A stretch of 64,000 bases of DNA from Phytoactinopolyspora mesophila. GTDB taxonomy: Bacteria > Actinomycetota > Actinomycetes > Jiangellales > Jiangellaceae. Positions 1 through 64,000 of this stretch are shown in pieces. The position numbers were made by a program, and so were the translations under genes. The DNA is taken from the NCBI RefSeq assembly GCF_010122465.1, contig NZ_WLZY01000014.1, positions 1 to 64,000 on the forward strand, written 5' to 3'. Within the stretch, counting starts at the first letter, position 1; every line of letters begins with the position of its first letter. The notes below the pieces were generated by a model that was not told the DNA's origin, made no database searches, and worked only from the letters and a program-made list of their open reading frames with translations.

Positions 1-1280
1 CCCTGTCTTTTCACGGTGATCTTGGGGTGAGGGTGTGTCAGTAAGACGAAAAGTGCTCCTGAGCAGGGAGAATGAGAGTGTCTAAGTCTTGTTCGCCCGG
101 CTCGAATGGAGCACTTTTCGTATGGTTGAGCATACCGGCTGGTTCGGTGATCTGGTGGTCACCGGCACCGGGAGAAACCTCGTGTCGCATGCGGGCACGT
201 CGGCATTGCGGATGCTGTCTGACCAGGTCGGACTTACTCAGGGTTTGTCGAAGGCGCTGGCCAGCCCCAGGATGCTGGTGCATGCCCGGGGTCGGGTGCT
301 CTCTGACATGGCGGTGAGCATCGCCGACGGGTCTCAGATCATCTCCGGGATCGCCGCGATGGGCGAGTCCGAAGAGCTGTACGGTCCGGTCGCGTCCGTG
401 CCGACCGCGTGGCGGTGTCTGGACGAGATCGCCGCCGCTGGTGAGCCCGGCGAGAAGAAGGTCACTCGGGCGGTGAACAAGACCCGCGCTCACGTGTGGG
501 ATCTCATCGTCGGCAGGCACGGTGAGTTGCCGCCGATCCGGATCGCGGACCGGGAAGTCCGCGGGATGGTGGGGATCCGTATCGACGCCACGCTCGGTGA
601 CGTGCATTCGGAGAAAGAGCAGGCCAGAGGGACATGGAAGGCCGGATACGGGTATCACCCGCTGCTGGGATACTGCGACAACACCCGTGAGCCGTTGGCG
701 CAGATGCTGCGCCCTGGCAATGCCGGCTCGAACACCGCCAAGGACCACGTTGAGGTCGTCGACGCCGCGATCGCCGCGGTCCCGGCCAGCACCGCCGCCG
801 GTTGCTGATCAGCGTCGACGGGGCCGGCTCCTCCCACGATCTGATCGACCACCTCGACCAGCTCGCGAAGCGTCCGGGCCGGCAACTGTGGTACACCGTC
901 GGCTGGGACCTCACACAGCGCGAACGCGACGCGATCACCCTGGTGCCCGAGAAGGTGTGGCAGACCGCGATCGACACCTGCGGCAAACTGCGCACCAGCC
1001 GCGACGAGCACGCCCGGATCACCCCCGCCGCGCAGATCGCCGACATCACCGACTTGATCCGCACCGGACCACACGGCCTGAAGGACTGGCCAGCCGACCT
1101 GCGGGTCATCGCCCGCCGCGAGCGTGCGCACCCCGGCGCCCAGCTGTCGCTGTTCGAACAACACGCCGGCTGGCGGTTCCACCTCTTCGCGACCAACATT
1201 CCCCGCAGCCTGCCGTCCGGACACGCCAACCGGGTGCTGAACAACCTGGCCTACCTCGACGCCCTGGACCGTTCCCACGC
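1..1280 (+). mobile_element. IS1380-family element, left part
   Basis: The left portion of an IS1380-type insertion sequence. It starts at or just before base 1 (the start is close to CCTGTCTTTTCACGG, roughly matching the reverse complement of the right end near 3791) and carries a transposase gene. It is cut at 1280 by the left end of an IS1634-type element. A 14-bp perfect subterminal inverted repeat (46-59 and 108-121) overlaps the transposase start region. The family call comes from the transposase. The exact outer end cannot be fixed because the window begins here. Confidence 0.8.
46..121. repeat. subterminal inverted repeat of the IS1380 element
   Basis: The 14-mer ACGAAAAGTGCTCC (46-59) is repeated perfectly in reverse at 108-121, separated by 48 bases. 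The right arm lies inside the first codons of the transposase. In RNA this could fold over the start of the gene and limit translation from outside promoters, as some insertion sequences do. That role is inferred. Confidence 0.7.
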
Positions 1281-1284
1281 CTGA
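89..1284 (+). pseudogene. IS1380-family transposase, N-terminal and central part, frameshifted
   Basis: DDE transposase of the IS1380 family. The first frame runs from about 89 to 808 and ends in PASTAAGC. The downstream frame reads RRRLLISVDGAGSSHDL, the conserved region with a catalytic aspartate. The two would join as PAQHRRRLLIS if one C were restored near base 786, so a single-base deletion has broken the gene. The second frame runs to 1280, where the IS1634-type element interrupts it and supplies a stop codon at 1282-1284. The gene is not functional as read unless ribosomes shift frame. The rest of the coding sequence continues at 3011-3607. Confidence 0.8.
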
Positions 1285-3010
1285 CTTCACCCACCGTTGC
1301 GTGATTGACGGTTCGGTAGGTCTGTGACCTGTGGGTTCGCGGTGTTCTGAGTGGTGGGATGGTCACTAAAAAGGGTTGGTGGTGTCGGTAGCCTGGGGCA
1401 GGTGGCGTCCCGATTCGTGCGCAAGGTCCGCACCGCCTCCGGTGCTGTGGCGGTTCAGATTGTTACCCGGCAGGGACGCGTGGTCGTTGACGTCGATCAC
1501 ATCGGCTCGGCCCACACTGATGCTGAACTCGCTCTGCTGGTCCAAACCGCCAGAGAACACCTTTCGCCTGGCCAGGAGACCCTTGACTTGGGTCCACTGG
1601 AACGCCGGTGCGAACGTGTCGATGATGTCGCCGACTGGACTACCAGCACCGAGCTCGGTGGCGCGGTCGAGGCTTCTTATGGTCGGCCTGCGATGGTCGC
1701 TGGTGGCGGCCAGGTCGTGGGCACCGAAGCGTTGATTCTTTGGGACGTCCTCACCGGCGCCTACGCCCAGTTGGGGTTCGATGTCCTCGGAGATGAGGTC
1801 TTCCGTGACCTTGTGCTCGGGCGGATTGTTGAACCGACCTCGAAGGCCGACACGATCCGTGTCCTGGACGAGATCGGCGTCGCAGCCCCTGGGTTGAACA
1901 CGATCTATCGATGTCTGAAGCGCTGTCAGGAACGGGACTATCGTGGCCAACTCGCCACGGCCGCACTTGCCCATTCGGTGCGCACCACGGGCACATCAGC
2001 ATTGATCATGTACGACTGCACGACGCTTCACTTCGAGAATGCTGATGAGGACGACCTGCGTCGGGTCGGGATGAGCAAGGAACACCGGGTGGACCCGCAA
2101 GCGCAGGTTGGCCTGTTGGTCGACCCCGGTGGGTTCCCGTTGGAGGTGCACCTGTTCGAAGGGAACAAGGCAGAGACCACCACCCTCATCCCCGTCCTGA
2201 CGCAGTTCCAGCAACGCCACGGCGTGACCGACATGGTCGTGGTCGCCGACGCCGGCATGCTGTCCGCGTCGAATCTGAACGCGTTGGAGGACGCCGGGTT
2301 CTCCTTCATCGTCGGCTCCCGGCTGACCAAGGCGCCCTACGATTTGGCCGAGCACTTCGAACGCCACGGGAACTACTTCACCGACAGCCAGGTCCTCGAA
2401 TCGAACCGGGTGATGGGCACCGGGAGCGCGGCCCGCTCGAGGCGGATCGTCTACCAGTGGTCGTTCAAGCGCCAGAAGCGAGACGACCGCAACATCAACA
2501 AGATGATTGAGAAAGCTGAGAAGATCGCCACCGGGCAGGCCCCGTTGAAGAAGACCCGGTTCCTGAAGGTCACCGGCGCCACGAAAGAGCTCGATCAGGC
2601 CACCATTGATCGTGCACGTCAGCTTGCTGGGCTGAAGGGCTACGTAACAAACCTGTCTGTTGAAGCCATGGATGGTGCGGCCGTGATCGCGGCTTATCAC
2701 GACTTGTGGCAGGTCGAAGCGTCGTTCCGGATGACCAAGAACGACCTACGCGCCCGCCCGGTGTTCCACCGGCAACGTGAAGCGATCGAGGCGCACCTCA
2801 CGGTCGTGTTCGCCGCTCTTGCCCTCAGCCGACACCTGCAGGAACGCGCCGGCATGTCCATCAAGAAGATCGTGCAGACGCTACGACCGGTGCGTTCAGC
2901 CAAGGTCGAGATCAACGGTGAACAGCTCGTTCTACCGCCAAAGCTACCCGACCGCGCCAAGGAACTACTGGAAGCGATCAATGGTCACTAAAGCCAATGG
3001 GTGAACTCAG
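1281..3010 (+). mobile_element. IS1634-family insertion sequence, complete
   Basis: A complete insertion sequence of about 1.73 kb bounded by imperfect terminal inverted repeats. The left end reads CTGACTTCACCCACCG from 1281 and the reverse complement of the right end reads CTGAGTTCACCCATTGG up to 3010. It carries one intact transposase gene. The flanks do not show a short target duplication (CACGC on the left, GACGA on the right). Instead a 278-bp stretch of the IS1380 host element is present on both sides, so this is not a simple single insertion. Confidence 0.8.
1402..2991 (+). CDS. IS1634-family transposase
   Basis: DDE transposase of the IS4-like IS1634 group, about 529 residues, intact. 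Visible motifs are the first aspartate region (MYDCTTLHFE), the second (VVVADAGMLS) and the C-terminal glutamate block (WQVEASFRMTKNDLRARP) followed by a hydrophobic helix. The GTG at 1402 (VASRFVRKVR) was chosen because the N-terminus then fits the family. The frame is open from a GTG at 1351. The stop lies about 20 bases inside the right inverted repeat. It probably still moves the element. Nothing else is encoded in the element. Confidence 0.85.
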   Translation: MASRFVRKVRTASGAVAVQIVTRQGRVVVDVDHIGSAHTDAELALLVQTAREHLSPGQETLDLGPLERRCERVDDVADWTTSTELGGAVEASYGRPAMVAGGGQVVGTEALILWDVLTGAYAQLGFDVLGDEVFRDLVLGRIVEPTSKADTIRVLDEIGVAAPGLNTIYRCLKRCQERDYRGQLATAALAHSVRTTGTSALIMYDCTTLHFENADEDDLRRVGMSKEHRVDPQAQVGLLVDPGGFPLEVHLFEGNKAETTTLIPVLTQFQQRHGVTDMVVVADAGMLSASNLNALEDAGFSFIVGSRLTKAPYDLAEHFERHGNYFTDSQVLESNRVMGTGSAARSRRIVYQWSFKRQKRDDRNINKMIEKAEKIATGQAPLKKTRFLKVTGATKELDQATIDRARQLAGLKGYVTNLSVEAMDGAAVIAAYHDLWQVEASFRMTKNDLRARPVFHRQREAIEAHLTVVFAALALSRHLQERAGMSIKKIVQTLRPVRSAKVEINGEQLVLPPKLPDRAKELLEAINGH

Positions 3011-3288
3011 GACGAGCACGCCCGGATCACCCCCGCCGCGCAGATCGCCGACATCACCGACTTGATCCGCACCGGACCACACGGCCTGAAGGACTGGCCA
3101 GCCGACCTGCGGGTCATCGCCCGCCGCGAGCGTGCGCACCCCGGCGCCCAGCTGTCGCTGTTCGAACAACACGCCGGCTGGCGGTTCCACCTCTTCGCGA
3201 CCAACATTCCCCGCAGCCTGCCGTCCGGACACGCCAACCGGGTGCTGAACAACCTGGCCTACCTCGACGCCCTGGACCGTTCCCACGC
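3011..3288 (+). repeat. 278-bp direct repeat of bases 1003-1280
   Basis: Bases 3011-3288 match 1003-1280 with no mismatch seen by eye. The copies flank the IS1634-type element directly. This is far longer than any target-site duplication, so it reflects recombination between two IS1380 copies that carried the IS1634 element at different sites, or an assembly join. Confidence 0.85.
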
Positions 3289-3607
3289 TCGCGTGGAAGA
3301 TCGCATCAGATGCGCCAAGAGCATGGGGCTGACCCGGCTCCCCTCCCACGGCTTCGACCGCAACAAGGCCTGGATGACCGCCTCCGCGCTGGCGCAGACC
3401 CTGCTCGCCTGGCTCGCCCAGCTCGGCCTCGACGGCGAGCTCGCCAAGGCCGAGCCCGACACCATCCGTCACCGGCTGCTGCACGTCGCCGCCAAACTCG
3501 TCCGCGGTGCCCGCCGACGCCGCCTCGAGATCGACCAGACCTGGCCCTGGACGACCGACCTCGTCCGCGCGATCCACCGAATCCAAGTGCTCCCCGCACC
3601 CGGATGA
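3011..3607 (+). pseudogene. IS1380-family transposase, C-terminal part
   Basis: The C-terminal third of an IS1380 transposase, without a start of its own. It repeats the stretch ending in ALDRSHA and then continues RVEDRIRCAKSMGLTRLPS with the conserved C-terminal region (HGFDRNKAWM...LLAWLAQL...VRGARRRRLEI), ending at 3607. Together with 89-1280 it accounts for a full-length transposase with a duplicated 93-codon segment. It cannot be expressed as an active enzyme in this arrangement. Confidence 0.75.
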
Positions 3608-3804
3608 CCAGCACCAACACGTCCCTGCGATCAATCGAGAGGAGGACACCCGCACGCTGGGTGCGATGAGAGCCCACGGCCACCGGACCGACAGCCGGCA
3701 CACGAGGCCACCCACGCACCCAAAACAGCAAGATCAAAAACGAATCACCGGCCGCGCAGCGTCAGCCTGCCAACCACGCGAAAAATCGAGGTTAACTTGT
3801 TGCT

Positions 3805-4485
3805 TTATGTCAGTTTCCCAATCGCGAAGCCTACGACGCCAGCGAGTAGTGCCGAAACGATCTGAAGCGTCAACTGGTCTCTATTTCGTTCCCAGTAGCT
3901 TGGTGCGTCAGCACGGCGCCTCGCTATTACTATCGACTTGCCAATCCTATCGGATACTAGCCAGGTGATACCAGCTAGTGGAACTAAGGACAGAATCACC
4001 AAACCTGGTTGCCAATGGGCCAAAAGGAGCGCAAAGAAGCCAGCTACAGGGATAGCAGCCAAGTAGCCAACAAATATTGGATGGAATAGGCGAATTCTAG
4101 TTAAAGGTCGGGACTTCTTTTTCAGGAGTTCTTCTAATCGCCCTAGGACACCGAGCGCCTCATCGTCACCATTTGTCACCATAAGGCGCTGTAGGTAACT
4201 TGTTATTTCAAGAGTTAGTCGGGGCTTGGGGGGATCTTTCCGAACGAGCTCGAGTCGCACGATCCGTGGGTTAACGAGCGCAGATAAGTCCTCGATGTGC
4301 GAAGCCTCGTTGCCATCAACCTCGATAACAACTTTGTCTGACCCATCCTTGCTAAGGACCCGATAGATTTCTTCGAGATCATCAAGCCAAAGTTTGACGG
4401 GTCGAACTTCAACGATACGAGACTCCCTGAGACGCTTGAGTGCCACAGCCGTGCTCCGTTCGTAAAAATGGTTGAGCCCAGTCAT
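3805..4485 (-). CDS. hypothetical protein with C-terminal membrane segments
   Basis: A 226-residue protein I do not recognise. Residues 1 to about 130 are soluble and charged, with a possible coiled stretch before RLEELLKKKSRPLTRIRLF. The C-terminal part has about three hydrophobic segments (around 135-155, 158-175 and 205-225). The gene is clearly lower in GC than the surrounding chromosome, with many A/T third positions, which points to recent transfer. It lies just beyond the right end of the IS1380 element and points towards it. No toxin, nuclease or transporter motif is visible. Confidence 0.6.
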   Translation of the reverse strand: MTGLNHFYERSTAVALKRLRESRIVEVRPVKLWLDDLEEIYRVLSKDGSDKVVIEVDGNEASHIEDLSALVNPRIVRLELVRKDPPKPRLTLEITSYLQRLMVTNGDDEALGVLGRLEELLKKKSRPLTRIRLFHPIFVGYLAAIPVAGFFALLLAHWQPGLVILSLVPLAGITWLVSDRIGKSIVIARRRADAPSYWERNRDQLTLQIVSALLAGVVGFAIGKLT

Positions 4486-4603
4486 GCCGTCAGGGCTGCC
4501 TTGATGCCAAGTGGTTACTGTCTCATCTTTGGGATCTCGGAAGGCGAGGCGTTGTTTCTCGTGCTGCTAGACCTCATGTGGGTGGGGTCATGATGAGTCG
4601 CGC

Positions 4604-4740
4604 TCCCCTCATCGCGGCTATTCTTCGGCCTGCGCTGTGCGCGCGTCAAGGGCGCTCGCAAGCTCGCGTCACTTCGTGATCGGCCATGCCGACCCTTGAC
4701 CCGCTTCGCTTCGGCCGATGGATGGCGGCTATGAGGGAAC
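4604..4740. repeat. long imperfect inverted repeat
   Basis: Left arm from about 4604 (CCCCTCATCGCGGCTATTC...) and the reverse complement of the right arm ending near 4740 (TTCCCTCATAGCCGCCATC...) match at roughly three quarters of positions over about 50 bases each. Both run through TCGGCC to GTCAAGGG. About 40 bases separate the arms. It lies in a 317-bp gene-free gap between the membrane protein and VapC. It could be a small non-autonomous mobile element or a strong RNA hairpin, and no gene is seen in the gap. Confidence 0.5.
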
Positions 4741-4802
4741 GGTGAAGAGTGGGCACGCGGTGTCGGCCAGCGAATCGACCTGTTTACGTGGGTTCCGGCA
4801 CG

Positions 4803-5237
4803 TCAGGGCAAGAGAGTGAAGGTCTTGGTATGGCGTGGGCGGACGACGGTGAAGTGACGGTGGTCGATGGTGGCCACCTCGGCGACGTTCAGCCGTTCAG
4901 CAACGGCGATGACCGAAGCATCCACCGCGCCAAGAGGGAAGTCCGCATACTGCTCGATGAGCTCCGCCATGCGCTTTCGGTCGGCAGGCTCGATCTGGGC
5001 GAGAAAGAACGGCTGTTCTTCGGGTGACGCGCTGCCGCCGTCGTCGAACGAGCGCAGGAAGTTGGCCTCCAGTTCTGGGCTGGAGTCGCGTTCGACGAAG
5101 TAGCACGTCTCAACCATGACTGGCGTCGGCACGATCAACGGACCTTGCGCTTCGATGTACCAGTCTCGGCAGCGTTGGTGGTGCTGGTCGTCGGCATCGA
5201 GCAGGGCGACCAGCACCCCGGTGTCAACGACGATCAC
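4803..5237 (-). CDS. vapC: VapC-type PIN-domain toxin
   Basis: A 144-residue PIN-domain ribonuclease, the toxin of a type II toxin-antitoxin pair. The N-terminal acidic motif VDTGVLVALLDADD, the middle TPVMVETCYFVER and the late DASVIAVAERLNVAEVATIDHRHF block place the conserved acidic residues (D5, E42 region, D105 and D124 region) that bind metal. VapC enzymes cut specific RNAs, often initiator tRNA or rRNA. The target here is unknown. Its start overlaps the antitoxin stop by four bases (ATGA), which implies coupled translation from one mRNA. Confidence 0.85.
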   Translation of the reverse strand: MIVVDTGVLVALLDADDQHHQRCRDWYIEAQGPLIVPTPVMVETCYFVERDSSPELEANFLRSFDDGGSASPEEQPFFLAQIEPADRKRMAELIEQYADFPLGAVDASVIAVAERLNVAEVATIDHRHFTVVRPRHTKTFTLLP

Positions 5238-5458
5238 GCTTGGCGGCCGAGTTCGGACTTCAAGATCTCTTCATGCCGCTCGGACAGGTCGCCTCGGCCG
5301 GAACGCATTCCACCGAACCACGATGGCTCCTTGCGCTTGGACGTCTTTTGGCTCGCGAGCTTGGAGGCGTACTGAAGCAGCTCGTCGACCTGCTTGTCAC
5401 CAAGCTCGTCGACCAGCTCAAGGAGTTGTTCCTTCTTGGTCACATACACAGTGTGCAT
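5234..5458 (-). CDS. vapB: VapB-type antitoxin
   Basis: A 74-residue protein, assigned as the antitoxin by its position directly upstream of and overlapping VapC by four bases. The sequence begins MHTVYVTKKEQLLELVDEL. An upstream extension to 5530 is open but unlikely, because the start at 5458 gives a normal small antitoxin. The helix-rich N-terminal half and charged C-terminal tail fit an antitoxin that wraps the toxin. The DNA-binding fold is not obvious from sequence alone. Confidence 0.75.
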   Translation of the reverse strand: MHTVYVTKKEQLLELVDELGDKQVDELLQYASKLASQKTSKRKEPSWFGGMRSGRGDLSERHEEILKSELGRQA

Positions 5459-5513
5459 CAATCTCCCTTCCTGGTGCCACGATTCGGCCGTTGGTGCGGG
5501 ACGCGACGCCGCC

Positions 5514-5801
5514 TTATCCCCCCGGTTCAACGGCCCTGGTCAGCGTGATGAACGAGCCCTTGGCAGGCAACGTGACCACCTGCCCCTGTTCCCTGAGAAC
5601 TTCGGTGGCGCGTCGCACCGTCCCAATGGAGACGCCATATTCGACGGCTAGATCACGCTCTCCCGGCAGTCGAGATCCTGTAGGCAGTTCACCGGCCAAG
5701 ATGCGAGCCTCGATGTGGTCGGCTACCTGCCGGTATAAGTACCCCGGTTCATCGTCATCCCGACTGAACGGCTCGACCGTGCCGCGTGGTTCCCCGCTCA
5801 C
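5514..5801 (-). CDS. GntR-family winged-helix regulator (short)
   Basis: A 95-residue protein that is almost entirely a GntR-type winged helix: YRQVADHIEARILAGELPTGSRLP, then ERDLAVEYGVSIGTVRRATEVLREQG and the wing VVTLPAKGSFI. It has no effector domain, as in the short KorSA-like regulators of actinomycete integrative elements, so a conjugation or excision regulator is possible. The GTG start (5799-5801) overlaps the stop of the upstream 47-codon ORF by four bases, giving tight coupling. Confidence 0.8.
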   Translation of the reverse strand: MSGEPRGTVEPFSRDDDEPGYLYRQVADHIEARILAGELPTGSRLPGERDLAVEYGVSIGTVRRATEVLREQGQVVTLPAKGSFITLTRAVEPGG

Positions 5802-5941
5802 GGCTGTTCACCGTCATCCTGCATCGACAGAGCGATCTCTAGGCGCATGATCTGCCGGTCGAGGACGGTCAGCGTGTTGTGCACGTCGGTTGCTGCTTCG
5901 CCGATCCGTTCAACGGCGGCGCGAAGCTGTTCCTCAGTCAT
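5798..5941 (-). CDS. small ORF, 47 residues, between two coupled genes
   Basis: A 47-residue ORF beginning MTEEQLRAAVERIGEAATDV and ending MQDDGEQP. It looks like one long amphipathic helix. Its ATG overlaps the stop of the upstream HTH gene (ATGA) and its own stop overlaps the GTG of the GntR gene (GTGA). Two four-base overlaps in a row are strong support for a real gene in a three-gene operon. The function is unknown. A helix this short could mediate dimerisation with one of its neighbours. Confidence 0.65.
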   Translation of the reverse strand: MTEEQLRAAVERIGEAATDVHNTLTVLDRQIMRLEIALSMQDDGEQP

Positions 5942-6324
5942 CGGGCGTCACCGCCATTCGCCGAACCAGTGATGAGCTGGTGCACGCGCTGATGCGAGAT
6001 GCCGAGGACGGTGCCGATGTCCCGCAATGACAATCCATAGTCCGCCAACCGCTGAGCAGCGGCTCGGTACTCAGCGGCCGCTCGCCGGGTACAGGTAGCC
6101 GAAGCTTGGCGCAACCGGAACGCGCGGGTCAGATGCTCCTGGACCTGGTGAGGCAGGACCGGGTGGAGGTGGACGGTGACCCGGGCAGGCTGGACACCGA
6201 CCGCCGATGCCAGCGCGTGGCGGGCTAGGCGTGCGGCTTGGGAGAGCAGCCGCGCGTGAACGTCGATGCGAGGTTGACTGGCCCACGGCCACCGGACCGA
6301 CAGCCGGCACACGAGGCCACCCAC
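5938..6324 (-). pseudogene. HTH-domain protein, 5'-truncated by an IS1380 end
   Basis: The C-terminal part of a DNA-binding protein. Codons from 6280 down to 5938 end in a clear helix-turn-helix (LADYGLSLRDIGTVLGISHQRVHQLI). Upstream of 6280 the frame continues into the IS1380 end fragment, which supplies the first 14 or so residues (MGGLVCRLSVRWPWA), the same residues encoded on the minus strand at the other IS1380 end. The original 5' end has therefore been replaced. The chimera may still be translated, but its true N-terminus is lost. It is coupled by ATGA to the 47-codon ORF. Confidence 0.65.
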
Positions 6325-6400
6325 GCACCCAAAACAGCAAGATCAAAAACGAATCACCGGCCGCGCAGCGTCAGCCTGCCAACCACGCGAAAAATCGAGG
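6281..6400 (+). mobile_element. IS1380 right-end fragment, 120 bp
   Basis: These bases repeat 3672-3791 in the same orientation with no mismatch seen. Only the right end of the element is present here, with no transposase. It marks the breakpoint that truncated the HTH gene and it bounds the 3.8-6.28 kb segment carrying VapBC and the GntR cluster. Confidence 0.85.
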
Positions 6401-6780
6401 CTAGAGCCATGAAGTGCCGAGTTCGAGGTGCTGATCGGACACACGTCGCCTTCGTCGGCATGTCGTGATCTAGGTGGGAGTGCGACTTATCGAGAATCGG
6501 GACAGTGGCGTTTTCGGACTCGAATCATCGGCTTGTCGACGTGGCTCGATCGGATGTTTCGGTCGAGATGGTCCCGATTCGCACGTTTTGCCGTGGTCCG
6601 TGGTCAACGCTCGTCCGGTCCCGCGATGAGTCCGTTTCCCGGCGATCGTGACTAGCGTCGATGGCGCAGGATGCCGGCGTGAGCGAGCGTGGGCGGGACT
6701 CTACATGAGCGACCTCAAACAAGGCTAAGCCACTCTGGTCGGTAGGCCGTGAAGCGCGCAATCCCCACCGCGCTGCGCTG
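6401..6780. other. gap without a convincing gene
   Basis: Between the IS1380 end fragment and the hairpin at 6781 there is no reading frame with a ribosome site, codon bias or recognisable protein. Short open frames on both strands here are overlapping and of random composition. The stretch looks like decayed sequence next to the insertion. Confidence 0.5.
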
Positions 6781-6826
6781 CTATTATTGTGGATTGGGTC
6801 GAAAATGGCCCAAGTCACAATAATAG
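6781..6826. repeat. strong AT-rich stem-loop upstream of a small membrane protein gene
   Basis: CTATTATTGTG (6781-6791) pairs with CACAATAATAG (6816-6826). Pairing continues inward through TTGGG and CCCAA, giving a stem of about 20 base pairs with two or three mismatches and a GAAAATG loop. It is AT-rich in an otherwise GC-rich genome and sits 31 bases before the start of the next gene. There is no U-run, so a classic terminator is unlikely. It could be an operator or a mobile-element end. Confidence 0.65.
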
Positions 6827-6857
6827 TGGCTGTAGCCAAGAGTTGAGATGAGTATCT

Positions 6858-7172
6858 GTGAGATACGTCCTTTCAGCTATTTCGGCCGTTATGTTGCTCC
6901 TGTGTCTATTGGTGTTCGCCGGGAATCTGATCTTCGGTCAGTTGTCGACTGATCGTGACTGCACCGAACTGTCAGCGTTCGGGCCAGCGAAATACTCCTA
7001 CGACGGGACATGTCAGATTGAATCGAGCTCGGCTGGTCTCGTAGAAGTCCGTTTGACGAACTCATCGTCTTTGGTTTCCGCTGCTACTCTAATTGGCGCG
7101 GTACTGTCGTCATCGTGGCTCGCTGTGCAGATCGGAAACAGGAAGAGCGAAGATGATGAGGCTTTAGCCTAA
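6858..7172 (+). CDS. small hypothetical membrane protein
   Basis: A 104-residue protein starting at GTG (MRYVLSAISAVMLLLCLLVF). It has an N-terminal hydrophobic segment (about residues 3-28), a short extracytoplasmic loop with two cysteines (CTELSAF and GTCQIE, possibly disulfide-bonded), and a second hydrophobic segment (about 73-92) followed by a charged tail. No family is recognised. Codon use is less GC-rich than in the core genes, consistent with the accessory island. The stem-loop at 6781-6826 precedes it. Confidence 0.55.
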   Translation: MRYVLSAISAVMLLLCLLVFAGNLIFGQLSTDRDCTELSAFGPAKYSYDGTCQIESSSAGLVEVRLTNSSSLVSAATLIGAVLSSSWLAVQIGNRKSEDDEALA

Positions 7173-7588
7173 GGCAGATTGTCACGCATTCTGGATACTC
7201 TGGGTACAGTGGGTCGCCGACCTCGGCTCGGTAGATAGTTTCGTCTCCTCGGTACCGCCACATGCAAGCTGGTGCGGTCTGGCCGAGGCCGAGGCCCAGG
7301 CCCAGGCCAATGTAAGATTTCTTGCCGAACGCTCTACTTCGGTTAGGCCCATGCGGTGCGAAATTGCGTCGCGGATGGAGGGGTCTCTGGAAAGTCAATG
7401 CAATTATCGTATACAGTTTGCAGGCTCAGGGAAATGGGAGACGCTTCTTCAATTCCCGGGACCGTGCTCATCTCAAACCAGTACGTCCAGCCTCCGGTAA
7501 ACGGGTTGTCTTGGTTCCTTACTAGGTGCTGGGGATATGGTGTCCCGAAACCAAAATTCCGGGAGTTGCATGGATCGGTAGCGTCCGC
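7173..7588. other. gap of low GC with no firm gene
   Basis: No start codon with a ribosome site opens a credible gene here. On the minus strand an 81-codon frame (7343-7588) directly follows the stop of the DUF4365 gene in the same frame and has a protein-like composition, but it has no start of its own. Another minus-strand frame contains a run of alternating Gly-Leu, a product of a GGCCTG-type simple repeat (7290-7315). I treat the stretch as decayed coding sequence. Confidence 0.45.
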
Positions 7589-8173
7589 CTAGTCGAAAAA
7601 GGGTGCGAGTGCATCCGGCACATTGGAGAGCCGCCATGGTGGTCCCCAGAACTCGTCCAGGATTGAGTCGGGTGCCTTATTGGCCCAGAATCGGTCGTCG
7701 TTGTCAGGGTGGCACGTTATGGGTCGGCCGGGCCACACGGACCCGAAATCTTCGTTCCAGAGGAAGAAGTCGTACTCAATCCCGTAACCGTAGGGCAGGT
7801 AGTTGGTGTGACCACAGCGCAGCGCAGCTCGCGCATCGCCCCAGTAGGCCACCTCGGCGTCCGGGTCAACCAAAGCCAGAATGACCGGGTATGCCGAGCG
7901 CTCCCAATATGACCGGTGTTTCGCGGTTGGCGTGAACTGGAAGAAGCCCTCCGGTCCGTCCTCGAGGTACGACGTGCCTGACTTGATCTGGACAGCCACG
8001 GAGTGCCCCGTGGTTAGGTCGTCGTAGACGTATTCGATGTGTCCGTCTATCCCGACGTCGTGCGTCGTCAGCTCGCGCCACATGCACCCAGACTTGATGA
8101 CATGGCGCTCGACGTGGTTGACCCCGAACCGTTCTGTTGTTGATGTCGTGAGGACCCTCGGAAGTTCCGACAT
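7589..8173 (-). CDS. DUF4365-domain protein
   Basis: A 194-residue protein with a DUF4365 domain (about residues 8-130). Visible blocks are TTSTTERFGVNHVERHVI, the core DVGIDGHIEYV and VAVQIKSGTSY, and the later YPVILALVDPDAEVAYWGDA. The D, (E) and Q-x-K arrangement resembles the PD-(D/E)XK nuclease fold to which this family has been linked. DUF4365 proteins often occur in defence and mobile contexts, and here it sits beside AbiE. The start at 8173 was preferred because the upstream extension to 8353 is arginine-rich and unlike the family. The cellular target is unknown. Confidence 0.75.
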   Translation of the reverse strand: MSELPRVLTTSTTERFGVNHVERHVIKSGCMWRELTTHDVGIDGHIEYVYDDLTTGHSVAVQIKSGTSYLEDGPEGFFQFTPTAKHRSYWERSAYPVILALVDPDAEVAYWGDARAALRCGHTNYLPYGYGIEYDFFLWNEDFGSVWPGRPITCHPDNDDRFWANKAPDSILDEFWGPPWRLSNVPDALAPFFD

Positions 8174-8441
8174 GGGCCAATCAGATCGCACCGCCAGGTC
8201 GCTAGCTACCCGGGGAGCACGAGTCAAGTTTCGTTTAATGAACGGGGCCTGCGTCATTTCGCCGCGAACGACACGGTGGGTGCGAGTCTGTCTCCGGGCC
8301 ACAGCCTGCGCGGGTGAGGTCAGTTTCCTTGGGGTGGCTCGCTTTCGGCGCATTAACTGTCTGCCGATGTCGTTGGGGCAGAATTCGCCCCGCTGGATGC
8401 GCCTCCTGGTCAGAGGATGCGCAACCTTCGACGCCTCGTGG

Positions 8442-9389
8442 TTAGTAGATCGGGCGGTTGGCGAAGCGGGTGCCGGGGAGTTGGGTGAGCGAGGAGAGGA
8501 CGAGCCTGCGGCCGTTGGCGTTGCTGGTGATGATGCGTTGTTCGGTGTCGTCGGGTTCGGCGAGAAAGTCGTAGTGGTTGCGGAGTTGGGTGCTGAGTTC
8601 GTCCAGGCTGGGGGCGGGGATGGCGAGCAGGCCGATGCTGTCTTCGTCGTAGTCGGCCGCGGGTCGGATGGTCTTCCAGAGTGCTGGGTGGTAGTCCACG
8701 GCGGCGGTGACTGGTGGCCAGGTCGTTGGTGGTGATGACAGGCCGTACTGGTCGACCCAGGTCTTGAGGATGGCCAGGCGGCGGACGGTGTCGCGGTCGA
8801 AGCTGGAGTGCGGGCTGGTGGTGGCGATCCAGACCAGGTCGTAGACGTCGCGTGCCGGGGTCCGGCGGGAGAGCCGGGCGATCTTTTCGGCCATGTTCTC
8901 TTCGAGGGCCATAACCGGGAGGCTGTCGGGCAGGGCGTATGCGCGGTGGATGGGCAGCGGCACCCAGTCGCGTTCCTGAGGAGGCAGCCAGGGGGCTGGT
9001 CCGATGTCGAGTTTGGTGGTGAGGTTGCCGACGGCGCCGAATGGTGTTTCGTAGTGGACGTGTGCTCGGCCGCGGCGGTCGATGACGTGGTAGGTGAAGC
9101 CGTTGATCTGCTTTCCGTCGATCTCGGCTCGCAGCAGTTCGGCGACGGCGTTTGGGTCGTCGTCGGGGTCGCGGACGGAGAAGTCGAGGTCGGTGGAGAA
9201 GCGTCCGGCGTTGCCGGCGTAGAGCTTGCGAAGGGCCGTGCCGCCTTTGAATACGAGGTGGTCGAACATGCCTCGTTCGGCCAGGTGCGCGAGGAGTAGG
9301 TCTTGGGCGATGTCGATGAGGGCGGCGTAGCGTCCGCCGGCTCCGGGTGGGGTGTGCCGGGCGAGCCAGCCCGCGGTCAGAGCGTTCAT
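8442..9389 (-). CDS. abiEii: AbiEii/AbiGii-family nucleotidyltransferase toxin
   Basis: A 315-residue toxin of the type IV AbiE system. The signature is FKGGTALRKLY followed by STDLDFSV, the GG and D-x-D motifs of the DNA polymerase beta-like nucleotidyltransferase fold, and a later K in EENMAEKIARLSRR. Family members add nucleotides to tRNA 3' ends or otherwise block translation, and can abort phage infection. The ATG at 9389 overlaps the antitoxin stop by four bases. An extension upstream of this start is antisense-like and rejected. The catalytic residues look complete, so the toxin is probably active. Confidence 0.88.
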   Translation of the reverse strand: MNALTAGWLARHTPPGAGGRYAALIDIAQDLLLAHLAERGMFDHLVFKGGTALRKLYAGNAGRFSTDLDFSVRDPDDDPNAVAELLRAEIDGKQINGFTYHVIDRRGRAHVHYETPFGAVGNLTTKLDIGPAPWLPPQERDWVPLPIHRAYALPDSLPVMALEENMAEKIARLSRRTPARDVYDLVWIATTSPHSSFDRDTVRRLAILKTWVDQYGLSSPPTTWPPVTAAVDYHPALWKTIRPAADYDEDSIGLLAIPAPSLDELSTQLRNHYDFLAEPDDTEQRIITSNANGRRLVLSSLTQLPGTRFANRPIY

Positions 9390-10189
9390 GCTGCCTCGCT
9401 GATGGTGCGGGGGTCGAAGGGGAGGAGGTCGTCGGCGATGTTGAAGCGTTTGTCGAAGCGGCGGGTGGTGCGTGAAGCGCCGAACCACGTGACGGTGGGT
9501 GGCCGGGTGGGTTGGAGTTGGTCGGCGATCTGGGGTGCGACACCGCTGAGCAGGTAGGCCAACCGGGCCCGGGCCGCGCTGGGGCGTTGGTGTAGCTCAC
9601 GGTTCAGATCTTCGGCTGAGCTGCGGCTGACGAGTTCTGGCAGCGCTTCGGCGAACGTATGCCAGCCGCGGATGTCGCCGGGTTTGGTGGCGAGGTGGAC
9701 CAGGATGGTGGGTGGCTGGTGGACGGGTAGTCGCTCTACGTCGGCTGGAGGTAGCCGGGGGGAGAACCGTACGACGCGCATCCGGTCTCTGATCGCGTCC
9801 GAGACGGTGGTGCCGGCGGGGACGGCGACTTCGTGTCGGTCGGGCGCCCTCTCGGCGAGCCCGTGCAGCCATAACGCGCTCTGCAGTGCCACCGTGATCG
9901 GCTGATGTCCCGTGCGTAGGCTCGCGCGAAGGTCGATGAACGGGTCACCGTGACCGTATGGCCCGGCATGTGAGCCGGGAGCAAACTCGTACACGCCGCG
10001 CTGCGCGGTTGGTAGCAGCCAGCCTGTGGCCCGCAGCCGTGCTGCGAGCACCTTCGCTGGTGTTCTCAGCCCGACTTCCTGGGCCAGTTCGGTCAGTTCT
10101 TCGACGGTTACCAGCGTCGGCTGGCGCAACTCCAGCTCAGCGACGATTCGGGCCATACCCTTGGAGAGCGACCGAGAAGGAACTGTCAT
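9386..10189 (-). CDS. abiEi: AbiEi-family antitoxin and transcriptional repressor
   Basis: A 267-residue AbiEi-type protein. The N-terminal part (about residues 1-80) is a winged-helix domain (MARIVAELELRQPTLVTVEELTEL), and the C-terminal domain includes TVALQSALWLHGLAERAP and the LLSGVAPQIADQL block that neutralises the toxin. AbiEi proteins bind inverted repeats in their own promoter, and a perfect palindrome is present here at 10234-10247 overlapping the -35 region. The start at 10189 fits the family. A longer frame to 10312 crosses that promoter and is not used. Confidence 0.87.
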   Translation of the reverse strand: MTVPSRSLSKGMARIVAELELRQPTLVTVEELTELAQEVGLRTPAKVLAARLRATGWLLPTAQRGVYEFAPGSHAGPYGHGDPFIDLRASLRTGHQPITVALQSALWLHGLAERAPDRHEVAVPAGTTVSDAIRDRMRVVRFSPRLPPADVERLPVHQPPTILVHLATKPGDIRGWHTFAEALPELVSRSSAEDLNRELHQRPSAARARLAYLLSGVAPQIADQLQPTRPPTVTWFGASRTTRRFDKRFNIADDLLPFDPRTISEAA

Positions 10190-10220
10190 GCTGGCCTCAT
10201 AAGTTACTAGAACAGTATCT

Positions 10221-10248
10221 ACACTACAGAGAATGACAGTACTGTCAA
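10221..10248 (-). promoter_or_regulatory. abiE promoter with palindromic operator
   Basis: On the minus strand a TTGACA -35 box (10243-10248) is followed after 16 bases by TAGTGT (10221-10226) as a possible -10. The perfect 14-bp palindrome TGACAGTACTGTCA (10234-10247) overlaps the -35 box and part of the spacer, the right place for repression. AbiEi autorepression is known for the family. Binding here is inferred. Confidence 0.65.
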
Positions 10249-10413
10249 GGTAGATGGGCAGGTTGCAGATATGGATACTTGCACCGCGCCGTTGACAGTG
10301 GCTTATTCTCATGTCGAGGTGACAAGCGTCAGGCGGTGGGCTGAGTCGCTGTTGTTGTGCGCGGTGCGGTGGCTCCCTACCTGGGTGAGGACACCCTAGG
10401 AGGGGGAACGGTC

Positions 10414-10599
10414 GTGAACGAGTACATGGCCACAGCCGAGGCGGGGGAGCTATTGCGTGTGCCGGCCGAGACCGTTCGGTATTGGCGGTACGTCGGCAAG
10501 GGGCCCAAGAGTTTCCGCGCGGGTGGTCGCCGCGTCTTGTACGCCCGCGAAGACGTCGAAGCCCTCGTCGTGACGGCTCGGGCTGAGGGTGCAGCCTAA
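10414..10599 (+). CDS. excisionase-like / MerR-type HTH protein
   Basis: A 61-residue DNA-binding protein. The start is the GTG at 10414, preceded by a strong AGGAGGGGG ribosome site. The sequence YMATAEAGELLRVPAETVRYWRY followed by GKGPKSFRAGGRRVLYAREDVE is the compact winged helix of excisionase and AlpA-like proteins in actinobacterial mobile elements. No integrase or attachment site is visible next to it, so it may be a leftover regulator of an integrative element. It marks the right side of the accessory island. Confidence 0.75.
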   Translation: MNEYMATAEAGELLRVPAETVRYWRYVGKGPKSFRAGGRRVLYAREDVEALVVTARAEGAA

Positions 10600-10744
10600 G
10601 TTGCGCCTACGCCGACTCGGCGCGGGCTCGAAAGGCATAGAAGATCAAGTTTGACCATATTACGACCACAGACTGACTCGAAGTAGCCAACGGTGCTCAG
10701 CGGTTGGCGTCCTGATCGATGCAGCTCAGCTCGCCGAGCCAGCG

Positions 10745-11473
10745 CTATTCAATGCTGATTGGGCACGCTTGGTCGAAGGTCAGCCTTTCCCGGCGAGGCA
10801 CTAGCAGCTCTCGTCGGGTAGCGCCTCGCACCGCTGCGAGGAGCCAGGGGCCATTGCTGTCGTCCTCGATGTAGTGCCAGATCATCCACCACCTGTTTGT
10901 ACTAATCGCAAACTGCGGGATCTCGACCGGGTCGCCGTCACTGTTGACATACTCCAACTCACCTAGATCAACGCAACCTGTTGACGTGGCCGTATCGAGC
11001 GAGCGGATGGTTTCGAACTTAACCACTTCGTGGCTGAGAATGATCGTTTCGCCGACTTGTTCTGCCTCATAGAGCGGCCATCCGTAAACGTCGAGTTCGA
11101 GCTCGCCGACACCGAGCTGCGTCAGCGGCCAGTCGTCCATTATCTCGTGCCCCCAAAGCTCATGCTCAGCACCGGCCATCTCGAAGGCGTTGGCGTAGTA
11201 GTGGTCCATCTTGGTGATGAGGTCTTCGAACGCTGCTTCGATCTCTTGCTCGGCGGCCTGTTCATCGACGGGTTCGGTAGTTGCCGTCGCTTCGGCTGAG
11301 GGTGCCGCGCTAGTCGCCTCGCTGGACCGATTGGGCGCCGCGACTTCGGTCGGGCTTGTCGCGGAAAGGGGTTCTGTTCCCAGCTGTGTGTCGTCGCTAC
11401 ATGCCGTGAGTATCAGCGCGGCGGCCGTGAGCGTGAGGATTGTGCAAAGCGGGCGCGGCCCGTTGTCGTTCAT
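10745..11473 (-). CDS. putative lipoprotein
   Basis: A 242-residue secreted lipoprotein. The start at 11473 gives a signal peptide (MNDNGPRPLCTILTLTAAAL...) ending in a LTAC lipobox with the lipidated cysteine at residue 25. A Ser/Thr/Ala/Glu-rich linker (about 26-80) follows, then a folded domain rich in Trp, Tyr and acidic residues. The domain is not recognised. A longer frame exists upstream but lacks a signal peptide. It is probably anchored on the outer face of the membrane. The neighbouring genes give no clue to its role. Confidence 0.72.
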   Translation of the reverse strand: MNDNGPRPLCTILTLTAAALILTACSDDTQLGTEPLSATSPTEVAAPNRSSEATSAAPSAEATATTEPVDEQAAEQEIEAAFEDLITKMDHYYANAFEMAGAEHELWGHEIMDDWPLTQLGVGELELDVYGWPLYEAEQVGETIILSHEVVKFETIRSLDTATSTGCVDLGELEYVNSDGDPVEIPQFAISTNRWWMIWHYIEDDSNGPWLLAAVRGATRRELLVPRRERLTFDQACPISIE

Positions 11474-11516
11474 CTGTACCCACCTGGTTCCCACGCCCGA
11501 ATGCTGGCCGCCAAAC

Positions 11517-12170
11517 TTATCGGCCCGCCGACGTGGGTGGCAGTCGACGCGGCACCTCCTCCTCCTGCTCGCGCTTTCGGTCATAGACGACGCTCAGCGC
11601 GCCGGTCTCCGACGGTGTCACGGAGGTGAGTGACCAGGATGTCGCCGGGTTGCCGTCGCTGAACAAATGCGCACCCGCGCCGACCAGTTCCGGGCATTGA
11701 GTGATGATCAACCTGTCGATCTCGTCCGCCTCGAGTAGGGCGCGGATGACGCTGCTGCTGTTCTGCACGACGATGTCTCCGCCCGGCTCGTCCCTGAGTC
11801 GGCGTGCCTCGGTGACGGGGTCGGCGTCGGCGAGGCGCGCGTTTGTCCAGGAAACGTCAGTCAGGGTCGCGGAGAAGACCACCTTTTCGACCGAATCGAG
11901 CCACTGGGCGTACCTGCGGTCGCGCGGTTCGGCGCTTTCGTCCGTAGCGACGGCTGGCCAGTAGGACGAGAAACCTTCGTAGTTCTTCCGGCCCAGGAGG
12001 ACCGTCGTCGCCGTCTCCGTTTGCCGGACCATCGTGTCGCGGGCTACATCAGTCACTGCGTGCGGAACGATCCAGCTCATATCGTCTTTGCCGGTAGCGC
12101 CGTTGATCCGGCCGTCCAGGGATAGGGAGATGTTGGCAGCAACAGTCCGTCGATGGTTGTCCTGATTCAT
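11517..12170 (-). CDS. dihydrofolate reductase-family protein (RibD C-terminal domain)
   Basis: A 217-residue NADPH-dependent reductase-like protein of the RibD_C/DHFR fold. Motifs include the N-terminal strand with SLSLDGRINGATG, the nucleotide-binding TTVLLGRKNYEGF, GGDIVVQNSSSVIRALLEADEIDRL and the C-terminal GAGAHLF. Such stand-alone actinobacterial proteins are usually annotated as dihydrofolate reductase-like and their substrate is generally unknown. The start at 12170 (MNQDNHRRT) was chosen over an upstream extension that lacks the family pattern. It is not clearly in an operon with the lipoprotein gene, which lies 43 bases downstream. Confidence 0.8.
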   Translation of the reverse strand: MNQDNHRRTVAANISLSLDGRINGATGKDDMSWIVPHAVTDVARDTMVRQTETATTVLLGRKNYEGFSSYWPAVATDESAEPRDRRYAQWLDSVEKVVFSATLTDVSWTNARLADADPVTEARRLRDEPGGDIVVQNSSSVIRALLEADEIDRLIITQCPELVGAGAHLFSDGNPATSWSLTSVTPSETGALSVVYDRKREQEEEVPRRLPPTSAGR

Positions 12171-12417
12171 GTCGGTCCTCCGAAGTACTCGGCGCGAGAT
12201 CACGCCGACGCGAGCTTGGCCTTACTAGTACGTCGGAGCCGTGCACCGCTTCTCGACGTCCTTTCTCGTTTCAGTGCCACGTCAGTCGGCCGGTGGAGTT
12301 CTCGCTCGGCCGGATTGGTGGTGAGGGCTAGGGCGTCCGCTGATTCAGCGTGCCAAAGCGCATGCGCTGGGCGTGCTGGATGTGACGAGCAGGGGTGCGT
12401 GCCCCCGGGCATGCTGA

Positions 12418-12720
12418 TCAGTCTTGAGTGTGGCCGCGGTCGTTGACCACGTGCTGCACCAGCTCGTCGAGCATGCTCTCCGCGTCGAGTCCGGACGAAT
12501 CGGCGAGCGCCTGGGCGAGGTTAGCTGCGAGGTTGACCAGTTCCTGGACGACGTCGAGGTCGACCCGGCCGTCGTCATTGGTCAGGAGGTCTACGGACAA
12601 CTGCGCGGGCTCGTCCCGGATGCACAGGCGGACCAACGCCAGGGCGGCGAGCTGGCGTGCGGTGCTGTCCGAGGACAGGCCGGTGCCGTGGTCGTCGCCG
12701 GGGATTGGTTGCTCCGTCAT
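12418..12720 (-). CDS. hypothetical protein, 100 residues
   Basis: A 100-residue acidic, mostly helical protein (MTEQPIPGDDHGTGLSS...). The middle holds LAALALVRLCIRDEPAQLSV and the C-terminal half is a long amphipathic helix through ELVNLAANLAQALADSSG. I do not recognise a family. Third positions are GC-rich, as expected for coding sequence. The start at 12720 was chosen because sequence further upstream is of non-coding composition. It stands alone between the reductase and a small cysteine-containing ORF. Confidence 0.55.
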   Translation of the reverse strand: MTEQPIPGDDHGTGLSSDSTARQLAALALVRLCIRDEPAQLSVDLLTNDDGRVDLDVVQELVNLAANLAQALADSSGLDAESMLDELVQHVVNDRGHTQD

Positions 12721-12847
12721 AGCCTCACTCGTCGCTCGGGTCGGGGCCAATATTCGAGAACCATGATGAATGCGCTTCTTGCGACAAAGGTTACCGTGCG
12801 AGGCGAACCGACGTCGGCTGTTCGGTATCAGCCCGGTGGTTGCAACG

Positions 12848-13117
12848 TTAATCAAGTCCGTCCTGATCATCGGCGCAATCCGGGCAAATGTAGCGTGCTT
12901 CTTGCCGGCCCATGTGCTCGAGCGGTTCGAAGGTGCCATCGCTACGAAGGCAAACTCGGCAGTAGGCGTCATGTTGATCTTGCTCGGCAGGTTTGGTCGA
13001 TGATTCGAAGTGGTCGGTGGCGGTTGTCGTGCGGTTGCTTCGTTCCACGACCACGCCTGCCCCTTCCCGTTGCCGGTGTATGAGCCACTCACACTGGCAA
13101 TGGAAGGAGCCGTTCAC
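12848..13117 (-). CDS. small hypothetical protein with possible zinc ribbon
   Basis: An 89-residue ORF whose C-terminal part contains two CxxC pairs, CRVCLRSDG and YICPDCADD, about 26 residues apart, the spacing of a zinc ribbon. The N-terminus has a further FHCQC motif. The middle is polar and low in order. No homologue is recognised and the overall composition is only moderately gene-like, so it may be a genuine small protein or a remnant. An overlapping plus-strand frame is considered a shadow. Confidence 0.4.
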   Translation of the reverse strand: MNGSFHCQCEWLIHRQREGAGVVVERSNRTTTATDHFESSTKPAEQDQHDAYCRVCLRSDGTFEPLEHMGRQEARYICPDCADDQDGLD

Positions 13118-13197
13118 AACGGCAGACGGGTAAGGAACTCGTCACGATTCGGTCTCGTGCTATCAGCGGCGCTCTCGCTGATCTGAGTGCTCGGCCG

Positions 13198-15597
13198 CTA
13201 CGGCTGTACCGACACGTCCGCCGGTGTCACGGCCGAATGCCTCCGGACCGGGGCGCGACCGACCGGCTGCACGGGTTCCGATTCGGCACGGGGCGCGCTG
13301 GGAATGGGAAGCGTCGCCGGGCTCCCTTCCTCAACGGTGACCGACGTGCCGTGATGGAAGAGTTCGAGGCGCTTGCCGGGTTCGTGGTCGCCGTCGCGCA
13401 GGTAATACGTGACGTCCTCGGAGCCGACGCTGACGCGGAGCCTGAACCCACGCCACAGCAAGGAGAAGTCGAGTCGAGTGAGCCGGGCGGGCAGCCGGGG
13501 CGAAAACGACAGAATGCCGTCGTGATCGCGCATCCCGCCGAAGCCCGCGACCAATGCGATCCAGGACCCGGCGAGAGATGCGAGGTGTACGCCGTCACGC
13601 GTGTTGGAGTGGGTGTCGTGCAGGTCGGTCAAAGCCGCTTCACCCAGGTAGTCGTACGCGAGCTCCAGGTGACCCGTCTCAGCCGCCAGCACCGCCTGGG
13701 TGCAAGCCGAAAGTGAGGAGTCCCGGGTAGTTCTGGCTTCGTAGTACTGGAAATTCCGGGCTTTCTCGTCGGGGCTGAACATGTCGCCACGCCAGTGCAT
13801 AGCCAGAACCAGGTCGGCCTGCTTGAGCACCTGGCGCCGGTAGAGATCGAAGTATGGGTGGGTGAGCAGCAGCGGATACTCTTCGGGGTTCGTGCCGGCG
13901 AAGTCCCACTCCTGGAACCGGGTGAAGCCTTCTGACTGCTGGTGCACACCGAGTTCGTGGTCGTAAGGAATCACCAGAGCGTTCGCGGCTTCTCGCCAGG
14001 ATTCAGCTTCGCTGTGCTCGACGCCGAGTTCGGCGGCCACGTCGCTATGCCTGGCCACGGCGTCGGCGGCGCCCAGCAAGTTCCGCTGTGCCATGAGGTT
14101 CGTGTAGACGTTGTCGTTGGCTATCGCCGAGTATTCGTCGGGACCGGTGACGCCGTCGATGTGGAACGCCCCGTGCCGGTCATAGTGCCCGAGCGAGCGC
14201 CACAGCCGGGCGGTCTCCACCAGCAACTCCACGCCGGCTTCCCGTTCGAACTCCTCGTCGCCGGTGGCCTGGACGTAGCGAATGGTGGCGTCGGCGATTC
14301 CGGCGCTGATGTGGAACGCCGCGGTGCCTGCCGGCCAGTAGCCCGATGTCTCATGGCCCCGGATGGTGCGCCAGGGGAATGCCGCGCCCTTCAGGCCCAG
14401 GGTGCGAGCGCGTTCTCGCGCGAGATCCAGCGTGGCGTGCCGCCAGCGCAGCACCTCGACCGCCGCCTGTGGCTTGGTGTAGATGAGGACCGGCAGGGCG
14501 AACATCTCGGTGTCCCAGAACACGTGGCCGTCGTACCCCGGCCCGGTGAGCCCTTTGGCGGCGATCGGACGCATCTCGTTGCGGGCACCGGCCTGAAGCA
14601 CGTGGAACATCCCGAAGCGCACGGCCTGCTGGACCTCGGGGTCGCCTTCCACTCGCACGTCGCCGGCATCCCAGAAATCGTCGAGATACTCGCGCTGGTC
14701 CTGGAGCAGGCCGTCCCAGCCGGCGAGCTTGGCAGAGGCCAGGGCCGCGCCCACCTGATCACGCAGCGCGGGCAGGGAGCGCTGACTCGACCATCCGTAG
14801 GCGATCAGTTTGATCACCCGCAGGCGCTGGCCGGGACGGAGAACACAGGCGATCGTGGTGCGCACCCAGTCGGAGAAGGACTCGGTGTTGACCACGACGT
14901 CCTTGGGGCTGTCGACGACGTGCGTCATCCCGGCCGCCATACGCAGGCCACTGGCTTTGGTGTGGTGGATCAGCAGTCCACCCTCGCCGTTGGCGATATG
15001 CTGCTCGGACTGCAACGGCTCACGCAGCACCGCCGCCACTCGAGGGTCCGACTTCGCCACCGGGAGTTCTTCGTTGGCCACCAGGCCAGACTGGACGACC
15101 AGCCGGGCTTTGCCGTCCAGCGGCTCCACTTCGTAGCAGATCGCAGCAACCGCGCGGTGGGTGAACGAGACAAGACGGGTGGAGTGCACCCGGACGGCGC
15201 GGCCGGCTGGAGAGACCCAGTCGACGCTGCGCTCCAGCGTCCCGGCACGCAGGTCGAGTTCACGCTGGTGGGAGCGCAACTCGCCATAGCGGACGTCGAA
15301 CGGCTCGTCGTCGACCAGAAGCCTGATCAGCTTGCCGTTGGTGACGTTGACGATCGTCTGGCCTTGCTCCGGGTAGCCGTAGCCGGCCTCGGCGTGCGGC
15401 AACGGCCGGAGTTCGTAGAACGAGTTCAGGTAGCTGCCAGGAAGCCCATGGGGCTCCCCTTCGTCCAAATTGCCGCGTAGCCCGATGTGACCGTTGGACA
15501 GGGCGAACACCGATTCGGACTGGGCGAGGACCTCGAGGTCTAGCTCCGTCTCGGTGATGTGCCACGGATCCGACGGGTATCCGGGTTCACGAATCAT
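13198..15597 (-). CDS. glycoside hydrolase family 65 phosphorylase (maltose/trehalose/kojibiose type)
   Basis: A 799-residue GH65 protein that phosphorolyses an alpha-glucobiose to beta-glucose 1-phosphate and glucose. The N-terminal beta-sandwich (about 1-290) includes SNGHIGLRGNLDEGEPHGLPG. The (alpha/alpha)6 barrel (about 320-700) contains GHVFWDTEMFALP and HIDGVTGPDEY, whose glutamate (E488) matches the position of the catalytic acid in maltose phosphorylase. A C-terminal sheet domain follows. The ATG at 15597 has GGAG six bases upstream. It overlaps the end of the phosphoglucomutase gene by 11 bases, so the two are co-translated. The exact sugar cannot be read from sequence. Confidence 0.85.
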   Translation of the reverse strand: MIREPGYPSDPWHITETELDLEVLAQSESVFALSNGHIGLRGNLDEGEPHGLPGSYLNSFYELRPLPHAEAGYGYPEQGQTIVNVTNGKLIRLLVDDEPFDVRYGELRSHQRELDLRAGTLERSVDWVSPAGRAVRVHSTRLVSFTHRAVAAICYEVEPLDGKARLVVQSGLVANEELPVAKSDPRVAAVLREPLQSEQHIANGEGGLLIHHTKASGLRMAAGMTHVVDSPKDVVVNTESFSDWVRTTIACVLRPGQRLRVIKLIAYGWSSQRSLPALRDQVGAALASAKLAGWDGLLQDQREYLDDFWDAGDVRVEGDPEVQQAVRFGMFHVLQAGARNEMRPIAAKGLTGPGYDGHVFWDTEMFALPVLIYTKPQAAVEVLRWRHATLDLARERARTLGLKGAAFPWRTIRGHETSGYWPAGTAAFHISAGIADATIRYVQATGDEEFEREAGVELLVETARLWRSLGHYDRHGAFHIDGVTGPDEYSAIANDNVYTNLMAQRNLLGAADAVARHSDVAAELGVEHSEAESWREAANALVIPYDHELGVHQQSEGFTRFQEWDFAGTNPEEYPLLLTHPYFDLYRRQVLKQADLVLAMHWRGDMFSPDEKARNFQYYEARTTRDSSLSACTQAVLAAETGHLELAYDYLGEAALTDLHDTHSNTRDGVHLASLAGSWIALVAGFGGMRDHDGILSFSPRLPARLTRLDFSLLWRGFRLRVSVGSEDVTYYLRDGDHEPGKRLELFHHGTSVTVEEGSPATLPIPSAPRAESEPVQPVGRAPVRRHSAVTPADVSVQP

Positions 15598-16342
15598 CTG
15601 AGGCTCCATCCAGCAATTCGGCGAGATCACTCACCACGACGTCTGCACCAGCCGCGCGCAGTGCGTCGGCTTGTCCTACCCGGTCGACTCCGACCACGTA
15701 GCCGAACTTGCCGGCCCGGCCGGCCTCTACGCCGGCGATGGCATCTTCGAACACCGCGGCCTTTTCCGGCTCGACGCCGAGGCGTTGCGCCGCGAGGAGA
15801 AACGTATCGGGGTGCGGCTTGCCTCGCAGCTTTTCCTGGCGGGCGACGACGCCGTCGACGCGGACCTCCAGGAGGTCCTCGAGGCCGGCGGCGGCGACTA
15901 CCTCCTGGCAGTTGGCGCTGGCCGAGACCACCGCCCGCTTCAATCCGGCCTCGACGGTCTCCCGGAGGTACGCCAGCGAACCGGGGTATGGTTCGACGCC
16001 CTGTTCGCGGAGTCGCTCGACCAGGACGGCGTTCTTCCGGTTTCCAAGACCGTGCACGGTATCCGCGCTGCCCGGATCGTCGGGAAAACCTTCGGGCAGC
16101 GTGATCTCGCGTGACTGGAGGAACGTGCGTACTCCGTCGGCGCGAGCCATGCCGTCCACATACCGGTAGTAGTCGTCCTCGGCGTCGAAGGGAACGAACG
16201 GCTCCCCGGACTCTTTCGCATGGGTCCGGAGGAACGTGTTGAACGTCTCCTCCCAGGCAGCTTTGTGTACGACGGCGGTGGGGGTCAAGACTCCGTCGAG
16301 ATCGAACAGGCACGCTCTGACGTGTTCCGGCAAGCTGAGCAT
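15587..16342 (-). CDS. HAD-superfamily beta-phosphoglucomutase-like enzyme
   Basis: A 251-residue HAD hydrolase of the beta-phosphoglucomutase type. Motif I is FDLDGVLTPT with the nucleophile and acid aspartates, motif II is VSASAN, motif III is the lysine in KPHPDTFLLA, and motif IV is VFEDAIAGVEAG. A cap domain lies between motifs I and II. It should convert beta-glucose 1-phosphate, the product of the adjacent GH65 enzyme, to glucose 6-phosphate. It is the first gene of this two-gene unit. The start at 16342 is close to motif I, as is usual. A longer frame to 16477 is rejected. Confidence 0.85.
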   Translation of the reverse strand: MLSLPEHVRACLFDLDGVLTPTAVVHKAAWEETFNTFLRTHAKESGEPFVPFDAEDDYYRYVDGMARADGVRTFLQSREITLPEGFPDDPGSADTVHGLGNRKNAVLVERLREQGVEPYPGSLAYLRETVEAGLKRAVVSASANCQEVVAAAGLEDLLEVRVDGVVARQEKLRGKPHPDTFLLAAQRLGVEPEKAAVFEDAIAGVEAGRAGKFGYVVGVDRVGQADALRAAGADVVVSDLAELLDGASDDS

Positions 16343-16376
16343 CCGACGATCGTAGCGATTCGGCAGCGCGATTCCG

Positions 16377-16612
16377 CTAGCTCGGGCCCGATGTGACGCG
16401 CGTCGCGTCGACCAGTTCGACGTACATGTCCTCCCAAGGCCTGACCATCCGCTCATCGTCAATGCCGAGCGGAGCATCGCCGAACGTCCACGCAGAGCGA
16501 CGGGCGTTGACTAGAGCGCCCAGCAGCAGCACAGCGCGGGCTTCCAGATCGGTGTGTCCTGCCAGGCACTCTCGTGCCCATTGATCAGCCAGGTGAGCTG
16601 GCCAGGCTGATC
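16377..16612 (-). pseudogene. remnant of a TetR-like regulator C-terminus
   Basis: About 77 open codons between in-frame stops, with no start, reading ECLAGHTDLEARAVLLLGAL, then NARRSAWTFGDAPLGIDDER and VRPWEDMYVELVDA. This resembles the C-terminal ligand domain of actinobacterial TetR regulators, but no DNA-binding domain is present. It is directly upstream of the phosphoglucomutase gene on the same strand and may once have been its regulator. The identification rests on pattern memory and is moderate. Confidence 0.4.
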
Positions 16613-16613
16613 A
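16582..16613. repeat. 32-bp imperfect palindrome
   Basis: TGATCAGCC (16582-16590) is mirrored by GGCTGATCA (16605-16613), with an AGGTGAGCTGGCCA centre that is itself nearly palindromic. It overlaps the TetR-like remnant. It could be a relic operator or a hairpin. No other copy is seen in the window. Confidence 0.5.
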
Positions 16614-16637
16614 ACGGCTTCGTGGTTCCGGTCGCCA

Positions 16638-16704
16638 GTGAGCCTCCGGCGGCGCACGGCTGAGGCATCCGGCGAGCGTTTCGATCACATCGCGGAGCTC
16701 GAAG
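16638..16704 (-). pseudogene. duplicated 3'-end fragment of a WYL regulator gene
   Basis: On the minus strand this stretch encodes ELRDVIETLAGCLSRAPPE, almost the same as ELRDVIETLAGRLSRASAE at the end of the WYL regulator gene at 18592-19578. The nucleotide match to about 18621-18688 is near 84%. Only the terminal 20 or so codons are left, with no upstream domain, so it is a relic of an older duplication or of a lost paralogue. Confidence 0.55.
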
Positions 16705-16726
16705 CCCTGTTGTGGCTGTGTCACGC

Positions 16727-18267
16727 TCACCTACTGCATTTCATCCCTTTGCACGGTGTATCGCTGAGCTGCATGACGATGAGGCCGTTGTTGCGGTCGC
16801 TCGCGACAATGGTGCCGCTGTCGAACAGCGGGAAGACGCCCCACTGCCCGAGGAACGCGGTGCCGAACTTGTCCTCCTGATTGAGGTTGAGGATGTTCTT
16901 CGGCAGCCGTGGCTCGGTGTCCATGTGGGCAAACTCGGACAAACTGACCATGCCGGTCGCGTCTCGTTCGATTTGGAGCACTCGTGTCCCGGACGTGTAG
17001 TTGGCCTGATAGATCTTGTCATCCTTGACAATGAAGTTGTGATCCAGACTCACTGTGTCGTGCTCGAACCGCTCGATGAAGACCGGGTTGTCCAGCTGCC
17101 TGACGTCGACGATGAACGTGCCGGTGGCCGGCTTGTTCGTGGGATCGTCGACCGGCTGGGCGAAGAACTCCGAGAACGCCCACCCGGCGGCGACTAGCTC
17201 GTCGAGCTCGTCGTTGATGAACAGGAAGTCCTGTTCTTCGGTCGTCCACCCGGCGTGCGAGAACACCATGCCTGGAACACGGAAGCGAGCAAGCACCTCG
17301 ATGTTGTCCTTGTCGGTCGCGTCCCAGATCTCGGTGAAGCCACCGATGCGCTCGCCGACCGGCAGCGTGCGGTCGCGGCCGTCGAAGACGAACACGATCT
17401 CGCGTCCCTGGAACCTGGCGTCCGGCCCGTCGTAGACGACCGGATAGAAATCGTGCTCGCCGATGTCGTCGAGGCAGGCCGCCACGTCGGGATCGGTGGG
17501 GTCGGTGTTGAGGTCGTAGATCAACGTGTTGAACCGCGGCGGCGTTTCGAGGCCGCACGCGTTGTTCGCGGCGCCGGGCTCGAGACGGACGCCGGCAACG
17601 TAGGCGAAACCGGTCTCCTCGTTGACTTGGATGTTGTGGGCGGAGAGGTAGCCGCCACCCGAGAACCTGAAGGTTGGCGCTGGCAGCACGGTGTCGGGCG
17701 AAGGCGCCGGTCCGAGCCCGTCGAGGACCGACAGATCGACCACGTCGATCTCGGACCCGACGATCTCCGACGTGTAGTAGGCGAAGTTCTCGAACACGCC
17801 CACATCACCCCAGAGGTTGCCGATGTCGCCCGGTGCCTGGCTTTCAAGGCTGCCGAGGAATACAGGGTTGGTCGGGTCGGTCACCCGGACGACTGCCAGC
17901 CCGCCTGTGCTCCCCACGAGCGCATACTCTTCTCCTGCCGGCGACGTCCAACCCCAGATGTCGTTCAGCAGGCCCTTGGCAGTCATGTCGGCGAAGCTGC
18001 CGGGAATCGGGAGAGCCCCCATCGCCTCAGGGGCGACCTGGCCAGGAACCGCATGTTCTCGGTGTCCGGGAACGGCCCCTTGGCCGTGGGGAGAGTCTCG
18101 ATTCCGTCGCCTTGCGACTGCACGATCTCCAACGGGAGTGCGTCTGGATCGACATCGGGCGGATCGTGCGCTAGTGCCAGCCCGCTTGTGATGAAACCGA
18201 CCGTTACCGCCAGGGCGCTGCCCACTACAGTGGTCCGGCGCGTTCTCGACCCGCGTTCCGTGCTCAT
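16727..18267 (-). pseudogene. secreted LVIVD-repeat (choice-of-anchor B) protein, frameshifted
   Basis: A beta-propeller-like extracellular protein of about 510 residues. The N-terminal part (18267 to about 18040) has a signal peptide (VVGSALAVTVGFITSGLALA) and ends its normal reading at NMRFL. The main part (from about 18040 to 16727) has the LVIVD-type repeats, for example ALVGSTGGLAVVRVTDPTNP and TGTFIVDVRQLDNPVFIERF. The frames would join as FLGQVAPEAMGALPIP if one G were added in the codon after FL, near 18041-18043. As read, the gene is broken by a single-base deletion. Its function is unknown. A sequencing error is possible. Confidence 0.7.
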
Positions 18268-18591
18268 CTGTACCCCCCCAGCCCTAGAGTGGCCCCGGTG
18301 AAAGGGGAGCCGCCCGTCTTGCCAGGGCCACTAAGCCCGAATTCTGATGTCGCGGAGTGTACGCTCGGCCGTTGGGTTCCGGAAGGCTTGTTTGTGCGCT
18401 CGGATGGTTGCGTCCAAGAGCTATAAGATCTTGATCGTCCGACAGGCAGCCGATACCCACTGGTAGTGGCATCACGAGCGCAGCATGCCGACGATCGTCT
18501 GGTCCGTACCGCAGGCCAGAGGATCTCGTACTGTCGAGGCTCGGTTCGGTGCCCACGACGCCCGGCAAGACTCCGCGAATCAGTCAGCGAC
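18268..18591. other. intergenic gap, nothing recognised
   Basis: This 324-bp stretch between the LVIVD-repeat gene and the WYL regulator gene holds only short, overlapping open frames of random composition. No repeat, RNA gene or clear promoter motif stands out. The promoter of the LVIVD gene must lie at its left end. Confidence 0.4.
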
Positions 18592-19578
18592 TCAACGGAC
18601 CGGACGAGTGTCGGCGGCACGTGAGCTTTCCGCCGACGCACGGCTGAGGCGTCCGGCCAGTGTTTCGATCACATCGCGGAGTTCGGAGGGCTCGTGCACC
18701 TCGAACTCGAAGCCGAACAGCGCTACCCACACGGCGAGCTCCTCGAGGGAGTCCGACCCGGTCTCGAGGCGGCATCGTCGGCGGTCGATGGCTTCGACCA
18801 CGCCGATGGTCGGGGGTACCCGCTCAGTGACCGCTTCGAGTGAGCCGTGCAGTGTGAGCACTGCGTGGTAGCGATAGGGGCGCACCGAGATGCCGCGTGC
18901 GGTGAAACTGGAGACGTCGTCCGCGGGAAGATCTCTAGGCCTGAACCGCGGGCCGGTGGGTGTGCGGGGGCGCATCCGGTCGAGCCGGAACGTGCGCCAG
19001 TCGTCACGGTCCACATCCCAGGCGACCAAGTACCAGCGGCGCCCGGATGAGACCAGCCGGTGCGGTTCGGTGGTACGTCGCCGTTCGGAGCCGTCATGAT
19101 TCACGTAGTCGAATCGCAGCTGTTCGTGGTTGCGTGCCGCGGTCGCCACCGCCGTCAGTAGGTCGGCGCCGACCGTCGGTCCGCCTTGGCTGATCGGGAC
19201 GGTCACCGACTGGAGGGTGTTGATCCGGTGGCGAAGCCGTGACGGCAATAACTGCTCCAGCTTGGTCAGCGCCCGGACCGATGCTTCCTCGATGCCGGTG
19301 ATGGTCCCCCCGACGGCCGTCCGCAGGCCCATGGCCACGGCGACCGCTTCCTCGTCGTCCAGCAGGAGGGGCGGAACCTCGGCGCCAGGGCCCAAGCGGT
19401 AACCCGCGGCGCCTCGCGCGGCGTCCACCGGGTACCCGAGCGCCCGTAGCCGTTCGACGTCACGGCGGATGGTCCGGACTGTGACGTCGAGCCGGCCGGC
19501 CAGCTCGGCACCCGTCCATTCCCGGCGAGTCTGCAAGAGCGACAGTAAACGGAGCAGGCGCCCAGATGTTTCCCACAT
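18592..19578 (-). CDS. WYL-domain (YafY-type) transcriptional regulator
   Basis: A 328-residue regulator with an N-terminal helix-turn-helix (about residues 5-57: LLRLLSLLQTRREWTGAELAGRL, then VRTIRRDVERLRALGYPV) and a WYL ligand-binding domain (about 130-230, with GRRWYLVAWD). It is divergent from the epoxide hydrolase gene, and a perfect inverted repeat, TTAGGAC...GTCCTAA, lies between the two starts. YafY-type regulators commonly bind this kind of site. It probably controls the hydrolase and itself. The ligand is unknown. Confidence 0.83.
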   Translation of the reverse strand: MWETSGRLLRLLSLLQTRREWTGAELAGRLDVTVRTIRRDVERLRALGYPVDAARGAAGYRLGPGAEVPPLLLDDEEAVAVAMGLRTAVGGTITGIEEASVRALTKLEQLLPSRLRHRINTLQSVTVPISQGGPTVGADLLTAVATAARNHEQLRFDYVNHDGSERRRTTEPHRLVSSGRRWYLVAWDVDRDDWRTFRLDRMRPRTPTGPRFRPRDLPADDVSSFTARGISVRPYRYHAVLTLHGSLEAVTERVPPTIGVVEAIDRRRCRLETGSDSLEELAVWVALFGFEFEVHEPSELRDVIETLAGRLSRASAESSRAADTRPVR

Positions 19579-19599
19579 ACGTCACATCTTCGCAGCAAC

Positions 19600-19620
19600 T
19601 TAGGACAAGTTCCGTCCTAA
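19600..19620. promoter_or_regulatory. candidate WYL-regulator operator
   Basis: TTAGGAC (19600-19606) and GTCCTAA (19614-19620) are a perfect 7-bp inverted repeat with a 7-base spacer, located in the 63-bp gap between the divergent regulator and epoxide hydrolase genes. Position and symmetry make it the likely binding site of the adjacent YafY-type regulator. Confidence 0.6.
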
Positions 19621-19641
19621 CAGGTCCGTAGCGTAGCGGTT

Positions 19642-20793
19642 ATGACGAACACAGCAGGCATCGAGCGCTTCCGGATCGACATCCCACAAGCCGACGTTGA
19701 CGACCTTCGAGAGCGGCTCGCGCGCACCCGCTGGCCGAGCGACATCGCCGGGGCCGGGTGGAGCCGGGGCGTCCCGGTGGACTACCTGAAGGACCTGGTG
19801 GAGTACTGGCGAACGACGTTCGACTGGCGAGCGCAAGAGGCGAAGCTGAACGCGTTTGACCAGTACACAACCGAGATCGACGGCCACGACATTCACTTCG
19901 TCCACGTTCGCTCGCCCGAGCCGAATGCCATGCCACTGATGATCACCCATGGCTGGCCGGGTTCCGTCGTCGAATTCATGGAGATCGTCGGCCCGCTGAC
20001 CGATCCGGGGCGGTACGGCGGAGACCCGGCGGATGCTTTCCACGTGATCGCGCCCTCCATTCCGGGCTTCGGATTCTCCGGCCCGACGCGTGAGGAGGGG
20101 TGGAACGTCCAGCGCATCGCGACGGCATGGGCCGAACTCATGCGTCGGCTCGGGTATGAGCGCTACGTCGTTCAGGGTGGTGACTTCGGTTCGCAGATCA
20201 GCCGGGAGCTGAGCCTCGTTGACCGCGATCACGTAGCCGCCATCCATGTCAACGGAGGCTTCACGCTGCCGTTCGAGGTCGACGAGGCAGAGGTGGCGGC
20301 CCTGCCGGAGCGGGACCAGGAGCGCATGGCGTATCTGTACGGCTACGACATCGCCTACACGGCGATCCAGGCGGCCAAGCCGCAAACACTCGCCTACGGG
20401 CTGACCGACTCACCCGTCGGGCAGGCGGCGTGGATCGTCGAGAAGTTCAAGGAGTGGAGCGATCCGGCCAAGGACTTGCCCGAGGATGCCGTCGACATCG
20501 ATCAGTTGCTCACCAACGTCAGCGTGTACTGGTTCACTGGCACGGCCGGCTCGTCGGCTCAGATCTACCGGGAGAGCGCGAACGGATGGGGTGCGGAGCC
20601 GGAGGTGTCCGACGTGCCAGCCGGCGTCGCCCTCTTCACGACGCGTGACGTTGCGCTGCGGCACGTCGATGAGCGCAAGAACAACATCGTGCACTGGAGC
20701 GATTACGACCGGGGCGGTCACTTCGCGGCCATGGAGGCTCCCGACCTGTTGATCGACGACGTCCGAGAATTCTTCCGGGTGTTCCGCAAGTAG
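19642..20793 (+). CDS. epoxide hydrolase-family alpha/beta hydrolase (EHN domain)
   Basis: A 383-residue epoxide hydrolase of the type with an N-terminal EHN domain (about residues 6-115, beginning RFRIDIPQADVDDLRERLAR). The alpha/beta core contains the oxyanion motif HGWPGS (103-108), the nucleophile in VQGGDFGS (D181) and a C-terminal histidine in DRGGHFAAME (H360). It would open epoxides to diols through an alkyl-enzyme ester. The start at 19642 follows the family. It is divergently paired with the WYL regulator. The natural substrate is unknown. Confidence 0.87.
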   Translation: MTNTAGIERFRIDIPQADVDDLRERLARTRWPSDIAGAGWSRGVPVDYLKDLVEYWRTTFDWRAQEAKLNAFDQYTTEIDGHDIHFVHVRSPEPNAMPLMITHGWPGSVVEFMEIVGPLTDPGRYGGDPADAFHVIAPSIPGFGFSGPTREEGWNVQRIATAWAELMRRLGYERYVVQGGDFGSQISRELSLVDRDHVAAIHVNGGFTLPFEVDEAEVAALPERDQERMAYLYGYDIAYTAIQAAKPQTLAYGLTDSPVGQAAWIVEKFKEWSDPAKDLPEDAVDIDQLLTNVSVYWFTGTAGSSAQIYRESANGWGAEPEVSDVPAGVALFTTRDVALRHVDERKNNIVHWSDYDRGGHFAAMEAPDLLIDDVREFFRVFRK

Positions 20794-20806
20794 CGAACCG
20801 ATCGTC

Positions 20807-21595
20807 TCAGCTCGCCGCTGCGTCTTCCGGCCACGGAAAGCCGGCAGAGGTGGCGGCGAGCCGCACTGCGGAGACAAACAGCGCATCACGGGCTTCCAGC
20901 GTCAGGAAGTCGAAGTGGCCGTACGTCTCGAGAGTCACGAAGCCGTGTAGTGAAGCCCAGCAGTGCAGGCACGCCTGAAAGATGTGCGGCGGCATCGGCG
21001 AGTCGTCGGGCGCGTGCGCCTCTTTGACCATGGCGCAGGCGGCGAAGGAGTCGTCGACGTCTTGAATCCGTGGCTCGCCGAGCAAACCCCGGTTGGCGGC
21101 CTCGGTGAACAGCGACTTCAGCTGCGTCATGGCCCGTTGTGCGGCCTCGGTGGTTGGGCCCTCCTCGGGGGCGACGTAACCGGGTACGGGCATGCCGAAG
21201 ATCAGGGCGAAGCGTTGCGGCTCCCGGTTTACCCATGCCCGGTACGCGCCGCCAACGGCGAGGAAGCGCCCGGGCAGGTCGTCGGGCGGCACCTGCTCGC
21301 GAGCGTCGGCCACGGCGTTGCCGAGATCATCGAAAGCGTCAACGATCAAAGCGGTGAGCAGCTCATCACGGTCCGCGAAGTACCGGTACAGCGCCGGTGC
21401 GGTCATGCCCATCTGTCGCGCGATGTCGGAGAACCTGAGCTCGGTGCTGCCTTGCTCGTGCATGAGCTTCAGTGCCGTGTCTTTGATCTCGTCGATCGTC
21501 GCTGCTCTGGCGCGCTCCCGCCGCGATGGGCCGGCGGAGACCGCTGCGTCGGTGCCGCCCTGGTCTTTCGGTGCATTGGACACGTCGTTGGTCAA
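20807..21595 (-). CDS. TetR/AcrR-family transcriptional regulator
   Basis: A 262-residue TetR regulator. The N-terminal HTH (about residues 30-80: IDEIKDTALKLMHEQGSTELR, then MGMTAPALYRYFADRDELL) is followed by a larger C-terminal ligand domain containing RFALIFGMPVPGY and a final helix region. A TTG start at 21595 gives the full N-terminal tail, and a GTG at 21583 is an alternative. It is divergent from the MMPL exporter gene, and a perfect 15-bp palindrome lies over the exporter's predicted -10 box, so it is most likely the repressor of that exporter. Confidence 0.83.
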   Translation of the reverse strand: MTNDVSNAPKDQGGTDAAVSAGPSRRERARAATIDEIKDTALKLMHEQGSTELRFSDIARQMGMTAPALYRYFADRDELLTALIVDAFDDLGNAVADAREQVPPDDLPGRFLAVGGAYRAWVNREPQRFALIFGMPVPGYVAPEEGPTTEAAQRAMTQLKSLFTEAANRGLLGEPRIQDVDDSFAACAMVKEAHAPDDSPMPPHIFQACLHCWASLHGFVTLETYGHFDFLTLEARDALFVSAVRLAATSAGFPWPEDAAAS

Positions 21596-21643
21596 CTCCC
21601 TGAGTGAATTCTCAGTTAAGCATCGTCACAGAAGTTATGCCAC

Positions 21644-21686
21644 TTGACAAACGCAAACCCCGAAGCGAATAGTTACGACTCGTAAC
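21644..21686 (+). promoter_or_regulatory. MMPL exporter promoter with TetR-type operator
   Basis: A TTGACA -35 box (21644-21649) is followed after 18 bases by AATAGT (21668-21673). The perfect palindrome GTTACGACTCGTAAC (21672-21686) begins in the -10 box and covers the start point, so a bound TetR dimer would block transcription. It lies between the divergent TetR gene and the MMPL gene. Confidence 0.6.
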
Positions 21687-21743
21687 GTACGTGAGGCTAC
21701 TTTACTAGCGTCACGGCCCATTTCGTTCTCGTCGAGGGTTGCC

Positions 21744-23996
21744 ATGACTGAAACCGATCAGAGCCTTGGCTCGCATCCGACCTCCCCACCTCCGAAACCC
21801 GGTCCACTCGGTGTCCTGGCCGGTATAGCCTTCCGCCGGCGCGGCCGCGTCGTCGCTGCCTGGGTGCTGGCTATCGCGGCTGCCGTCGGCCTTTCGGCCG
21901 CATTCGCCGGCGACTTCGCCGCCGACTACTCCGCGCCAGGCTCGGATTCGAGCCAGGCACAGAATCTCCTGGCGGACCGTTTCCCCGACTTTGCCGGTGA
22001 CACCGTGGACGTCGTCGTCCACGCCGACGACGTCACCGCGCCCGACGTCCAACGTGACGTGACCACTCTCTTGCGGGAACTGAGTGCCGCGCCGCACGTC
22101 GTGGGTGCCGACGACCCCTACGCGCAACCCGGCCACATCTCCGAGGACGGGCAGACGCTCACCGCCCAGCTCCGGTTGACCTACGACAACGGCGCCAACG
22201 TGCCCGAGGAGGACAGCGAACGGTTGCTGGCCGTGGCCGAGCAGGCCGAGCGGCCGGGGCTCGAGGTGGCTCTGGGAGGGGAATCGATCACCTGGGCCGA
22301 ACAGGGCGAGATCGGCTCCGAGGGCATCGCCCTCATCGCCGCGGCGCTCATCCTGCTGGTCACGTTCGGTTCAGTGGTGGCGGCTGGGTTGCCGTTGCTC
22401 GTCGCGCTGGCCGGCTTGGGGGTCAGCGCGATGCTCACCGGTCTGTTCGCGGCTCTGATCGATGTCCCCGACTGGTCCACGGCGCTGGCCACCATGCTCG
22501 GGATCGCGCTGGGAATCGACTATGTCCTGCTGATGGTGACCCGGTTCCGGGAATGGCGCGCTGTTGGCCTCGATCCGGAGCGGGCCACGGTGGCCACACT
22601 CGACACGGCTGGCCGCGCCGTCCTGGTGGCCGGCACCACCGTCGTCGTCAGCATGCTCGGGCTGTTCGCCATGGGGCTGTCCTTCATGCGTGGCGCCGCC
22701 GTCGTGACGATCGCGGCTGTGCTCGTGGTGATGGCGGCCGCCACCACACTCTTCCCCGCGATCCTCGGGTATCTAGGCCGCCACGTCGACCGGTTGCGGC
22801 TGCCAATGGGGCGCAAACGCCCGGCGCTGGTCACCGAGGGCGGGCATGTCGAGCCACCCCGCGGCTGGCTGTGGTGGGGACGGGTGATCGAGCGGCACCG
22901 GGTGATCGCCGCTGTCGTGGGCGTGGGTGTCCTGCTGGCGTTGGCGGCTCCTTTCCTTGGGGCGAGGTTCGGCTTCCCCGACGCGGGAAACGAGGCGGAA
23001 GGAAAGTCCGTCCGGCAGGCATACGACATGCTGGCCGAGGGGTTCGGTGATGGCGCCAACGGGCCGCTGCTGCTCGCCGCCAACCTCGATGAGCCGGGTG
23101 ACGACGCGGCGCTTGAACGCCTGACCCAGGTGATCGGCGCGACGGACGGTGTGGCTGCCGTGACGCCGCCGATCATGAACGAGGGGTCCGACACGGCGGT
23201 CTTCACCGTGGTGCCGATGACGGGCCCGCAGGACGATGCCACGGAGCAGCTGATCGAGACGCTGCGATCCGCCGTGATACCGGATGCGGTCGGTGGCACG
23301 GCCCTGGAGGTGTACATCGGCGGCGTGACAGCCACCGCCATAGATTCGACGGACAACATCACCGACCGGCTGCCGCTGCTGATCGGCGGCGTCGTGGTGC
23401 TGTCCATGCTGCTGCTATTGGTCGCCTTCCGTAGCGTCGTCATCCCGATCACCGCGGCACTGATGAACCTGTTGTCCGTGGCGGCCGCGTACGGCGTCGT
23501 CGCACTGGCGCTCGAGGGCGGCTGGTTCGGTCAGCTGATCGGTATCGATACACCGACGCCCATGCCGGCGTTCATTCCGGTGCTGATCTTCGCCGTGTTG
23601 TTCGGGCTGTCGATGGACTACGAGGTCTTCCTGATCAGCCGGATGCGGGAGTCCTGGGTGCGTACTCTCGACAACGGCCGGGCCATCGTCGACGGTCTGG
23701 CCGGCACCGGCCGGGTGATCACCGCGGCGGCGGCCATCATGGTCGCGGTGTTCGCGGCGTTCATACCGAGCGATGAGGTTGCCCTGAAAGCCATCGGCGT
23801 CGGCATGGCGGCGGCGATCTTCATCGACGCGACCGTGGTGCGGATGCTCCTGGTACCTGCGGTGATGCACTTGTTCGGGCGCCGCAACTGGTGGCTGCCG
23901 GCGTCGTGGGAGCGTAGGCTTCCGCAGCTGCATGTCGAAGGTCGCCCCGAGGTGCACCTGCCGGCTCCGGCCAAGCACCTCGAGCCTGTCGGCTGA
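21744..23996 (+). CDS. MMPL-family (RND) transporter
   Basis: A 750-residue RND-type membrane exporter of the MMPL family. It has about 12 hydrophobic segments in two halves, each beginning with a membrane helix and a large outside loop (about 50-180 and 410-560). The conserved proton-relay sequences are seen as GIALGIDYVLLMVTRFREW in the first half and LFGLSMDYEVFLISRMRESW in the second. Such proteins export lipids, glycolipids or drugs. The divergent TetR gene and its operator suggest substrate-induced expression. The end is followed after 7 bases by an 88-bp palindromic repeat. Confidence 0.88.
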   Translation: MTETDQSLGSHPTSPPPKPGPLGVLAGIAFRRRGRVVAAWVLAIAAAVGLSAAFAGDFAADYSAPGSDSSQAQNLLADRFPDFAGDTVDVVVHADDVTAPDVQRDVTTLLRELSAAPHVVGADDPYAQPGHISEDGQTLTAQLRLTYDNGANVPEEDSERLLAVAEQAERPGLEVALGGESITWAEQGEIGSEGIALIAAALILLVTFGSVVAAGLPLLVALAGLGVSAMLTGLFAALIDVPDWSTALATMLGIALGIDYVLLMVTRFREWRAVGLDPERATVATLDTAGRAVLVAGTTVVVSMLGLFAMGLSFMRGAAVVTIAAVLVVMAAATTLFPAILGYLGRHVDRLRLPMGRKRPALVTEGGHVEPPRGWLWWGRVIERHRVIAAVVGVGVLLALAAPFLGARFGFPDAGNEAEGKSVRQAYDMLAEGFGDGANGPLLLAANLDEPGDDAALERLTQVIGATDGVAAVTPPIMNEGSDTAVFTVVPMTGPQDDATEQLIETLRSAVIPDAVGGTALEVYIGGVTATAIDSTDNITDRLPLLIGGVVVLSMLLLLVAFRSVVIPITAALMNLLSVAAAYGVVALALEGGWFGQLIGIDTPTPMPAFIPVLIFAVLFGLSMDYEVFLISRMRESWVRTLDNGRAIVDGLAGTGRVITAAAAIMVAVFAAFIPSDEVALKAIGVGMAAAIFIDATVVRMLLVPAVMHLFGRRNWWLPASWERRLPQLHVEGRPEVHLPAPAKHLEPVG

Positions 23997-24003
23997 CCTC
24001 CAA

Positions 24004-24091
24004 ATGATCATGTTTGGTGGGTTTCCTCGTGCGTCAACAGGCCTGCGGGCATGGTGAGGCACCGGAAAACCCACCAAACATGATCATCTAG
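24004..24091. repeat. 88-bp palindromic intergenic element, copy 1
   Basis: An 88-bp unit with perfect 21-bp inverted arms (24004-24024 and 24068-24088, starting ATGATCATGTTTGG) and an internal region that is conserved in copy 2 (25647-25734) with 8 differences in 88 bases. Because the non-pairing centre is conserved too, this is a dispersed repeat and not only a local hairpin. It sits between the convergent MMPL and aldo-keto reductase genes and could also end transcription from both sides. Confidence 0.8.
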
Positions 24092-24132
24092 TGGGGCGGA
24101 GCCGACCGGTGTGGAATGAGCGTTGGTGATTG

Positions 24133-25008
24133 TCAGCGGCTGATGCTGTCGAGTTCGGCCACGTCCTCCGCGGACAGCGTGAGTCCGGCGCCGGCGATGT
24201 TCTCGCGCAGGTGCGCGACTTTGGAGGTGCCCGGAATGAGCAGGATGTTCGCCGAACGCTGCAAAAGCCAGGCCAGGGCGACGGCCATCGGCGTTGCGCC
24301 CAGGCGGGCCGCCACCCTGGAGAGCTCCGCGGACTGCAGCGGGGTGAAACCGCCCAGAGGGAAGAACGGGACATAGGCGATGCCGTCGTCGGCGAGCTTG
24401 TCGATGAGGGGGTCGTCGTGACGGTGGGCGAGGTTGTACATGTTCTGCACGCACACGATCGGCGCGGTCTCGCGTGCTTGCGCGACCTGTTCGGCGGTGA
24501 CGTTGCTGACCCCGAGGTGGCGGATCAGGCCCTGCTGCTGGAGCTCGGCGAGGGTCTCGAACGCCTCCGTGATCGAACCGGGCTGAGGCCCGGTCGCGTC
24601 GCCCATGCGCATGTTCACCAGATCGAGAGTCTCTACTCCGAGGGATTCGAGGTTCTCGCGGACCTGTCGACGTAGGTCCTCAGGTCGGCGCTCCGTGGGC
24701 CAGCCACCTTCGGCGTTCCGGTTTGCTCCGACCTTGGTGGCAATGAGTAGGGACTCCGGATAAGGGTGTAATGCTTCCCGGATCAGCTGGTTGGTGATCC
24801 GGGGCCCGTAGGCATCGCTGGTGTCGATGTGGGTGATCCCTTGAGTGATGGCCTCGCGCAGCACGGCGATCGCGCCGTCACGGTCCGCCGGAGATCCCAT
24901 AACCCAGGGGCCCGCGAGCTGCATGGCGCCGTATCCGAACCGGGTGACAGTCCGGTCGCCGAGGCGCCAGGTGCCGCCGAGAAGGGTGGAGGAAGCAGTG
25001 GTCATCAT
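24133..25008 (-). CDS. aldo/keto reductase
   Basis: A 291-residue (beta/alpha)8 NADPH-dependent oxidoreductase. Visible are the catalytic DTSDAYG (Asp and Tyr), the lysine in LLIATKVG and the coenzyme loop region LIPGTSKVAHLRENIAGAG. The position usually filled by the fourth tetrad residue, histidine, reads LDLVNMRMGD, with Arg in place of His, as in a known subgroup of bacterial enzymes. The ATG at 25008 has AAAGG upstream. The 5' end faces the divergent HxlR regulator, which probably controls it. The substrate is unknown. Confidence 0.85.
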   Translation of the reverse strand: MMTTASSTLLGGTWRLGDRTVTRFGYGAMQLAGPWVMGSPADRDGAIAVLREAITQGITHIDTSDAYGPRITNQLIREALHPYPESLLIATKVGANRNAEGGWPTERRPEDLRRQVRENLESLGVETLDLVNMRMGDATGPQPGSITEAFETLAELQQQGLIRHLGVSNVTAEQVAQARETAPIVCVQNMYNLAHRHDDPLIDKLADDGIAYVPFFPLGGFTPLQSAELSRVAARLGATPMAVALAWLLQRSANILLIPGTSKVAHLRENIAGAGLTLSAEDVAELDSISR

Positions 25009-25138
25009 CTTGCCTTTCGTCATGCGAGCCAGCGGTGGCGTTTAGGTCGCCGCTCCACCAGTATTGGAGAGCAACTTCCTCACGGGAAGTAGGCACCTTA
25101 GAGTGCGTTACGCCCCGTCTCCCCGAAGGATGATGTCC

Positions 25139-25564
25139 ATGGCGACAACGAACGCGGCTCAGAAGCGAGCCCGTGCCAAAGCCGAATACAACGTGTTTCT
25201 GGCAGTGTGTCCGAGCCGTCAATTGCTCGACAGGCTCTCGGACAAGTGGGTCGTGCTGGTCCTCTGCGCACTCGGTGGCGACGGCGGCGGGAGCCCCGGC
25301 GTGCCGGCTTCGATGCGATACTCGGAGCTTTCGCGTCTGATCGCCGGTGTCAGCCAGAAGATGCTCACCCAGACGCTGCGCTCTTTAGAGCGCGATGGCT
25401 TGGTCACGCGTACCGTCACCCCGACCGTTCCGGTCACCGTCGATTACGCGCTCACTGCGCTCGGTCTCTCGCTTTACCAGACCACCCGGCAGCTCCGGAG
25501 CTGGGCACAAGACCACATGGAAGCCGTCCAGGCGCACCGTGATGAGTACGACGCCGACCACTGA
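25139..25564 (+). CDS. HxlR-family transcriptional regulator
   Basis: A 141-residue winged-helix regulator of the HxlR (MarR-like) family. The core reads LAVCPSRQLLDRLSDKWVVL, RYSELSRLIAGVSQKMLTQTL, RSLERDGLVTRTVTPTVPVT and VDYALTALGLSL. The cysteine in AVCPSR is the residue that senses electrophiles or redox stress in some relatives. The ATG at 25139 has GAAGGA eight bases upstream. It is divergent from the aldo-keto reductase, a common pairing for aldehyde or quinone detoxification. Copy 2 of the 88-bp repeat follows it. Confidence 0.85.
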   Translation: MATTNAAQKRARAKAEYNVFLAVCPSRQLLDRLSDKWVVLVLCALGGDGGGSPGVPASMRYSELSRLIAGVSQKMLTQTLRSLERDGLVTRTVTPTVPVTVDYALTALGLSLYQTTRQLRSWAQDHMEAVQAHRDEYDADH

Positions 25565-25640
25565 CGCAGCGGTCCATCCGGCAGTGCTGACGACTCGACT
25601 TTCGCCTCGCACCGCCAGCCACGTCCGCTCCGGTAGGCAG

Positions 25641-25737
25641 CCCTAGATGATCATGTTTGGTGGGTTTCCTCGTGCGTCAATAGGTCTGCAGTCATGGTGG
25701 GGCGCGGGTAAACCCACCAAACATGATCATCTAGGGC
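25641..25737. repeat. 88-bp palindromic intergenic element, copy 2
   Basis: The second copy of the element at 24004-24091 (core 25647-25734, 80 of 88 bases identical). Its arms here extend to 27 perfect bases (25641-25667 and 25711-25737) because CCCTAG flanks both sides. It lies between the HxlR gene and the GHL10 gene, so copies 1 and 2 flank the reductase and HxlR pair as direct repeats 1.64 kb apart. Confidence 0.82.
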
Positions 25738-25834
25738 TGGTAATTGTTTTTGTGGATGTCCAGTAGTGACACGGATGTGAGAATTCATTACGCTCCCCGG
25801 TTACCCGGACTGCCCCCACCGGAAGGACCTGGCC

Positions 25835-27415
25835 ATGAGCCGCCGTGCTGTCACCGCGTCCATCACCGCCCTCGTCGCATCGTCACTGGTGTTCACGTCG
25901 GCTTCGGCCGTAGCCGACCCGCCGCAGGAACAATGGCGGAGCTACTGGGTGGATTCGTTCCGCGACTCGATCTACACGCCTGAGAACGTCGACAAGCTGG
26001 TCGAAGACGCCCGGGCCATCAACGCCAATGTGCTGATCGTCCAGGTAGGCCGCTGGATGGACTGCTTCTGCAACCGATCGAGTTTCCCCCGCACGCACGT
26101 GCCCATCGACGCCGACTTCGACCCCCTGGACGATGTGATCGAGAAAGCACACGCGGCCGGAATCGAGGTGCACGCATGGGTCAACGCGACACCGGCGTGG
26201 AATCTGGCGACCCCGCCGGAGAACCCTGAACACATCTTCCACACCAACGGCCACGATGTCGACGGATGGGACAACTGGTTGAACGTGCGCGTCGACGGCG
26301 AACAGACGGTGGGTGCGAACCTGCGCAACATCGATCCGGCCAATCCGGCTGCCGTGGATTACGTCGTCGAAGGCATCGCGAGCATTGTGCGCGAGTACGA
26401 CGTCGACGGCATCAACCTGGACTACATCCGCTACCCGGACGGCAACACCGCCAACTACCAGAGCGATTGGGGTTACACCGCTGCCTCGATCGACCGGTTC
26501 CAGGCGGCCACCGGACGGGGCGATATCCCCGAGCCCACCGACGCCGAGTTCAGCGACTGGCGCCGTGAGCAAGTCACCGGGTTCACGCGGAAGATCTTCT
26601 TGACGATGTACGACGTCGACCCCCAAGCGGCGCTGTCCATCAACGGCATCACGTACTGGTTCGGGCCGCAGACCGAGGGCGGCTGGGAAGCCACCCGCGC
26701 GTACTCCGAGGTCATGCAGGACTGGAAGGCGTGGCTCGAGGAAGGAATCATCGACGTCAACGTCGCCATGAACTACAAGGCGGAGACTGACGAGGGCGAC
26801 CGCATCCAGATGTACGACGAGTGGAACGAGGTGCTCAAGGACTGGCAGGCCGACCGATTCTCGGTCGTTGGCCCGGCGCTCTATCTCAACACGGTGGAGG
26901 ACAGCCTGCGCCAGGCGCGACGGGCGCTCGAACCGTCCGCCGACGGCAACACGGTCGTCGGCTGGAGCGGCTACTCTTACGCGACCCCGAGCAACGCCAG
27001 CGGCAGCCCCGAACAGGCGGATGCCGAGCGGGAACGGTTGGCGCACGGGCTGACCGCCGAGGACCCGTCCGGAGCGGAGCCCCTCTTCGCCCAACCCGCG
27101 GCTGTGCCGGAGATGACCTGGAAAACCGAGCCTGAGCACGGCCACATCGCCGGCGAGCTGATCACGCGGGACGGCGCCGCTCTCGACCAGGTCAGTGTGT
27201 CGGCTACCAACTTGCGGACCGGCGCGAAGGCCGCCGGACGGGTCAGTGACGGGTCTGGATGGTTCGGGTTCGTCAACTTGGAGCCCGGTCGCTGGCTGGT
27301 CTCGATCGAGCTTCCGCGCGGCGTCGTGGGCCAACCGGTGGATGTGGTCGAGGTTGCCGCTGGAGAGATCGTGACGGCTGATTTCGCGCCGCTGGTGCGG
27401 CCGGGCCGCCCCTAG
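25835..27415 (+). CDS. secreted glycoside hydrolase-like protein (GHL10/DUF187)
   Basis: A 526-residue extracellular protein. A signal peptide (residues 1 to about 28, ending ASAVADPP) is followed by a TIM-barrel GHL10 domain (about 33-400). It has WRSYWVDSFRDSIYTPENV, VHAWVNATPAWN, DGINLDYIRYPDG with the acidic catalytic region, and VNVAMNYKAETDEG. After it comes a C-terminal beta-sandwich like the carboxypeptidase regulatory domain (about 430-515: GHIAGELITRDGAALDQVSV). GHL10 proteins are thought to act on peptidoglycan or other polysaccharides. The substrate here is unknown. It ends at a strong hairpin. Confidence 0.8.
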   Translation: MSRRAVTASITALVASSLVFTSASAVADPPQEQWRSYWVDSFRDSIYTPENVDKLVEDARAINANVLIVQVGRWMDCFCNRSSFPRTHVPIDADFDPLDDVIEKAHAAGIEVHAWVNATPAWNLATPPENPEHIFHTNGHDVDGWDNWLNVRVDGEQTVGANLRNIDPANPAAVDYVVEGIASIVREYDVDGINLDYIRYPDGNTANYQSDWGYTAASIDRFQAATGRGDIPEPTDAEFSDWRREQVTGFTRKIFLTMYDVDPQAALSINGITYWFGPQTEGGWEATRAYSEVMQDWKAWLEEGIIDVNVAMNYKAETDEGDRIQMYDEWNEVLKDWQADRFSVVGPALYLNTVEDSLRQARRALEPSADGNTVVGWSGYSYATPSNASGSPEQADAERERLAHGLTAEDPSGAEPLFAQPAAVPEMTWKTEPEHGHIAGELITRDGAALDQVSVSATNLRTGAKAAGRVSDGSGWFGFVNLEPGRWLVSIELPRGVVGQPVDVVEVAAGEIVTADFAPLVRPGRP

Positions 27416-27436
27416 ACGCCACCTTCGGGTGGCGTC
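27415..27436 (+). terminator. hairpin at the end of the GHL10 gene
   Basis: GACGCCACC and GGTGGCGTC pair perfectly across a TTCG tetraloop, starting at the last base of the TAG stop codon. There is no U-run after it, which is common for actinobacterial terminators. It should stop or stabilise the mRNA end. Confidence 0.65.
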
Positions 27437-27441
27437 GTCCA

Positions 27442-27608
27442 TAGTGCTCCGTAATGCCGGTCTCTTTCCGTCTGTGGCGCGCCCAGGCGGCGCTGCGCTG
27501 CGTTGTCATCGGCCCAGGTAGAACCCCACTACCTGGGCCTCCTCCGCCTTGCGCAGCATCCCACCTGGACATCACAGCCTGTGAAGGAACCGGTATTACG
27601 GAGCACTA
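27442..27608. repeat. nested 167-bp palindromic element between convergent genes
   Basis: The outer arms TAGTGCTCCGTAATGCCGG (27442-27460) and their inverse (27590-27608) match at 18 of 19 positions. Near the centre GGCCCAGGTAG and CTACCTGGGCC form a perfect 11-bp hairpin with a 7-base loop. The right arm covers the stop codon of the PPOX gene. No gene is seen inside. Confidence 0.72.
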
Positions 27609-28073
27609 GCGGTCGAATGTCTGAACCGGCTGGCCGGGACGCCACAGCTGGATGAGCATGCCGGTGCGGCTGTCGTTCAACCCGGCCAGTACGACGTCGT
27701 CGATGTCCATGAGGAACAGGTGGAAGGGGCCAGGTGCCTCGATCGGGCGGTCTAGATAGTGATCGATCCGATCAGCGGGGACCTCGGTCGCGCGACCGGA
27801 TATCTTGGCATCGCCGCCGTCCATCGAGCCGTCTCCGGGGTTGGAGTGGATGGCATAGCGCGGATCGCGCTGCAGGTCGCGTGCCTTGACCGCGTTGAGC
27901 ATGGAACCGATGGTCAGGTGCTCGCCATGGAAATCCACCTCGGTGCCGCTGACCCGGGGCGCGCCGTTGCCGCGCAGGGTGGCGAGGACATGGTGTTTGG
28001 TGAACTGGAGCCTGGCGCGAACCGCCCGCGCCAGCTCTGGTGCTTCGTCGGAGAACTGTTTCCACGTTGCCAT
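27606..28073 (-). CDS. pyridoxamine 5'-phosphate oxidase-family protein (PPOX)
   Basis: A 155-residue split-barrel flavin or F420-binding protein. The fold is recognised from TKHHVLATLRGNGAPRVSGTEV, the central LTIGSMLNAVKARDLQRDPRYAIHS region and GDAKISGRATEV. These proteins use FMN or F420 to reduce or oxidise small molecules, and the substrate here is not known. The start at 28073 (MATWKQF) matches the family. It is divergent from a WYL regulator with a perfect inverted repeat between them, so its expression is probably repressed or activated by that regulator. Confidence 0.8.
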   Translation of the reverse strand: MATWKQFSDEAPELARAVRARLQFTKHHVLATLRGNGAPRVSGTEVDFHGEHLTIGSMLNAVKARDLQRDPRYAIHSNPGDGSMDGGDAKISGRATEVPADRIDHYLDRPIEAPGPFHLFLMDIDDVVLAGLNDSRTGMLIQLWRPGQPVQTFDR

Positions 28074-28096
28074 GGAGCCAGTATCGGCCGCTATTC

Positions 28097-28113
28097 CTGA
28101 CATCCGATGTCAG
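28097..28113. promoter_or_regulatory. candidate operator between PPOX and WYL genes
   Basis: CTGACAT and ATGTCAG form a perfect 7-bp inverted repeat with a CCG spacer, placed 24 bases upstream of the PPOX start and 22 bases upstream of the regulator start. It is the most symmetric site in this 62-bp gap. Confidence 0.6.
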
Positions 28114-28135
28114 CATGATGGCGTAGTTTCGCCAC

Positions 28136-29101
28136 ATGCGAGCGAGCCGGTTGATGAGCCTGATGTTCATGCTTCAGCAGCGGCGCGCAGCGACGGCCGC
28201 CGCCTTGGCCGATGAACTCGGCGTGTCGATCCGCACCATTTACCGCGACGTCGGAGCACTTCAGGCTGCCGGAGTGCCGTTGTGGACCGAATCCGGCCCG
28301 GGCGGTGGGATCCATCTGGTCGAGGGCTGGCGGACCCGGCTGGATGGTCTCACCGGAGACGAGGCGGCAGCGCTCTTCCTGGCCGGGGCGCCGTCGGCGG
28401 TCGCTGACCTGGGGCTGGGGGCAGTGCTGACCGCCGCGGAGACGAAGGTGGTCGCCACCCTTCCGCCCGAGCTGAGAGGGCGGGCCGGGCGGCTGCGCGA
28501 ACGCTTCCACCTAGATGCCCCGGGCTGGTTCAACCGGGAGGAGCCGCCGGCGGCTTTAGCGGCGATTGCCGAAGCAGTCTGGGCCGGCCGGCGTCTGGAT
28601 ATCGCCTACGATCGATCAGGCCGTACGGTGCGGCGCCGGCTGGATCCGTTGGGGCTGGTGCTCAAAGCCGGTACCTGGTATCTGGTCGCGGCTCATCGTG
28701 CACAGGTCAGGACCTACCGGATCGGTCGGGTGACCGAGGTCTCGAAGCGCGACGAGCGCTTCACCCGGCCGGAAGGCTTCGACCTCGCGGCCTGGTGGGC
28801 ACGGTCGGCGGCCGAGTTTGATCGATCCCTTCTGCGATACACCTGCCGCGTGCGCCTCGCTCCGTGGGCCTACCGGCATCTTCGGCATTATGTCAGCCCT
28901 GCGTCCGCTGAAGCCGCCGTTCAATCGGCGAAGGGGCCCGATGCGGGCGGCTGGTACGAGGTGACGTTGCCCACTGAGGGCGAGGACGTCGCGGCCCGGC
29001 AGCTCACCGGCCTGGCCCCCGACGTCGAGGTACTTGATCCGCCGTCGCTGCGGGAAGCACTGCGGCGGATCGGTGCCGCCTTGGCAGAGGCGAACGCATG
29101 A
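28136..29101 (+). CDS. WYL-domain transcriptional regulator
   Basis: A 321-residue YafY-type regulator. The N-terminal HTH (about residues 3-55: LMSLMFMLQQRRAATAAALA, then VSIRTIYRDVGALQAAGVPL) is followed by a WYL domain (about 135-215, with AGTWYLVAAHRAQVRTYRIGRV) and a C-terminal extension. It is divergently paired with the PPOX gene and shares the palindrome at 28097-28113. The ligand is unknown. It is only loosely related to the WYL regulator at 18592-19578. Confidence 0.85.
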   Translation: MRASRLMSLMFMLQQRRAATAAALADELGVSIRTIYRDVGALQAAGVPLWTESGPGGGIHLVEGWRTRLDGLTGDEAAALFLAGAPSAVADLGLGAVLTAAETKVVATLPPELRGRAGRLRERFHLDAPGWFNREEPPAALAAIAEAVWAGRRLDIAYDRSGRTVRRRLDPLGLVLKAGTWYLVAAHRAQVRTYRIGRVTEVSKRDERFTRPEGFDLAAWWARSAAEFDRSLLRYTCRVRLAPWAYRHLRHYVSPASAEAAVQSAKGPDAGGWYEVTLPTEGEDVAARQLTGLAPDVEVLDPPSLREALRRIGAALAEANA

Positions 29102-29183
29102 TGACCTCGCCGGGATGGCGTTGATCCCGGGAGGCTAACGTCGGGTGCGAAGTCCCATGAGTGAACGAAAGGGCAGCACACCA

Positions 29184-29561
29184 ATGGCCGAATACATCGT
29201 CAGCGAAGACCTTCCGAAGCCGGGCGGGCCGTACAGTCATGTCGCCCTCGCGGGAAACATGGTGTGGACGGCCGGATTCGGTCCTGCCGATCCGGAGACC
29301 GGTGCCGTACCCGACGGCATAGAGGCACAGACCGATGCGACGATCGACAATGTCGAACGTGCCCTACGCGCGGCTGGTCTGGAATTGTCCGACGTGGTCA
29401 AGGTCACCGCCCACTTGCAACACCTGCACGAGCACTTCGCCGCCTATAACCGGGTGTACGAGAAGAGGTTCACCGGCTCCCGTCCGGTTCGTACCACCGT
29501 CGGCTCGGACCTGATGAACATCCTGGTTGAGATCGATGTGGTGGCCGTCAAGCCCGGGTAG
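29184..29561 (+). CDS. RidA-family protein
   Basis: A 125-residue member of the RidA/YjgF family, which hydrolyses reactive enamines and imines to ketones. Conserved parts are GGPYSHVALAGNMVWTAGFG, the helix TIDNVERALRAAGLELSDVVK, and the C-terminal GSRPVRTTVGSDLMNILVEID. The usual active-site arginine is present in RPVRTTV. The ATG at 29184 has AAAGGG nine bases upstream. Its role beside a transketolase gene is unclear. It may remove imine by-products of a nearby pyridoxal enzyme. Confidence 0.82.
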   Translation: MAEYIVSEDLPKPGGPYSHVALAGNMVWTAGFGPADPETGAVPDGIEAQTDATIDNVERALRAAGLELSDVVKVTAHLQHLHEHFAAYNRVYEKRFTGSRPVRTTVGSDLMNILVEIDVVAVKPG

Positions 29562-29685
29562 AGCGTCGCCCGCATACGCATCGCACGACATCACGAGCCC
29601 AAATATGACAGAGCGTTCGACCGATTGCAGAGATATGAATGGCGAAACCGAAATCTCGGTGTTGGGAGTGTGCCAACCTGGGTAG

Positions 29686-31557
29686 GTGAATGATGTGGCT
29701 ACAGGAAATCCGAGCAAACTGGCGGGACTGGCCCGGCAGCTGCGCGTGGACTCCGTGCGTTGCGCGGAGGTAGCCGGCTCCGGCCACCCGACCTCTTCGT
29801 TGTCCGCTGCGGACCTGATGGCGGTGCTGCTCGCCAAGTACCTCCGCTGGGACGTGTCGGACATGACCAACCCGCAGAATGATCACCTGATCTTCTCCAA
29901 AGGCCACGCATCGCCGTTGCTCTACGCTTTGAACAAGGCAGCTGGCATTGTGAGCGACGACGAGCTGGTCACGTACCGGGCTCTCGGCAGCCGCCTCGAA
30001 GGGCATCCGACGCCGAGTCTGCCGACGGTGGACGTCGCTACCGGATCGCTCGGGCAAGGCCTGCCGATCGGTGTCGGGCTGGCGTTGAGCGGCAAGCTTC
30101 TCGACCGGCTGCCTTATCGGACCTGGGTCTTGTGCGGCGACAGCGAGCTGGCCGAAGGTTCCATGTGGGAGGCTTTCGAGCACGCTGCAGGTGAAGGCCT
30201 GGACAAGCTGACCGCGATCGTCGACGTGAACCGGCTCGGGCAGCGGGGACCCACCCGATACGGCTGGGATACCGGCGCCTACGCCAGGCGCATCGCCGCG
30301 CACGGTTGGCACACAGTGGAGATCGACGGCCATGATCTGTCGCAGATCGACCAGGCCTACGCTGAAGCGCTGGCGGTGGGTCGGCCCACTGCGGTCCTTG
30401 CTCGCACCACCAAAGGTGCCGGTGTGGCCGAAGTGGCTGATCAAGAAGGCAGACACGGAAAGCCGTTGCCCAACGGCCGGGAAGCCATTGCGGAGCTCGG
30501 TGGGATCAGCGACATCTGGATCGACGTGCCCGAGCCTGAGTACCTCGCGCCGCCTCACCAGTTCCGTGCGCCCGCTGACTACGAGCCTCAGCCGTACGAA
30601 GTGGGTGAGGAAGTCGCCACTCGCACGGCATTCGGGCAGGCGCTGAGCGCACTCGGCCATGCGCGCCCCGATGTGCTCGGGCTCGACGCCGAAGTAGCTG
30701 ACTCGACCCGGATGGAGTATTTCGCCAAGGAACACCCAGATCGATTCTTCCAGTTCTTCATCGCCGAGCAGCAGATGGTGGCGGCGGCTGTCGGGATGCA
30801 ATCCCGCGGCTGGGTGCCATATGTGGCGACCTTCGCCGCATTCATGACCCGTGCCTACGATTTCATTCGGATGGCAGCGATCGGGAACGCGAACATGTGC
30901 CTGATCGGCTCCCACGCCGGTGTCGAGATCGGCGCGGACGGCCCGTCGCAGATGGGCCTGGAGGACATCGCCCTGATGCGTGCTGTGCATTCGAGCACGG
31001 TGTTGCATCCGTGTGACGCGAACCAGACGGCTGCGCTGGTGGGCGCCATGGCCGAGCAACGCGGCATCAGCTACTTACGCACCTGCCGGGGCGATTGTCC
31101 GGTCATCTACCACTACGATGAGGAGTTCTACGTCGGGGGAAGCCAGGTTCTACGGTCCTCACCCGACGACGCTCTCACCATCGTGGCCGCGGGCATCACT
31201 GTCCACGAGGCACTCGGAGCCGCGGACATCCTGGCAGAAGAGGGCGTAGCCGTACGGGTGATCGACCTGTACTCGATCAAACCTGTGGACGTCTTCACAC
31301 TCCGCCAGGCCGCGCAGGAGACCGGGTGCCTGCTGACAGTGGAGGACCACCGGCCGGAAGGTGGTTTGGGTGACGCCGTTTGCGGCGCGTTCATGACCGG
31401 AGGCCCACCTCCGGTCATGATCAAGCTGGCTGTCCACGACATGCCGGGATCGGCGACGCCCGCCGAGCAGTTGCGAACGTGCGGTATCGACCGCGTGGGC
31501 ATCGCGGCGGCGGCTCGCGCCTACCTGGCCGAACTCGACGCCACCGGCGAGCTGTGA
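29686..31557 (+). CDS. transketolase (short, single-chain form)
   Basis: A 623-residue thiamine-diphosphate enzyme moving two-carbon units between sugar phosphates. The N-terminal half has GSGHPTSSLSAADLMAVLLA and the TPP motif GDSELAEGSMWEAFEHA...IVDVNRLGQ. The central domain has FIAEQQMVAAAVGMQSRG with the catalytic glutamate and GSHAGVEIGADGPSQMGLED. A C-terminal domain follows. It is about 40 residues shorter than the usual bacterial TktA and closer to the short form found in animals and some bacteria. The GTG start at 29686 is likely. It may serve a side pathway. Confidence 0.85.
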   Translation: MNDVATGNPSKLAGLARQLRVDSVRCAEVAGSGHPTSSLSAADLMAVLLAKYLRWDVSDMTNPQNDHLIFSKGHASPLLYALNKAAGIVSDDELVTYRALGSRLEGHPTPSLPTVDVATGSLGQGLPIGVGLALSGKLLDRLPYRTWVLCGDSELAEGSMWEAFEHAAGEGLDKLTAIVDVNRLGQRGPTRYGWDTGAYARRIAAHGWHTVEIDGHDLSQIDQAYAEALAVGRPTAVLARTTKGAGVAEVADQEGRHGKPLPNGREAIAELGGISDIWIDVPEPEYLAPPHQFRAPADYEPQPYEVGEEVATRTAFGQALSALGHARPDVLGLDAEVADSTRMEYFAKEHPDRFFQFFIAEQQMVAAAVGMQSRGWVPYVATFAAFMTRAYDFIRMAAIGNANMCLIGSHAGVEIGADGPSQMGLEDIALMRAVHSSTVLHPCDANQTAALVGAMAEQRGISYLRTCRGDCPVIYHYDEEFYVGGSQVLRSSPDDALTIVAAGITVHEALGAADILAEEGVAVRVIDLYSIKPVDVFTLRQAAQETGCLLTVEDHRPEGGLGDAVCGAFMTGGPPPVMIKLAVHDMPGSATPAEQLRTCGIDRVGIAAAARAYLAELDATGEL

Positions 31558-31578
31558 CCTCGGGTTCGGCGCGCATGT

Positions 31579-33603
31579 TCACACATGGTCCCGGGGTATC
31601 ACCCGGCTCCAGTTGCGGGCGAACACGCGGTGCTCGCCCTCATAAGCGTCGAGTTCGGCGTGCAGGTGAAAGTCGGTCGGCGAAGAAGTCAGCGTGGTTC
31701 GGGTCACAGTACGGGCCGACCAGTCGCCACGCGCAAACGTCATCGACCACACCGTTTCGCCGCGAGTGGACTCGAGATCATTGCCGGTCCAGCTGTAGAG
31801 CTCGTCTGTGCGCCGTTTGACGATGAGATCGATGTCGTCGAACCGGACGGTGCCGAGATCTTTGACGACTTCGAGAGCTGAGCGGTAGTCGATCAGATCG
31901 CGTGAGACCTGCCACTTGTGCTCTCCCGGCTCCAGCGTCGTGGTGGGGATCGGTGGCGTCCCCTCGGCCTCCTCGAAGGGGCGAAGGTCAGTATCGGCGG
32001 GGTGATGAGCCGGCCGGGTCGGCAGTACCACGCTGCTGTCGGCTGGATAGACGGTGAGCTGCGTGGGCGCCGGCGGCGGCCACGCGAGGGGCCAGTACGA
32101 GGTGGAGACAGACAACCGTAGCCGGTGACCGGGCGGGAACGCGTGCGCCAGGCCGTTCAGCTTCACGGATGCGTGATAGCGCACGCCTGGAGCCAGCGGG
32201 CGGGGCTCGTCGTCGCCGGAGAGATGCGCCAGATTGAGCAGGCCGAAGCTCACCCGGGTCGCACGGCCATCCGGGTCTACGTCGGACATGCGGACAGCCA
32301 CCATCGCGAGCGGCTCATCGACGCTGAAGGCCAAATTGAGCACCGGAGCCCCCAGGACCTCCCAGCGCTCTTCCAGGATCTGGCTGTCGAAGACGACCGA
32401 GCCGCCATCCTCCTCGCGCTGGTCGTACGGCAGGTCCGGCGGGGCGTTGTAGGAACACCACTTGCCGGCGAACTTGCCGACCGAGAGTGGTGACTGAATG
32501 GTCAGTGGTTCGGCGCGTGTTTCCTGGCCCGATTCGGCGATGGAGTAGTAGCCGAGGGCCCGTTCGATCCGGTCGATGTATGGCGACGGCCAGTTCTGTT
32601 CCGCGACCCACCGGCCCGGGCGTTCGGTGTATGCCGTTGACGGCGGCACACTGTCCTGCATCCAGATGCGCAGCATGGGCTCATCCATCACGTCGTTGTC
32701 AGCGCCTTTGAGCCAGTGATCCCACCACCGGACCATCTCCTGGAGAAAACCGATGGCCGGTCCGGGCTGACCGAGGTGGGGGTACTTGTGTGACCACGGG
32801 CCGATCAGTCCTTTGCGCGGGGCGTCGAGCCGTTCCAGCAGCCGGAAGACGGCATTGGAATAGCCGTCGGCCCAGCCGCTGACCGCGAAGACGGGACACT
32901 CGACTGCGCTGTAGTCCTCACAGACCGAGGCATGTCGCCAGAAATCATCGCGGCGTTGATGGCGTAGCCAGTCCTCCAGCCAGAGTCCGCTGCCCTCGAG
33001 TCGTTCGAACCACATCTTGCGCCATCGTTCGCCGACGACGGCCGGGTCCGGTGGGCAGGATGTATAGGCGAACATCGTCGATGCCCATGAGAGGTTGTCA
33101 CTGAGCAGGCATCCGCCCATGTAGTGCACGTCGTCGGAGTACCGGTCGTCGCTGGAGCACATCGTGACGATCGCATCGAGGCCCGGCGGGCGGCGGGCGG
33201 CCACCTGGAGGGCGTTGAAGCCGCCCCACGAGATCCCCATCATCCCCATCCGGCCGTTGCACCACGGTTGTGCCGCGAGCCAGGCCAAGATATCTCCGGC
33301 GTCGCGTAGTTCACTTTCGAGATACTCGCCGGTCAGAACCCCTTCGGAATTGCCGCTTCCGCGTAGGTCTACTCGCAGGCATGCATAGCCGTGCCCGGCG
33401 AGATACGGGTGAACGGTGGAGTCGCGCAGCGCGGTCAGATCATGCTGGCGATAGGGGATGAACTCCAGAATGGCGGGCACCGGCTCCTCGTCGGATGAGA
33501 CCGGCCGCCAGCATCTGGCCGCCAACTCGATTCCATCTGACACGGGAATTCGGAGGCCAGTTTCTTCGTGTGTCTCGTACGGTAGCGACGTGACGTTTCG
33601 CAA
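31579..33603 (-). CDS. CocE/NonD-family hydrolase
   Basis: A 674-residue alpha/beta hydrolase of the CocE/NonD (X-Pro dipeptidyl-peptidase-like) family. The N-terminal domain (about 20-350) includes VPAILEFIPYRQHD, YACLRVDLRGSGNSEG and the nucleophile motif GISWGGFN (S125). The C-terminal jelly-roll domain (about 370-620) has YDQREEDGGSVVFDSQIL and RVSFGLLNLAHL. Members cleave esters and peptides. A TTG start 12 bases after the stop of the ATP-grasp gene places it in the same operon, so the two may act on the same molecule. Confidence 0.85.
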   Translation of the reverse strand: MRNVTSLPYETHEETGLRIPVSDGIELAARCWRPVSSDEEPVPAILEFIPYRQHDLTALRDSTVHPYLAGHGYACLRVDLRGSGNSEGVLTGEYLESELRDAGDILAWLAAQPWCNGRMGMMGISWGGFNALQVAARRPPGLDAIVTMCSSDDRYSDDVHYMGGCLLSDNLSWASTMFAYTSCPPDPAVVGERWRKMWFERLEGSGLWLEDWLRHQRRDDFWRHASVCEDYSAVECPVFAVSGWADGYSNAVFRLLERLDAPRKGLIGPWSHKYPHLGQPGPAIGFLQEMVRWWDHWLKGADNDVMDEPMLRIWMQDSVPPSTAYTERPGRWVAEQNWPSPYIDRIERALGYYSIAESGQETRAEPLTIQSPLSVGKFAGKWCSYNAPPDLPYDQREEDGGSVVFDSQILEERWEVLGAPVLNLAFSVDEPLAMVAVRMSDVDPDGRATRVSFGLLNLAHLSGDDEPRPLAPGVRYHASVKLNGLAHAFPPGHRLRLSVSTSYWPLAWPPPAPTQLTVYPADSSVVLPTRPAHHPADTDLRPFEEAEGTPPIPTTTLEPGEHKWQVSRDLIDYRSALEVVKDLGTVRFDDIDLIVKRRTDELYSWTGNDLESTRGETVWSMTFARGDWSARTVTRTTLTSSPTDFHLHAELDAYEGEHRVFARNWSRVIPRDHV

Positions 33604-33615
33604 ATGTCCTTCCCA

Positions 33616-34887
33616 TCATTCGCGTTGCAAGCCGAACGGCAATCTTTCGACGCAGGTGTGGTATTTCTCGTCCAGTTCGTCCTCGATCTCCGCGCCGATG
33701 TAGATCAGCGCGAGTTCGTAGCTGTAGCTGTCTTGGTGTGTCAGGTTCGAGAGCCGCTCACCTTCGCGCGCCACGACATCGACTTTTGTCAGTGGGACGT
33801 CCCGTTCGACACGGGCTACTTCCACTGCGGTCGGCACTCTGACCACTTGGGCGTCGCCGCCGAACTCTCGTAAGAAACACTTGGCGGCGACACCTGCCGG
33901 GCCTTGACCTGTCGGGAGTTCGGGGTCGAGCCCTAGGGCGATACTCACCAAGGCGTGATGGTTGGCAACGCCGTCGACCATCTGGAACAGCCGGGCATGA
34001 GACTGCGAGTGGCGCGGATTGATCTCCAGGATGCTCAGTGAGTCGCGTTCCCTGTCCCAGAAGAACTCGATGTTCCAGGTGGAATTGTTCAGGCCAACGT
34101 GGCTGATCACCCGGGTAGCGATGTCGGTGAGGCGGTCGATGACGTGGTCCGGTACCCGCGCGGGATACAGGTATCGCAGAAAGCTGAACGTGCCCGGATA
34201 GTTGATCGTTTCGACGACCCCGTACACGTGCGCTTCGCCGTGCTGCGTGTAGCCCTCGACGGTGAGCTGGACGCCGGTCGCGTCCTCTTCCACGAGGCAG
34301 CAGTGGTCGCTGGGGCCGATCTCAGGCGGTGCGTGAATGCGTTCCAGCACGTACTGGAACGGCGCGCCCATCCAGTCGATGTTCTGCCGGATGGCTTCGA
34401 GGCCAGCGCGGAACTCCTCGTGGTTAGTGGCCCGGAACGCCAGGGCCGAGCTCACTGACTTGACCGGCTTGACCCAGAGCGGATACGTCAACCCGGATGG
34501 CGGACCGCCGCGATGGTCGGTGTCGAGGAGAGCAAAGCGTGGATGGGCGGCGACGACCTCTTGCTGGACGAGACGGCTCCAGTATTTGTGCTCGCACTTG
34601 ACAACTGCTTCGAGACTCGGGCCGGTGGTGTGGAACCTTTCGCAGAGGATCGGCACAAGCGAACTCACCGGGAAGTCCCAGTAGCCGATGATCGCGTCGA
34701 TCGATCCGTCGAATCGGTAGAGCTGGCGCTCGGCGGAGGCGAGCAACTCAGGTAACCGAATGTCGTCGGTCAGGAGATCGTCGAGATCCAGCAGCCGGTG
34801 AAAGCTGTACTGCTCGGCGTGCGGCAGCGCGTGCAGTAGTTCCGCGTTCATGTCGTCGAGTCCCAGCACGAAGATGTTCGTCGCCAT
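33616..34887 (-). CDS. ATP-grasp domain protein
   Basis: A 423-residue ATP-grasp protein of the carboxylate-amine ligase type. The middle contains HKYWSRLVQQEVV (the start of the ATP domain), LTYPLWVKPVKSVSSALAF with the ATP-binding lysine, GQLTVEGYTQHG-like acidic segment LVEEDATGVQLTVEGY, and the metal site NSTWNIEFFW...LSILEINPRHSQSHARLF. It should couple a carboxylate to an amine or other nucleophile using ATP. The substrate is unknown. It is followed 12 bases later by a CocE/NonD hydrolase and preceded by a CxxC protein, suggesting a three-gene unit. Confidence 0.83.
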   Translation of the reverse strand: MATNIFVLGLDDMNAELLHALPHAEQYSFHRLLDLDDLLTDDIRLPELLASAERQLYRFDGSIDAIIGYWDFPVSSLVPILCERFHTTGPSLEAVVKCEHKYWSRLVQQEVVAAHPRFALLDTDHRGGPPSGLTYPLWVKPVKSVSSALAFRATNHEEFRAGLEAIRQNIDWMGAPFQYVLERIHAPPEIGPSDHCCLVEEDATGVQLTVEGYTQHGEAHVYGVVETINYPGTFSFLRYLYPARVPDHVIDRLTDIATRVISHVGLNNSTWNIEFFWDRERDSLSILEINPRHSQSHARLFQMVDGVANHHALVSIALGLDPELPTGQGPAGVAAKCFLREFGGDAQVVRVPTAVEVARVERDVPLTKVDVVAREGERLSNLTHQDSYSYELALIYIGAEIEDELDEKYHTCVERLPFGLQRE

Positions 34888-34913
34888 GTGGCCCCCCGGG
34901 GGGTCGCTCTACG

Positions 34914-35162
34914 TCATGCGGACTGCTCCGCGTTGTCGGCCACGCCTTCGACGCCGGAGGTTCGGGCGCAGTGAGCGCAGCAATACACCATCCCGCGTGC
35001 CTCGACACCGTGGCCGATCACCCGACACGCACAATGCGCGCACCGTGGAGCACACAGATGGATGGCGCACTCGAAGCTGTCGAATGTGTAGTCGTGGCCG
35101 TCCGACGTCCGCAGGCTGAAGCTCCGGTCGTAGTTGTTGCCGCATACGTCGCAGACACTCAT
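34914..35162 (-). CDS. small CxxC zinc-binding protein
   Basis: An 82-residue protein rich in cysteine. It opens MSVCDVCGNNYDRSFSL and continues with FDSFECAIHLCAPRCAHCACR and ends with a CCAHCAR motif. The three cysteine pairs with the histidines suggest one or two structural zinc sites. Close relatives are widespread and uncharacterised in actinobacteria. It lies 26 bases upstream of the ATP-grasp gene on the same strand. It is divergent from the NADH dehydrogenase gene. Role unknown. Confidence 0.72.
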   Translation of the reverse strand: MSVCDVCGNNYDRSFSLRTSDGHDYTFDSFECAIHLCAPRCAHCACRVIGHGVEARGMVYCCAHCARTSGVEGVADNAEQSA

Positions 35163-35278
35163 GGTCTTTCCTCCGTCATTCGAGTTGAAGCCGCGGCCTC
35201 GTGCACATTCGGTTACCCACGTGCCTGACAGATACTCGCGCCCGTTTCGTCCTGCTCGGCTCCGGGTACCGCGAGTGC

Positions 35279-36619
35279 ATGAGTGATCAGCGACCTTCTC
35301 GCCTGCGGATCCTCATCGTCGGCGCCGGATATGCGGGCATGTATACCGCCTACCGCCTGCAGTCGAAGCTGCGGCCGGGCGAGGCTTCGGTGACGGTGGT
35401 GGACCCGCGCGCCTACCTGACCTATCAGCCGTTCCTGCCGGAGGCTGCTGCCGGTGCCCTCGAACCGCAGCATGTCGTCGCACCGTTGCGTGCGGTCCTC
35501 AGCAAATGCCGGGTCATGACCGGCAGCGCCACCGATATCGACGTGGAGCGCCGCGTGGTGTCGGTGAGTGTGCCGGACGGATATGTCGAAAAGCTGGGAT
35601 ATGACGTGCTGGTGCTTGCGCTCGGCTCCCGGACCAAGACACTGCCAGTGCCAGGGCTGGCTGACAACGCGGTCGGCTTCACTACCCTCGGTGAGGCCGT
35701 TTACCTGCGTAATCATGTACTTTCCCGGCTGGACCAAGCTGCCAGCACACAGGACCCGGTGCTCCGGTCGAAGCTGCTGACGTTCGTCTTCGTGGGCGGC
35801 GGCTATGCCGGTGTGGAGGCCCTTGGTGAGATCGAGGACATGGCCCGATTCGCGGCCAGCCGCTACTACGGATGAGTGCGTCCGGATGACATGCGCTGGG
35901 TGCTCGTCGAGGCCGCGGATCGGATCATGCCGGAGGTGAGCCGCTCGCTGGCAGACTATGCCGTTGACGTCCTGCGCCAACGGCAGATCGACGTCCGGCT
36001 CGAAACGACGGTGCAGAGCATGGAGGACGGCTACGTCGTGCTGTCCGACGGCGCGGAGTACGACGCCGCGACCGTGGTGTGGACCACCGGGGTCGTGGCG
36101 CATCCGCTGATCTCCGAGGTGGGCTTGCCGCACGACAAACTCGGCCGGGTGGATTGTCATGCGACCTTGCAGGTCGGTGACCGCCCGGAAGTGTTCGCGG
36201 CCGGTGACTGCGCCGCCGTGCCGGATTTGACCAGCGCCGACCCGGCAGCCACCTGCGCACCGTCGGCGCAGCACGCCATCCGGCAGGGCAAACGGGCAGC
36301 GGACAACATCCGTGACCTGGTCCGTGGTAAGGCACTACGCCCGTACCGGCACAACAGCGCCGGTGCCGTGGCGACTCTGGGCCTGCATCAGGGCGTCGCC
36401 GAGGTCTACGGCCTCCGGCTCAAAGGCTGGCCGGCATGGGCGATGCATCGCCTCTACCATCTGTCCAGGATGCCGACCACGAACCGCAAGGCTCGGGTGC
36501 TGGCCGACTGGATACTCGACGCCAGCTTCCCTCGCCAAGTGGTCGCGATCGGCGAACTCCAGGATCCTCGCTACGAGTTCGTCACCAGCGCAACACAGCA
36601 GCCACGCCGTCCTCAGTGA
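35279..36619 (+). pseudogene. type II NADH dehydrogenase-like protein, split by an in-frame TGA
   Basis: A FAD-dependent NADH:quinone oxidoreductase-type protein, 446 codons in one frame, broken by a TGA at 35873-35875. The part before it has the FAD motif ILIVGAGYAGMYTAYRLQ, the LVLALGSRTKTLPVPG block and the NAD motif FVFVGGGYAGVEALGE. The part after it continues VRPDDMRWVLVEAADRIMPE and ends with the usual AAGDCAAVPD flavin-binding region. Both halves are in the same frame, so a single base change explains the stop. The gene is probably dead, or the stop is a sequencing error. The GTG right after the stop could not restore the missing FAD domain. Confidence 0.75.
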
Positions 36620-37673
36620 TCGTGCTCGGCGCGACGATCAGTTCGGCGTCAGTGGCTGCCGCCGCGCACGTGACGGCCAGGTCAGCCCGGACACGTTCAT
36701 AGTCGAACGCCTTCGAAGGCAGCGATATGCCCGGGTAGGCGCTCGGGGAGACTTCGTGGGCGGCGGCGATCTCCGGTGACAGCAGAACCGTACGGACCTG
36801 TCCGTGAATGAGTTTCTGGAGCACTTCGCCGACGCCGCGCACAGCGGCACCCGAACGGCCCAATTCCTGCTCGAACTCGTCCAGAACACGGCGGTGATCG
36901 GCGACGACGATCTCTCGCACCATGTGGTCAACGGCGTCGTCGAGAGCTTGACGCGAGCTACCCGCTGCCCGGCCACCGGTCTCGAGGTCGGCCAGCACTG
37001 ACCGGGTAGCTTCGCTGACCGCCTGCCGGATTTCGCTTTGGGCGCGCAGGTCGCCTGCGACCGCCACGACACGCACACCGGCCTTGACCAGGTGATCGAT
37101 CTCTTCGGCCACCTGTTCGGCATTTCGGCGCCAGGTCTCTTCAGCTCGGCGCTGATAGCGCTTGTGCGACCAGCCTCCGGCAGACACCTTGGTGAGGTGC
37201 TCGGTGTCCCCCGCGGCTGTGTCGCGGTTCACCAGCCGCTCGGGCCACGGATCGTAGAACTCGAAGTCGGCGCCCTCGCGATCGGCCAATACGATCAGCA
37301 CCGGCATCAGCCCGCTGCGATCCGCCAGCCAGCCGGTGACGTCCGGCAGTGGGCTCCATGTCACGACCTCCGGGCTATGTGGTCGCTGTACGACGTCGTC
37401 CAGAAGGATCTGGTCGTCGGCGGCCACGATCATCCGGGCCACGTTTCCGGGTGCGCTCACCGGGGTCTGCATCCGTTCGCCGGCCAACTGCACCAGGTCG
37501 GCCGGAGCGCCGGAGCGCAGCAGTTCTTCCGCCGCCGAATGCCAGCGCACGGCCAGACGGTGGGGCGCCTCGTCGATATTGCGACTGACGTCGAGGTAGG
37601 CGCTGAGAAACGGGCCAGGGTTCTGGCAGAGGTCCGAGACTAGTGCCATGGTGGTCGGTTTGTTCGAGCTCAT
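36582..37673 (-). CDS. Rv2629-like protein (baeRF2 / Vms1 peptidyl-tRNA hydrolase-like)
   Basis: A 363-residue protein of the Rv2629-like family, related to archaeal and eukaryotic release-factor folds (eRF1-like). Conserved features are the N-terminal FLSAYLDVSRNIDEAPHRL, a central HKRYQRRAEETWRRNAEQVA and the C-terminal LTCAAAATDAELIV-like ending (LAVTCAAAATDAELIVAPS). Mycobacterial Rv2629 is a hypoxia-induced protein. A role in stalled ribosomes is suggested by the fold but unproven. The last 38 bases overlap the end of the NADH dehydrogenase gene on the other strand. The sigma-factor gene lies just upstream on the same strand. Confidence 0.8.
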   Translation of the reverse strand: MSSNKPTTMALVSDLCQNPGPFLSAYLDVSRNIDEAPHRLAVRWHSAAEELLRSGAPADLVQLAGERMQTPVSAPGNVARMIVAADDQILLDDVVQRPHSPEVVTWSPLPDVTGWLADRSGLMPVLIVLADREGADFEFYDPWPERLVNRDTAAGDTEHLTKVSAGGWSHKRYQRRAEETWRRNAEQVAEEIDHLVKAGVRVVAVAGDLRAQSEIRQAVSEATRSVLADLETGGRAAGSSRQALDDAVDHMVREIVVADHRRVLDEFEQELGRSGAAVRGVGEVLQKLIHGQVRTVLLSPEIAAAHEVSPSAYPGISLPSKAFDYERVRADLAVTCAAAATDAELIVAPSTITEDGVAAVLRW

Positions 37674-37700
37674 ACCGTCCTCCGTGTCGGAGCTTGAAGA

Positions 37701-38639
37701 TCAAGCTCGGGTTGAATGCTGCCGCCGAGCCGCAGTCCGATGCCTGCTTGTGGTTTGCCGGCTGGACTGGACCGGAACGCGGGACCTCGTAGTGCTCCGC
37801 TGGCCGCTGCCGTCCGTCGTGCCGAGCCGGGCGCGGAGGTGGCCCAGGATTCGGGCGAGCAGCCGCGAGACTTGCATCTGTGTCACGCCGAGTTCCTGAG
37901 CGATCTCCTGTTGTGTCCAGCCGCGGAAGAAGCGGAGGAACAGGATGCGCTGATCACGCGGGGGCAGGTTGCGGCACAACGGCCGCAGGGCTGTCCTCGC
38001 CTCGGAGCGGCTGAAGTTCGAGTCCTCGTCGCCGAGCACGTCGGCCAGCGTGGCGCCGTCTTCGGTGCGGGTCGGGGCATCAATCGAGGCGGGTGTGTAG
38101 CAACTACGGCAGCCCAGCGCTTCTTCGACATCCTCGACCTGTTCGTCGAGGTCATCGGCGATCTCCTGGGGACTGGGGGTTCGTCCCAGGGTCTGTGACA
38201 GTTGCGCCGTGGCGGCGGTGGACTGCCGGTGCAGATCCTGGATCCGGCGGGGCGGACGGATCGTCCAGCCCTGGTCCCGGAAGAAGCGCTTGATCTCACC
38301 GGTGATGGTCGGCATCGCGAAGGAGATGAAGTCGACCCCCTTGTCCGGCGAGAATCGGCGAACCGCGTTGACGAGGCCGACGTAGGCAACCTGGGTCACG
38401 TCGGACTGTTCCTCGGCGCGGCCTGCGTACTTTCGAGCCACCGATTCAGCAAGGCCCCGGTTGAGCACGATCGCTTCGTCTTGCAATCGCCGGCGCTCTT
38501 GCGGTTCGGCCTCGGCGGCCTGTTTGAGGAGCCGGTGGGTGATTTCCGCGCGGTCGACATCGTTGCGGCCAGAACTGGCCGACTTGGTGACATGATCAGT
38601 AGTTTGCGATTGAGTCTTCTGCGCTAACACAGCCAACAC
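37701..38639 (-). CDS. RNA polymerase sigma factor, SigB/SigF/SigG family
   Basis: A 312-residue alternative sigma-70 factor. Region 2 is seen as NRGLAESVARKYAGRAEEQ and the DVTQVAYVGLVNAVRRFSP core, then FISFAMPTITGEIKRFFRDQGW. Region 3 has RIQDLHRQSTAATAQLSQTL, and region 4 RDQRILFLRFFRGWTQQEIAQ with GVTQMQVSRLLARIL. This group controls general or osmotic stress responses in actinobacteria. No anti-sigma factor gene is in the immediate neighbourhood. A GTG start at 38639 is assigned. The C-terminal tail is basic and disordered. Confidence 0.85.
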   Translation of the reverse strand: MLAVLAQKTQSQTTDHVTKSASSGRNDVDRAEITHRLLKQAAEAEPQERRRLQDEAIVLNRGLAESVARKYAGRAEEQSDVTQVAYVGLVNAVRRFSPDKGVDFISFAMPTITGEIKRFFRDQGWTIRPPRRIQDLHRQSTAATAQLSQTLGRTPSPQEIADDLDEQVEDVEEALGCRSCYTPASIDAPTRTEDGATLADVLGDEDSNFSRSEARTALRPLCRNLPPRDQRILFLRFFRGWTQQEIAQELGVTQMQVSRLLARILGHLRARLGTTDGSGQRSTTRSRVPVQSSRQTTSRHRTAARRQHSTRA

Positions 38640-38742
38640 CTACTCGTGGATTCGAGCGGACGTGGCTACTGCTTAACCACTGATAACTGCTACACAAGCA
38701 TGGCTGCGCCTGGCTGTCAACAGGCTGTAGCAAACTCCGGAT

Positions 38743-41085
38743 TCAGGCGCCGGAATCAGGTGCCTGAAGGCCGGCCCTGCGCAGCGCGTCGGCCATCGCC
38801 CCTTGCGGCGCAGGGCGTTTTGGCTGGCCACTGCCCTGTTGAGCCTTGTTTGCCCGGCGCGGGCGGGCGCTTGAATTGGAGGGATCTTTCGTCGCCGGTA
38901 AGTCGTCATCCAAGCGCAGGGTAAGCGATACCCGATTTCGCGGAACGTCGACTTCCAGCACTTTTACCCGCACGACATCGCCGGGCTTAACGACATCACG
39001 CGGGTCTTTGACATAGCTATGTGACATAGCGGAAATATGCACCAAGCCGTCTTGGTGCACACCGACGTCGACGAATGCACCGAATGCCGCGACATTGGTC
39101 ACGACGCCCTCCAGGCGCATGCCCGGCTTGAGGTCCGCCACGGTCTCGACGCCTTCGGTGAAGGTGGCCGTCTTGAACGTGGGTCGGGGATCCCGGCCTG
39201 GTTTCTTCAACTCGTTTATGACGTCGGTCACCGTCGGCAAACCATTCGTCTCGTCGACGAAGTCCGCGGGCCGCAAGCCCTGTAGTGAGCGCTCGTTGCC
39301 GAGCAATGTCTGGACGTCGCCTCCGGCGGCCTTGGCGATCCGGCGTGCCAGCGGATAGGACTCGGGGTGCACGCTGGAGCCGTCGAGCGGTTCGGCGCCG
39401 CCGCGGATCCGGAGAAAGCCTGCGCACTGTTCGAAGGCTTTCTGCCCTAGGCGCGGGACTTCCTGAAGCGCGGTGCGGGCACGGAACGGCCCCTGATTCT
39501 CCCGATGCGTCACGATGTTCTCCGCCAACGTGTTGCTGATGCCAGAGACGCGGGCCAGTAGCGGGGCCGACGCGGTGTTGACGTCGACGCCTACCGCGTT
39601 GACGCAGTCCTCGACCACCGCGTCGAGAGATCGGGACAAGGCCCCCTCGGCGAGGTCGTGCTGATACTGGCCGACCCCGATCGACTTGGGCTCGATCTTC
39701 ACCAGCTCCGCCAGCGGGTCTTGGAGTCGCCGGGCGATCGAGACAGCGCCTCGCAGCGAGACGTCGAGCTCCGGGAGCTCGCGCGAAGCGAACGACGACG
39801 CCGAGTACACCGACGCGCCGGCTTCGGAGACCATGACCTTCGTCAGCTTGAGCTCCGGGCGGAGTTTGATCAGTTCGCCCGCTAGATGGTCGGTCTCACG
39901 GGACGCGGTGCCGTTGCCGATCGAGATCAGCTCCACGCCGTGTTCGCGGACCAGCTTCTCCAGTGTGACCAGGGACTCGTTCCACTGGCCTTGCGGTTTG
40001 TGCGGATAGATCGCCGTGGTGGCGACGACCTTGCCGGTGGCGTCGACGACGGCAACCTTCACGCCGGTGCGATAGGCCGGATCCAGGCCCATGGTCGGGC
40101 GGGTGCCGGCAGGTGCCGCCAGCAGGAGGTCGCGGAGGTTGCCGGCGAAGACCCGGATAGCTTCCTCCTCCGCGGCCTGTCGCACACGCATGCGCAGATC
40201 GAGGCTGAGGTTGACCAAGATGCGGGTCCGCCACGCCCAACGGACACAGCTGGCCAGCCATGTGTCGCCCGGCCGTCCCCGGTTCTCGATGCCGAACCGG
40301 TGCGCGATCGCAAGCTCATAGGCGGTGGGTCCCGGGCGCTCAGCGTCCTCGTCGGTCAAGGGATCGACGGCGAGGTCGAGGATTTCCTCCTTCTCGCCGC
40401 GGAACATCGCGAGTGCACGATGGGAGGGGATCTTCGTGAACGGCTCGGCGAAGTCGAAGTAGTCGGCATACTTCGCGCCGGCCTCCTCCGCCCCGGGCCG
40501 GACCTTCGAGCCGAGACGTCCACGGCTCCACATCCGTTCTCGCAGATCGCCGATCAGATCGGCGTCTTCGGCGAACCGCTCGACCAGTATGGCCCGGGCG
40601 CCGTTGAGAGCCGCCTGAACATCGGGCACGTCGGCGGTGACGAACGCTTGAGCAGTGGTCTCGGGGTCTTGCGCAGGGTCGGTCAGCAGCCCATCGGCCA
40701 ACGGCTCCAAGCCGGCTTCCCTGGCGATCTGGGCCTTGGTGCGTCGCTTCGGCTTGAACGGAAGGTAGATGTCTTCGAGCCGAGCCTTCGTGTCGGCCGC
40801 CATGATCTGAGCCTCTAGCTCATCGGTCAGCTTGCCCTGATCACGGATCGATTCGAGGATGGTGTTACGGCGTTCTTCCAGCTCACGAAGGTAGCGTAGC
40901 CGTTCTTCGAGATGCCGCAGCTGGGCATCGTCGAGCATGCCGGTTGCCTCTTTGCGGTATCGCGCGATGAACGGCACCGTCGAGCCGTCGTCGAGCAAGG
41001 CGACGGCGGCCGATACCTGGCTCTCGCGCACCCCGAGCTCTTCGGCGATCTTCTGGTACACCCAACGCGGCGTGTTAATTGTCAC
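38743..41085 (-). CDS. tex: Tex family RNA-binding protein (S1 domain)
   Basis: A 780-residue Tex/YqgF-type protein. The N-terminal helical region (about 1-330) is followed by the YqgF/RuvX-like domain with [20 protein letters not shown] (about 330-460), helix-hairpin-helix repeats (about 490-570, [20 protein letters not shown]) and a C-terminal S1 domain (about 650-730, [20 protein letters not shown] and the [10 protein letters not shown] motif). Tex binds nucleic acid and influences transcription under stress. The length is normal for the family. The GTG start at 41085 fits. It is a single gene here. Confidence 0.9.
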
Positions 41086-41209
41086 GACTCCCGATCCGAT
41101 CTCTTTCCCGACGTGGCTTCGACGTCCGGCCTGGGACCTCGAAAGGCTATCGTGTCCGGACGGCCGGTCCCGGTGCGCAGTGTCCGGCGCGATCCCGCAT
41201 CACGGGATG

Positions 41210-41497
41210 CTAGTTTGGCTCCGGGCCGACGTATAGCCAGATCGTTTCTGGTGTGACGTCGATGACCTCCTGGACGTCGTCGGGAAGGTCGTCGGCCCGG
41301 TTCTTCAGCCGATCCTTCTCGCCGTCGAAATCGGCGGAGAACAGGTCGGCCTGTGTTCCGTACCACACTGAACCATTGCCGATCCGTTCGGCGATGTCGT
41401 CCAGCTCCGCCCGCACGTCGGACTTCGCACCTGCGACGTCGCTCTTGAGGATCTCCAGCCTCTGCAGGGCAGGGTTATCGATCTCGTTCTCGCTCAT
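41210..41497 (-). CDS. small WXG-motif protein, candidate type VII secretion substrate
   Basis: A 95-residue protein with two predicted helices separated by W45-Y46-G47, the WXG motif at the midpoint, as in WXG100 (EsxA/CFP-10-like) proteins. The N-terminal helix holds LQRLEILKSDVAGAKSDVRA and the C-terminal helix ADLFSADFDGEKDRLKNRAD. The C-terminus IWLYVGPEPN differs from the usual YxxxD/E secretion motif. A large ORF with a similar helical N-terminus follows 1.3 kb away (42769-44616). Secretion is inferred from the motif only. No ESX ATPase is in the window. Confidence 0.6.
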   Translation of the reverse strand: MSENEIDNPALQRLEILKSDVAGAKSDVRAELDDIAERIGNGSVWYGTQADLFSADFDGEKDRLKNRADDLPDDVQEVIDVTPETIWLYVGPEPN

Positions 41498-41527
41498 GGG
41501 TCATAGAGCGTGTCACACTCGTGATCC

Positions 41528-42754
41528 ATGAGTCGATGGTTACGGAGTGCCGCCCTCGCCGGTACGGTGCCGATGCTCTTTGCGGGATGCGGCTTCTTCG
41601 GTGGCGAAGGTGTCGAGATCGAACTCATCGCCGGTGGTGGTGGCGATCCAGACGGCGCCACCGCGGAGAGCATCCGGCTGGAGGGGCATGCAACCGACCT
41701 CGCGGTGAGCGATGGCGTCGTGCACCTGCTCGCCGACGACGGTCCTGACACCGAGCGGCGTCTGGTGACCGTAGAGCCGGATGGCTCGGTATCGACGATG
41801 GCGCTGGGCGATGTGCAGGCCATGCACGTGGCAGCCGGCCCCACAGGTGACGTCGTGGTGGCCACCAGGCGGGTGATCTACCGGGTCGGCGATTCTGATC
41901 TCGAACCGTTGGTGGCAACGGAGGAGGCCGGGCAGACGGAGGCCGACGTCGTGGCGGCTGGGTCGATCCATGGCGTCGCGGTCGACGGCGAGGACCGGCT
42001 GATATGGACCGAGACAGTCCTTGCCGGAGGGCCGGACGGCGACACACTCCCGTTGACGAGGGTGATGCGCCTGGAGGCCGGTGCCGTCGAGCATGTGGCG
42101 GGAGCGGATGACTTCGAGGTGTCGGAGAGCGAGCTCGCGGAGCTTCAAGTCTCGCCTCCGGAGGACGTGGAAGCGGTGGATCTGCCGCTCTTGGAGATGG
42201 GCGTGAACGGAGCGGTTGCGGCTGCCGAAGACGGCACGGTCTATCTCGGCGGGCCGCGTTCCGTTCTCCGAATCGACGTGACCGGTGGTGTCAGCACGCT
42301 GCTTGGCCGGGGGGAGCGAGACCTCCCAGACGGTGCCTTTGACGACGAACGGGAGGCCATGGATTTCGGTGGCGCCTGGTTCGGCGCCAGCATCGACGCA
42401 GGAGGCGTCGCCGTCGTCGCGGTCGACAATTCCCTGGCAGACGAGCCGGTGGACGTGCGGCCGTTCGACTGGTCGGGCGATCTCGGCGAAGCGGCTCAAC
42501 TGGTGGCCGACAAGATCGTCCGGCAGCCGTCCGGGGCCGACCGCACGTTCAACCTGAATGACGATCGGACTGTATACGGCGGGGTCGCCGTGGTTGTCCG
42601 GGAAGGCCGGGCAGCCACGGCGATGGCACACGTCGAGAAGGTGGCGTTGGAGGATACGACGCTGTATGCGGTTGGTCAGACTCGAGAGCGCCCGCAAGGT
42701 GAAGCCCGAGACGCCGAGATGTTGATCGTCAGGATGGAATTGCCGGACGACTGA
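41528..42754 (+). CDS. putative lipoprotein with beta-propeller-like repeats
   Basis: A 408-residue secreted lipoprotein. It opens MSRWLRSAALAGTVPMLFAG and the lipobox LFAGC has the lipidated cysteine at residue 21. The mature part repeats short strands of the kind VSDGVVHLLADDG, GDVVVATRRVIYRVGD and EDGTVYLGGPRSVLRIDV, typical of a beta-propeller of NHL or SMP-30 type. No catalytic residues are clear. It lies between the WXG-motif gene (divergent) and the large WXG-like gene (convergent), so it may be part of the same locus. The function is unknown. Confidence 0.7.
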   Translation: MSRWLRSAALAGTVPMLFAGCGFFGGEGVEIELIAGGGGDPDGATAESIRLEGHATDLAVSDGVVHLLADDGPDTERRLVTVEPDGSVSTMALGDVQAMHVAAGPTGDVVVATRRVIYRVGDSDLEPLVATEEAGQTEADVVAAGSIHGVAVDGEDRLIWTETVLAGGPDGDTLPLTRVMRLEAGAVEHVAGADDFEVSESELAELQVSPPEDVEAVDLPLLEMGVNGAVAAAEDGTVYLGGPRSVLRIDVTGGVSTLLGRGERDLPDGAFDDEREAMDFGGAWFGASIDAGGVAVVAVDNSLADEPVDVRPFDWSGDLGEAAQLVADKIVRQPSGADRTFNLNDDRTVYGGVAVVVREGRAATAMAHVEKVALEDTTLYAVGQTRERPQGEARDAEMLIVRMELPDD

Positions 42755-42768
42755 CGTTCAGAGACCTC

Positions 42769-44616
42769 TTAGTCGCCCCAATCCGCGAAGTTTCCGGATG
42801 CCCACTGCTGAACGGCAGGATCTTGGAGCCACTCGAGGTAGGCGCGCTTGGCGTTGTCGTCCATGTCCTCAAGCGGTTTGATCTTTGGATTTTCCTTTTT
42901 CGTGTCACTCTTGTCGTACTCGATGAACTCGCCGCCGTATCGGTCCTGATAGGTCTTGGGGTTCCCGTCGTACACCGCCACGTAGTCACCCCTGTCGATC
43001 TCGACCGGGACGATAGCGGAGCCACCTGGATTGTTGTACATCTCCGAGACGCGAAAATGCATGTCACCCTCGCGGCGGCCGTGTGCCCATCCGGTGTCGA
43101 CGTTGTACGTGGGCATGTCCTCGGACAGGACCGCCTTGATTCCTCGCGTGGCGAGATCCTTCAGCAGCGCCTTCGGATCCGGCGCTTTGAAGGCTATGTC
43201 TACCGCCGTTTCCATATTCTTGTTCGCTTCTTCGACCTCGATGCCGAGGCCTTCGGCAACGTTGGCGGCGCGGCTCAGGAACCACGTACCGAAGTAGTCG
43301 GCCATGGCCAGAGATAGCGCGTTGGCGTTCTGCTGATTCTCGTTCTCCATGTTGATCGTGCGGCTGACTTGCTCCTCATACTTGTCGCTGAACACCTCGG
43401 ACAGGTGGTTGGCGACATCCTCGTCACGCATCGCTTGCTCGGTGAGGCTGGCCCACCACTCGGCGGGTGCCTCGACGCCGCGGCGGTCGTCCTGCAGGTG
43501 TTCGAAGTATGACGGCACCGGTGAGGTCACGCTGTCGTACACGTCGTCGATGTGCCGTTCGATCAGTTGCCCGAACCATTCCTGGTACGGCTCCTCGGCA
43601 TTCCGGTCCCAGCTGTAGACGTTCTCCAACAAGGTGTAGACACTCTGGTCGGCGAGCCCTTGGTCGAACCGAGCCACCCGGTGGGTGGCGGCATCCATCA
43701 CGTTGATGAACGCATCGTGGACGGTGTCGTCTCGGAATCGGCCGTCGATGCCTTGCATGATGAACGCGGCGTACTCGGCATTCGTGTCGAAGTCCGCGTG
43801 TTCTGGTTCACCGGTGTACCAGGTGGCCGCGGCGACTGGATGACGCGCCAAAGCATTCATGACTGTTGCCATGTCTTCGGGGCTGTTGTGATGGCCCAGG
43901 TTGTCCATCGCGGAGTGCAGGAAGCCCTCGCTCCAGTGGCCGTAGTTCATGAACGTCGCGAATATGGTCCAGCCGGAAGCGCTGCTGTACTCGCGCACAC
44001 CATCCATCCACTCGCTCGAGGTGAAATCGATACGGTGGCTGGCCGTTGCCAAGGCGTAAGAGACCGGCACGAGCTTGCTTTGATCGTATTCGGCCCCCTC
44101 GGGGCCAAGGCCTTCCACGGCGTCGGCGTGGAAGGCTTCGATGGCACCCGGTCCAGCCGCGTTGAAGAAAGCTTCGACGTAGTCCGGATCGCTTCCATGC
44201 TCCTGGAGCAGTTCGTAGGCCTCGGCCGGTATTTCGTCCGACGGATGGTCCACGTCGCCCAGAAGGCGCTCTGCGTCTTCGCGTCCCTGTTCGGCTGCCT
44301 CTTCGGCCGTGTCCCACGTGAGCTCACCCGCGCCTGCCGTGACGGACAACGTGCCATGCTGTTCGGATGCGATGGCAGCGATGTCTCGACGTCGACGCAA
44401 CATCGGGAGCTGATCCCGCACCCACTCCGCCACCTGCTCCAGTTGGGTAAGGTTATGGGTGGAGACTTGGTGGGCGACGAACCTCCCCCGGAAATCGCTC
44501 ACGAACTCCTCAACCGCGTCCGCCGCGTCCGCCGCCTCGCCAATCAGTTTGTCGAGTGCGTCTGGATCAATTCCCACGCTGTTGCCGGTAGAACCGCCGT
44601 CGATCAAGTCCGCCAT
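42769..44616 (-). CDS. large hypothetical protein with WXG/LXG-like N-terminus
   Basis: A 615-residue protein, unrecognised. The N-terminal 110 residues are helical (GIDPDALDKLIGEAADAADAVEEFVSDF, shortened: DALDKLIGEAADAADAVEEF) and resemble the leading helical domain of type VII secretion substrates, followed by a long alpha-helical body (about 120-470) and an acidic C-terminal part containing VPVEIDRGDYVAVYDGNPK. There is no toxin motif that I recognise. The ATG at 44616 has AAAGGA upstream. A longer start (44661) is possible. The lack of a signal peptide fits secretion by a WXG-dependent route. This is inferred. Confidence 0.55.
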   Translation of the reverse strand: MADLIDGGSTGNSVGIDPDALDKLIGEAADAADAVEEFVSDFRGRFVAHQVSTHNLTQLEQVAEWVRDQLPMLRRRRDIAAIASEQHGTLSVTAGAGELTWDTAEEAAEQGREDAERLLGDVDHPSDEIPAEAYELLQEHGSDPDYVEAFFNAAGPGAIEAFHADAVEGLGPEGAEYDQSKLVPVSYALATASHRIDFTSSEWMDGVREYSSASGWTIFATFMNYGHWSEGFLHSAMDNLGHHNSPEDMATVMNALARHPVAAATWYTGEPEHADFDTNAEYAAFIMQGIDGRFRDDTVHDAFINVMDAATHRVARFDQGLADQSVYTLLENVYSWDRNAEEPYQEWFGQLIERHIDDVYDSVTSPVPSYFEHLQDDRRGVEAPAEWWASLTEQAMRDEDVANHLSEVFSDKYEEQVSRTINMENENQQNANALSLAMADYFGTWFLSRAANVAEGLGIEVEEANKNMETAVDIAFKAPDPKALLKDLATRGIKAVLSEDMPTYNVDTGWAHGRREGDMHFRVSEMYNNPGGSAIVPVEIDRGDYVAVYDGNPKTYQDRYGGEFIEYDKSDTKKENPKIKPLEDMDDNAKRAYLEWLQDPAVQQWASGNFADWGD

Positions 44617-44835
44617 TTTCTGCGTTCCTTTGAAGGTATGAGTTCGCAGAAAGAGCCTCATCCGAAACCTGTGCGGCAGTCAAGTAGCACGTCGAGCCAT
44701 CGTTGTGCAGACAGTCGGTGGCAAGGGGCGCGCGCCGGTCTTCGCCCTCGATGGTGCTACGTTTGATCGCGTTTGGGCGGCCCAACCGAAGTCTTGCCTC
44801 GTGCCCAGCTGTTCACCTTCGTAGGAGGTTTGCCC

Positions 44836-45351
44836 GTGAGCGTCGAGTCCCAGCACGTCGTCGTCATGGGTGTGTCCGGATCGGGGAAGACGACCGTCGC
44901 CAAGAGGCTGGCGAAGCAGCTCGCCTGGCCCTACGCCGAGGGCGACGACTTCCACCCCGAGGCCAACGTGAGCAAGATGGCGGCCGGTCAGCCGCTCGCC
45001 GACCAGGACCGGTGGCCGTGGCTGCGCAGCATCGCGGCGTGGATGTCCGCCCAAGCAGCTGACGGGCGCAACACCGTGGTCACGTGCTCGGCGCTGCGAC
45101 GCGCCTACCGGGACGTGCTGCGTGAGGCCGACGGCCAGGTGCGCTTCGTGTACCTCTCGGGTGACGTCGACCTGATCGCGGAGCGGATCGGTTACCGCAA
45201 AGGGCACTTCATGCCGACGTCGCTCCTGACGTCCCAGTTCGAGACGCTCGAGCCGCTCGAGCCGGACGAGGATGGTTTCGCTGTCGACGTTTCGCCGGGT
45301 CCGGAACAGGTGGCGGACAACGTCATCAAGCAGTTGTCCGCGACCGCCTGA
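44836..45351 (+). CDS. gntK: gluconokinase
   Basis: A 171-residue gluconate kinase, making 6-phosphogluconate from gluconate and ATP. The P-loop is VVMGVSGSGKTTVAKRLA (the GSGKTT motif), followed by AEGDDFHPEANVSKMAAGQPL, TCSALRRAYRDVLR, and the HFMPTSLLTSQFETLEPL block that shapes the gluconate site. The GTG at 44836 is preceded by AGGAGGT with seven bases spacing, which fixes the start. It is followed 47 bases later by the 6-phosphogluconate dehydrogenase gene, forming a gluconate-to-pentose-phosphate operon. Confidence 0.9.
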   Translation: MSVESQHVVVMGVSGSGKTTVAKRLAKQLAWPYAEGDDFHPEANVSKMAAGQPLADQDRWPWLRSIAAWMSAQAADGRNTVVTCSALRRAYRDVLREADGQVRFVYLSGDVDLIAERIGYRKGHFMPTSLLTSQFETLEPLEPDEDGFAVDVSPGPEQVADNVIKQLSATA

Positions 45352-45398
45352 CCGCAACTAGCGTTGGTACCACCAGCGCTGGCATACGAGGAGTGAGC

Positions 45399-46841
45399 AT
45401 GGCTGATGAGCAGCGCGCCGACGTCGCGGTCACCGGGCTGGCCACCATGGGCCGGAATCTGGCTCGCAACCTGGCCCGCAACGGCTATCGAGTTGCCGTC
45501 CACAACCGCAGCGCCCAGCGCACCGACGCCCTGGTCGATGAGTTCGGCAACGAGGGCACCTTCCTTCCGGCGAAGAGCCTGGACGAACTCGTCGCCGCAC
45601 TGGAGCGGCCGCGCCGCGTGATCGTCATGGTGCAGGCCGGCGAGCCCACGGACGCCGTGATCGACCAGCTGAGCTCGTTGCTGGACACCGGTGACGTCAT
45701 CGTCGACGCCGGCAATGCCCACTACGAAGACACCCGGCGGCGCGAGAGCCGGCTTCGCGAGGCAGGCATCAACTTCGTCGGCACCGGCGTCTCCGGGGGC
45801 GAAGAGGGTGCTTTGAACGGCCCCAGCATCATGCCCGGAGGCAGCGAGGAAGCCTACGAGGCCCTGCGGCCGATGTTCGAGAAGATCGCCGCCGACGTTG
45901 ATGGCACACCGTGCTGCGCGTACGTCGGGCCCGACGGTGCCGGGCATTTCGTGAAGATGCTTCACAACGGCATCGAATACGCCGACATGCAGCTCATCGC
46001 TGAGTCGTACGACCTGTTGCGGCAAGGACTCGAGATGTCTCCGGCCGAGGTCGGAGAGGTTTTCACCGGCTGGAACAACGGCGATCTCGAGTCGTTTCTG
46101 GTCGAGATCACCGCCGAGGTGCTTGGCCACGTGGACACGAGTACGGGGCAACCTTTCATCGACGTCGTTCTCGACCAGGCCGGGCAGAAGGGAACCGGGC
46201 GGTGGACCGTGATCTCGGCGCTGGAGCTCGGGGTGCCGGTGAGCGGGATGGCCGAGGCAGTGTTCGCCCGCGGGTTGTCGAGCGATATCGCCCGCCGGGA
46301 AGCGGCCCGAGAGACTTTGCCCGGACCGTCGCCGTTGGCTGCCGTTGAGGACCGCCAGCAGTTCGTGGACGACGTCCGTGACGCCCTGTATGCGTCCAAG
46401 CTCGTCGCGTACGCGCAGGGCTTCGACACCATCCGGGCGGCCAGCGACGAGTACGGCTGGGATGTCGATCTGGGCCAGATGGCCACGATCTGGCGCGGCG
46501 GCTGCATCATCCGGGCGCGTTTTCTCGACCGGGTCCGTGAGGCCTACGATCGCGATCCCGCGCTGCCCTCGCTGCTGGTGGACGACTACTTCCGGCAAGC
46601 GTTGGCCGACGGGCAGGCGGGCTGGCGCCGAGTGGTGTCCACGGCGGCTCAGCTCGGTGTTCCGGCGCCCGGGTTCAGCAGTGCCCTCGCCTACTACGAC
46701 GGGCTGCGGGCGCCGAGGCTGCCTGCCGCGTTGATTCAGGGCCAGCGCGACCTGTTCGGTGCCCACACCTACAAGCGAACCGACCGGCCGGGGACCTTCC
46801 ACGTGGACTGGTCCGGCGACCGCACCGAGCAAGAGCGCTGA
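45399..46841 (+). CDS. gnd: 6-phosphogluconate dehydrogenase, NADP-dependent, decarboxylating
   Basis: A 480-residue dehydrogenase that converts 6-phosphogluconate to ribulose 5-phosphate with NADPH. The nucleotide-binding N-terminus (TGLATMGRNLARNLARNG) is followed by the substrate loop GTGVSGGEEGALNGPSIMPGG and GAGHFVKMLHNGIEY with the catalytic lysine, and the C-terminal GTGRWTVISALELGVPV and RAPRLPAALIQGQRDLFG. The ATG at 45399 has GAGGAG upstream. It acts directly after gluconokinase. The end is near the 127-bp palindromic element. Confidence 0.92.
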   Translation: MADEQRADVAVTGLATMGRNLARNLARNGYRVAVHNRSAQRTDALVDEFGNEGTFLPAKSLDELVAALERPRRVIVMVQAGEPTDAVIDQLSSLLDTGDVIVDAGNAHYEDTRRRESRLREAGINFVGTGVSGGEEGALNGPSIMPGGSEEAYEALRPMFEKIAADVDGTPCCAYVGPDGAGHFVKMLHNGIEYADMQLIAESYDLLRQGLEMSPAEVGEVFTGWNNGDLESFLVEITAEVLGHVDTSTGQPFIDVVLDQAGQKGTGRWTVISALELGVPVSGMAEAVFARGLSSDIARREAARETLPGPSPLAAVEDRQQFVDDVRDALYASKLVAYAQGFDTIRAASDEYGWDVDLGQMATIWRGGCIIRARFLDRVREAYDRDPALPSLLVDDYFRQALADGQAGWRRVVSTAAQLGVPAPGFSSALAYYDGLRAPRLPAALIQGQRDLFGAHTYKRTDRPGTFHVDWSGDRTEQER

Positions 46842-46851
46842 CCCAGTCCGC

Positions 46852-46978
46852 CCCCGTGATCATGAGCGGCTTTCTGCTGTGTATCGGTGATCGTCAGTGC
46901 GCTGTGGTCGTGGGACTGCAACCACAGCGTACTGACGATCACCTAACTCGCAGCGAGAATCCGCTCACGATCACGGGG
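46852..46978. repeat. nested 127-bp palindromic element between gnd and the GH31 gene
   Basis: The outer arms CCCCGTGATCATGAGCGG (46852-46869) and their inverse (46961-46978) match at 17 of 18 positions. The inner 23-base arms (46886-46908 and 46921-46943) match at 22 of 23 and are separated by 12 bases. The right outer arm overlaps the stop codon of the GH31 gene (46971-46973). The element lies between convergent genes. Confidence 0.78.
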
Positions 46979-49211
46979 TGAAGGCGGGGTGTAGCTCGGG
47001 CCACCTCGTGGCGCGGCAGTACACCGGAACCTCCTCGATCGGCACATCCCGGGTCACGACCTTCCCGCCGCTGAGGTGGGCGCCGCTCCAGACGTCGACC
47101 CACTCTCCCGGCGGCACGTATGCGTCCCAGGTCTTCGCGCCAGGTTCTATGACCGGCGCCACCAGGAGGTCGTCGCCCAGCAGGTACTGATGGGGATGCG
47201 ACCACGCCGCTTCGTCGCCGGGATGATCGAAGAACAGTCCACGCATCAGCGGGGGACCCCCGGCGACGGCGCGTGCCGCCTGTTCGGACAGATACGGCAC
47301 CAGCCGCTCACGCAGCTGCGCGTAACGGCGGAAAACCGGGATGACCCGCTCGTCGCCGGTCTGCTCGGCCACGTTCCACGGTGTGCGGTCCCGCCAGGGG
47401 CGGCGGTGGTGGTTGAACTCGGAGTGGTACTGCATGATTGGCATGAAGCACGACGCGGCCGCGGCTCGCAGATACAGCTCGGCGTCGGGCACGTCGCCGG
47501 AGAAACCGGCCAGGTCCCAGCCCCAGTAGACGATTCCGCAGGCCGACGCGGTGATGCCTGCCGTCACGGCGGAACGTAGCCCTTCCCAGGTCGAATCCTC
47601 ATCTCCGGCCCAGAACGCGCCGTGGGCTTGCGAGCCGGTGAATCCGGCGCGGCTGAACGTCACCGGCGCCTTTCCGCAGGATCGCAGCAAATCGCCGTAG
47701 GCGCGGGCATAGTGCACCGGGAAGAGATTGTTGCCGGCGTCGCCGGGGACGGGGCCGTCGGTATCCGCAAGTCCGTGCCGCAGGTCGTGGCCCCAGGCGT
47801 GCTCGCCACCGTCGGTCTTGAACCCGTCGATGCCCAGTTCTTCGACGAGGTAGCGGCGTTTCTCCGTCCACCACGACCGAGCCCGCTCGGAGGCGAGATC
47901 GGGCATCAGCGCGAGCGGGAACCACCAGCCGCGGTTGCGGTACGGCCGGCCGTCGGACTCGGTGACCACCAGACCGTTCTCAACGGCCGCGCGAGCGTCG
48001 GCGGCGAGTTGCCCGGTCGGGTGCGGGCGCATCTTCAGCAGCGGGATCTGCCACAGCAGCACCTTGATGTCCCGGTTGTGCAACTCGTCGACCATGCCCA
48101 CCGGATCTGGCCAGGCGCCGTCGGGCGGGAACCGGAAGTCGGCCAGCCGGTGCGGCGAGCCGTCCTCGTTGACGTCGTACTGCGCGTCGCGGAACGCGGT
48201 GAAGGTGGATTCGTCGCTCCAGGCCTCGATGACGAGCGCACCCACCGGGATGTCGTGCTCGCGGTGGGCGTCCATCTCGGCCATGACTCGCGCTTGCGTG
48301 TTCCATTCGTTTCCACTGGCCCAGAGCCGGAACACCCAGTCCGGTAGAAGTTCCGGGCGCCCGGCATCGTCGAGGAAGGCGTTGAGTATCTCGGTCGGGC
48401 TGCCTTGGTAGATCTCGACGGCGAGTTCCTTGTCGCCACCCAGCTCGGCTTCGATCACCAGCCGGCCGGGCTCTGATGCGGCGACGTCGTACCAGGTGCG
48501 GCGTGACGTGCGGACGTGGAACCCCCAGGAGTGCTCCCCGATCACCATGGCGAACGGCATCGGCAGGTAGGTGCGTCCGTGTGCGCCCTGCTGCTTGTAC
48601 TGCTCGAAGACGACGGCGTCGAGTATCTGGCCGTGCTGGTCGACGTGGTCGTAACGCTCGCCGAACCCGACGACGCGGTCACCCGGGGCCAGCGGCAGGC
48701 TGAACCGGACCCGGCGCGGCCCTTCGGGCCCCACGAGCCACCGCACCCCCTGATGATCATGAACACTTGGTGACCGTATGGGTCCAGAAGTGTTCATGAT
48801 CAAGGAGCCAGCGTCGTCCCGCCACTCGGCCGCGGCCACGTCGTACCAGCGTGTCGTGCGACGACGGCCGTCGTCATAGTGGGCGACGAACCGGTACCGG
48901 TAGGTCACGCCCGCTTTGAGCGCCGGTGTCTGGACCGACCAGAACTGCCGGTCGGCCAGTGATCTGGCTTGCGCGGCTGCCAGGTGCCCGCCGTCGGCCG
49001 TCGTATCGGAGTCTTCGCCGTCGTCCGGCGCGCGCAGGTCCCAGGTCTCGGCCCGTTCGCCGTCCGTCCACTCACATTGCACCGCGTCAACCCCAGCCGA
49101 GACGCGGACCCGCAGCTCACAACTCTCGCCGGCCACCGGCTCGGCGGGCACCCGCTGGTCGCCGGTGGTGGCGTACGGGTGCCCGGAGCCGTACGGGCGA
49201 TGCCGGATCAC
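46971..49211 (-). CDS. glycoside hydrolase family 31 (alpha-glucosidase-type)
   Basis: A 746-residue GH31 enzyme that removes terminal alpha-glucose or alpha-xylose residues. An N-terminal beta-sandwich (about 1-250) is followed by a TIM barrel with the nucleophile in DGFKTDGGEH (D467) and the acid/base in FWAGDEDSTW (D537), and C-terminal sheet domains. The GTG start overlaps the GH15-like gene by four bases (GTGA). Residues 137-153 are encoded by an in-frame palindromic insertion (48754-48802). The predicted cytoplasmic location, with no signal peptide, fits hydrolysis of sugars imported by the adjacent ABC transporter. Confidence 0.87.
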   Translation of the reverse strand: MIRHRPYGSGHPYATTGDQRVPAEPVAGESCELRVRVSAGVDAVQCEWTDGERAETWDLRAPDDGEDSDTTADGGHLAAAQARSLADRQFWSVQTPALKAGVTYRYRFVAHYDDGRRRTTRWYDVAAAEWRDDAGSLIMNTSGPIRSPSVHDHQGVRWLVGPEGPRRVRFSLPLAPGDRVVGFGERYDHVDQHGQILDAVVFEQYKQQGAHGRTYLPMPFAMVIGEHSWGFHVRTSRRTWYDVAASEPGRLVIEAELGGDKELAVEIYQGSPTEILNAFLDDAGRPELLPDWVFRLWASGNEWNTQARVMAEMDAHREHDIPVGALVIEAWSDESTFTAFRDAQYDVNEDGSPHRLADFRFPPDGAWPDPVGMVDELHNRDIKVLLWQIPLLKMRPHPTGQLAADARAAVENGLVVTESDGRPYRNRGWWFPLALMPDLASERARSWWTEKRRYLVEELGIDGFKTDGGEHAWGHDLRHGLADTDGPVPGDAGNNLFPVHYARAYGDLLRSCGKAPVTFSRAGFTGSQAHGAFWAGDEDSTWEGLRSAVTAGITASACGIVYWGWDLAGFSGDVPDAELYLRAAAASCFMPIMQYHSEFNHHRRPWRDRTPWNVAEQTGDERVIPVFRRYAQLRERLVPYLSEQAARAVAGGPPLMRGLFFDHPGDEAAWSHPHQYLLGDDLLVAPVIEPGAKTWDAYVPPGEWVDVWSGAHLSGGKVVTRDVPIEEVPVYCRATRWPELHPAFTP
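48754..48802. repeat. palindromic element inserted in frame in the GH31 gene
   Basis: TGATCATGAACACTT (48754-48768) is repeated in perfect inverse at 48788-48802 with a 19-base centre. It shares the TGATCATG core of the intergenic elements. The reading frame passes straight through, adding about 17 residues in a variable loop of the N-terminal domain. Confidence 0.75.
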
Positions 49212-50347
49212 GACGCAGCCCCAGCGCTGCCGTTGCCGGCCACGCCCAGTTCGGTGGCGAGGACGAGATACATTCCGTGCGACCACAACAGCGGCGTCGC
49301 GACCGTGCCCCAGCGGTCGATCCATTCCTGGCGGTAGTCCGGCGCGAGTAGGTGATGGTCCACCTGTTCAGGCAGTTCGCCGTCGTCGGTTGCCTGCTCC
49401 GCGACCCAGCGCAAGCACTCCAGAGCCGCCTCCCGGCGGCCGGCGACGGCGTGGTTCCACCCGAGGAACGCGGTCAGCAGCGGCCACTGCCCACCGCCGT
49501 AGAACGTGTCCGCGGCGTAGCGGTGCACGCCTCCGTTCACACACAGCTGGTCCTCGACCGCCCGTACCGTGGCTTCGGCGGTCGCACTGGTGCGTGACAC
49601 CAGCCCGAACGGTTCCACACAGGCCAGCAGGCTGGCGTCGACATCGGTCGTGCCGATCCACTTCGTCAGGTGTCCGTCCGCGACCCCCTCGGCGGTGAGC
49701 GAGCCGATGCCGTCGAGTGCCTCGGCCGCGGCGGCCCGCTCGGCGTCGCTCAGCGCGTCCATCAGGGCTGGATTGCTGGTCGCCGCCCGTAGGCCCGCGT
49801 GGATGGAGCCGAGCGTCGACAAGTGCCGGTGCTCGTCGTGCTCCTCCCACCAGTCGTAACAGGGCCGATCCCAGAAAGCGTTCAGGTAACGGACCGCGGT
49901 GGCGGTGCCCTTCTGTATATAGGCGTCGTCGGTTCCGGGTGCCTCTCCGTGCCGTCGTAGGTGTTCGCTGACGGCCCATAGCCAGGTCCCGTAGCCGTCG
50001 AGCTGGAAGTCCCACCACGGATCGCTGCCGAGCCCACCGTCGAACGTGTACCGGGTCGGCAGCAGCTCCGCCGCGGGAACATGCTCGCCCCGTTCTGCCC
50101 GGGCGATCAGGCCGTCCACGTGCCCGGTACGGTCGGACAGCACCCGGGCGCACCATGTGTGAAACGCCCCGGCGCTGGCCGCGTCCCCGTACCGGCTCAC
50201 CCCCTCGGCGATGAACGCGCCGTCACGGAACCAGCAATAGCCCCGGTAGGCGCTGAACGCCGGACTGGCCGGGTAGGCGCCCGACGGTGTCTGGTTGCTG
50301 GTGATCACGCGGTGGCTCCGTTGAGCCAGCGCCTCGAGGTCGATCAA
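49208..50347 (-). CDS. glycoside hydrolase family 15-like protein
   Basis: A 379-residue (alpha/alpha)6-barrel protein of the glucoamylase (GH15) group. Typical parts are YRGYCWFRDGAFIAEGVSRY, the DGGLGSDPWWDFQLDGYGTW segment and GGVHRYAADTFYGGGQWPLLTAFL with FLGWNHAVAG. It should release glucose from alpha-linked oligosaccharides, possibly isomalto-type, given the neighbours. It is shorter than most GH15 enzymes because it lacks the N-terminal sandwich. The TTG start is preceded by AGGAGA six bases away. It is translated with the GH31 gene by a four-base overlap. It has no signal peptide, so it acts inside the cell. Confidence 0.82.
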   Translation of the reverse strand: MIDLEALAQRSHRVITSNQTPSGAYPASPAFSAYRGYCWFRDGAFIAEGVSRYGDAASAGAFHTWCARVLSDRTGHVDGLIARAERGEHVPAAELLPTRYTFDGGLGSDPWWDFQLDGYGTWLWAVSEHLRRHGEAPGTDDAYIQKGTATAVRYLNAFWDRPCYDWWEEHDEHRHLSTLGSIHAGLRAATSNPALMDALSDAERAAAAEALDGIGSLTAEGVADGHLTKWIGTTDVDASLLACVEPFGLVSRTSATAEATVRAVEDQLCVNGGVHRYAADTFYGGGQWPLLTAFLGWNHAVAGRREAALECLRWVAEQATDDGELPEQVDHHLLAPDYRQEWIDRWGTVATPLLWSHGMYLVLATELGVAGNGSAGAAS

Positions 50348-50391
50348 CTTGTTTCTCCTGTTCAGTCACGCGGCTTCTGTCCCGGCGCGGT

Positions 50392-51645
50392 TCAGTTGAG
50401 CAGCGCGTTAACCCGGTCAGCGGCGTCGGCGACGGCGTCCTCGACGCTCTTGCGTCCTGCCGCGGCCTCGCCCAGTTCCTCTGTGACGGCATCCTGCATC
50501 TCCTGCTGGCTGGCGATCACCGGCGGAAGGACGGTCTCTTCGAGCGCATCGAACACCGCCTGCCGGTTGGCCGGCGGGGACTGGTCGAGGTAGGGCGCGA
50601 GTTTGTCCGTGTCGGCGATCGGTGGAAGCTCCCATCCGGCCTCCAGCCGTGTGTCCACCATGACGTCGGACGAGGTGAGGAACTCGAGCCACTTCTGGGC
50701 TTCCTCCGGGTGGTCGCTGCCGGCGCTGACGACGACACCGTTGGTGAACATGGCGCTGGCCTGGGTGACGTTGCCTGGCTCGACGACGATGTCCCATTCG
50801 AACGGCAGATCGGACAACGGCCCGAACATCCAGATGCCGGTGTGCCACATGGCGAGCTTGCCGTCCCGGAACAGGTCGGTGTCGAAGTCCGGGGTGCCCG
50901 CGCCTTCGGCTTCGGTCGGCATAACCGAACCGGGCTTGTCGACCAGCCAGCTGGCCGCTTCCAGTCCCTCCGGGCCGTCGAAGGCGACCGCCGAGCCGTC
51001 GTCGGTCAGGAACTGACCGCCGGCCTGGGCCAGTGCCTTGTAGAACTCGTGGAACGTGGCGGGCTGGTAGCTGCCGAAGACGCCTTCGTCAGTGTCGGTG
51101 AGTGCTTCGGCCGCGGCCATCTCGTCTTCCCACGTCCAGTCGGAGGTGGGTTCGTCGAGTCCGGCCTCGGCGAACAGGTCCTTGTTGTAGAAGAGGACGA
51201 CGTCGGAGAAGGACTCGGGTAGGCCCACCTGGGCGCCGTCGTACTGGAACGCTTCCAGCAGCGACGGGGTGTAGGCGCCTTCGTTGACGCCACTGAGTTC
51301 CGCGAGCGCGCCGGACTCGGCATAGGTGATGAAGTTCTCGTAGTTCAGCTCGAACGCGTCGGCCTCGGTGTTGCCGGCCACGGCGGTCTGCAACTTGGTG
51401 AAGTAATCGTCGTAGGGCGTGGTCTCGACCACGACCCTGATGTCCGGGTTCTCTTCCTCGAACGCATCCACGATCGCGGCGAGATTCTCCTCGTTGCCGC
51501 CGTTGGACGAGAACTCCATGTAGTGGATCGTGACTTCGTCCTCGTCGTCGCTCGACGACGACGAGGTGGCCGAACCTTGCGAGCAGGCCGCGAGCACCAG
51601 CGCACTGGCCGCGGCGGCGACGCCGATGCTGATATGACGTCTCAT
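50392..51645 (-). CDS. ABC transporter sugar-binding lipoprotein
   Basis: A 417-residue extracellular solute-binding protein of the sugar (family 1) type. A signal peptide with lipobox LAAC (cysteine at residue 21) is followed by a Ser-rich linker and a two-lobe fold (ITYAESGALAELSGVNEGAY, LPESFSDVVLFYNKDLF, AMWHTGIWMFGPLSDL). It binds the oligosaccharide outside and passes it to the two permeases encoded upstream. The start at 51645 is preceded by GGAGGAGTCA. It is the fourth gene of the alpha-glucoside operon. Confidence 0.87.
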   Translation of the reverse strand: MRRHISIGVAAAASALVLAACSQGSATSSSSSDDEDEVTIHYMEFSSNGGNEENLAAIVDAFEEENPDIRVVVETTPYDDYFTKLQTAVAGNTEADAFELNYENFITYAESGALAELSGVNEGAYTPSLLEAFQYDGAQVGLPESFSDVVLFYNKDLFAEAGLDEPTSDWTWEDEMAAAEALTDTDEGVFGSYQPATFHEFYKALAQAGGQFLTDDGSAVAFDGPEGLEAASWLVDKPGSVMPTEAEGAGTPDFDTDLFRDGKLAMWHTGIWMFGPLSDLPFEWDIVVEPGNVTQASAMFTNGVVVSAGSDHPEEAQKWLEFLTSSDVMVDTRLEAGWELPPIADTDKLAPYLDQSPPANRQAVFDALEETVLPPVIASQQEMQDAVTEELGEAAAGRKSVEDAVADAADRVNALLN

Positions 51646-51687
51646 TGACTCCTCCAACTGTTTCGGGTGGCAGCCGGCGCTACCGGG

Positions 51688-52518
51688 TCATTTGAGCCCG
51701 GAACGGGCGACGCCCTGGATGACGTACTTCTGTGCCGCGAGATACAGCACGGCGATCGGAATGATGCTGACGACCGAGCCGGCCATCACCACGTCCCACG
51801 CGGTGGTGAACTGGCCGTGCAAGGTGCTCAGACCCAGAGGCAGGGTCATGAACTCCGGTGAGCGGATGATGACCAGCGGCCAGAGGAAGCTGTTCCAGCT
51901 GGACATGAACGCGAGAATGGCGAAGGTGGCCAGTGCGGGCCGGATCAGTGGCAGTACAACCAAAGTGAAGATCCGCAGGTGCCCGGCACCGTCGATGATC
52001 GCCGCCTCGTCGAGTTCCTTTGGAACCTGCGCGACGGCTTGGCGGAGCAGGAAGACACCGAACGCCGACGCGATGCTCGGTGCGATCAGCGCCGCATAGG
52101 TGTCCACCAGATTGAGCGTGCGCATCTGGATGAACAACGGAACGACGAGCACCTGCATCGGCACCATCAGCGTGGCCAGATACACCACGAACAGTGCGTT
52201 GCGGCCGGGGAACTGCAGGCGGGCGAAGGCATAGGCGGCCATCGAGCTGGTGATGAGCTGCAGCAGGGTCGACGCCACCGCGATCCAGATGCTGTTCACC
52301 ATGATCCGCCAGAACGGCAGTGTGTCCATCAGCGTCCGGTAGGCGTCGAACCCTGGCTCCTCCGGAATGAGGTCCGGTGTGCCCAGGCCAGAGCCGGGAC
52401 TGATCGATGTGATGACCGTCCAGGCGAACGGGAACAACATGACCAACGCGCCCACGCTGAGCGCGGTGAACAGGACCGTTCGCCGCAGCCGCGTCTTGAA
52501 CAGGTGGCGATCACGCAT
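51688..52518 (-). CDS. ABC sugar transporter permease, MalG type
   Basis: A 276-residue inner-membrane permease with six hydrophobic segments. The cytoplasmic EAA motif, which contacts the ATPase, reads LDEAAIIDGAGHLRIF followed by LVVLPLIRPALATFA. It overlaps the preceding permease gene by eight bases. It forms the channel with its partner. No ATPase gene is in the operon, so a shared ATPase such as MsiK must energise it. That is inferred from the known practice of actinobacteria. Confidence 0.88.
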   Translation of the reverse strand: MRDRHLFKTRLRRTVLFTALSVGALVMLFPFAWTVITSISPGSGLGTPDLIPEEPGFDAYRTLMDTLPFWRIMVNSIWIAVASTLLQLITSSMAAYAFARLQFPGRNALFVVYLATLMVPMQVLVVPLFIQMRTLNLVDTYAALIAPSIASAFGVFLLRQAVAQVPKELDEAAIIDGAGHLRIFTLVVLPLIRPALATFAILAFMSSWNSFLWPLVIIRSPEFMTLPLGLSTLHGQFTTAWDVVMAGSVVSIIPIAVLYLAAQKYVIQGVARSGLK

Positions 52519-53449
52519 AGGTCACCCACCGGCGCTGGATACGAACCTGGATGACGGTGACGACGAGGATGACGGCGAACAGCAGCCACGAGAGCGCGGA
52601 GGCGTCGCCGGCCCGGCCGTACCGGAACGTGAGGTCATAGATCTGCTGGACGACAACCTCCGTGGAACCGGCCGGCCCGCCGCCGGTCATGACGAAAACT
52701 TGGTCGAACACCTGGAACCCGTTGATCATCGAGATGACGACGACGAAGAAACTCGACGGTGAGAGAAGCGGCAGCGTCACATGCCGGAACCGCTGCCACG
52801 CACTGGCGCCATCTACCCGGGCGGCGTCGTAGTACTCCGCGGGGATGGCCTGCAGCCCAGCCAGCAGGATCACCATGACGAAGCCGACGTCTTTCCACGC
52901 CGAGGCCAGGATGACCGACGGCATCGCCCACGTCGGGTCGGTCCACCAGCCGGGTCCGTCGATGCCGATCAGGCCGAGCATGTGGTTGACGACGCCATTG
53001 CTGGGGTTGAGCAGCCACTTCCATACGAGCGCGACGACCACCCAGCTGGTGACCACCGGCAGGAAGAAGGCAGCCCGGAAGACGTTGCGGCCGCGCAAAG
53101 CGGTGTTGAGCGCTAGCGCTGCGGTCAACCCGCCGGCGAACACCAGCGGCAGGTAGCCAGCGATGTAGTAGAGGGTGTTTCCGAATGCCCGCCAGGTGTT
53201 GGAATCGGTTGCCAGCTCGCGGAAGTTGTCCGCGCCCACCCACCGCATCGGGCTGATGAGGTTCCAGTCGTGCAACGCGACCCACAATGAGCCGATCATC
53301 GGGGCGAGGGTGAACATGGCTAGGGGAACGAAACTGGGGGCCAGGAACAACACCACGACGCCGGCTTTGCGCAGGCGTGTCCGGCGCCGCCTCGGAGGAC
53401 CGGCCGCGGCGGTGTGTATCCGCTCGGCCTCGGTAGTGGGTGCGCTCAT
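52511..53449 (-). CDS. ABC sugar transporter permease, MalF type
   Basis: A 312-residue permease with six hydrophobic segments. The EAA-like motif is AEYYDAARVDGASAWQRF with RHVTLPLLSPS. The start at 53449 (MSAPTTEAERIH) makes a four-base ATGA overlap with the end of the ROK regulator, so the two are coupled. A longer frame to 53584 is rejected because it lies inside the ROK coding sequence. It pairs with the MalG-type permease downstream. Confidence 0.88.
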   Translation of the reverse strand: MSAPTTEAERIHTAAAGPPRRRRTRLRKAGVVVLFLAPSFVPLAMFTLAPMIGSLWVALHDWNLISPMRWVGADNFRELATDSNTWRAFGNTLYYIAGYLPLVFAGGLTAALALNTALRGRNVFRAAFFLPVVTSWVVVALVWKWLLNPSNGVVNHMLGLIGIDGPGWWTDPTWAMPSVILASAWKDVGFVMVILLAGLQAIPAEYYDAARVDGASAWQRFRHVTLPLLSPSSFFVVVISMINGFQVFDQVFVMTGGGPAGSTEVVVQQIYDLTFRYGRAGDASALSWLLFAVILVVTVIQVRIQRRWVTYA

Positions 53450-54654
53450 CGAGAGTCCTGGGTCAGCGCCTCGTCGAGCCTGGCGCGGACCAGTTCGCCC
53501 TGGCTCCCGGTCAAACCGCTGGCGTCGAACGGGGTGGCAAGGACCAGCGCGGCGGCGCCGAGGGCCCATGAGGAGTCGTCCCACGTCTCGACGACGACGG
53601 GCACACCCCGGCGGGCCGGCAGGGCGTGGGCTCGCAGCTGGTGGTCGAAACCGTTGCGCCAGTGCTGCCAGCCCCGGGTACCTTCACCGAGCACGACGAC
53701 GATCTGCGGATCCATGACGTTGACCAGGCCACCGACGGCTCGACCGAGCGTCTCGCCGGCTTCGTGAAAGAGCAGCTGTGCTGACGGGTCACCGCCGGAA
53801 GCGACCGCGAGCAGTTGGCCGATGTTCGCGTCGTCGCTGATCAGGTCCTGCTCCCGGGCCCGTCGGAGCAGCGCGTCCTGGCCGATGAGAGCTTCGAGGC
53901 AACCGTTGTTGCCGCACGAGCACGCGGGGCCGTCCGGGTTGACGGGTAGGTGACCGAATTCGCCGGCGCCGCCCGTGCTGCCGCGGTACACACTTCCGTC
54001 GATCACCAGGCCCGCGCCGATGCCCCGTCCGATGGTGACGACGAGGAAGTCACGGTGTTCGCGGCCGCGGCCGTAGAGCCGTTCGGTGACGGCGAGCGTA
54101 TTGACGTCGTTCTCGACGAGGACCGGGACCGGCAGTGCCGATTGAAGCTGGGCGCCGAGCGGAAGATGTTGCCAGCCGAGGGTGGGGGCGTCGACGACGC
54201 CGACCGCTTGGTCGTCCACCGCGCCGGGCACCCCGATGCCGATACCTAAGAGGGGAGCGTTGTCGCCGCTCGGCTCGGTGAGCGGACGCAGGATGGCGAT
54301 CAGCTGGTCCAGCGCGTCGGCCGCGGTCGCCTCGAACGGCCATTCCCAGGCCCGGATGACCTGCCCGTCGAGGCTCACCTCCACCGCGGCGACATGATCG
54401 GCGGCGACTTTGGCGCCGAGCGCCCGGCCGGCCGAACCGACGACGCCGAGCAGCACGGCGGGGCGCCCGCCTCGTGAGGGAGCCTGATTGACCTCCGCCA
54501 CCATGCCGCGCGCGATCAGGTCCTTGGTGACCTGGGTGACCGTAGCCGGGCTGACCTCCAGAAGCTGGGCGATCTGGCTGCGACTGAGCGGCCCGGACGC
54601 GCCGAGAACGGCCAGCACGGCCGATCGAGTGAGGTCACCACGAGACAGAGGCAT
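53446..54654 (-). CDS. ROK-family transcriptional regulator
   Basis: A 402-residue ROK regulator, first gene of the alpha-glucoside operon. The N-terminal winged helix (about residues 5-60: LTRSAVLAVLGASGPLSRSQ, then SPATVTQVTKDLIARGMVAE) is followed by a ROK kinase-like domain with the zinc-binding CSCGNNGCLEALIG and the conserved FLVVTIGRGIGAGLVIDG. As with NagC or XylR it probably represses the operon and is released by a sugar. A near-perfect palindrome lies 24 bases upstream of its start (54678-54704). Confidence 0.87.
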   Translation of the reverse strand: MPLSRGDLTRSAVLAVLGASGPLSRSQIAQLLEVSPATVTQVTKDLIARGMVAEVNQAPSRGGRPAVLLGVVGSAGRALGAKVAADHVAAVEVSLDGQVIRAWEWPFEATAADALDQLIAILRPLTEPSGDNAPLLGIGIGVPGAVDDQAVGVVDAPTLGWQHLPLGAQLQSALPVPVLVENDVNTLAVTERLYGRGREHRDFLVVTIGRGIGAGLVIDGSVYRGSTGGAGEFGHLPVNPDGPACSCGNNGCLEALIGQDALLRRAREQDLISDDANIGQLLAVASGGDPSAQLLFHEAGETLGRAVGGLVNVMDPQIVVVLGEGTRGWQHWRNGFDHQLRAHALPARRGVPVVVETWDDSSWALGAAALVLATPFDASGLTGSQGELVRARLDEALTQDSR

Positions 54655-54677
54655 CCGGAGCTCCAGGTTGCGTACTT

Positions 54678-54704
54678 CTTTTACGACTAAAGTTAGTGCA
54701 AAAG
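54678..54704. promoter_or_regulatory. candidate ROK operator
   Basis: The sequence CTTTT-ACG-ACTAA-AG-TTAGT-GC-AAAAG is symmetric about the AG centre apart from one extra base on the left. ACTAA/TTAGT and CTTTT/AAAAG are both perfect pairs. It is AT-rich and just upstream of the ROK gene, the expected place for autoregulation of the glucoside operon. Confidence 0.6.
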
Positions 54705-54772
54705 AAACACATCTGAAGCACGCATGTCAAGAGCCGATATAGCCCTGTGACCGTCGGTCGGCCTCGCCCGTG

Positions 54773-54833
54773 CGCGGTGATCGTGAGCGGCCAGGTGTCG
54801 TCATAGCGACGTCCCCCTGCTCATGATCACCGG
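54773..54833. repeat. palindromic element with TGATC(A/G)TG core
   Basis: The arm CGCGGTGATCGTGAGCGG (54773-54790) pairs with the inverse of CTGCTCATGATCACCGGG (54816-54833) at 15 of 18 positions, and GTCG/CGAC pairs inside. The arms closely resemble the outer arms of the element at 46852-46978. It lies between the ROK gene and a VOC protein gene. Confidence 0.65.
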
Positions 54834-54850
54834 GTCGGTGCGGGAAAGTC

Positions 54851-55228
54851 CTACTCCTGAAGGACCGAGAGTGTATTGCCGGCCGGGTCTTTGAACCACG
54901 CGATCAGCGGCCCGCCGCCATGGAAGATGCCGTGCTCGTCGGTGTGCTCGGCGGCGTCCGGGTACCTCTCGAAGCGCACTCCGCGAGCCGTGAGCTCGGC
55001 CACGGCCTGCCGGATGTCCTCCACCGGAAAGTTCAAGATGGTGAAGCTGGCGGGGGTGTGGTCCTCACCCTTGGGGTAGATCAGTGTCGGGCGGTCGCCG
55101 GCGATGTGCAGTGTGAGCATGCCGTGCTCCTCGGTGACCTCGAGGCCGAGGACGTCGGCGTAGAACCGCTTGGCGGCCGGGATGTCGTTGGTGGAGAAGC
55201 CGCTGAAGGCTTTGGTGTTCTTGAACAT
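54851..55228 (-). CDS. VOC-family protein
   Basis: A 125-residue vicinal-oxygen-chelate fold protein (glyoxalase/bleomycin-resistance type). It begins [20 protein letters not shown] and contains [21 protein letters not shown] and the C-terminal [21 protein letters not shown]. Such proteins bind metals and act on varied small molecules. The start at 55228 was chosen over a much longer upstream frame of arginine-rich, antisense character. It is followed by a second VOC gene upstream (55255-55644) on the same strand, 26 bases apart, so both may be co-transcribed. Confidence 0.78.
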
Positions 55229-55254
55229 GGGGTGCTCCCGAGTTGCATGAGGGT

Positions 55255-55644
55255 CTAGAACATCTGGGACATCTCGGCCAGATGTTCCTCGCTGAGCTGG
55301 ATGATCTGTACGTAATTGCCGTCCGGGTCGATGACCGTGCCGAAGAGGCTGCCGTCCCGGTCTTCCAGCGGCGCCAGCCAGGAGGCGCCCATTTCGTCCA
55401 AGCGAGCGGCGATACCCCGGGCGTCGTCCACATCGAAGTTGAGGATGATGCGGCCGGGCTCGGGGTTCTTTTCCCCGATGTCGGAGCGGTTGTCGATCAT
55501 GAGATGGAAGTCGCCGAACTTGAGCATGAAATACCCGCCGACGTTCGCCTCCTGCTGTGGCCGCAGGGCGCCGGCATACCATGCCCGCAGGCGTTCGGGA
55601 TCGGTGCTCGAGAGCAACATGCTGTCAAGTGTGGATTTCGCCAT
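55255..55644 (-). CDS. VOC-family protein
   Basis: A 129-residue VOC-fold protein, distinct from its neighbour. Features are [39 protein letters not shown] and [17 protein letters not shown], a typical ending of the fold. A histidine and glutamate are present for metal binding, though their exact partners are not certain. It is transcribed with the smaller VOC gene downstream. The function is unknown. Confidence 0.8.
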
Positions 55645-55750
55645 GGTTCCTCCTTGTTGGGCCGGGCTTCGGGGGAAGCCTCCGCAAGAAGAGACCGTGG
55701 CTGGAGCCGAAACTCATCGCTCGGAGCAGGTCTGCCCTGGAGGTGCCGGA

Positions 55751-56335
55751 CTACGGCGTCGCCCTCCCGGCAACGCCGTGAAGAAACGTCCGAACGGCTT
55801 GATCCGCGGCTACATGGCGCGGCATGGCGCCGCTGCTGGCGGACATCGCCGCGACGTAGACCAAGGCGTAGTAGGCGGACTCGATCCACGTGGGGTCCAG
55901 GCCGGGGTCGAGGGCGTCCTCGGCCTGGGCCCGCCGGATCAGCCTGGTGAGCGTTTCGTCGTCCTCGCCCCAGTCCACGTCATCGTGGTTGAGCCGGTGC
56001 ATGTCGCTGAAAAGGAAGACGATCCGGTCTCCGGCATCGACCAGCGCGCGCAGGCTGTTCTCGAGCGCCTGTACCGCGGGATGGTCTTCCGGGCCGGTGC
56101 TCGCCAGCGCGGCATCCATGGACGCTTTGGAGTCGGCCAGCAGGGCGCGGGTCAGATCCTGGCGTTCCGGAAAGTATCGGTGCAGCGTGCTGCGGCTTAT
56201 CTCGGCGTGATCGGCGATATCGCCGAGCGACGCGGACGGGTCACGGGACCACAGGGCCGCGGCGGCGTCGAGGATGGCCCGGCGTGTCCTGCCTCGCACG
56301 CCCGAGTCGACTCGCGGCTCGGAAGTGAAGGTCAT
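55751..56335 (-). CDS. TetR-family transcriptional regulator
   Basis: A 194-residue TetR regulator. The HTH (about residues 16-60) reads TRRAILDAAAALWSRDPSAS, LGDIADHAEISRSTLHRYFP, followed by a C-terminal ligand domain with WGEDDETLTRLIRRAQAEDALD. It is divergent from the ABC exporter gene, with about 80 bases between the starts containing an inverted repeat. It probably represses the exporter. A TetR of this type often senses the drug or lipid that the exporter removes. Confidence 0.83.
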   Translation of the reverse strand: MTFTSEPRVDSGVRGRTRRAILDAAAALWSRDPSASLGDIADHAEISRSTLHRYFPERQDLTRALLADSKASMDAALASTGPEDHPAVQALENSLRALVDAGDRIVFLFSDMHRLNHDDVDWGEDDETLTRLIRRAQAEDALDPGLDPTWIESAYYALVYVAAMSASSGAMPRHVAADQAVRTFLHGVAGRATP

Positions 56336-56367
56336 AAAGCCACCCTAGCAGCGGTGACTCATAATAA

Positions 56368-56396
56368 GACATTGTTGCTTGGAAATGCGACAATGA
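56368..56396. promoter_or_regulatory. candidate TetR operator before the ABC exporter
   Basis: CATTGTTGC and GCGACAATG form an inverted repeat with one mismatch and an 8-base spacer, between the divergent TetR and ABC genes. Coordinates are approximate by one or two bases. The size and place match TetR operators. Confidence 0.5.
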
Positions 56397-56413
56397 TGTG
56401 TCATTCTGACTCA

Positions 56414-58270
56414 ATGACTCTCGATTCCGCTGAGCGCTCCGGGCAGACTCCAGCGCTGCCGGCCCGGGCGAAGATGCGCTTGTTGTGGTCGTATGCCCGT
56501 CCACATCGTCTGGTTCTTCTCGCCGGATTACTGCTCGGCATCGTCGCCACTGGTGCTGAGCTGGTCACGCCCATGGTCACCAAGCTGGTGCTGGAGCGGC
56601 TGGAATGGGCTGAATCCATCCGCGGGCCCATCGTTCTGCTCGGCGTCCTGCTGGTGGCCGGAACCGTCATCGGACTACTGCAAGCGATCGTTCTCGGCCG
56701 GCTGGCTGAGCGAGTCATCCTGGCCGTCCGGACCGGCATGGTCCGGCACCTGCTCCGGGTCCGGGTGGGTGAGCTGGCGCGGCGCTCGAGTGGTGAGATG
56801 GTCGCGCGTGTCAGCTCGGACACGACGTTGATCCGTGAGGCGGCTACCTCCAGCATCGTCGACTTCGTCAACGGCCTGATCGGGTTGGCCGGCGCCATTG
56901 CTCTCATGGCATATCTCGACGGTGTGCTCCTGCTCGCCACTCTTGCGGTCCTGGTTCTCGTGAGCGGCATCGCGCTCACGCTCATGCCCGCGCTGGCCAA
57001 GGCGCAGCAAGACGCTCAGGAAGAGATCGGCCGGCTGGGCGGCCGGCTGGAGGGGGTCCTGCGGGCGCTACGCACGGTGAAGGTGAGCCGCGCCGAAGCG
57101 CGCGAGACCGCACGGATCTCCCGCCACGCCGAACGCTCCGCGGAGAAGGGCATTCGGGCCGTCAAGATCGAAGCCGTCGCGTGGACTCTCACCGCTGCCG
57201 GCGTCAATCTGTCGATCATGCTCATCCTCGGCATCGGGGCGTACCGGGTGTCCACCGGAGACCTCTCCGTCGCCGCGCTAGTGGCCTTCCTGCTCTACCT
57301 GTTTCAGTTGATGACGCCGGTGACGCTGCTGACGCAGAGTGTCACGACGTTGCAGTCCGGGCTCGCGGCCGCCGCACGTATCGCCGAGATCGAGAAGATG
57401 CAGCTGGAGGCGGACGCTCCGGCGCCGCGGCAGCAGGGGAGCGTCCACGTTCCCGGGACCGAGTCCGCCTCGCACCCTGTTCCCGCGCCGGAGAGTCCGG
57501 TGCTGACTTTGCAGAACGTGACCTTCCGCTACCTGCCGGACGCCGCTCCTGCCGTCGACGGTGCCTCGCTCGCGATCCCACGACGTGGCCACACGGCGAT
57601 CATCGGGCCCTCGGGCGCCGGCAAGACCACCATCTTCTCGCTCCTTCTCAGGTTCGAGGACCCCGAGCACGGCCAGCTCCGGCTCGACGGGCGGCCTTAC
57701 GAGGAATGGAGCCTGGCCGAACTCCGGCGCCGGATCGCCTACGTCGAGCAGGACGCGCCCCTGGTGCCCGGAACGCTACGGGAGAACCTGGCGTATGCGG
57801 CGCCGGACGCCGGCGAGCAACGCCTCTGGGAAGCCCTGGCCACGGTACGGCTGGATGAACGGGCGCGAGAGCTCGAGGCCGGACTCGACAGCGAGCTTTC
57901 GCCGAGCACGATGTCCGGCGGTGAGCGTCAGCGCGTCGCGGTGGCCCGGGCGCTGGTAGCCCAGCCGGACATCCTGTTGCTGGACGAGGCCACGGCTCAG
58001 CTGGACGGGCTCACCGAGGCCGCGGTAGCCGTCGGTCTTCATCACCTGGCCCGTAAAGGCGCGGTGGTCACCATCGCGCACCGGCTGTCCACGGTCGTCG
58101 ACGCCGATCAGATCATCCTGATGGATGCCGGCGCCGTACGGAACACCGGAACGCACGAAGACCTGCTGGCCACCGACGAGCTCTACCGTGAACTCGTGAC
58201 GGCGCTGCGGATCTCCGGGGGCGCAAGCACGCAAGGAAACGACATTCCGGTCTCGATGCGCGTGTCGTAG
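56414..58270 (+). CDS. ABC transporter, fused permease and ATPase (exporter type)
   Basis: A 618-residue half-transporter of the ABCB/MsbA type. The N-terminal transmembrane domain (about 20-320) has about six helices. The ATPase domain (about 370-600) has the Walker A IIGPSGAGKTTIF, a signature MSGGERQRVAVARAL, the Walker B ILLLDEATAQLDG and the switch VVTIAHRLSTVVDADQ. It should work as a homodimer, exporting drugs, lipids or peptides. The ATG at 56414 is assigned. Two ATGs 18 and 21 bases upstream are alternatives. It is divergent from a TetR regulator. Confidence 0.87.
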   Translation: MTLDSAERSGQTPALPARAKMRLLWSYARPHRLVLLAGLLLGIVATGAELVTPMVTKLVLERLEWAESIRGPIVLLGVLLVAGTVIGLLQAIVLGRLAERVILAVRTGMVRHLLRVRVGELARRSSGEMVARVSSDTTLIREAATSSIVDFVNGLIGLAGAIALMAYLDGVLLLATLAVLVLVSGIALTLMPALAKAQQDAQEEIGRLGGRLEGVLRALRTVKVSRAEARETARISRHAERSAEKGIRAVKIEAVAWTLTAAGVNLSIMLILGIGAYRVSTGDLSVAALVAFLLYLFQLMTPVTLLTQSVTTLQSGLAAAARIAEIEKMQLEADAPAPRQQGSVHVPGTESASHPVPAPESPVLTLQNVTFRYLPDAAPAVDGASLAIPRRGHTAIIGPSGAGKTTIFSLLLRFEDPEHGQLRLDGRPYEEWSLAELRRRIAYVEQDAPLVPGTLRENLAYAAPDAGEQRLWEALATVRLDERARELEAGLDSELSPSTMSGGERQRVAVARALVAQPDILLLDEATAQLDGLTEAAVAVGLHHLARKGAVVTIAHRLSTVVDADQIILMDAGAVRNTGTHEDLLATDELYRELVTALRISGGASTQGNDIPVSMRVS

Positions 58271-58307
58271 CGCCACGAGGCCAGCCTTCTCGTTGTGCAA
58301 TACGATC

Positions 58308-58769
58308 ATGACCCCATCGCGTGTTCTCCACGATGCGGCCTGTCTGTTGCTCCGTCTTGCCCTGGCGACGGTCTTCGTCGCACACGGCTGGCAGAAGTTC
58401 TACGACAGGACCATCGACGGAACCACGGATTGGTTCGTCGAGTTGAACGTCCCGTTCCCGGAGATCACCGCGCCGAGCGTCGCCGTCTTGGAATTGGTCG
58501 GTGGCGGCTTGCTGGGCCTGGGGATCCTCACCAGGGTGGTCGCGGCGGCGTTCTCCGGCACCATGGTCGGCGCCCTGGTGTTCGTGCATCTGGACAACGG
58601 GCCGTTCGTCGCCGACAACGGCTTCGAGTTCGTGCTCGTGCTGGCGGCTGCTTGTGCTGCCGTTGTTCTGCTGGGACCAGGGCGAGCGCGGATGGACAGA
58701 CTTTTGATCAAGTGGTTCAGGACCGAAGACGACGAGATGGTCGAGGTGGTTCCGAGAGGCCGGAAATAG
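58308..58769 (+). CDS. DoxX-family membrane protein
   Basis: A 153-residue protein of the DoxX family with four hydrophobic segments. The conserved N-terminal LRLALATVFVAHGWQKFYDR is followed by LELVGGGLLGLGILTRVVAA and a C-terminal LVLAAACAAVVLLGPGRARMD. Relatives are linked to quinone or thiosulfate metabolism or to oxidative-stress complexes, and most are uncharacterised. The start at 58308 (MTPSRVLHD) lies 37 bases after the ABC exporter stop, so the two could be in one transcript. Confidence 0.8.
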   Translation: MTPSRVLHDAACLLLRLALATVFVAHGWQKFYDRTIDGTTDWFVELNVPFPEITAPSVAVLELVGGGLLGLGILTRVVAAAFSGTMVGALVFVHLDNGPFVADNGFEFVLVLAAACAAVVLLGPGRARMDRLLIKWFRTEDDEMVEVVPRGRK

Positions 58770-58931
58770 TCTCGCGGCTGAGTTCAACTAGCCATTTTCC
58801 GCGGGATCGAGCGAAAACGCGCCGTCCCGGAACTTCAGAGCGCCTGAATCGCGTTGATGGACGTGAGTCTGACCACTACTTCCCGCTTCCAGGCATGACT
58901 TGAGCGTGGACCCGAATACCATCGACGGAGA

Positions 58932-61343
58932 ATGAGCGAAGAATCGGCCCCTGAAACGGGCCTGACCAAGTCAGGCCCGAAATATCGCGTTACCAGCACT
59001 CGCAAGAGGGGCTGGCGGCGATTCGTCACGTGGAAGGCGTTCCTCCTCTACTTCCTGGGACTGATCCTCGCCATGTGCGTCGCGGTGGCCGTCGCGTTCG
59101 TGACCATCGACGTCCCGGAGGCGAACGACTTCTCGACGTCCGAGTCGACGATCATCTACCACGACGACGGCGAGAACGAGCTGGGCCGCTTCAGTGCCGA
59201 AAATCGGGAGACGGTGGACTCCGAGCAGATTTCGGAGACCCTCAAGCAGGCGGTGGTAGCTGCCGAGGACCGGTCGTTCTACGACAACCCCGGTTTCTCC
59301 GTCACGGGTATCGGCCGCGCGGCGTGGGACCAGATTCGCGGCAGTGCCTCCGCCGGAGGCGGGTCCACGATCACTCAGCAGTACGTGAAGAACTACTACC
59401 TCACCCAGGACCAGACCTGGAGCCGTAAGCTCCAGGAAATCGTCATCGCGGTCAAGATCGATCAGGACATTGACAAAGACCAGATCCTGACCAACTATCT
59501 GAACACGATCTGGTTCGGCCGCGGCACCTACGGTGTGCAGACCGCCTCCCAAGCGTATTTCGGGACCGATGTGTCCGAGCTGGATCTGGCTCAGAGCGCC
59601 GCGCTCGCCACGATCTTGCGTTCACCCGCCCGCTACGACCCAGCGGTCAGCGAGGACAACGCGACGCGGTTCGAGCAGCGTTTCGACTACGTGCTCGACG
59701 GCATGGTGGTCACCGGAGCCATCGACGAACAGACCGCCGCCGAGACCGAGCCGCCCGAGATCGAGCCGGAGAACCGGCAGAATCGCCTCGGTGGCCCGCA
59801 CGGATACCTGTTGACAATGGTCCGCGACGAGCTGCTCGAGCTCGGATTCGACGAGGCCGAGATCGAGACCGGTGGGCTTCGGGTCACGACGTCGTTCAAC
59901 GCCCAGGCGCAGCGGGCCGCTGTCCGGGCGGTCGACGAAGAGCGCCCCACCGAGGACGCCGAGCGGGTGAACGTCGGACTCGCCTCCGTGAAGCCCGGCG
60001 ACGGCGGTATCGCCGCGATCTACGGCGGCCCCGACGCGGTTGAGCAAAGCCGCAACGACGCATTGGCCCGGATTCAGCCCGGCTCCACGATCAAGCCCTT
60101 CACCCTGGTTGCGGGGCTCGAAGAAGGCTATGCGCTGACCAGCAGGTTCGCTGGGAACTCGCCGTACGAGCAGGTGGACCTGGGGCCGCCAGTGCGCAAC
60201 CAGGGGGATCAGTCCTGGGGCTGGTCCGTGGACCTGCTGGAGTCCATGGAACGTTCGGTGAACACCGCGTTCGTGGACCTGACCTGGACGATCAATTCAC
60301 AGACGGTCGTGGACGCGCTCGTGCGTGCGGGTATTCCGGAGGACGCACCCGGCCTGGAGGCCAACCCGCGGGTCACGCTCGGTATCGCTGCCCTGACCCC
60401 GCTTGAGATGGCCGAGGCATACGCCACGCTCGCCGCACAGGGCATCCACGCGGAGCCGTACACGGTCTCGGAGGTGGTCGATAGCTCCGGCGAGGTGCTG
60501 TACGAGCGGGAGATCGAGACGCAGCGCGTGTTCGATGCCGACATCACCGCCGATGTGACGTACGCGCTCACGCAGGTGATCGAGAGCTGGCGCGGCACCG
60601 GGCAGACGGTCCGCGACCTGAACCTCGGCCGCCCGGTCGCCGGCAAGACAGGTACTCACGAAGACTTGACCTCGTGGTTCGCCGGCTACACCCCCCAGCT
60701 GGCCACCACCGTGGCGTACTTCCGCGGTGAAGGTGCCGAGGCCGGCACTGAATCGTTGCGCGGCGTGGCAGGGATGGATGTCTTCTTCGCCGGTCAGTAT
60801 CCGGCGCGGACATGGACCGCCTTCATGCGTGCGGCACTGGACGGTATTCCGCCTGAGGAGTTCCCGGAGCGAGCCAACGTCAATGGTTACGTCCCGGCCG
60901 CTCCGCCCAGCGGTGGCGGCGGAGGCGGCGGAGGCGGCGGTGGCGGCGGTGGCGATGACTCCGGCCGCGGCGACGAGGGCGGAGACGACTCCGGCGACGA
61001 CGGCGGCGCCGATGAGAACGGCGCTGATGAGAACGGTGGCGACGACTCCGGCGACGACGGTGGTGCCGATGAGAACGGTGGCGACGACGGCGGTGCCGAT
61101 GAGAACGGTGGCGACGACGGCGGTGCCGATGAGGGCGGTGCCGATGAGAACGGTGGCGACGACGGCGGCGACGAATGGGATGGCGGCGACGACGGCGGCA
61201 ATGACGGCGGCGGCGACGACGGCGGCACGGACGACGGCGGCAATGACGGGGGCGGCGACGACGGCGGGGGCGACGACGGCACGGATACGAACCAGGCGCT
61301 CACGTCGAGGAACGAGCGACCGGCCCCGCATCGACGTTCCTGA
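58932..61343 (+). CDS. class A penicillin-binding protein (transglycosylase/transpeptidase)
   Basis: An 803-residue bifunctional peptidoglycan synthase with one N-terminal membrane segment (about 35-60). The glycosyltransferase (GT51) domain contains VVAAEDRSFYDNPGFSVTG and GGSTITQQYVKNYY. The transpeptidase has the active-site GSTIKPF (serine near residue 387), SVNTAF and KTGT (lysine near residue 572). Residues about 660-785 are a tail of Gly, Asp, Glu and Ala repeats (DDGGADENGG) encoded by a 30-base-like repeat. The tail is likely outside the membrane and unstructured, possibly binding cations or the wall. Confidence 0.88.
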   Translation: MSEESAPETGLTKSGPKYRVTSTRKRGWRRFVTWKAFLLYFLGLILAMCVAVAVAFVTIDVPEANDFSTSESTIIYHDDGENELGRFSAENRETVDSEQISETLKQAVVAAEDRSFYDNPGFSVTGIGRAAWDQIRGSASAGGGSTITQQYVKNYYLTQDQTWSRKLQEIVIAVKIDQDIDKDQILTNYLNTIWFGRGTYGVQTASQAYFGTDVSELDLAQSAALATILRSPARYDPAVSEDNATRFEQRFDYVLDGMVVTGAIDEQTAAETEPPEIEPENRQNRLGGPHGYLLTMVRDELLELGFDEAEIETGGLRVTTSFNAQAQRAAVRAVDEERPTEDAERVNVGLASVKPGDGGIAAIYGGPDAVEQSRNDALARIQPGSTIKPFTLVAGLEEGYALTSRFAGNSPYEQVDLGPPVRNQGDQSWGWSVDLLESMERSVNTAFVDLTWTINSQTVVDALVRAGIPEDAPGLEANPRVTLGIAALTPLEMAEAYATLAAQGIHAEPYTVSEVVDSSGEVLYEREIETQRVFDADITADVTYALTQVIESWRGTGQTVRDLNLGRPVAGKTGTHEDLTSWFAGYTPQLATTVAYFRGEGAEAGTESLRGVAGMDVFFAGQYPARTWTAFMRAALDGIPPEEFPERANVNGYVPAAPPSGGGGGGGGGGGGGGDDSGRGDEGGDDSGDDGGADENGADENGGDDSGDDGGADENGGDDGGADENGGDDGGADEGGADENGGDDGGDEWDGGDDGGNDGGGDDGGTDDGGNDGGGDDGGGDDGTDTNQALTSRNERPAPHRRS
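60909..61285 (+). repeat. tandem repeat encoding the Gly/Asp tail of the PBP
   Basis: A GGCGG-rich run starts the tail and then units of about 30 bases of the type GACGACGGCGGTGCCGATGA repeat imperfectly to about 61285. Such tandem repeats change in number by slippage, so tail length may vary between strains. The opposite strand shows spurious long open frames because of the repeat. Confidence 0.75.
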
Positions 61344-61393
61344 GTAGGGCCGTGTTCAGGAACGCTCCGCGGCCTCAGGCCGCGGGAAGAATG

Positions 61394-64000
61394 TCATCGG
61401 AGATGGTCCGGAATGAGCGCGAGGTTCTGGATCGCGGCCAGACCATACTGGGAGGCGTCGTTGGTGGACACGAACGGCGCTTCGTCGACGGGCGTGAGCA
61501 CACCGGAACCATCGATCCGCGTCGTCGACCACTGGGCGGTGCGCTGCAACGGGTTGGTGTTGAGCTGATCGCCGATGTCGTGGTGGAACGCCTCCCACGC
61601 GCGCTCGGCCAGCTCCGGATCGCCGTCGTGTGCCGCCGCGTACGCGGTGAGCCTGCTGTGTGCCTGGATCAGCGAGATGCCGCGTAGCCGGAGGCCGAGC
61701 TTGCTCTCCTGCTCTTCCGCCGAGGCGAGATAGAGTCGGCAGTACTGCAGCCACGCTTCCTCGAACTCCGGAACCTCGAGCGAGGTGCCCCGGGTCAGCG
61801 AGATGAGTTCTGAGCAGACCTCGACCAGGCCGAACACCGCGGAAAGGTGAGAGACCGCGATCTGTTCACGCGTGACATCGAGCCGGCCAGTGGTGAGGTC
61901 AAGCCGGGCGTCGCCGGTCAGGAATCCGTTGGGCAGTGTGCCGATGTCCTCCATCGTGGCCAGCAGTTTGTCCCGGACGGCGTCGTCGCCGGTGCGTTCC
62001 CATTCGGTGAGCCAGCCAGCCGCCAGTGCGCCCCAGTCGGTCCCGAGTCCGACTGACAACGCGGACGGGTCCGGTGTGTAGACGTCCCCGCGGACCTTTC
62101 GGGCCGGGTCTATCGCGACGAACGTCCGCTCGGCGCTCGCCTGCTCACGCATGAGATCGCCGGTGCGTTCGTCGGCCGTGAGGTAGTAGAAGAAGCGACG
62201 GTAGGCGGCATTGGAGATGCGGAGCTGCTTGCAACTGCAGCCCCAATGCTGCACGTTGTGCCGGGAGCCCAACCCTGCCCACCGGCCCAGGTGATAGACG
62301 TCGACTTCGCCGGTGTGCCGTGTCATCGCTTCGGCTAGCCGGAACACATGTGGGTGTCCGGTGCGCAGGAACTGATACCAGAGCCAGAGGTCAGGGGAGA
62401 GTTCGGAGTTGTCCCACGCGTACCCGCCGACGTCGTAGCGCCACTGGTGCCGGTCGGGGTCGTAGGTGTGCATGACGTCGCCGTAGTGCCAGAACCCGTA
62501 CCACCGGCGTTGTTCCTGCTGAGTGATGTAGAAGTCGACGAGGAAATCCAGCCGGTCCTCGATGGCCGCTCGCTCGGGTGTGGAGCGGTCGGCCGGAGCC
62601 CAATCGCCGAAGACACCCGCACTGTGCAGGCGAGCGGGGCTGGGCACAAGAAGGGGCGGGTCGTTGAGCGCGGCCGCGTGGCTCGCGAGCTCGTCGTTCG
62701 GGGGTGTGGCGGCGTAGGCGCGCAAGACCAGTTCGTGGGTGCGGGCGACCCCGTGCGGATCGCCGAAGCCCGGCTCGTAATCCTCGTAGGTGATCTCCAA
62801 ACCCTCGAGCTGCTCGGCGAAGGTGTCCTGGCCGAGGCCGTCGTGGTAGAAGCGAAGATCCATAGCCGGAGCCGACGGCGACCACATCCAGGCGGTGACG
62901 GTAGCTGTGTCCGATGCGGCGCCCCGGATGTCGAGCCGGGTCGGGTGCGCCTTCCAGAAGTCGCGCAGGCCGATCGCCAGCCCGCCGCTCACACCTCCGG
63001 CGTAGGCGTATCCAGCGGCCCGGGTGGAGGCTGGGATGGTGACCCATCCGGTGTCCTGAGCGGTGCGTTTGCGGAGTGTGAAGCCGTCGGCGCTGGGTTG
63101 TTCGAGAGTCCAGTCGCTCCACGTAGGGATCAGATGGGCTCGTTGGGACACCGCGGTATCCCAGTCCTGGACCGGGCCACAAGGGCGTCCGTCGACCTGT
63201 GCGGCGCGGAACTGCTCGCCGGGGTCGCGCCGCAGCCCCGTAATACCGCGGACAGCTTCGGTGTGGAATCCCGGCCGATGGTCCGCGCCGGCTGGGCCGG
63301 CCAGGCGAACGTGGCGGTCGTGCGGCTCGTCGCGCATCGGCACGTCGGCCCGTAGTCCGAGGCCGGCGAGGAAGTCCTGCTCCGCCGCGCCATCCCAGAT
63401 GACGGTGTGCACGACCCGCACGTCGTCGCTTCCCGCGTAGAAGTAGAGGCGGACCGAGAACGGCAGCCAAGGACCCCGGCCGCCCCGAGTGTCGCCGTCG
63501 CTGGTGTGCCGGCCCTCGAGGAGCAGGACAGCCCGGATCGGCCCCTCCTGCTCGACGGTGACCGATTCGACCCGGCCGGACAGCTCCTCCCGGACAGCGG
63601 AGCCGCCGTCATCGGCTGTTGGTTCCGCCTGCCACAGGCTGGTCAGGCGTACGTCTCGAGCGACCACCTGCCCGTCCCGGCTGGCCGAGCTGAGCAGGAC
63701 GGAGCCGACGCGGTCGACGGTCCAGGTGACCACGCCCGTGTCGACGACGACGCCGGCGCCGCTTGTCGTGACGGTGACCGGTGTATCCGGCTGGGTTGGG
63801 GCGCCGCCGGGCACGAGTTGGTACGACGGGCTCGGGTCGGGTTGCGGCGACATCGCGTGCGCAGACCATTTGACTGAGCCGTCCGGCCAGGTCGCTGTCA
63901 CCCAACTCTGCACCGGAACGCCGGCACTGTCGTCGCGGCGAAGCCCGAAGGACGAGCCCCCGGGCACGACCCCCCGCGGCCACGGCACGCCCCAGGTGGT
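61394..64000 (-). CDS. polysaccharide-degrading RIFT-barrel protein (PL26 rhamnogalacturonan lyase-like), partial
   Basis: The C-terminal 868 codons of a large protein whose start lies beyond the right edge (the frame is open to 64000, reading TTWGVPWPRGVVPGG). The N-terminal part has GSSFGLRRDDSAGVPVQSWV and TATWPDGSVKWSA, the middle GFWHYGDVMHTYDPDRHQWR and YDVGGYAWDNSELSPDLWLW, and the C-terminal region is an alpha-barrel. This pattern resembles the PL26/exo-rhamnogalacturonan lyase family. It probably acts on plant or microbial polysaccharide outside the cell. The catalytic residues could not be fixed. Confidence 0.6.
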   Translation of the reverse strand, partial: TTWGVPWPRGVVPGGSSFGLRRDDSAGVPVQSWVTATWPDGSVKWSAHAMSPQPDPSPSYQLVPGGAPTQPDTPVTVTTSGAGVVVDTGVVTWTVDRVGSVLLSSASRDGQVVARDVRLTSLWQAEPTADDGGSAVREELSGRVESVTVEQEGPIRAVLLLEGRHTSDGDTRGGRGPWLPFSVRLYFYAGSDDVRVVHTVIWDGAAEQDFLAGLGLRADVPMRDEPHDRHVRLAGPAGADHRPGFHTEAVRGITGLRRDPGEQFRAAQVDGRPCGPVQDWDTAVSQRAHLIPTWSDWTLEQPSADGFTLRKRTAQDTGWVTIPASTRAAGYAYAGGVSGGLAIGLRDFWKAHPTRLDIRGAASDTATVTAWMWSPSAPAMDLRFYHDGLGQDTFAEQLEGLEITYEDYEPGFGDPHGVARTHELVLRAYAATPPNDELASHAAALNDPPLLVPSPARLHSAGVFGDWAPADRSTPERAAIEDRLDFLVDFYITQQEQRRWYGFWHYGDVMHTYDPDRHQWRYDVGGYAWDNSELSPDLWLWYQFLRTGHPHVFRLAEAMTRHTGEVDVYHLGRWAGLGSRHNVQHWGCSCKQLRISNAAYRRFFYYLTADERTGDLMREQASAERTFVAIDPARKVRGDVYTPDPSALSVGLGTDWGALAAGWLTEWERTGDDAVRDKLLATMEDIGTLPNGFLTGDARLDLTTGRLDVTREQIAVSHLSAVFGLVEVCSELISLTRGTSLEVPEFEEAWLQYCRLYLASAEEQESKLGLRLRGISLIQAHSRLTAYAAAHDGDPELAERAWEAFHHDIGDQLNTNPLQRTAQWSTTRIDGSGVLTPVDEAPFVSTNDASQYGLAAIQNLALIPDHLR

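Follow-up and report, generated by a model that had tools for sequence, protein, structure and literature searches.

Palindromic repeats that encode protein are known mainly from Rickettsia and Wolbachia and from some proteobacterial REPs. In the genome of the soil actinobacterium Phytoactinopolyspora mesophila, a short palindrome was found to lie inside a GH31 gene, which raises the question of how an element of this kind came to occupy a coding sequence and what it did to the protein. The gene lies in a stretch of 64,000 nucleotides (contig NZ_WLZY01000014.1, positions 1 to 64,000), referred to here as the window, from a Phytoactinopolyspora-like genome of the family Jiangellaceae.

The GH31 gene and its palindrome

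The GH31 reading frame encoded 746 amino acids from a GTG start at 49211, or 784 from an ATG start (Table 1). Its Pfam domain set (PF21568, PF13802, PF01055, PF21365) was complete, and the domain order was AIMA-like N domain, mutarotase-like domain, TIM barrel and C domain. A PDB search found the solved 1,3-alpha-isomaltosidase Kfla1895 (5x3i) with an E value of 1.7e-300, and Foldseek gave a TM score of 0.90 against the same structure. With its AIMA-like N domain, its barrel and a close solved relative, the product is a predicted GH31 1,3-alpha-isomaltosidase-like enzyme. The closest congener by this gene was P. limicola, with a protein identity of 79-80%.

The arms of the palindrome, TGATCATGAACACTT (48754-48768) and AAGTGTTCATGATCA (48788-48802), were perfect reverse complements. 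Among the outer 24 pairs, mismatches were confined to positions 16, 17, 18, 23 and 24, and the centre was partly paired. When the window was randomized ten times by a first-order Markov model, no 15-nt inverted repeat with a loop of up to 40 nt occurred. The element was AT-rich for its host, with a GC fraction of 0.45 vs 0.65 for the genome, and an Rfam search of 46500-49400 gave zero matches to known structured RNAs. The open frame through the palindrome encoded LIMNTSGPIRSPSVHDHQ, which makes up residues 137-154 of the protein as counted from the GTG, and bases at the edges of the neighbouring codons (S136 and G155) were also derived from the element. The first-pass annotation had held that the reading frame was undisturbed, and this was borne out: the frame was open, the GH31 domains were complete, and the protein flanks were EWRDDAG before the palindrome and GVRWLVGPEG after it. 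We infer from the intact gene that the element loop is translated.

The consensus element has an in-frame TGA where the GH31 copy reads GGA. Fifteen of the 48 copies in the genome were open in any frame, nearly always in the same frame as in GH31. The lost TGA was rejected as proof of selection, since the internal TGA was missing from 24% of half-sites over all copies, non-coding ones included; a change found in about a quarter of them permits selection and does not prove it.

Table 1. Positions of the GH31 gene and of palindromes in the window
Feature	Position	Strand	Remarks
GH31 gene	46971..49211	-	746 aa from GTG; 1,3-alpha-isomaltosidase / cycloalternan-degrading-enzyme-like
49-bp palindrome core, subfamily TGATCATGAACACTnnnTGACCnnATnnGGTCAnnnAGTGTTCATGATCA	48754..48802	.	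perfect 15-nt arms; family-length copy
Probable full element with outer CC..GG	48749..48805	-	57 bp; outer CCnnA...TnnGG in alignment; codon listing
Second palindrome, 117 bp, TGATCATG-footed	46857..46973	.	between convergent GH31 and 6-phosphogluconate dehydrogenase-like genes
82-bp palindrome, other subfamily (TGATCATGTTTGGTGGG...)	24005..24086	.	8 bp past a gene stop codon
82-bp palindrome, near-identical second copy	25648..25729	.	

The repeat family

The annotation's description of a perfect 15-bp inverted repeat with a family core in coding sequence agreed with the genome-wide count, in which the half-site TGATCATGAACA occurred 104 times and its reversed control 0 times. Forty-eight full copies of a family of about 50 were located, and in every one the outer feet stood exactly 49 bp apart. 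The consensus was TGATCATGAACACTnnnTGACCnnATnnGGTCAnnnAGTGTTCATGATCA, usually extended to CCnnA...TnnGG, and the foot CCnATGATCATG stood on both sides of nearly all copies. The full element measured 57 bp in GH31 vs usually 59 bp, its right foot being 2 nt shorter than that of most copies. Since the whole element was palindromic, terminal inverted repeats were present. Covariation between paired arm positions exceeded that of 500 shuffles and was much stronger than that of slid controls, and two-sided changes were common at column pairs 4-56 and 20-40. A chance palindrome in an ordinary loop would suit a loop that is naturally variable in length, but the recurrence of the 49-bp pattern at about 50 places in the genome, with none in the control, refutes that reading and leaves it a negligible probability.

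The family was found behind genes. According to a simple gene caller based on codon usage, a gene 3' end lay no more than 25 bp from 45 of the other 47 copies, and 19 of these copies had one on each side. At 25 gene ends the TGA in the TGATCATG foot was itself the stop codon, while non-element TGATCA sites in the window served as a stop in 2 of 28 cases. A coding location, described earlier as rare, was indeed limited to one of the 48 copies.

The subfamily pattern had 45 matches in the P. mesophila genome, three in one further Jiangellaceae genome and none in four congeners. The loose pattern TGATCATG-N(13-73)-CATGATCA was present in 21 of 22 Jiangellaceae genomes, numbering 1-194 copies per genome and differing in its interior from lineage to lineage, and also in scattered other Actinomycetes; the reversed control was nearly always 0. 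The RAYT or Y1 transposase (PF01797) was found in none of the 22 Jiangellaceae genomes and in five of 14 control genomes. A RAYT-driven REPIN was rejected on the absence of PF01797 from the P. mesophila genome and family, and spread by viruses was rejected after a search of IMG/VR, which gave zero matches to the repeat.

In scattered other Actinomycete families, TGATCATG-footed palindromes with other interiors were seen in bursts of up to 60 copies (G109, G216, G114, G168).

Replacement of a protein loop

The first-pass annotation had concluded that the element adds about 17 residues to the protein, and here the comparison with homologues gave a different result. The loop between the EWRDDAG-region motif and VRWL had 20 residues in P. 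mesophila and 18 in P. limicola; among 96 homologues it had 9-18 residues in all but four, mostly 11-15 and chiefly 13-14, and the Jiangella loops had 13-17, usually 13-15. The net change was about +2 to +7 residues relative to homologues. Simple addition would give a loop of about 32-37 residues, so native loop residues have been lost, at once or later, and the native loop was replaced, the element now encoding 18-19 of the 20 loop residues. In the AlphaFold model, residues 136-141 formed a strand, followed by a low-confidence loop and a second strand at 154-161; the model and Pfam together placed the element loop where the N-terminal beta-sandwich domain gives way to the mutarotase-like domain. 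The palindromic element was present in none of the 96 homologues, so it is not the ordinary conserved loop that the annotation had named as a possible refutation. On these comparisons, a member of the repeat family has indeed replaced a loop of the GH31 protein, with the frame kept.

The left edge of the replacement coincided with a sequence found in the relative. The TGATC of the left foot was matched by TGATC at the same codons of the P. limicola gene (CTG ATC GTG GAC in P. limicola vs TTG ATC ATG AAC in P. mesophila), a coincidence that is suggestive of a left junction on a native foot, the match being short and not significant alone. Alternatively, the palindrome might have entered GH31 before the two species split and have decayed in P. 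limicola to the 18-aa loop with a TGATCGTG remnant. Both loops exceed the usual 13-15 aa of Jiangella, and the common TGATC agrees with such a history, but the P. limicola loop resembled no element beyond 11 nt, its alignment to the element was matched by about 20% of shuffles, and the coding frame was otherwise ordinary high-GC sequence. The P. limicola loop was rejected as a decayed element because it did no better than shuffles, and an entry before the split is considered unlikely.

The hairpin could instead be a selected regulatory element, such as an attenuator or internal terminator. The coding strand folded into a very stable RNA hairpin (-34.7 kcal/mol, z = -6.4), and the other copies at gene ends were terminator-like, hairpin and position alone fitting an intrinsic terminator. 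However, no T-run followed the copies and the GH31 hairpin had no U-tract, the five arm mismatches weaken its inner stem, none of the 96 homologues had a hairpin at that place, and an internal terminator would destroy an enzyme whose domains are intact. A regulatory role is thus very improbable.

P. halotolerans, with 38 residues, and a Propionibacteriaceae MAG, with 44, had long versions of the same GH31 loop (L047/L128, L129). The P. halotolerans loop DNA was non-palindromic by eye, so insertions from other sources are tolerated at the site.

Turnover between species

Thirty-two copies were compared with P. limicola through the orthologue of a flanking gene. By reading of the alignments, a palindrome was present in both species at five orthologous sites, where the arms were 95% identical and the interiors 16%; interiors within either species were 65-69% identical. 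The clearest same-arm pair (L202/L250) had a CCCCA left flank and a GCGGAAGGAG right flank in common, and the common imperfect edge in L202 seems to speak against insertion twice, independently, at the same hot spot. At four further sites (L001, L011, L192, L199), the P. limicola palindrome belonged to another subfamily and shared the TGATC[A/G]T foot. Most remaining sites, for example L030, had no such palindrome in P. limicola, and some had a different hairpin. The palindrome was likewise missing from P. limicola at convergent pairs with both neighbours conserved (L176, L177, L198), and the reverse case, a P. limicola palindrome missing from P. mesophila, was found at G003:C2:83705. A few decayed P. 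mesophila copies (L171, L190, L204) had an interior like the P. limicola type and may be remnants of an earlier repeat population that the present one displaced.

On the aligned sites, the family is one that turns over by gain, by loss and by apparent in-place exchange of hairpin bodies. The earlier claim that the element moves is therefore upheld by the orthologous intergenic sites, where palindromes are present in one species and absent from the other or have interiors specific to the species; the GH31 copy, on which that claim had been based, is weak proof alone, because the comparison took in no clean empty site.

Origin and mechanism

We consider it probable that a copy of a species-specific, REP-like repeat replaced a surface loop of the GH31 protein and that the repeat spreads by foot-to-foot copying of the hairpin. 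The repeat normally sits directly behind stop codons, and one copy would have arrived in GH31 in the P. mesophila lineage, taking the place of the surface loop with the frame kept. The hairpin body would be copied from locus to locus at the short common foot TGATC[A/G]TG, whether by template switching, by ectopic repair once the hairpin has been cleaved, or by some recombinase. In GH31, copying would have started at a TGATC already in the gene, still there in P. limicola at the same codons, and the copy would have survived because it was open in the one fitting frame and the loop tolerated a change in length. If the present population displaced an older type, decayed copies with a P. limicola-like interior would be expected. 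Several points stand against this explanation: the TGATC match in P. limicola is short, and about 20% of shuffles align as well as that loop does with the element; the feet, at 14-15 bp, are short for ordinary homologous recombination; the search with PF01797 did not find a mover enzyme; and the internal TGA has been lost from non-coding copies too.

The main competing explanation is a clean, MITE-like insertion by a transposase, with the native codons lost later through in-frame deletions. It would account for the fixed length, for the species-limited amplification and for the presence or absence of whole palindromes at orthologous gene ends. Several observations argue against it, 1) no target duplication was evident in the P. 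limicola pairs, whose orthologous sites are strongly diverged, 2) no longer element with the same ends and a transposase was seen among the unpaired half-sites examined, 3) the Y1 transposase was absent, 4) the junction falls on a native TGATC and 5) the same-place replacement of interiors elsewhere needs no new insertion. On balance a clean insertion is rather less likely than not to be right. The unpaired half-sites examined, which covered part of the TGATCATG sites, were decayed single palindromes, some with a P. limicola-like interior, or lone half-sites, none of them seen flanking a long element, and an autonomous parent element was provisionally rejected on this basis.

Foot-to-foot copying might also be extended to the whole TGATCATG-footed class, which would then spread without RAYT by foot-based copying of bodies and homogenise its copies in place, the GH31 case being a chance TGATC that was captured and a loop rewritten. 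We put this generalization forward tentatively and regard it as doubtful.

Relation to known palindromic repeats

The closest precedents for the coding insertion are the palindromic elements of Rickettsia (RPE) and Wolbachia (WPE). Nineteen reading frames of this kind have been reported, as has an active enzyme, Gmk, that carries an insert (PMC2229807). The likeness lies in a palindrome placed in frame in a conserved, intact protein gene. The P. mesophila element is set apart from the RPEs by their descriptions: it measures 49-59 bp, whereas RPEs measure 105-146 bp, and it has another sequence pattern and occurs in other bacteria of another phylum. A typical RPE family would recur in many coding sequences and lengthen the protein by its full size, while the P. 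mesophila element is coding in one of 48 copies and replaced a native loop.

In other respects the family resembles the GTAG/CGTC REPs and REPINs, which are also short, high-copy, species-specific palindromes adjoining gene 3' ends, rarely lie between divergent genes, supply stop codons from their ends and have occasional coding copies of 20-30 aa (PMC3733652, PMC3116915). However, the P. mesophila element has neither a GTAG nor a CGTC tag and instead has the TGATCATG foot on both sides; it is a single long palindrome and not two REPs facing each other; and REPs have a cognate RAYT, whereas PF01797 was in 0 of 22 Jiangellaceae genomes. Between related strains, newer REP variants have been proposed to replace older ones in part, in an 'orthoswitch' (PMC3686654), and evolution of REPs by gene conversion is attributed to Higgins 1988, as cited in PMC3733652. 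The orthoswitch is tied to RAYT genes; in P. mesophila the replacement is seen at single non-RAYT loci with outer arms and flanks kept. Correia/NEMIS, ERIC and RU repeats are small, non-autonomous and MITE-like, and lie between and sometimes in frame inside genes; target duplications and TA ends are described for most of them (PMC2229807), and neither feature could be made out in the P. mesophila element.

The element is thus a REP-like repeat with one RPE-like coding insertion, an event of a type already known (PMC2229807, PMC3733652). What is new is the repeat class, the host group, the absence of RAYT and the pattern of replacement. No description of the TGATCATG motif or of the Jiangella palindromes was found among the matches listed in the literature searched, which was covered in part.

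REP-like repeats can accordingly rewrite proteins as well as spacer DNA, and since the actinomycete enzyme has a solved close relative (5x3i), the effect of the loop on activity is directly testable. The species comparison provides natural before and after pairs for a RAYT-free repeat that swaps its interior at fixed positions, so that genome comparison becomes a test of an old question, namely the way in which REP-like repeats are copied and homogenised.

Other palindromes in the window

The 117-bp palindrome supplied the GH31 stop codon, the TGA at 46971-46973 being part of its TGATC foot. At the same convergent junction, P. limicola had only a 25-bp hairpin, with the base CCCGTGATC..GATCACGGG as in the 117-bp palindrome.

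The 1.6-kb segment flanked by the two 82-bp palindromes carried an aldo/keto-reductase-like gene at 24133-25023 and, at 25130-25564, a small one for an HxlR-like regulator. Different genes occupy the syntenic position in P. limicola, and the segment may be a palindrome-bounded cassette. Elsewhere in the genome (L023-L027, G000:C1:1280609-1282612), three 49-bp copies were clustered in 2 kb, and one of the three immediately followed a gene for an HxlR-like regulator, an arrangement that echoes the cassette in the window.
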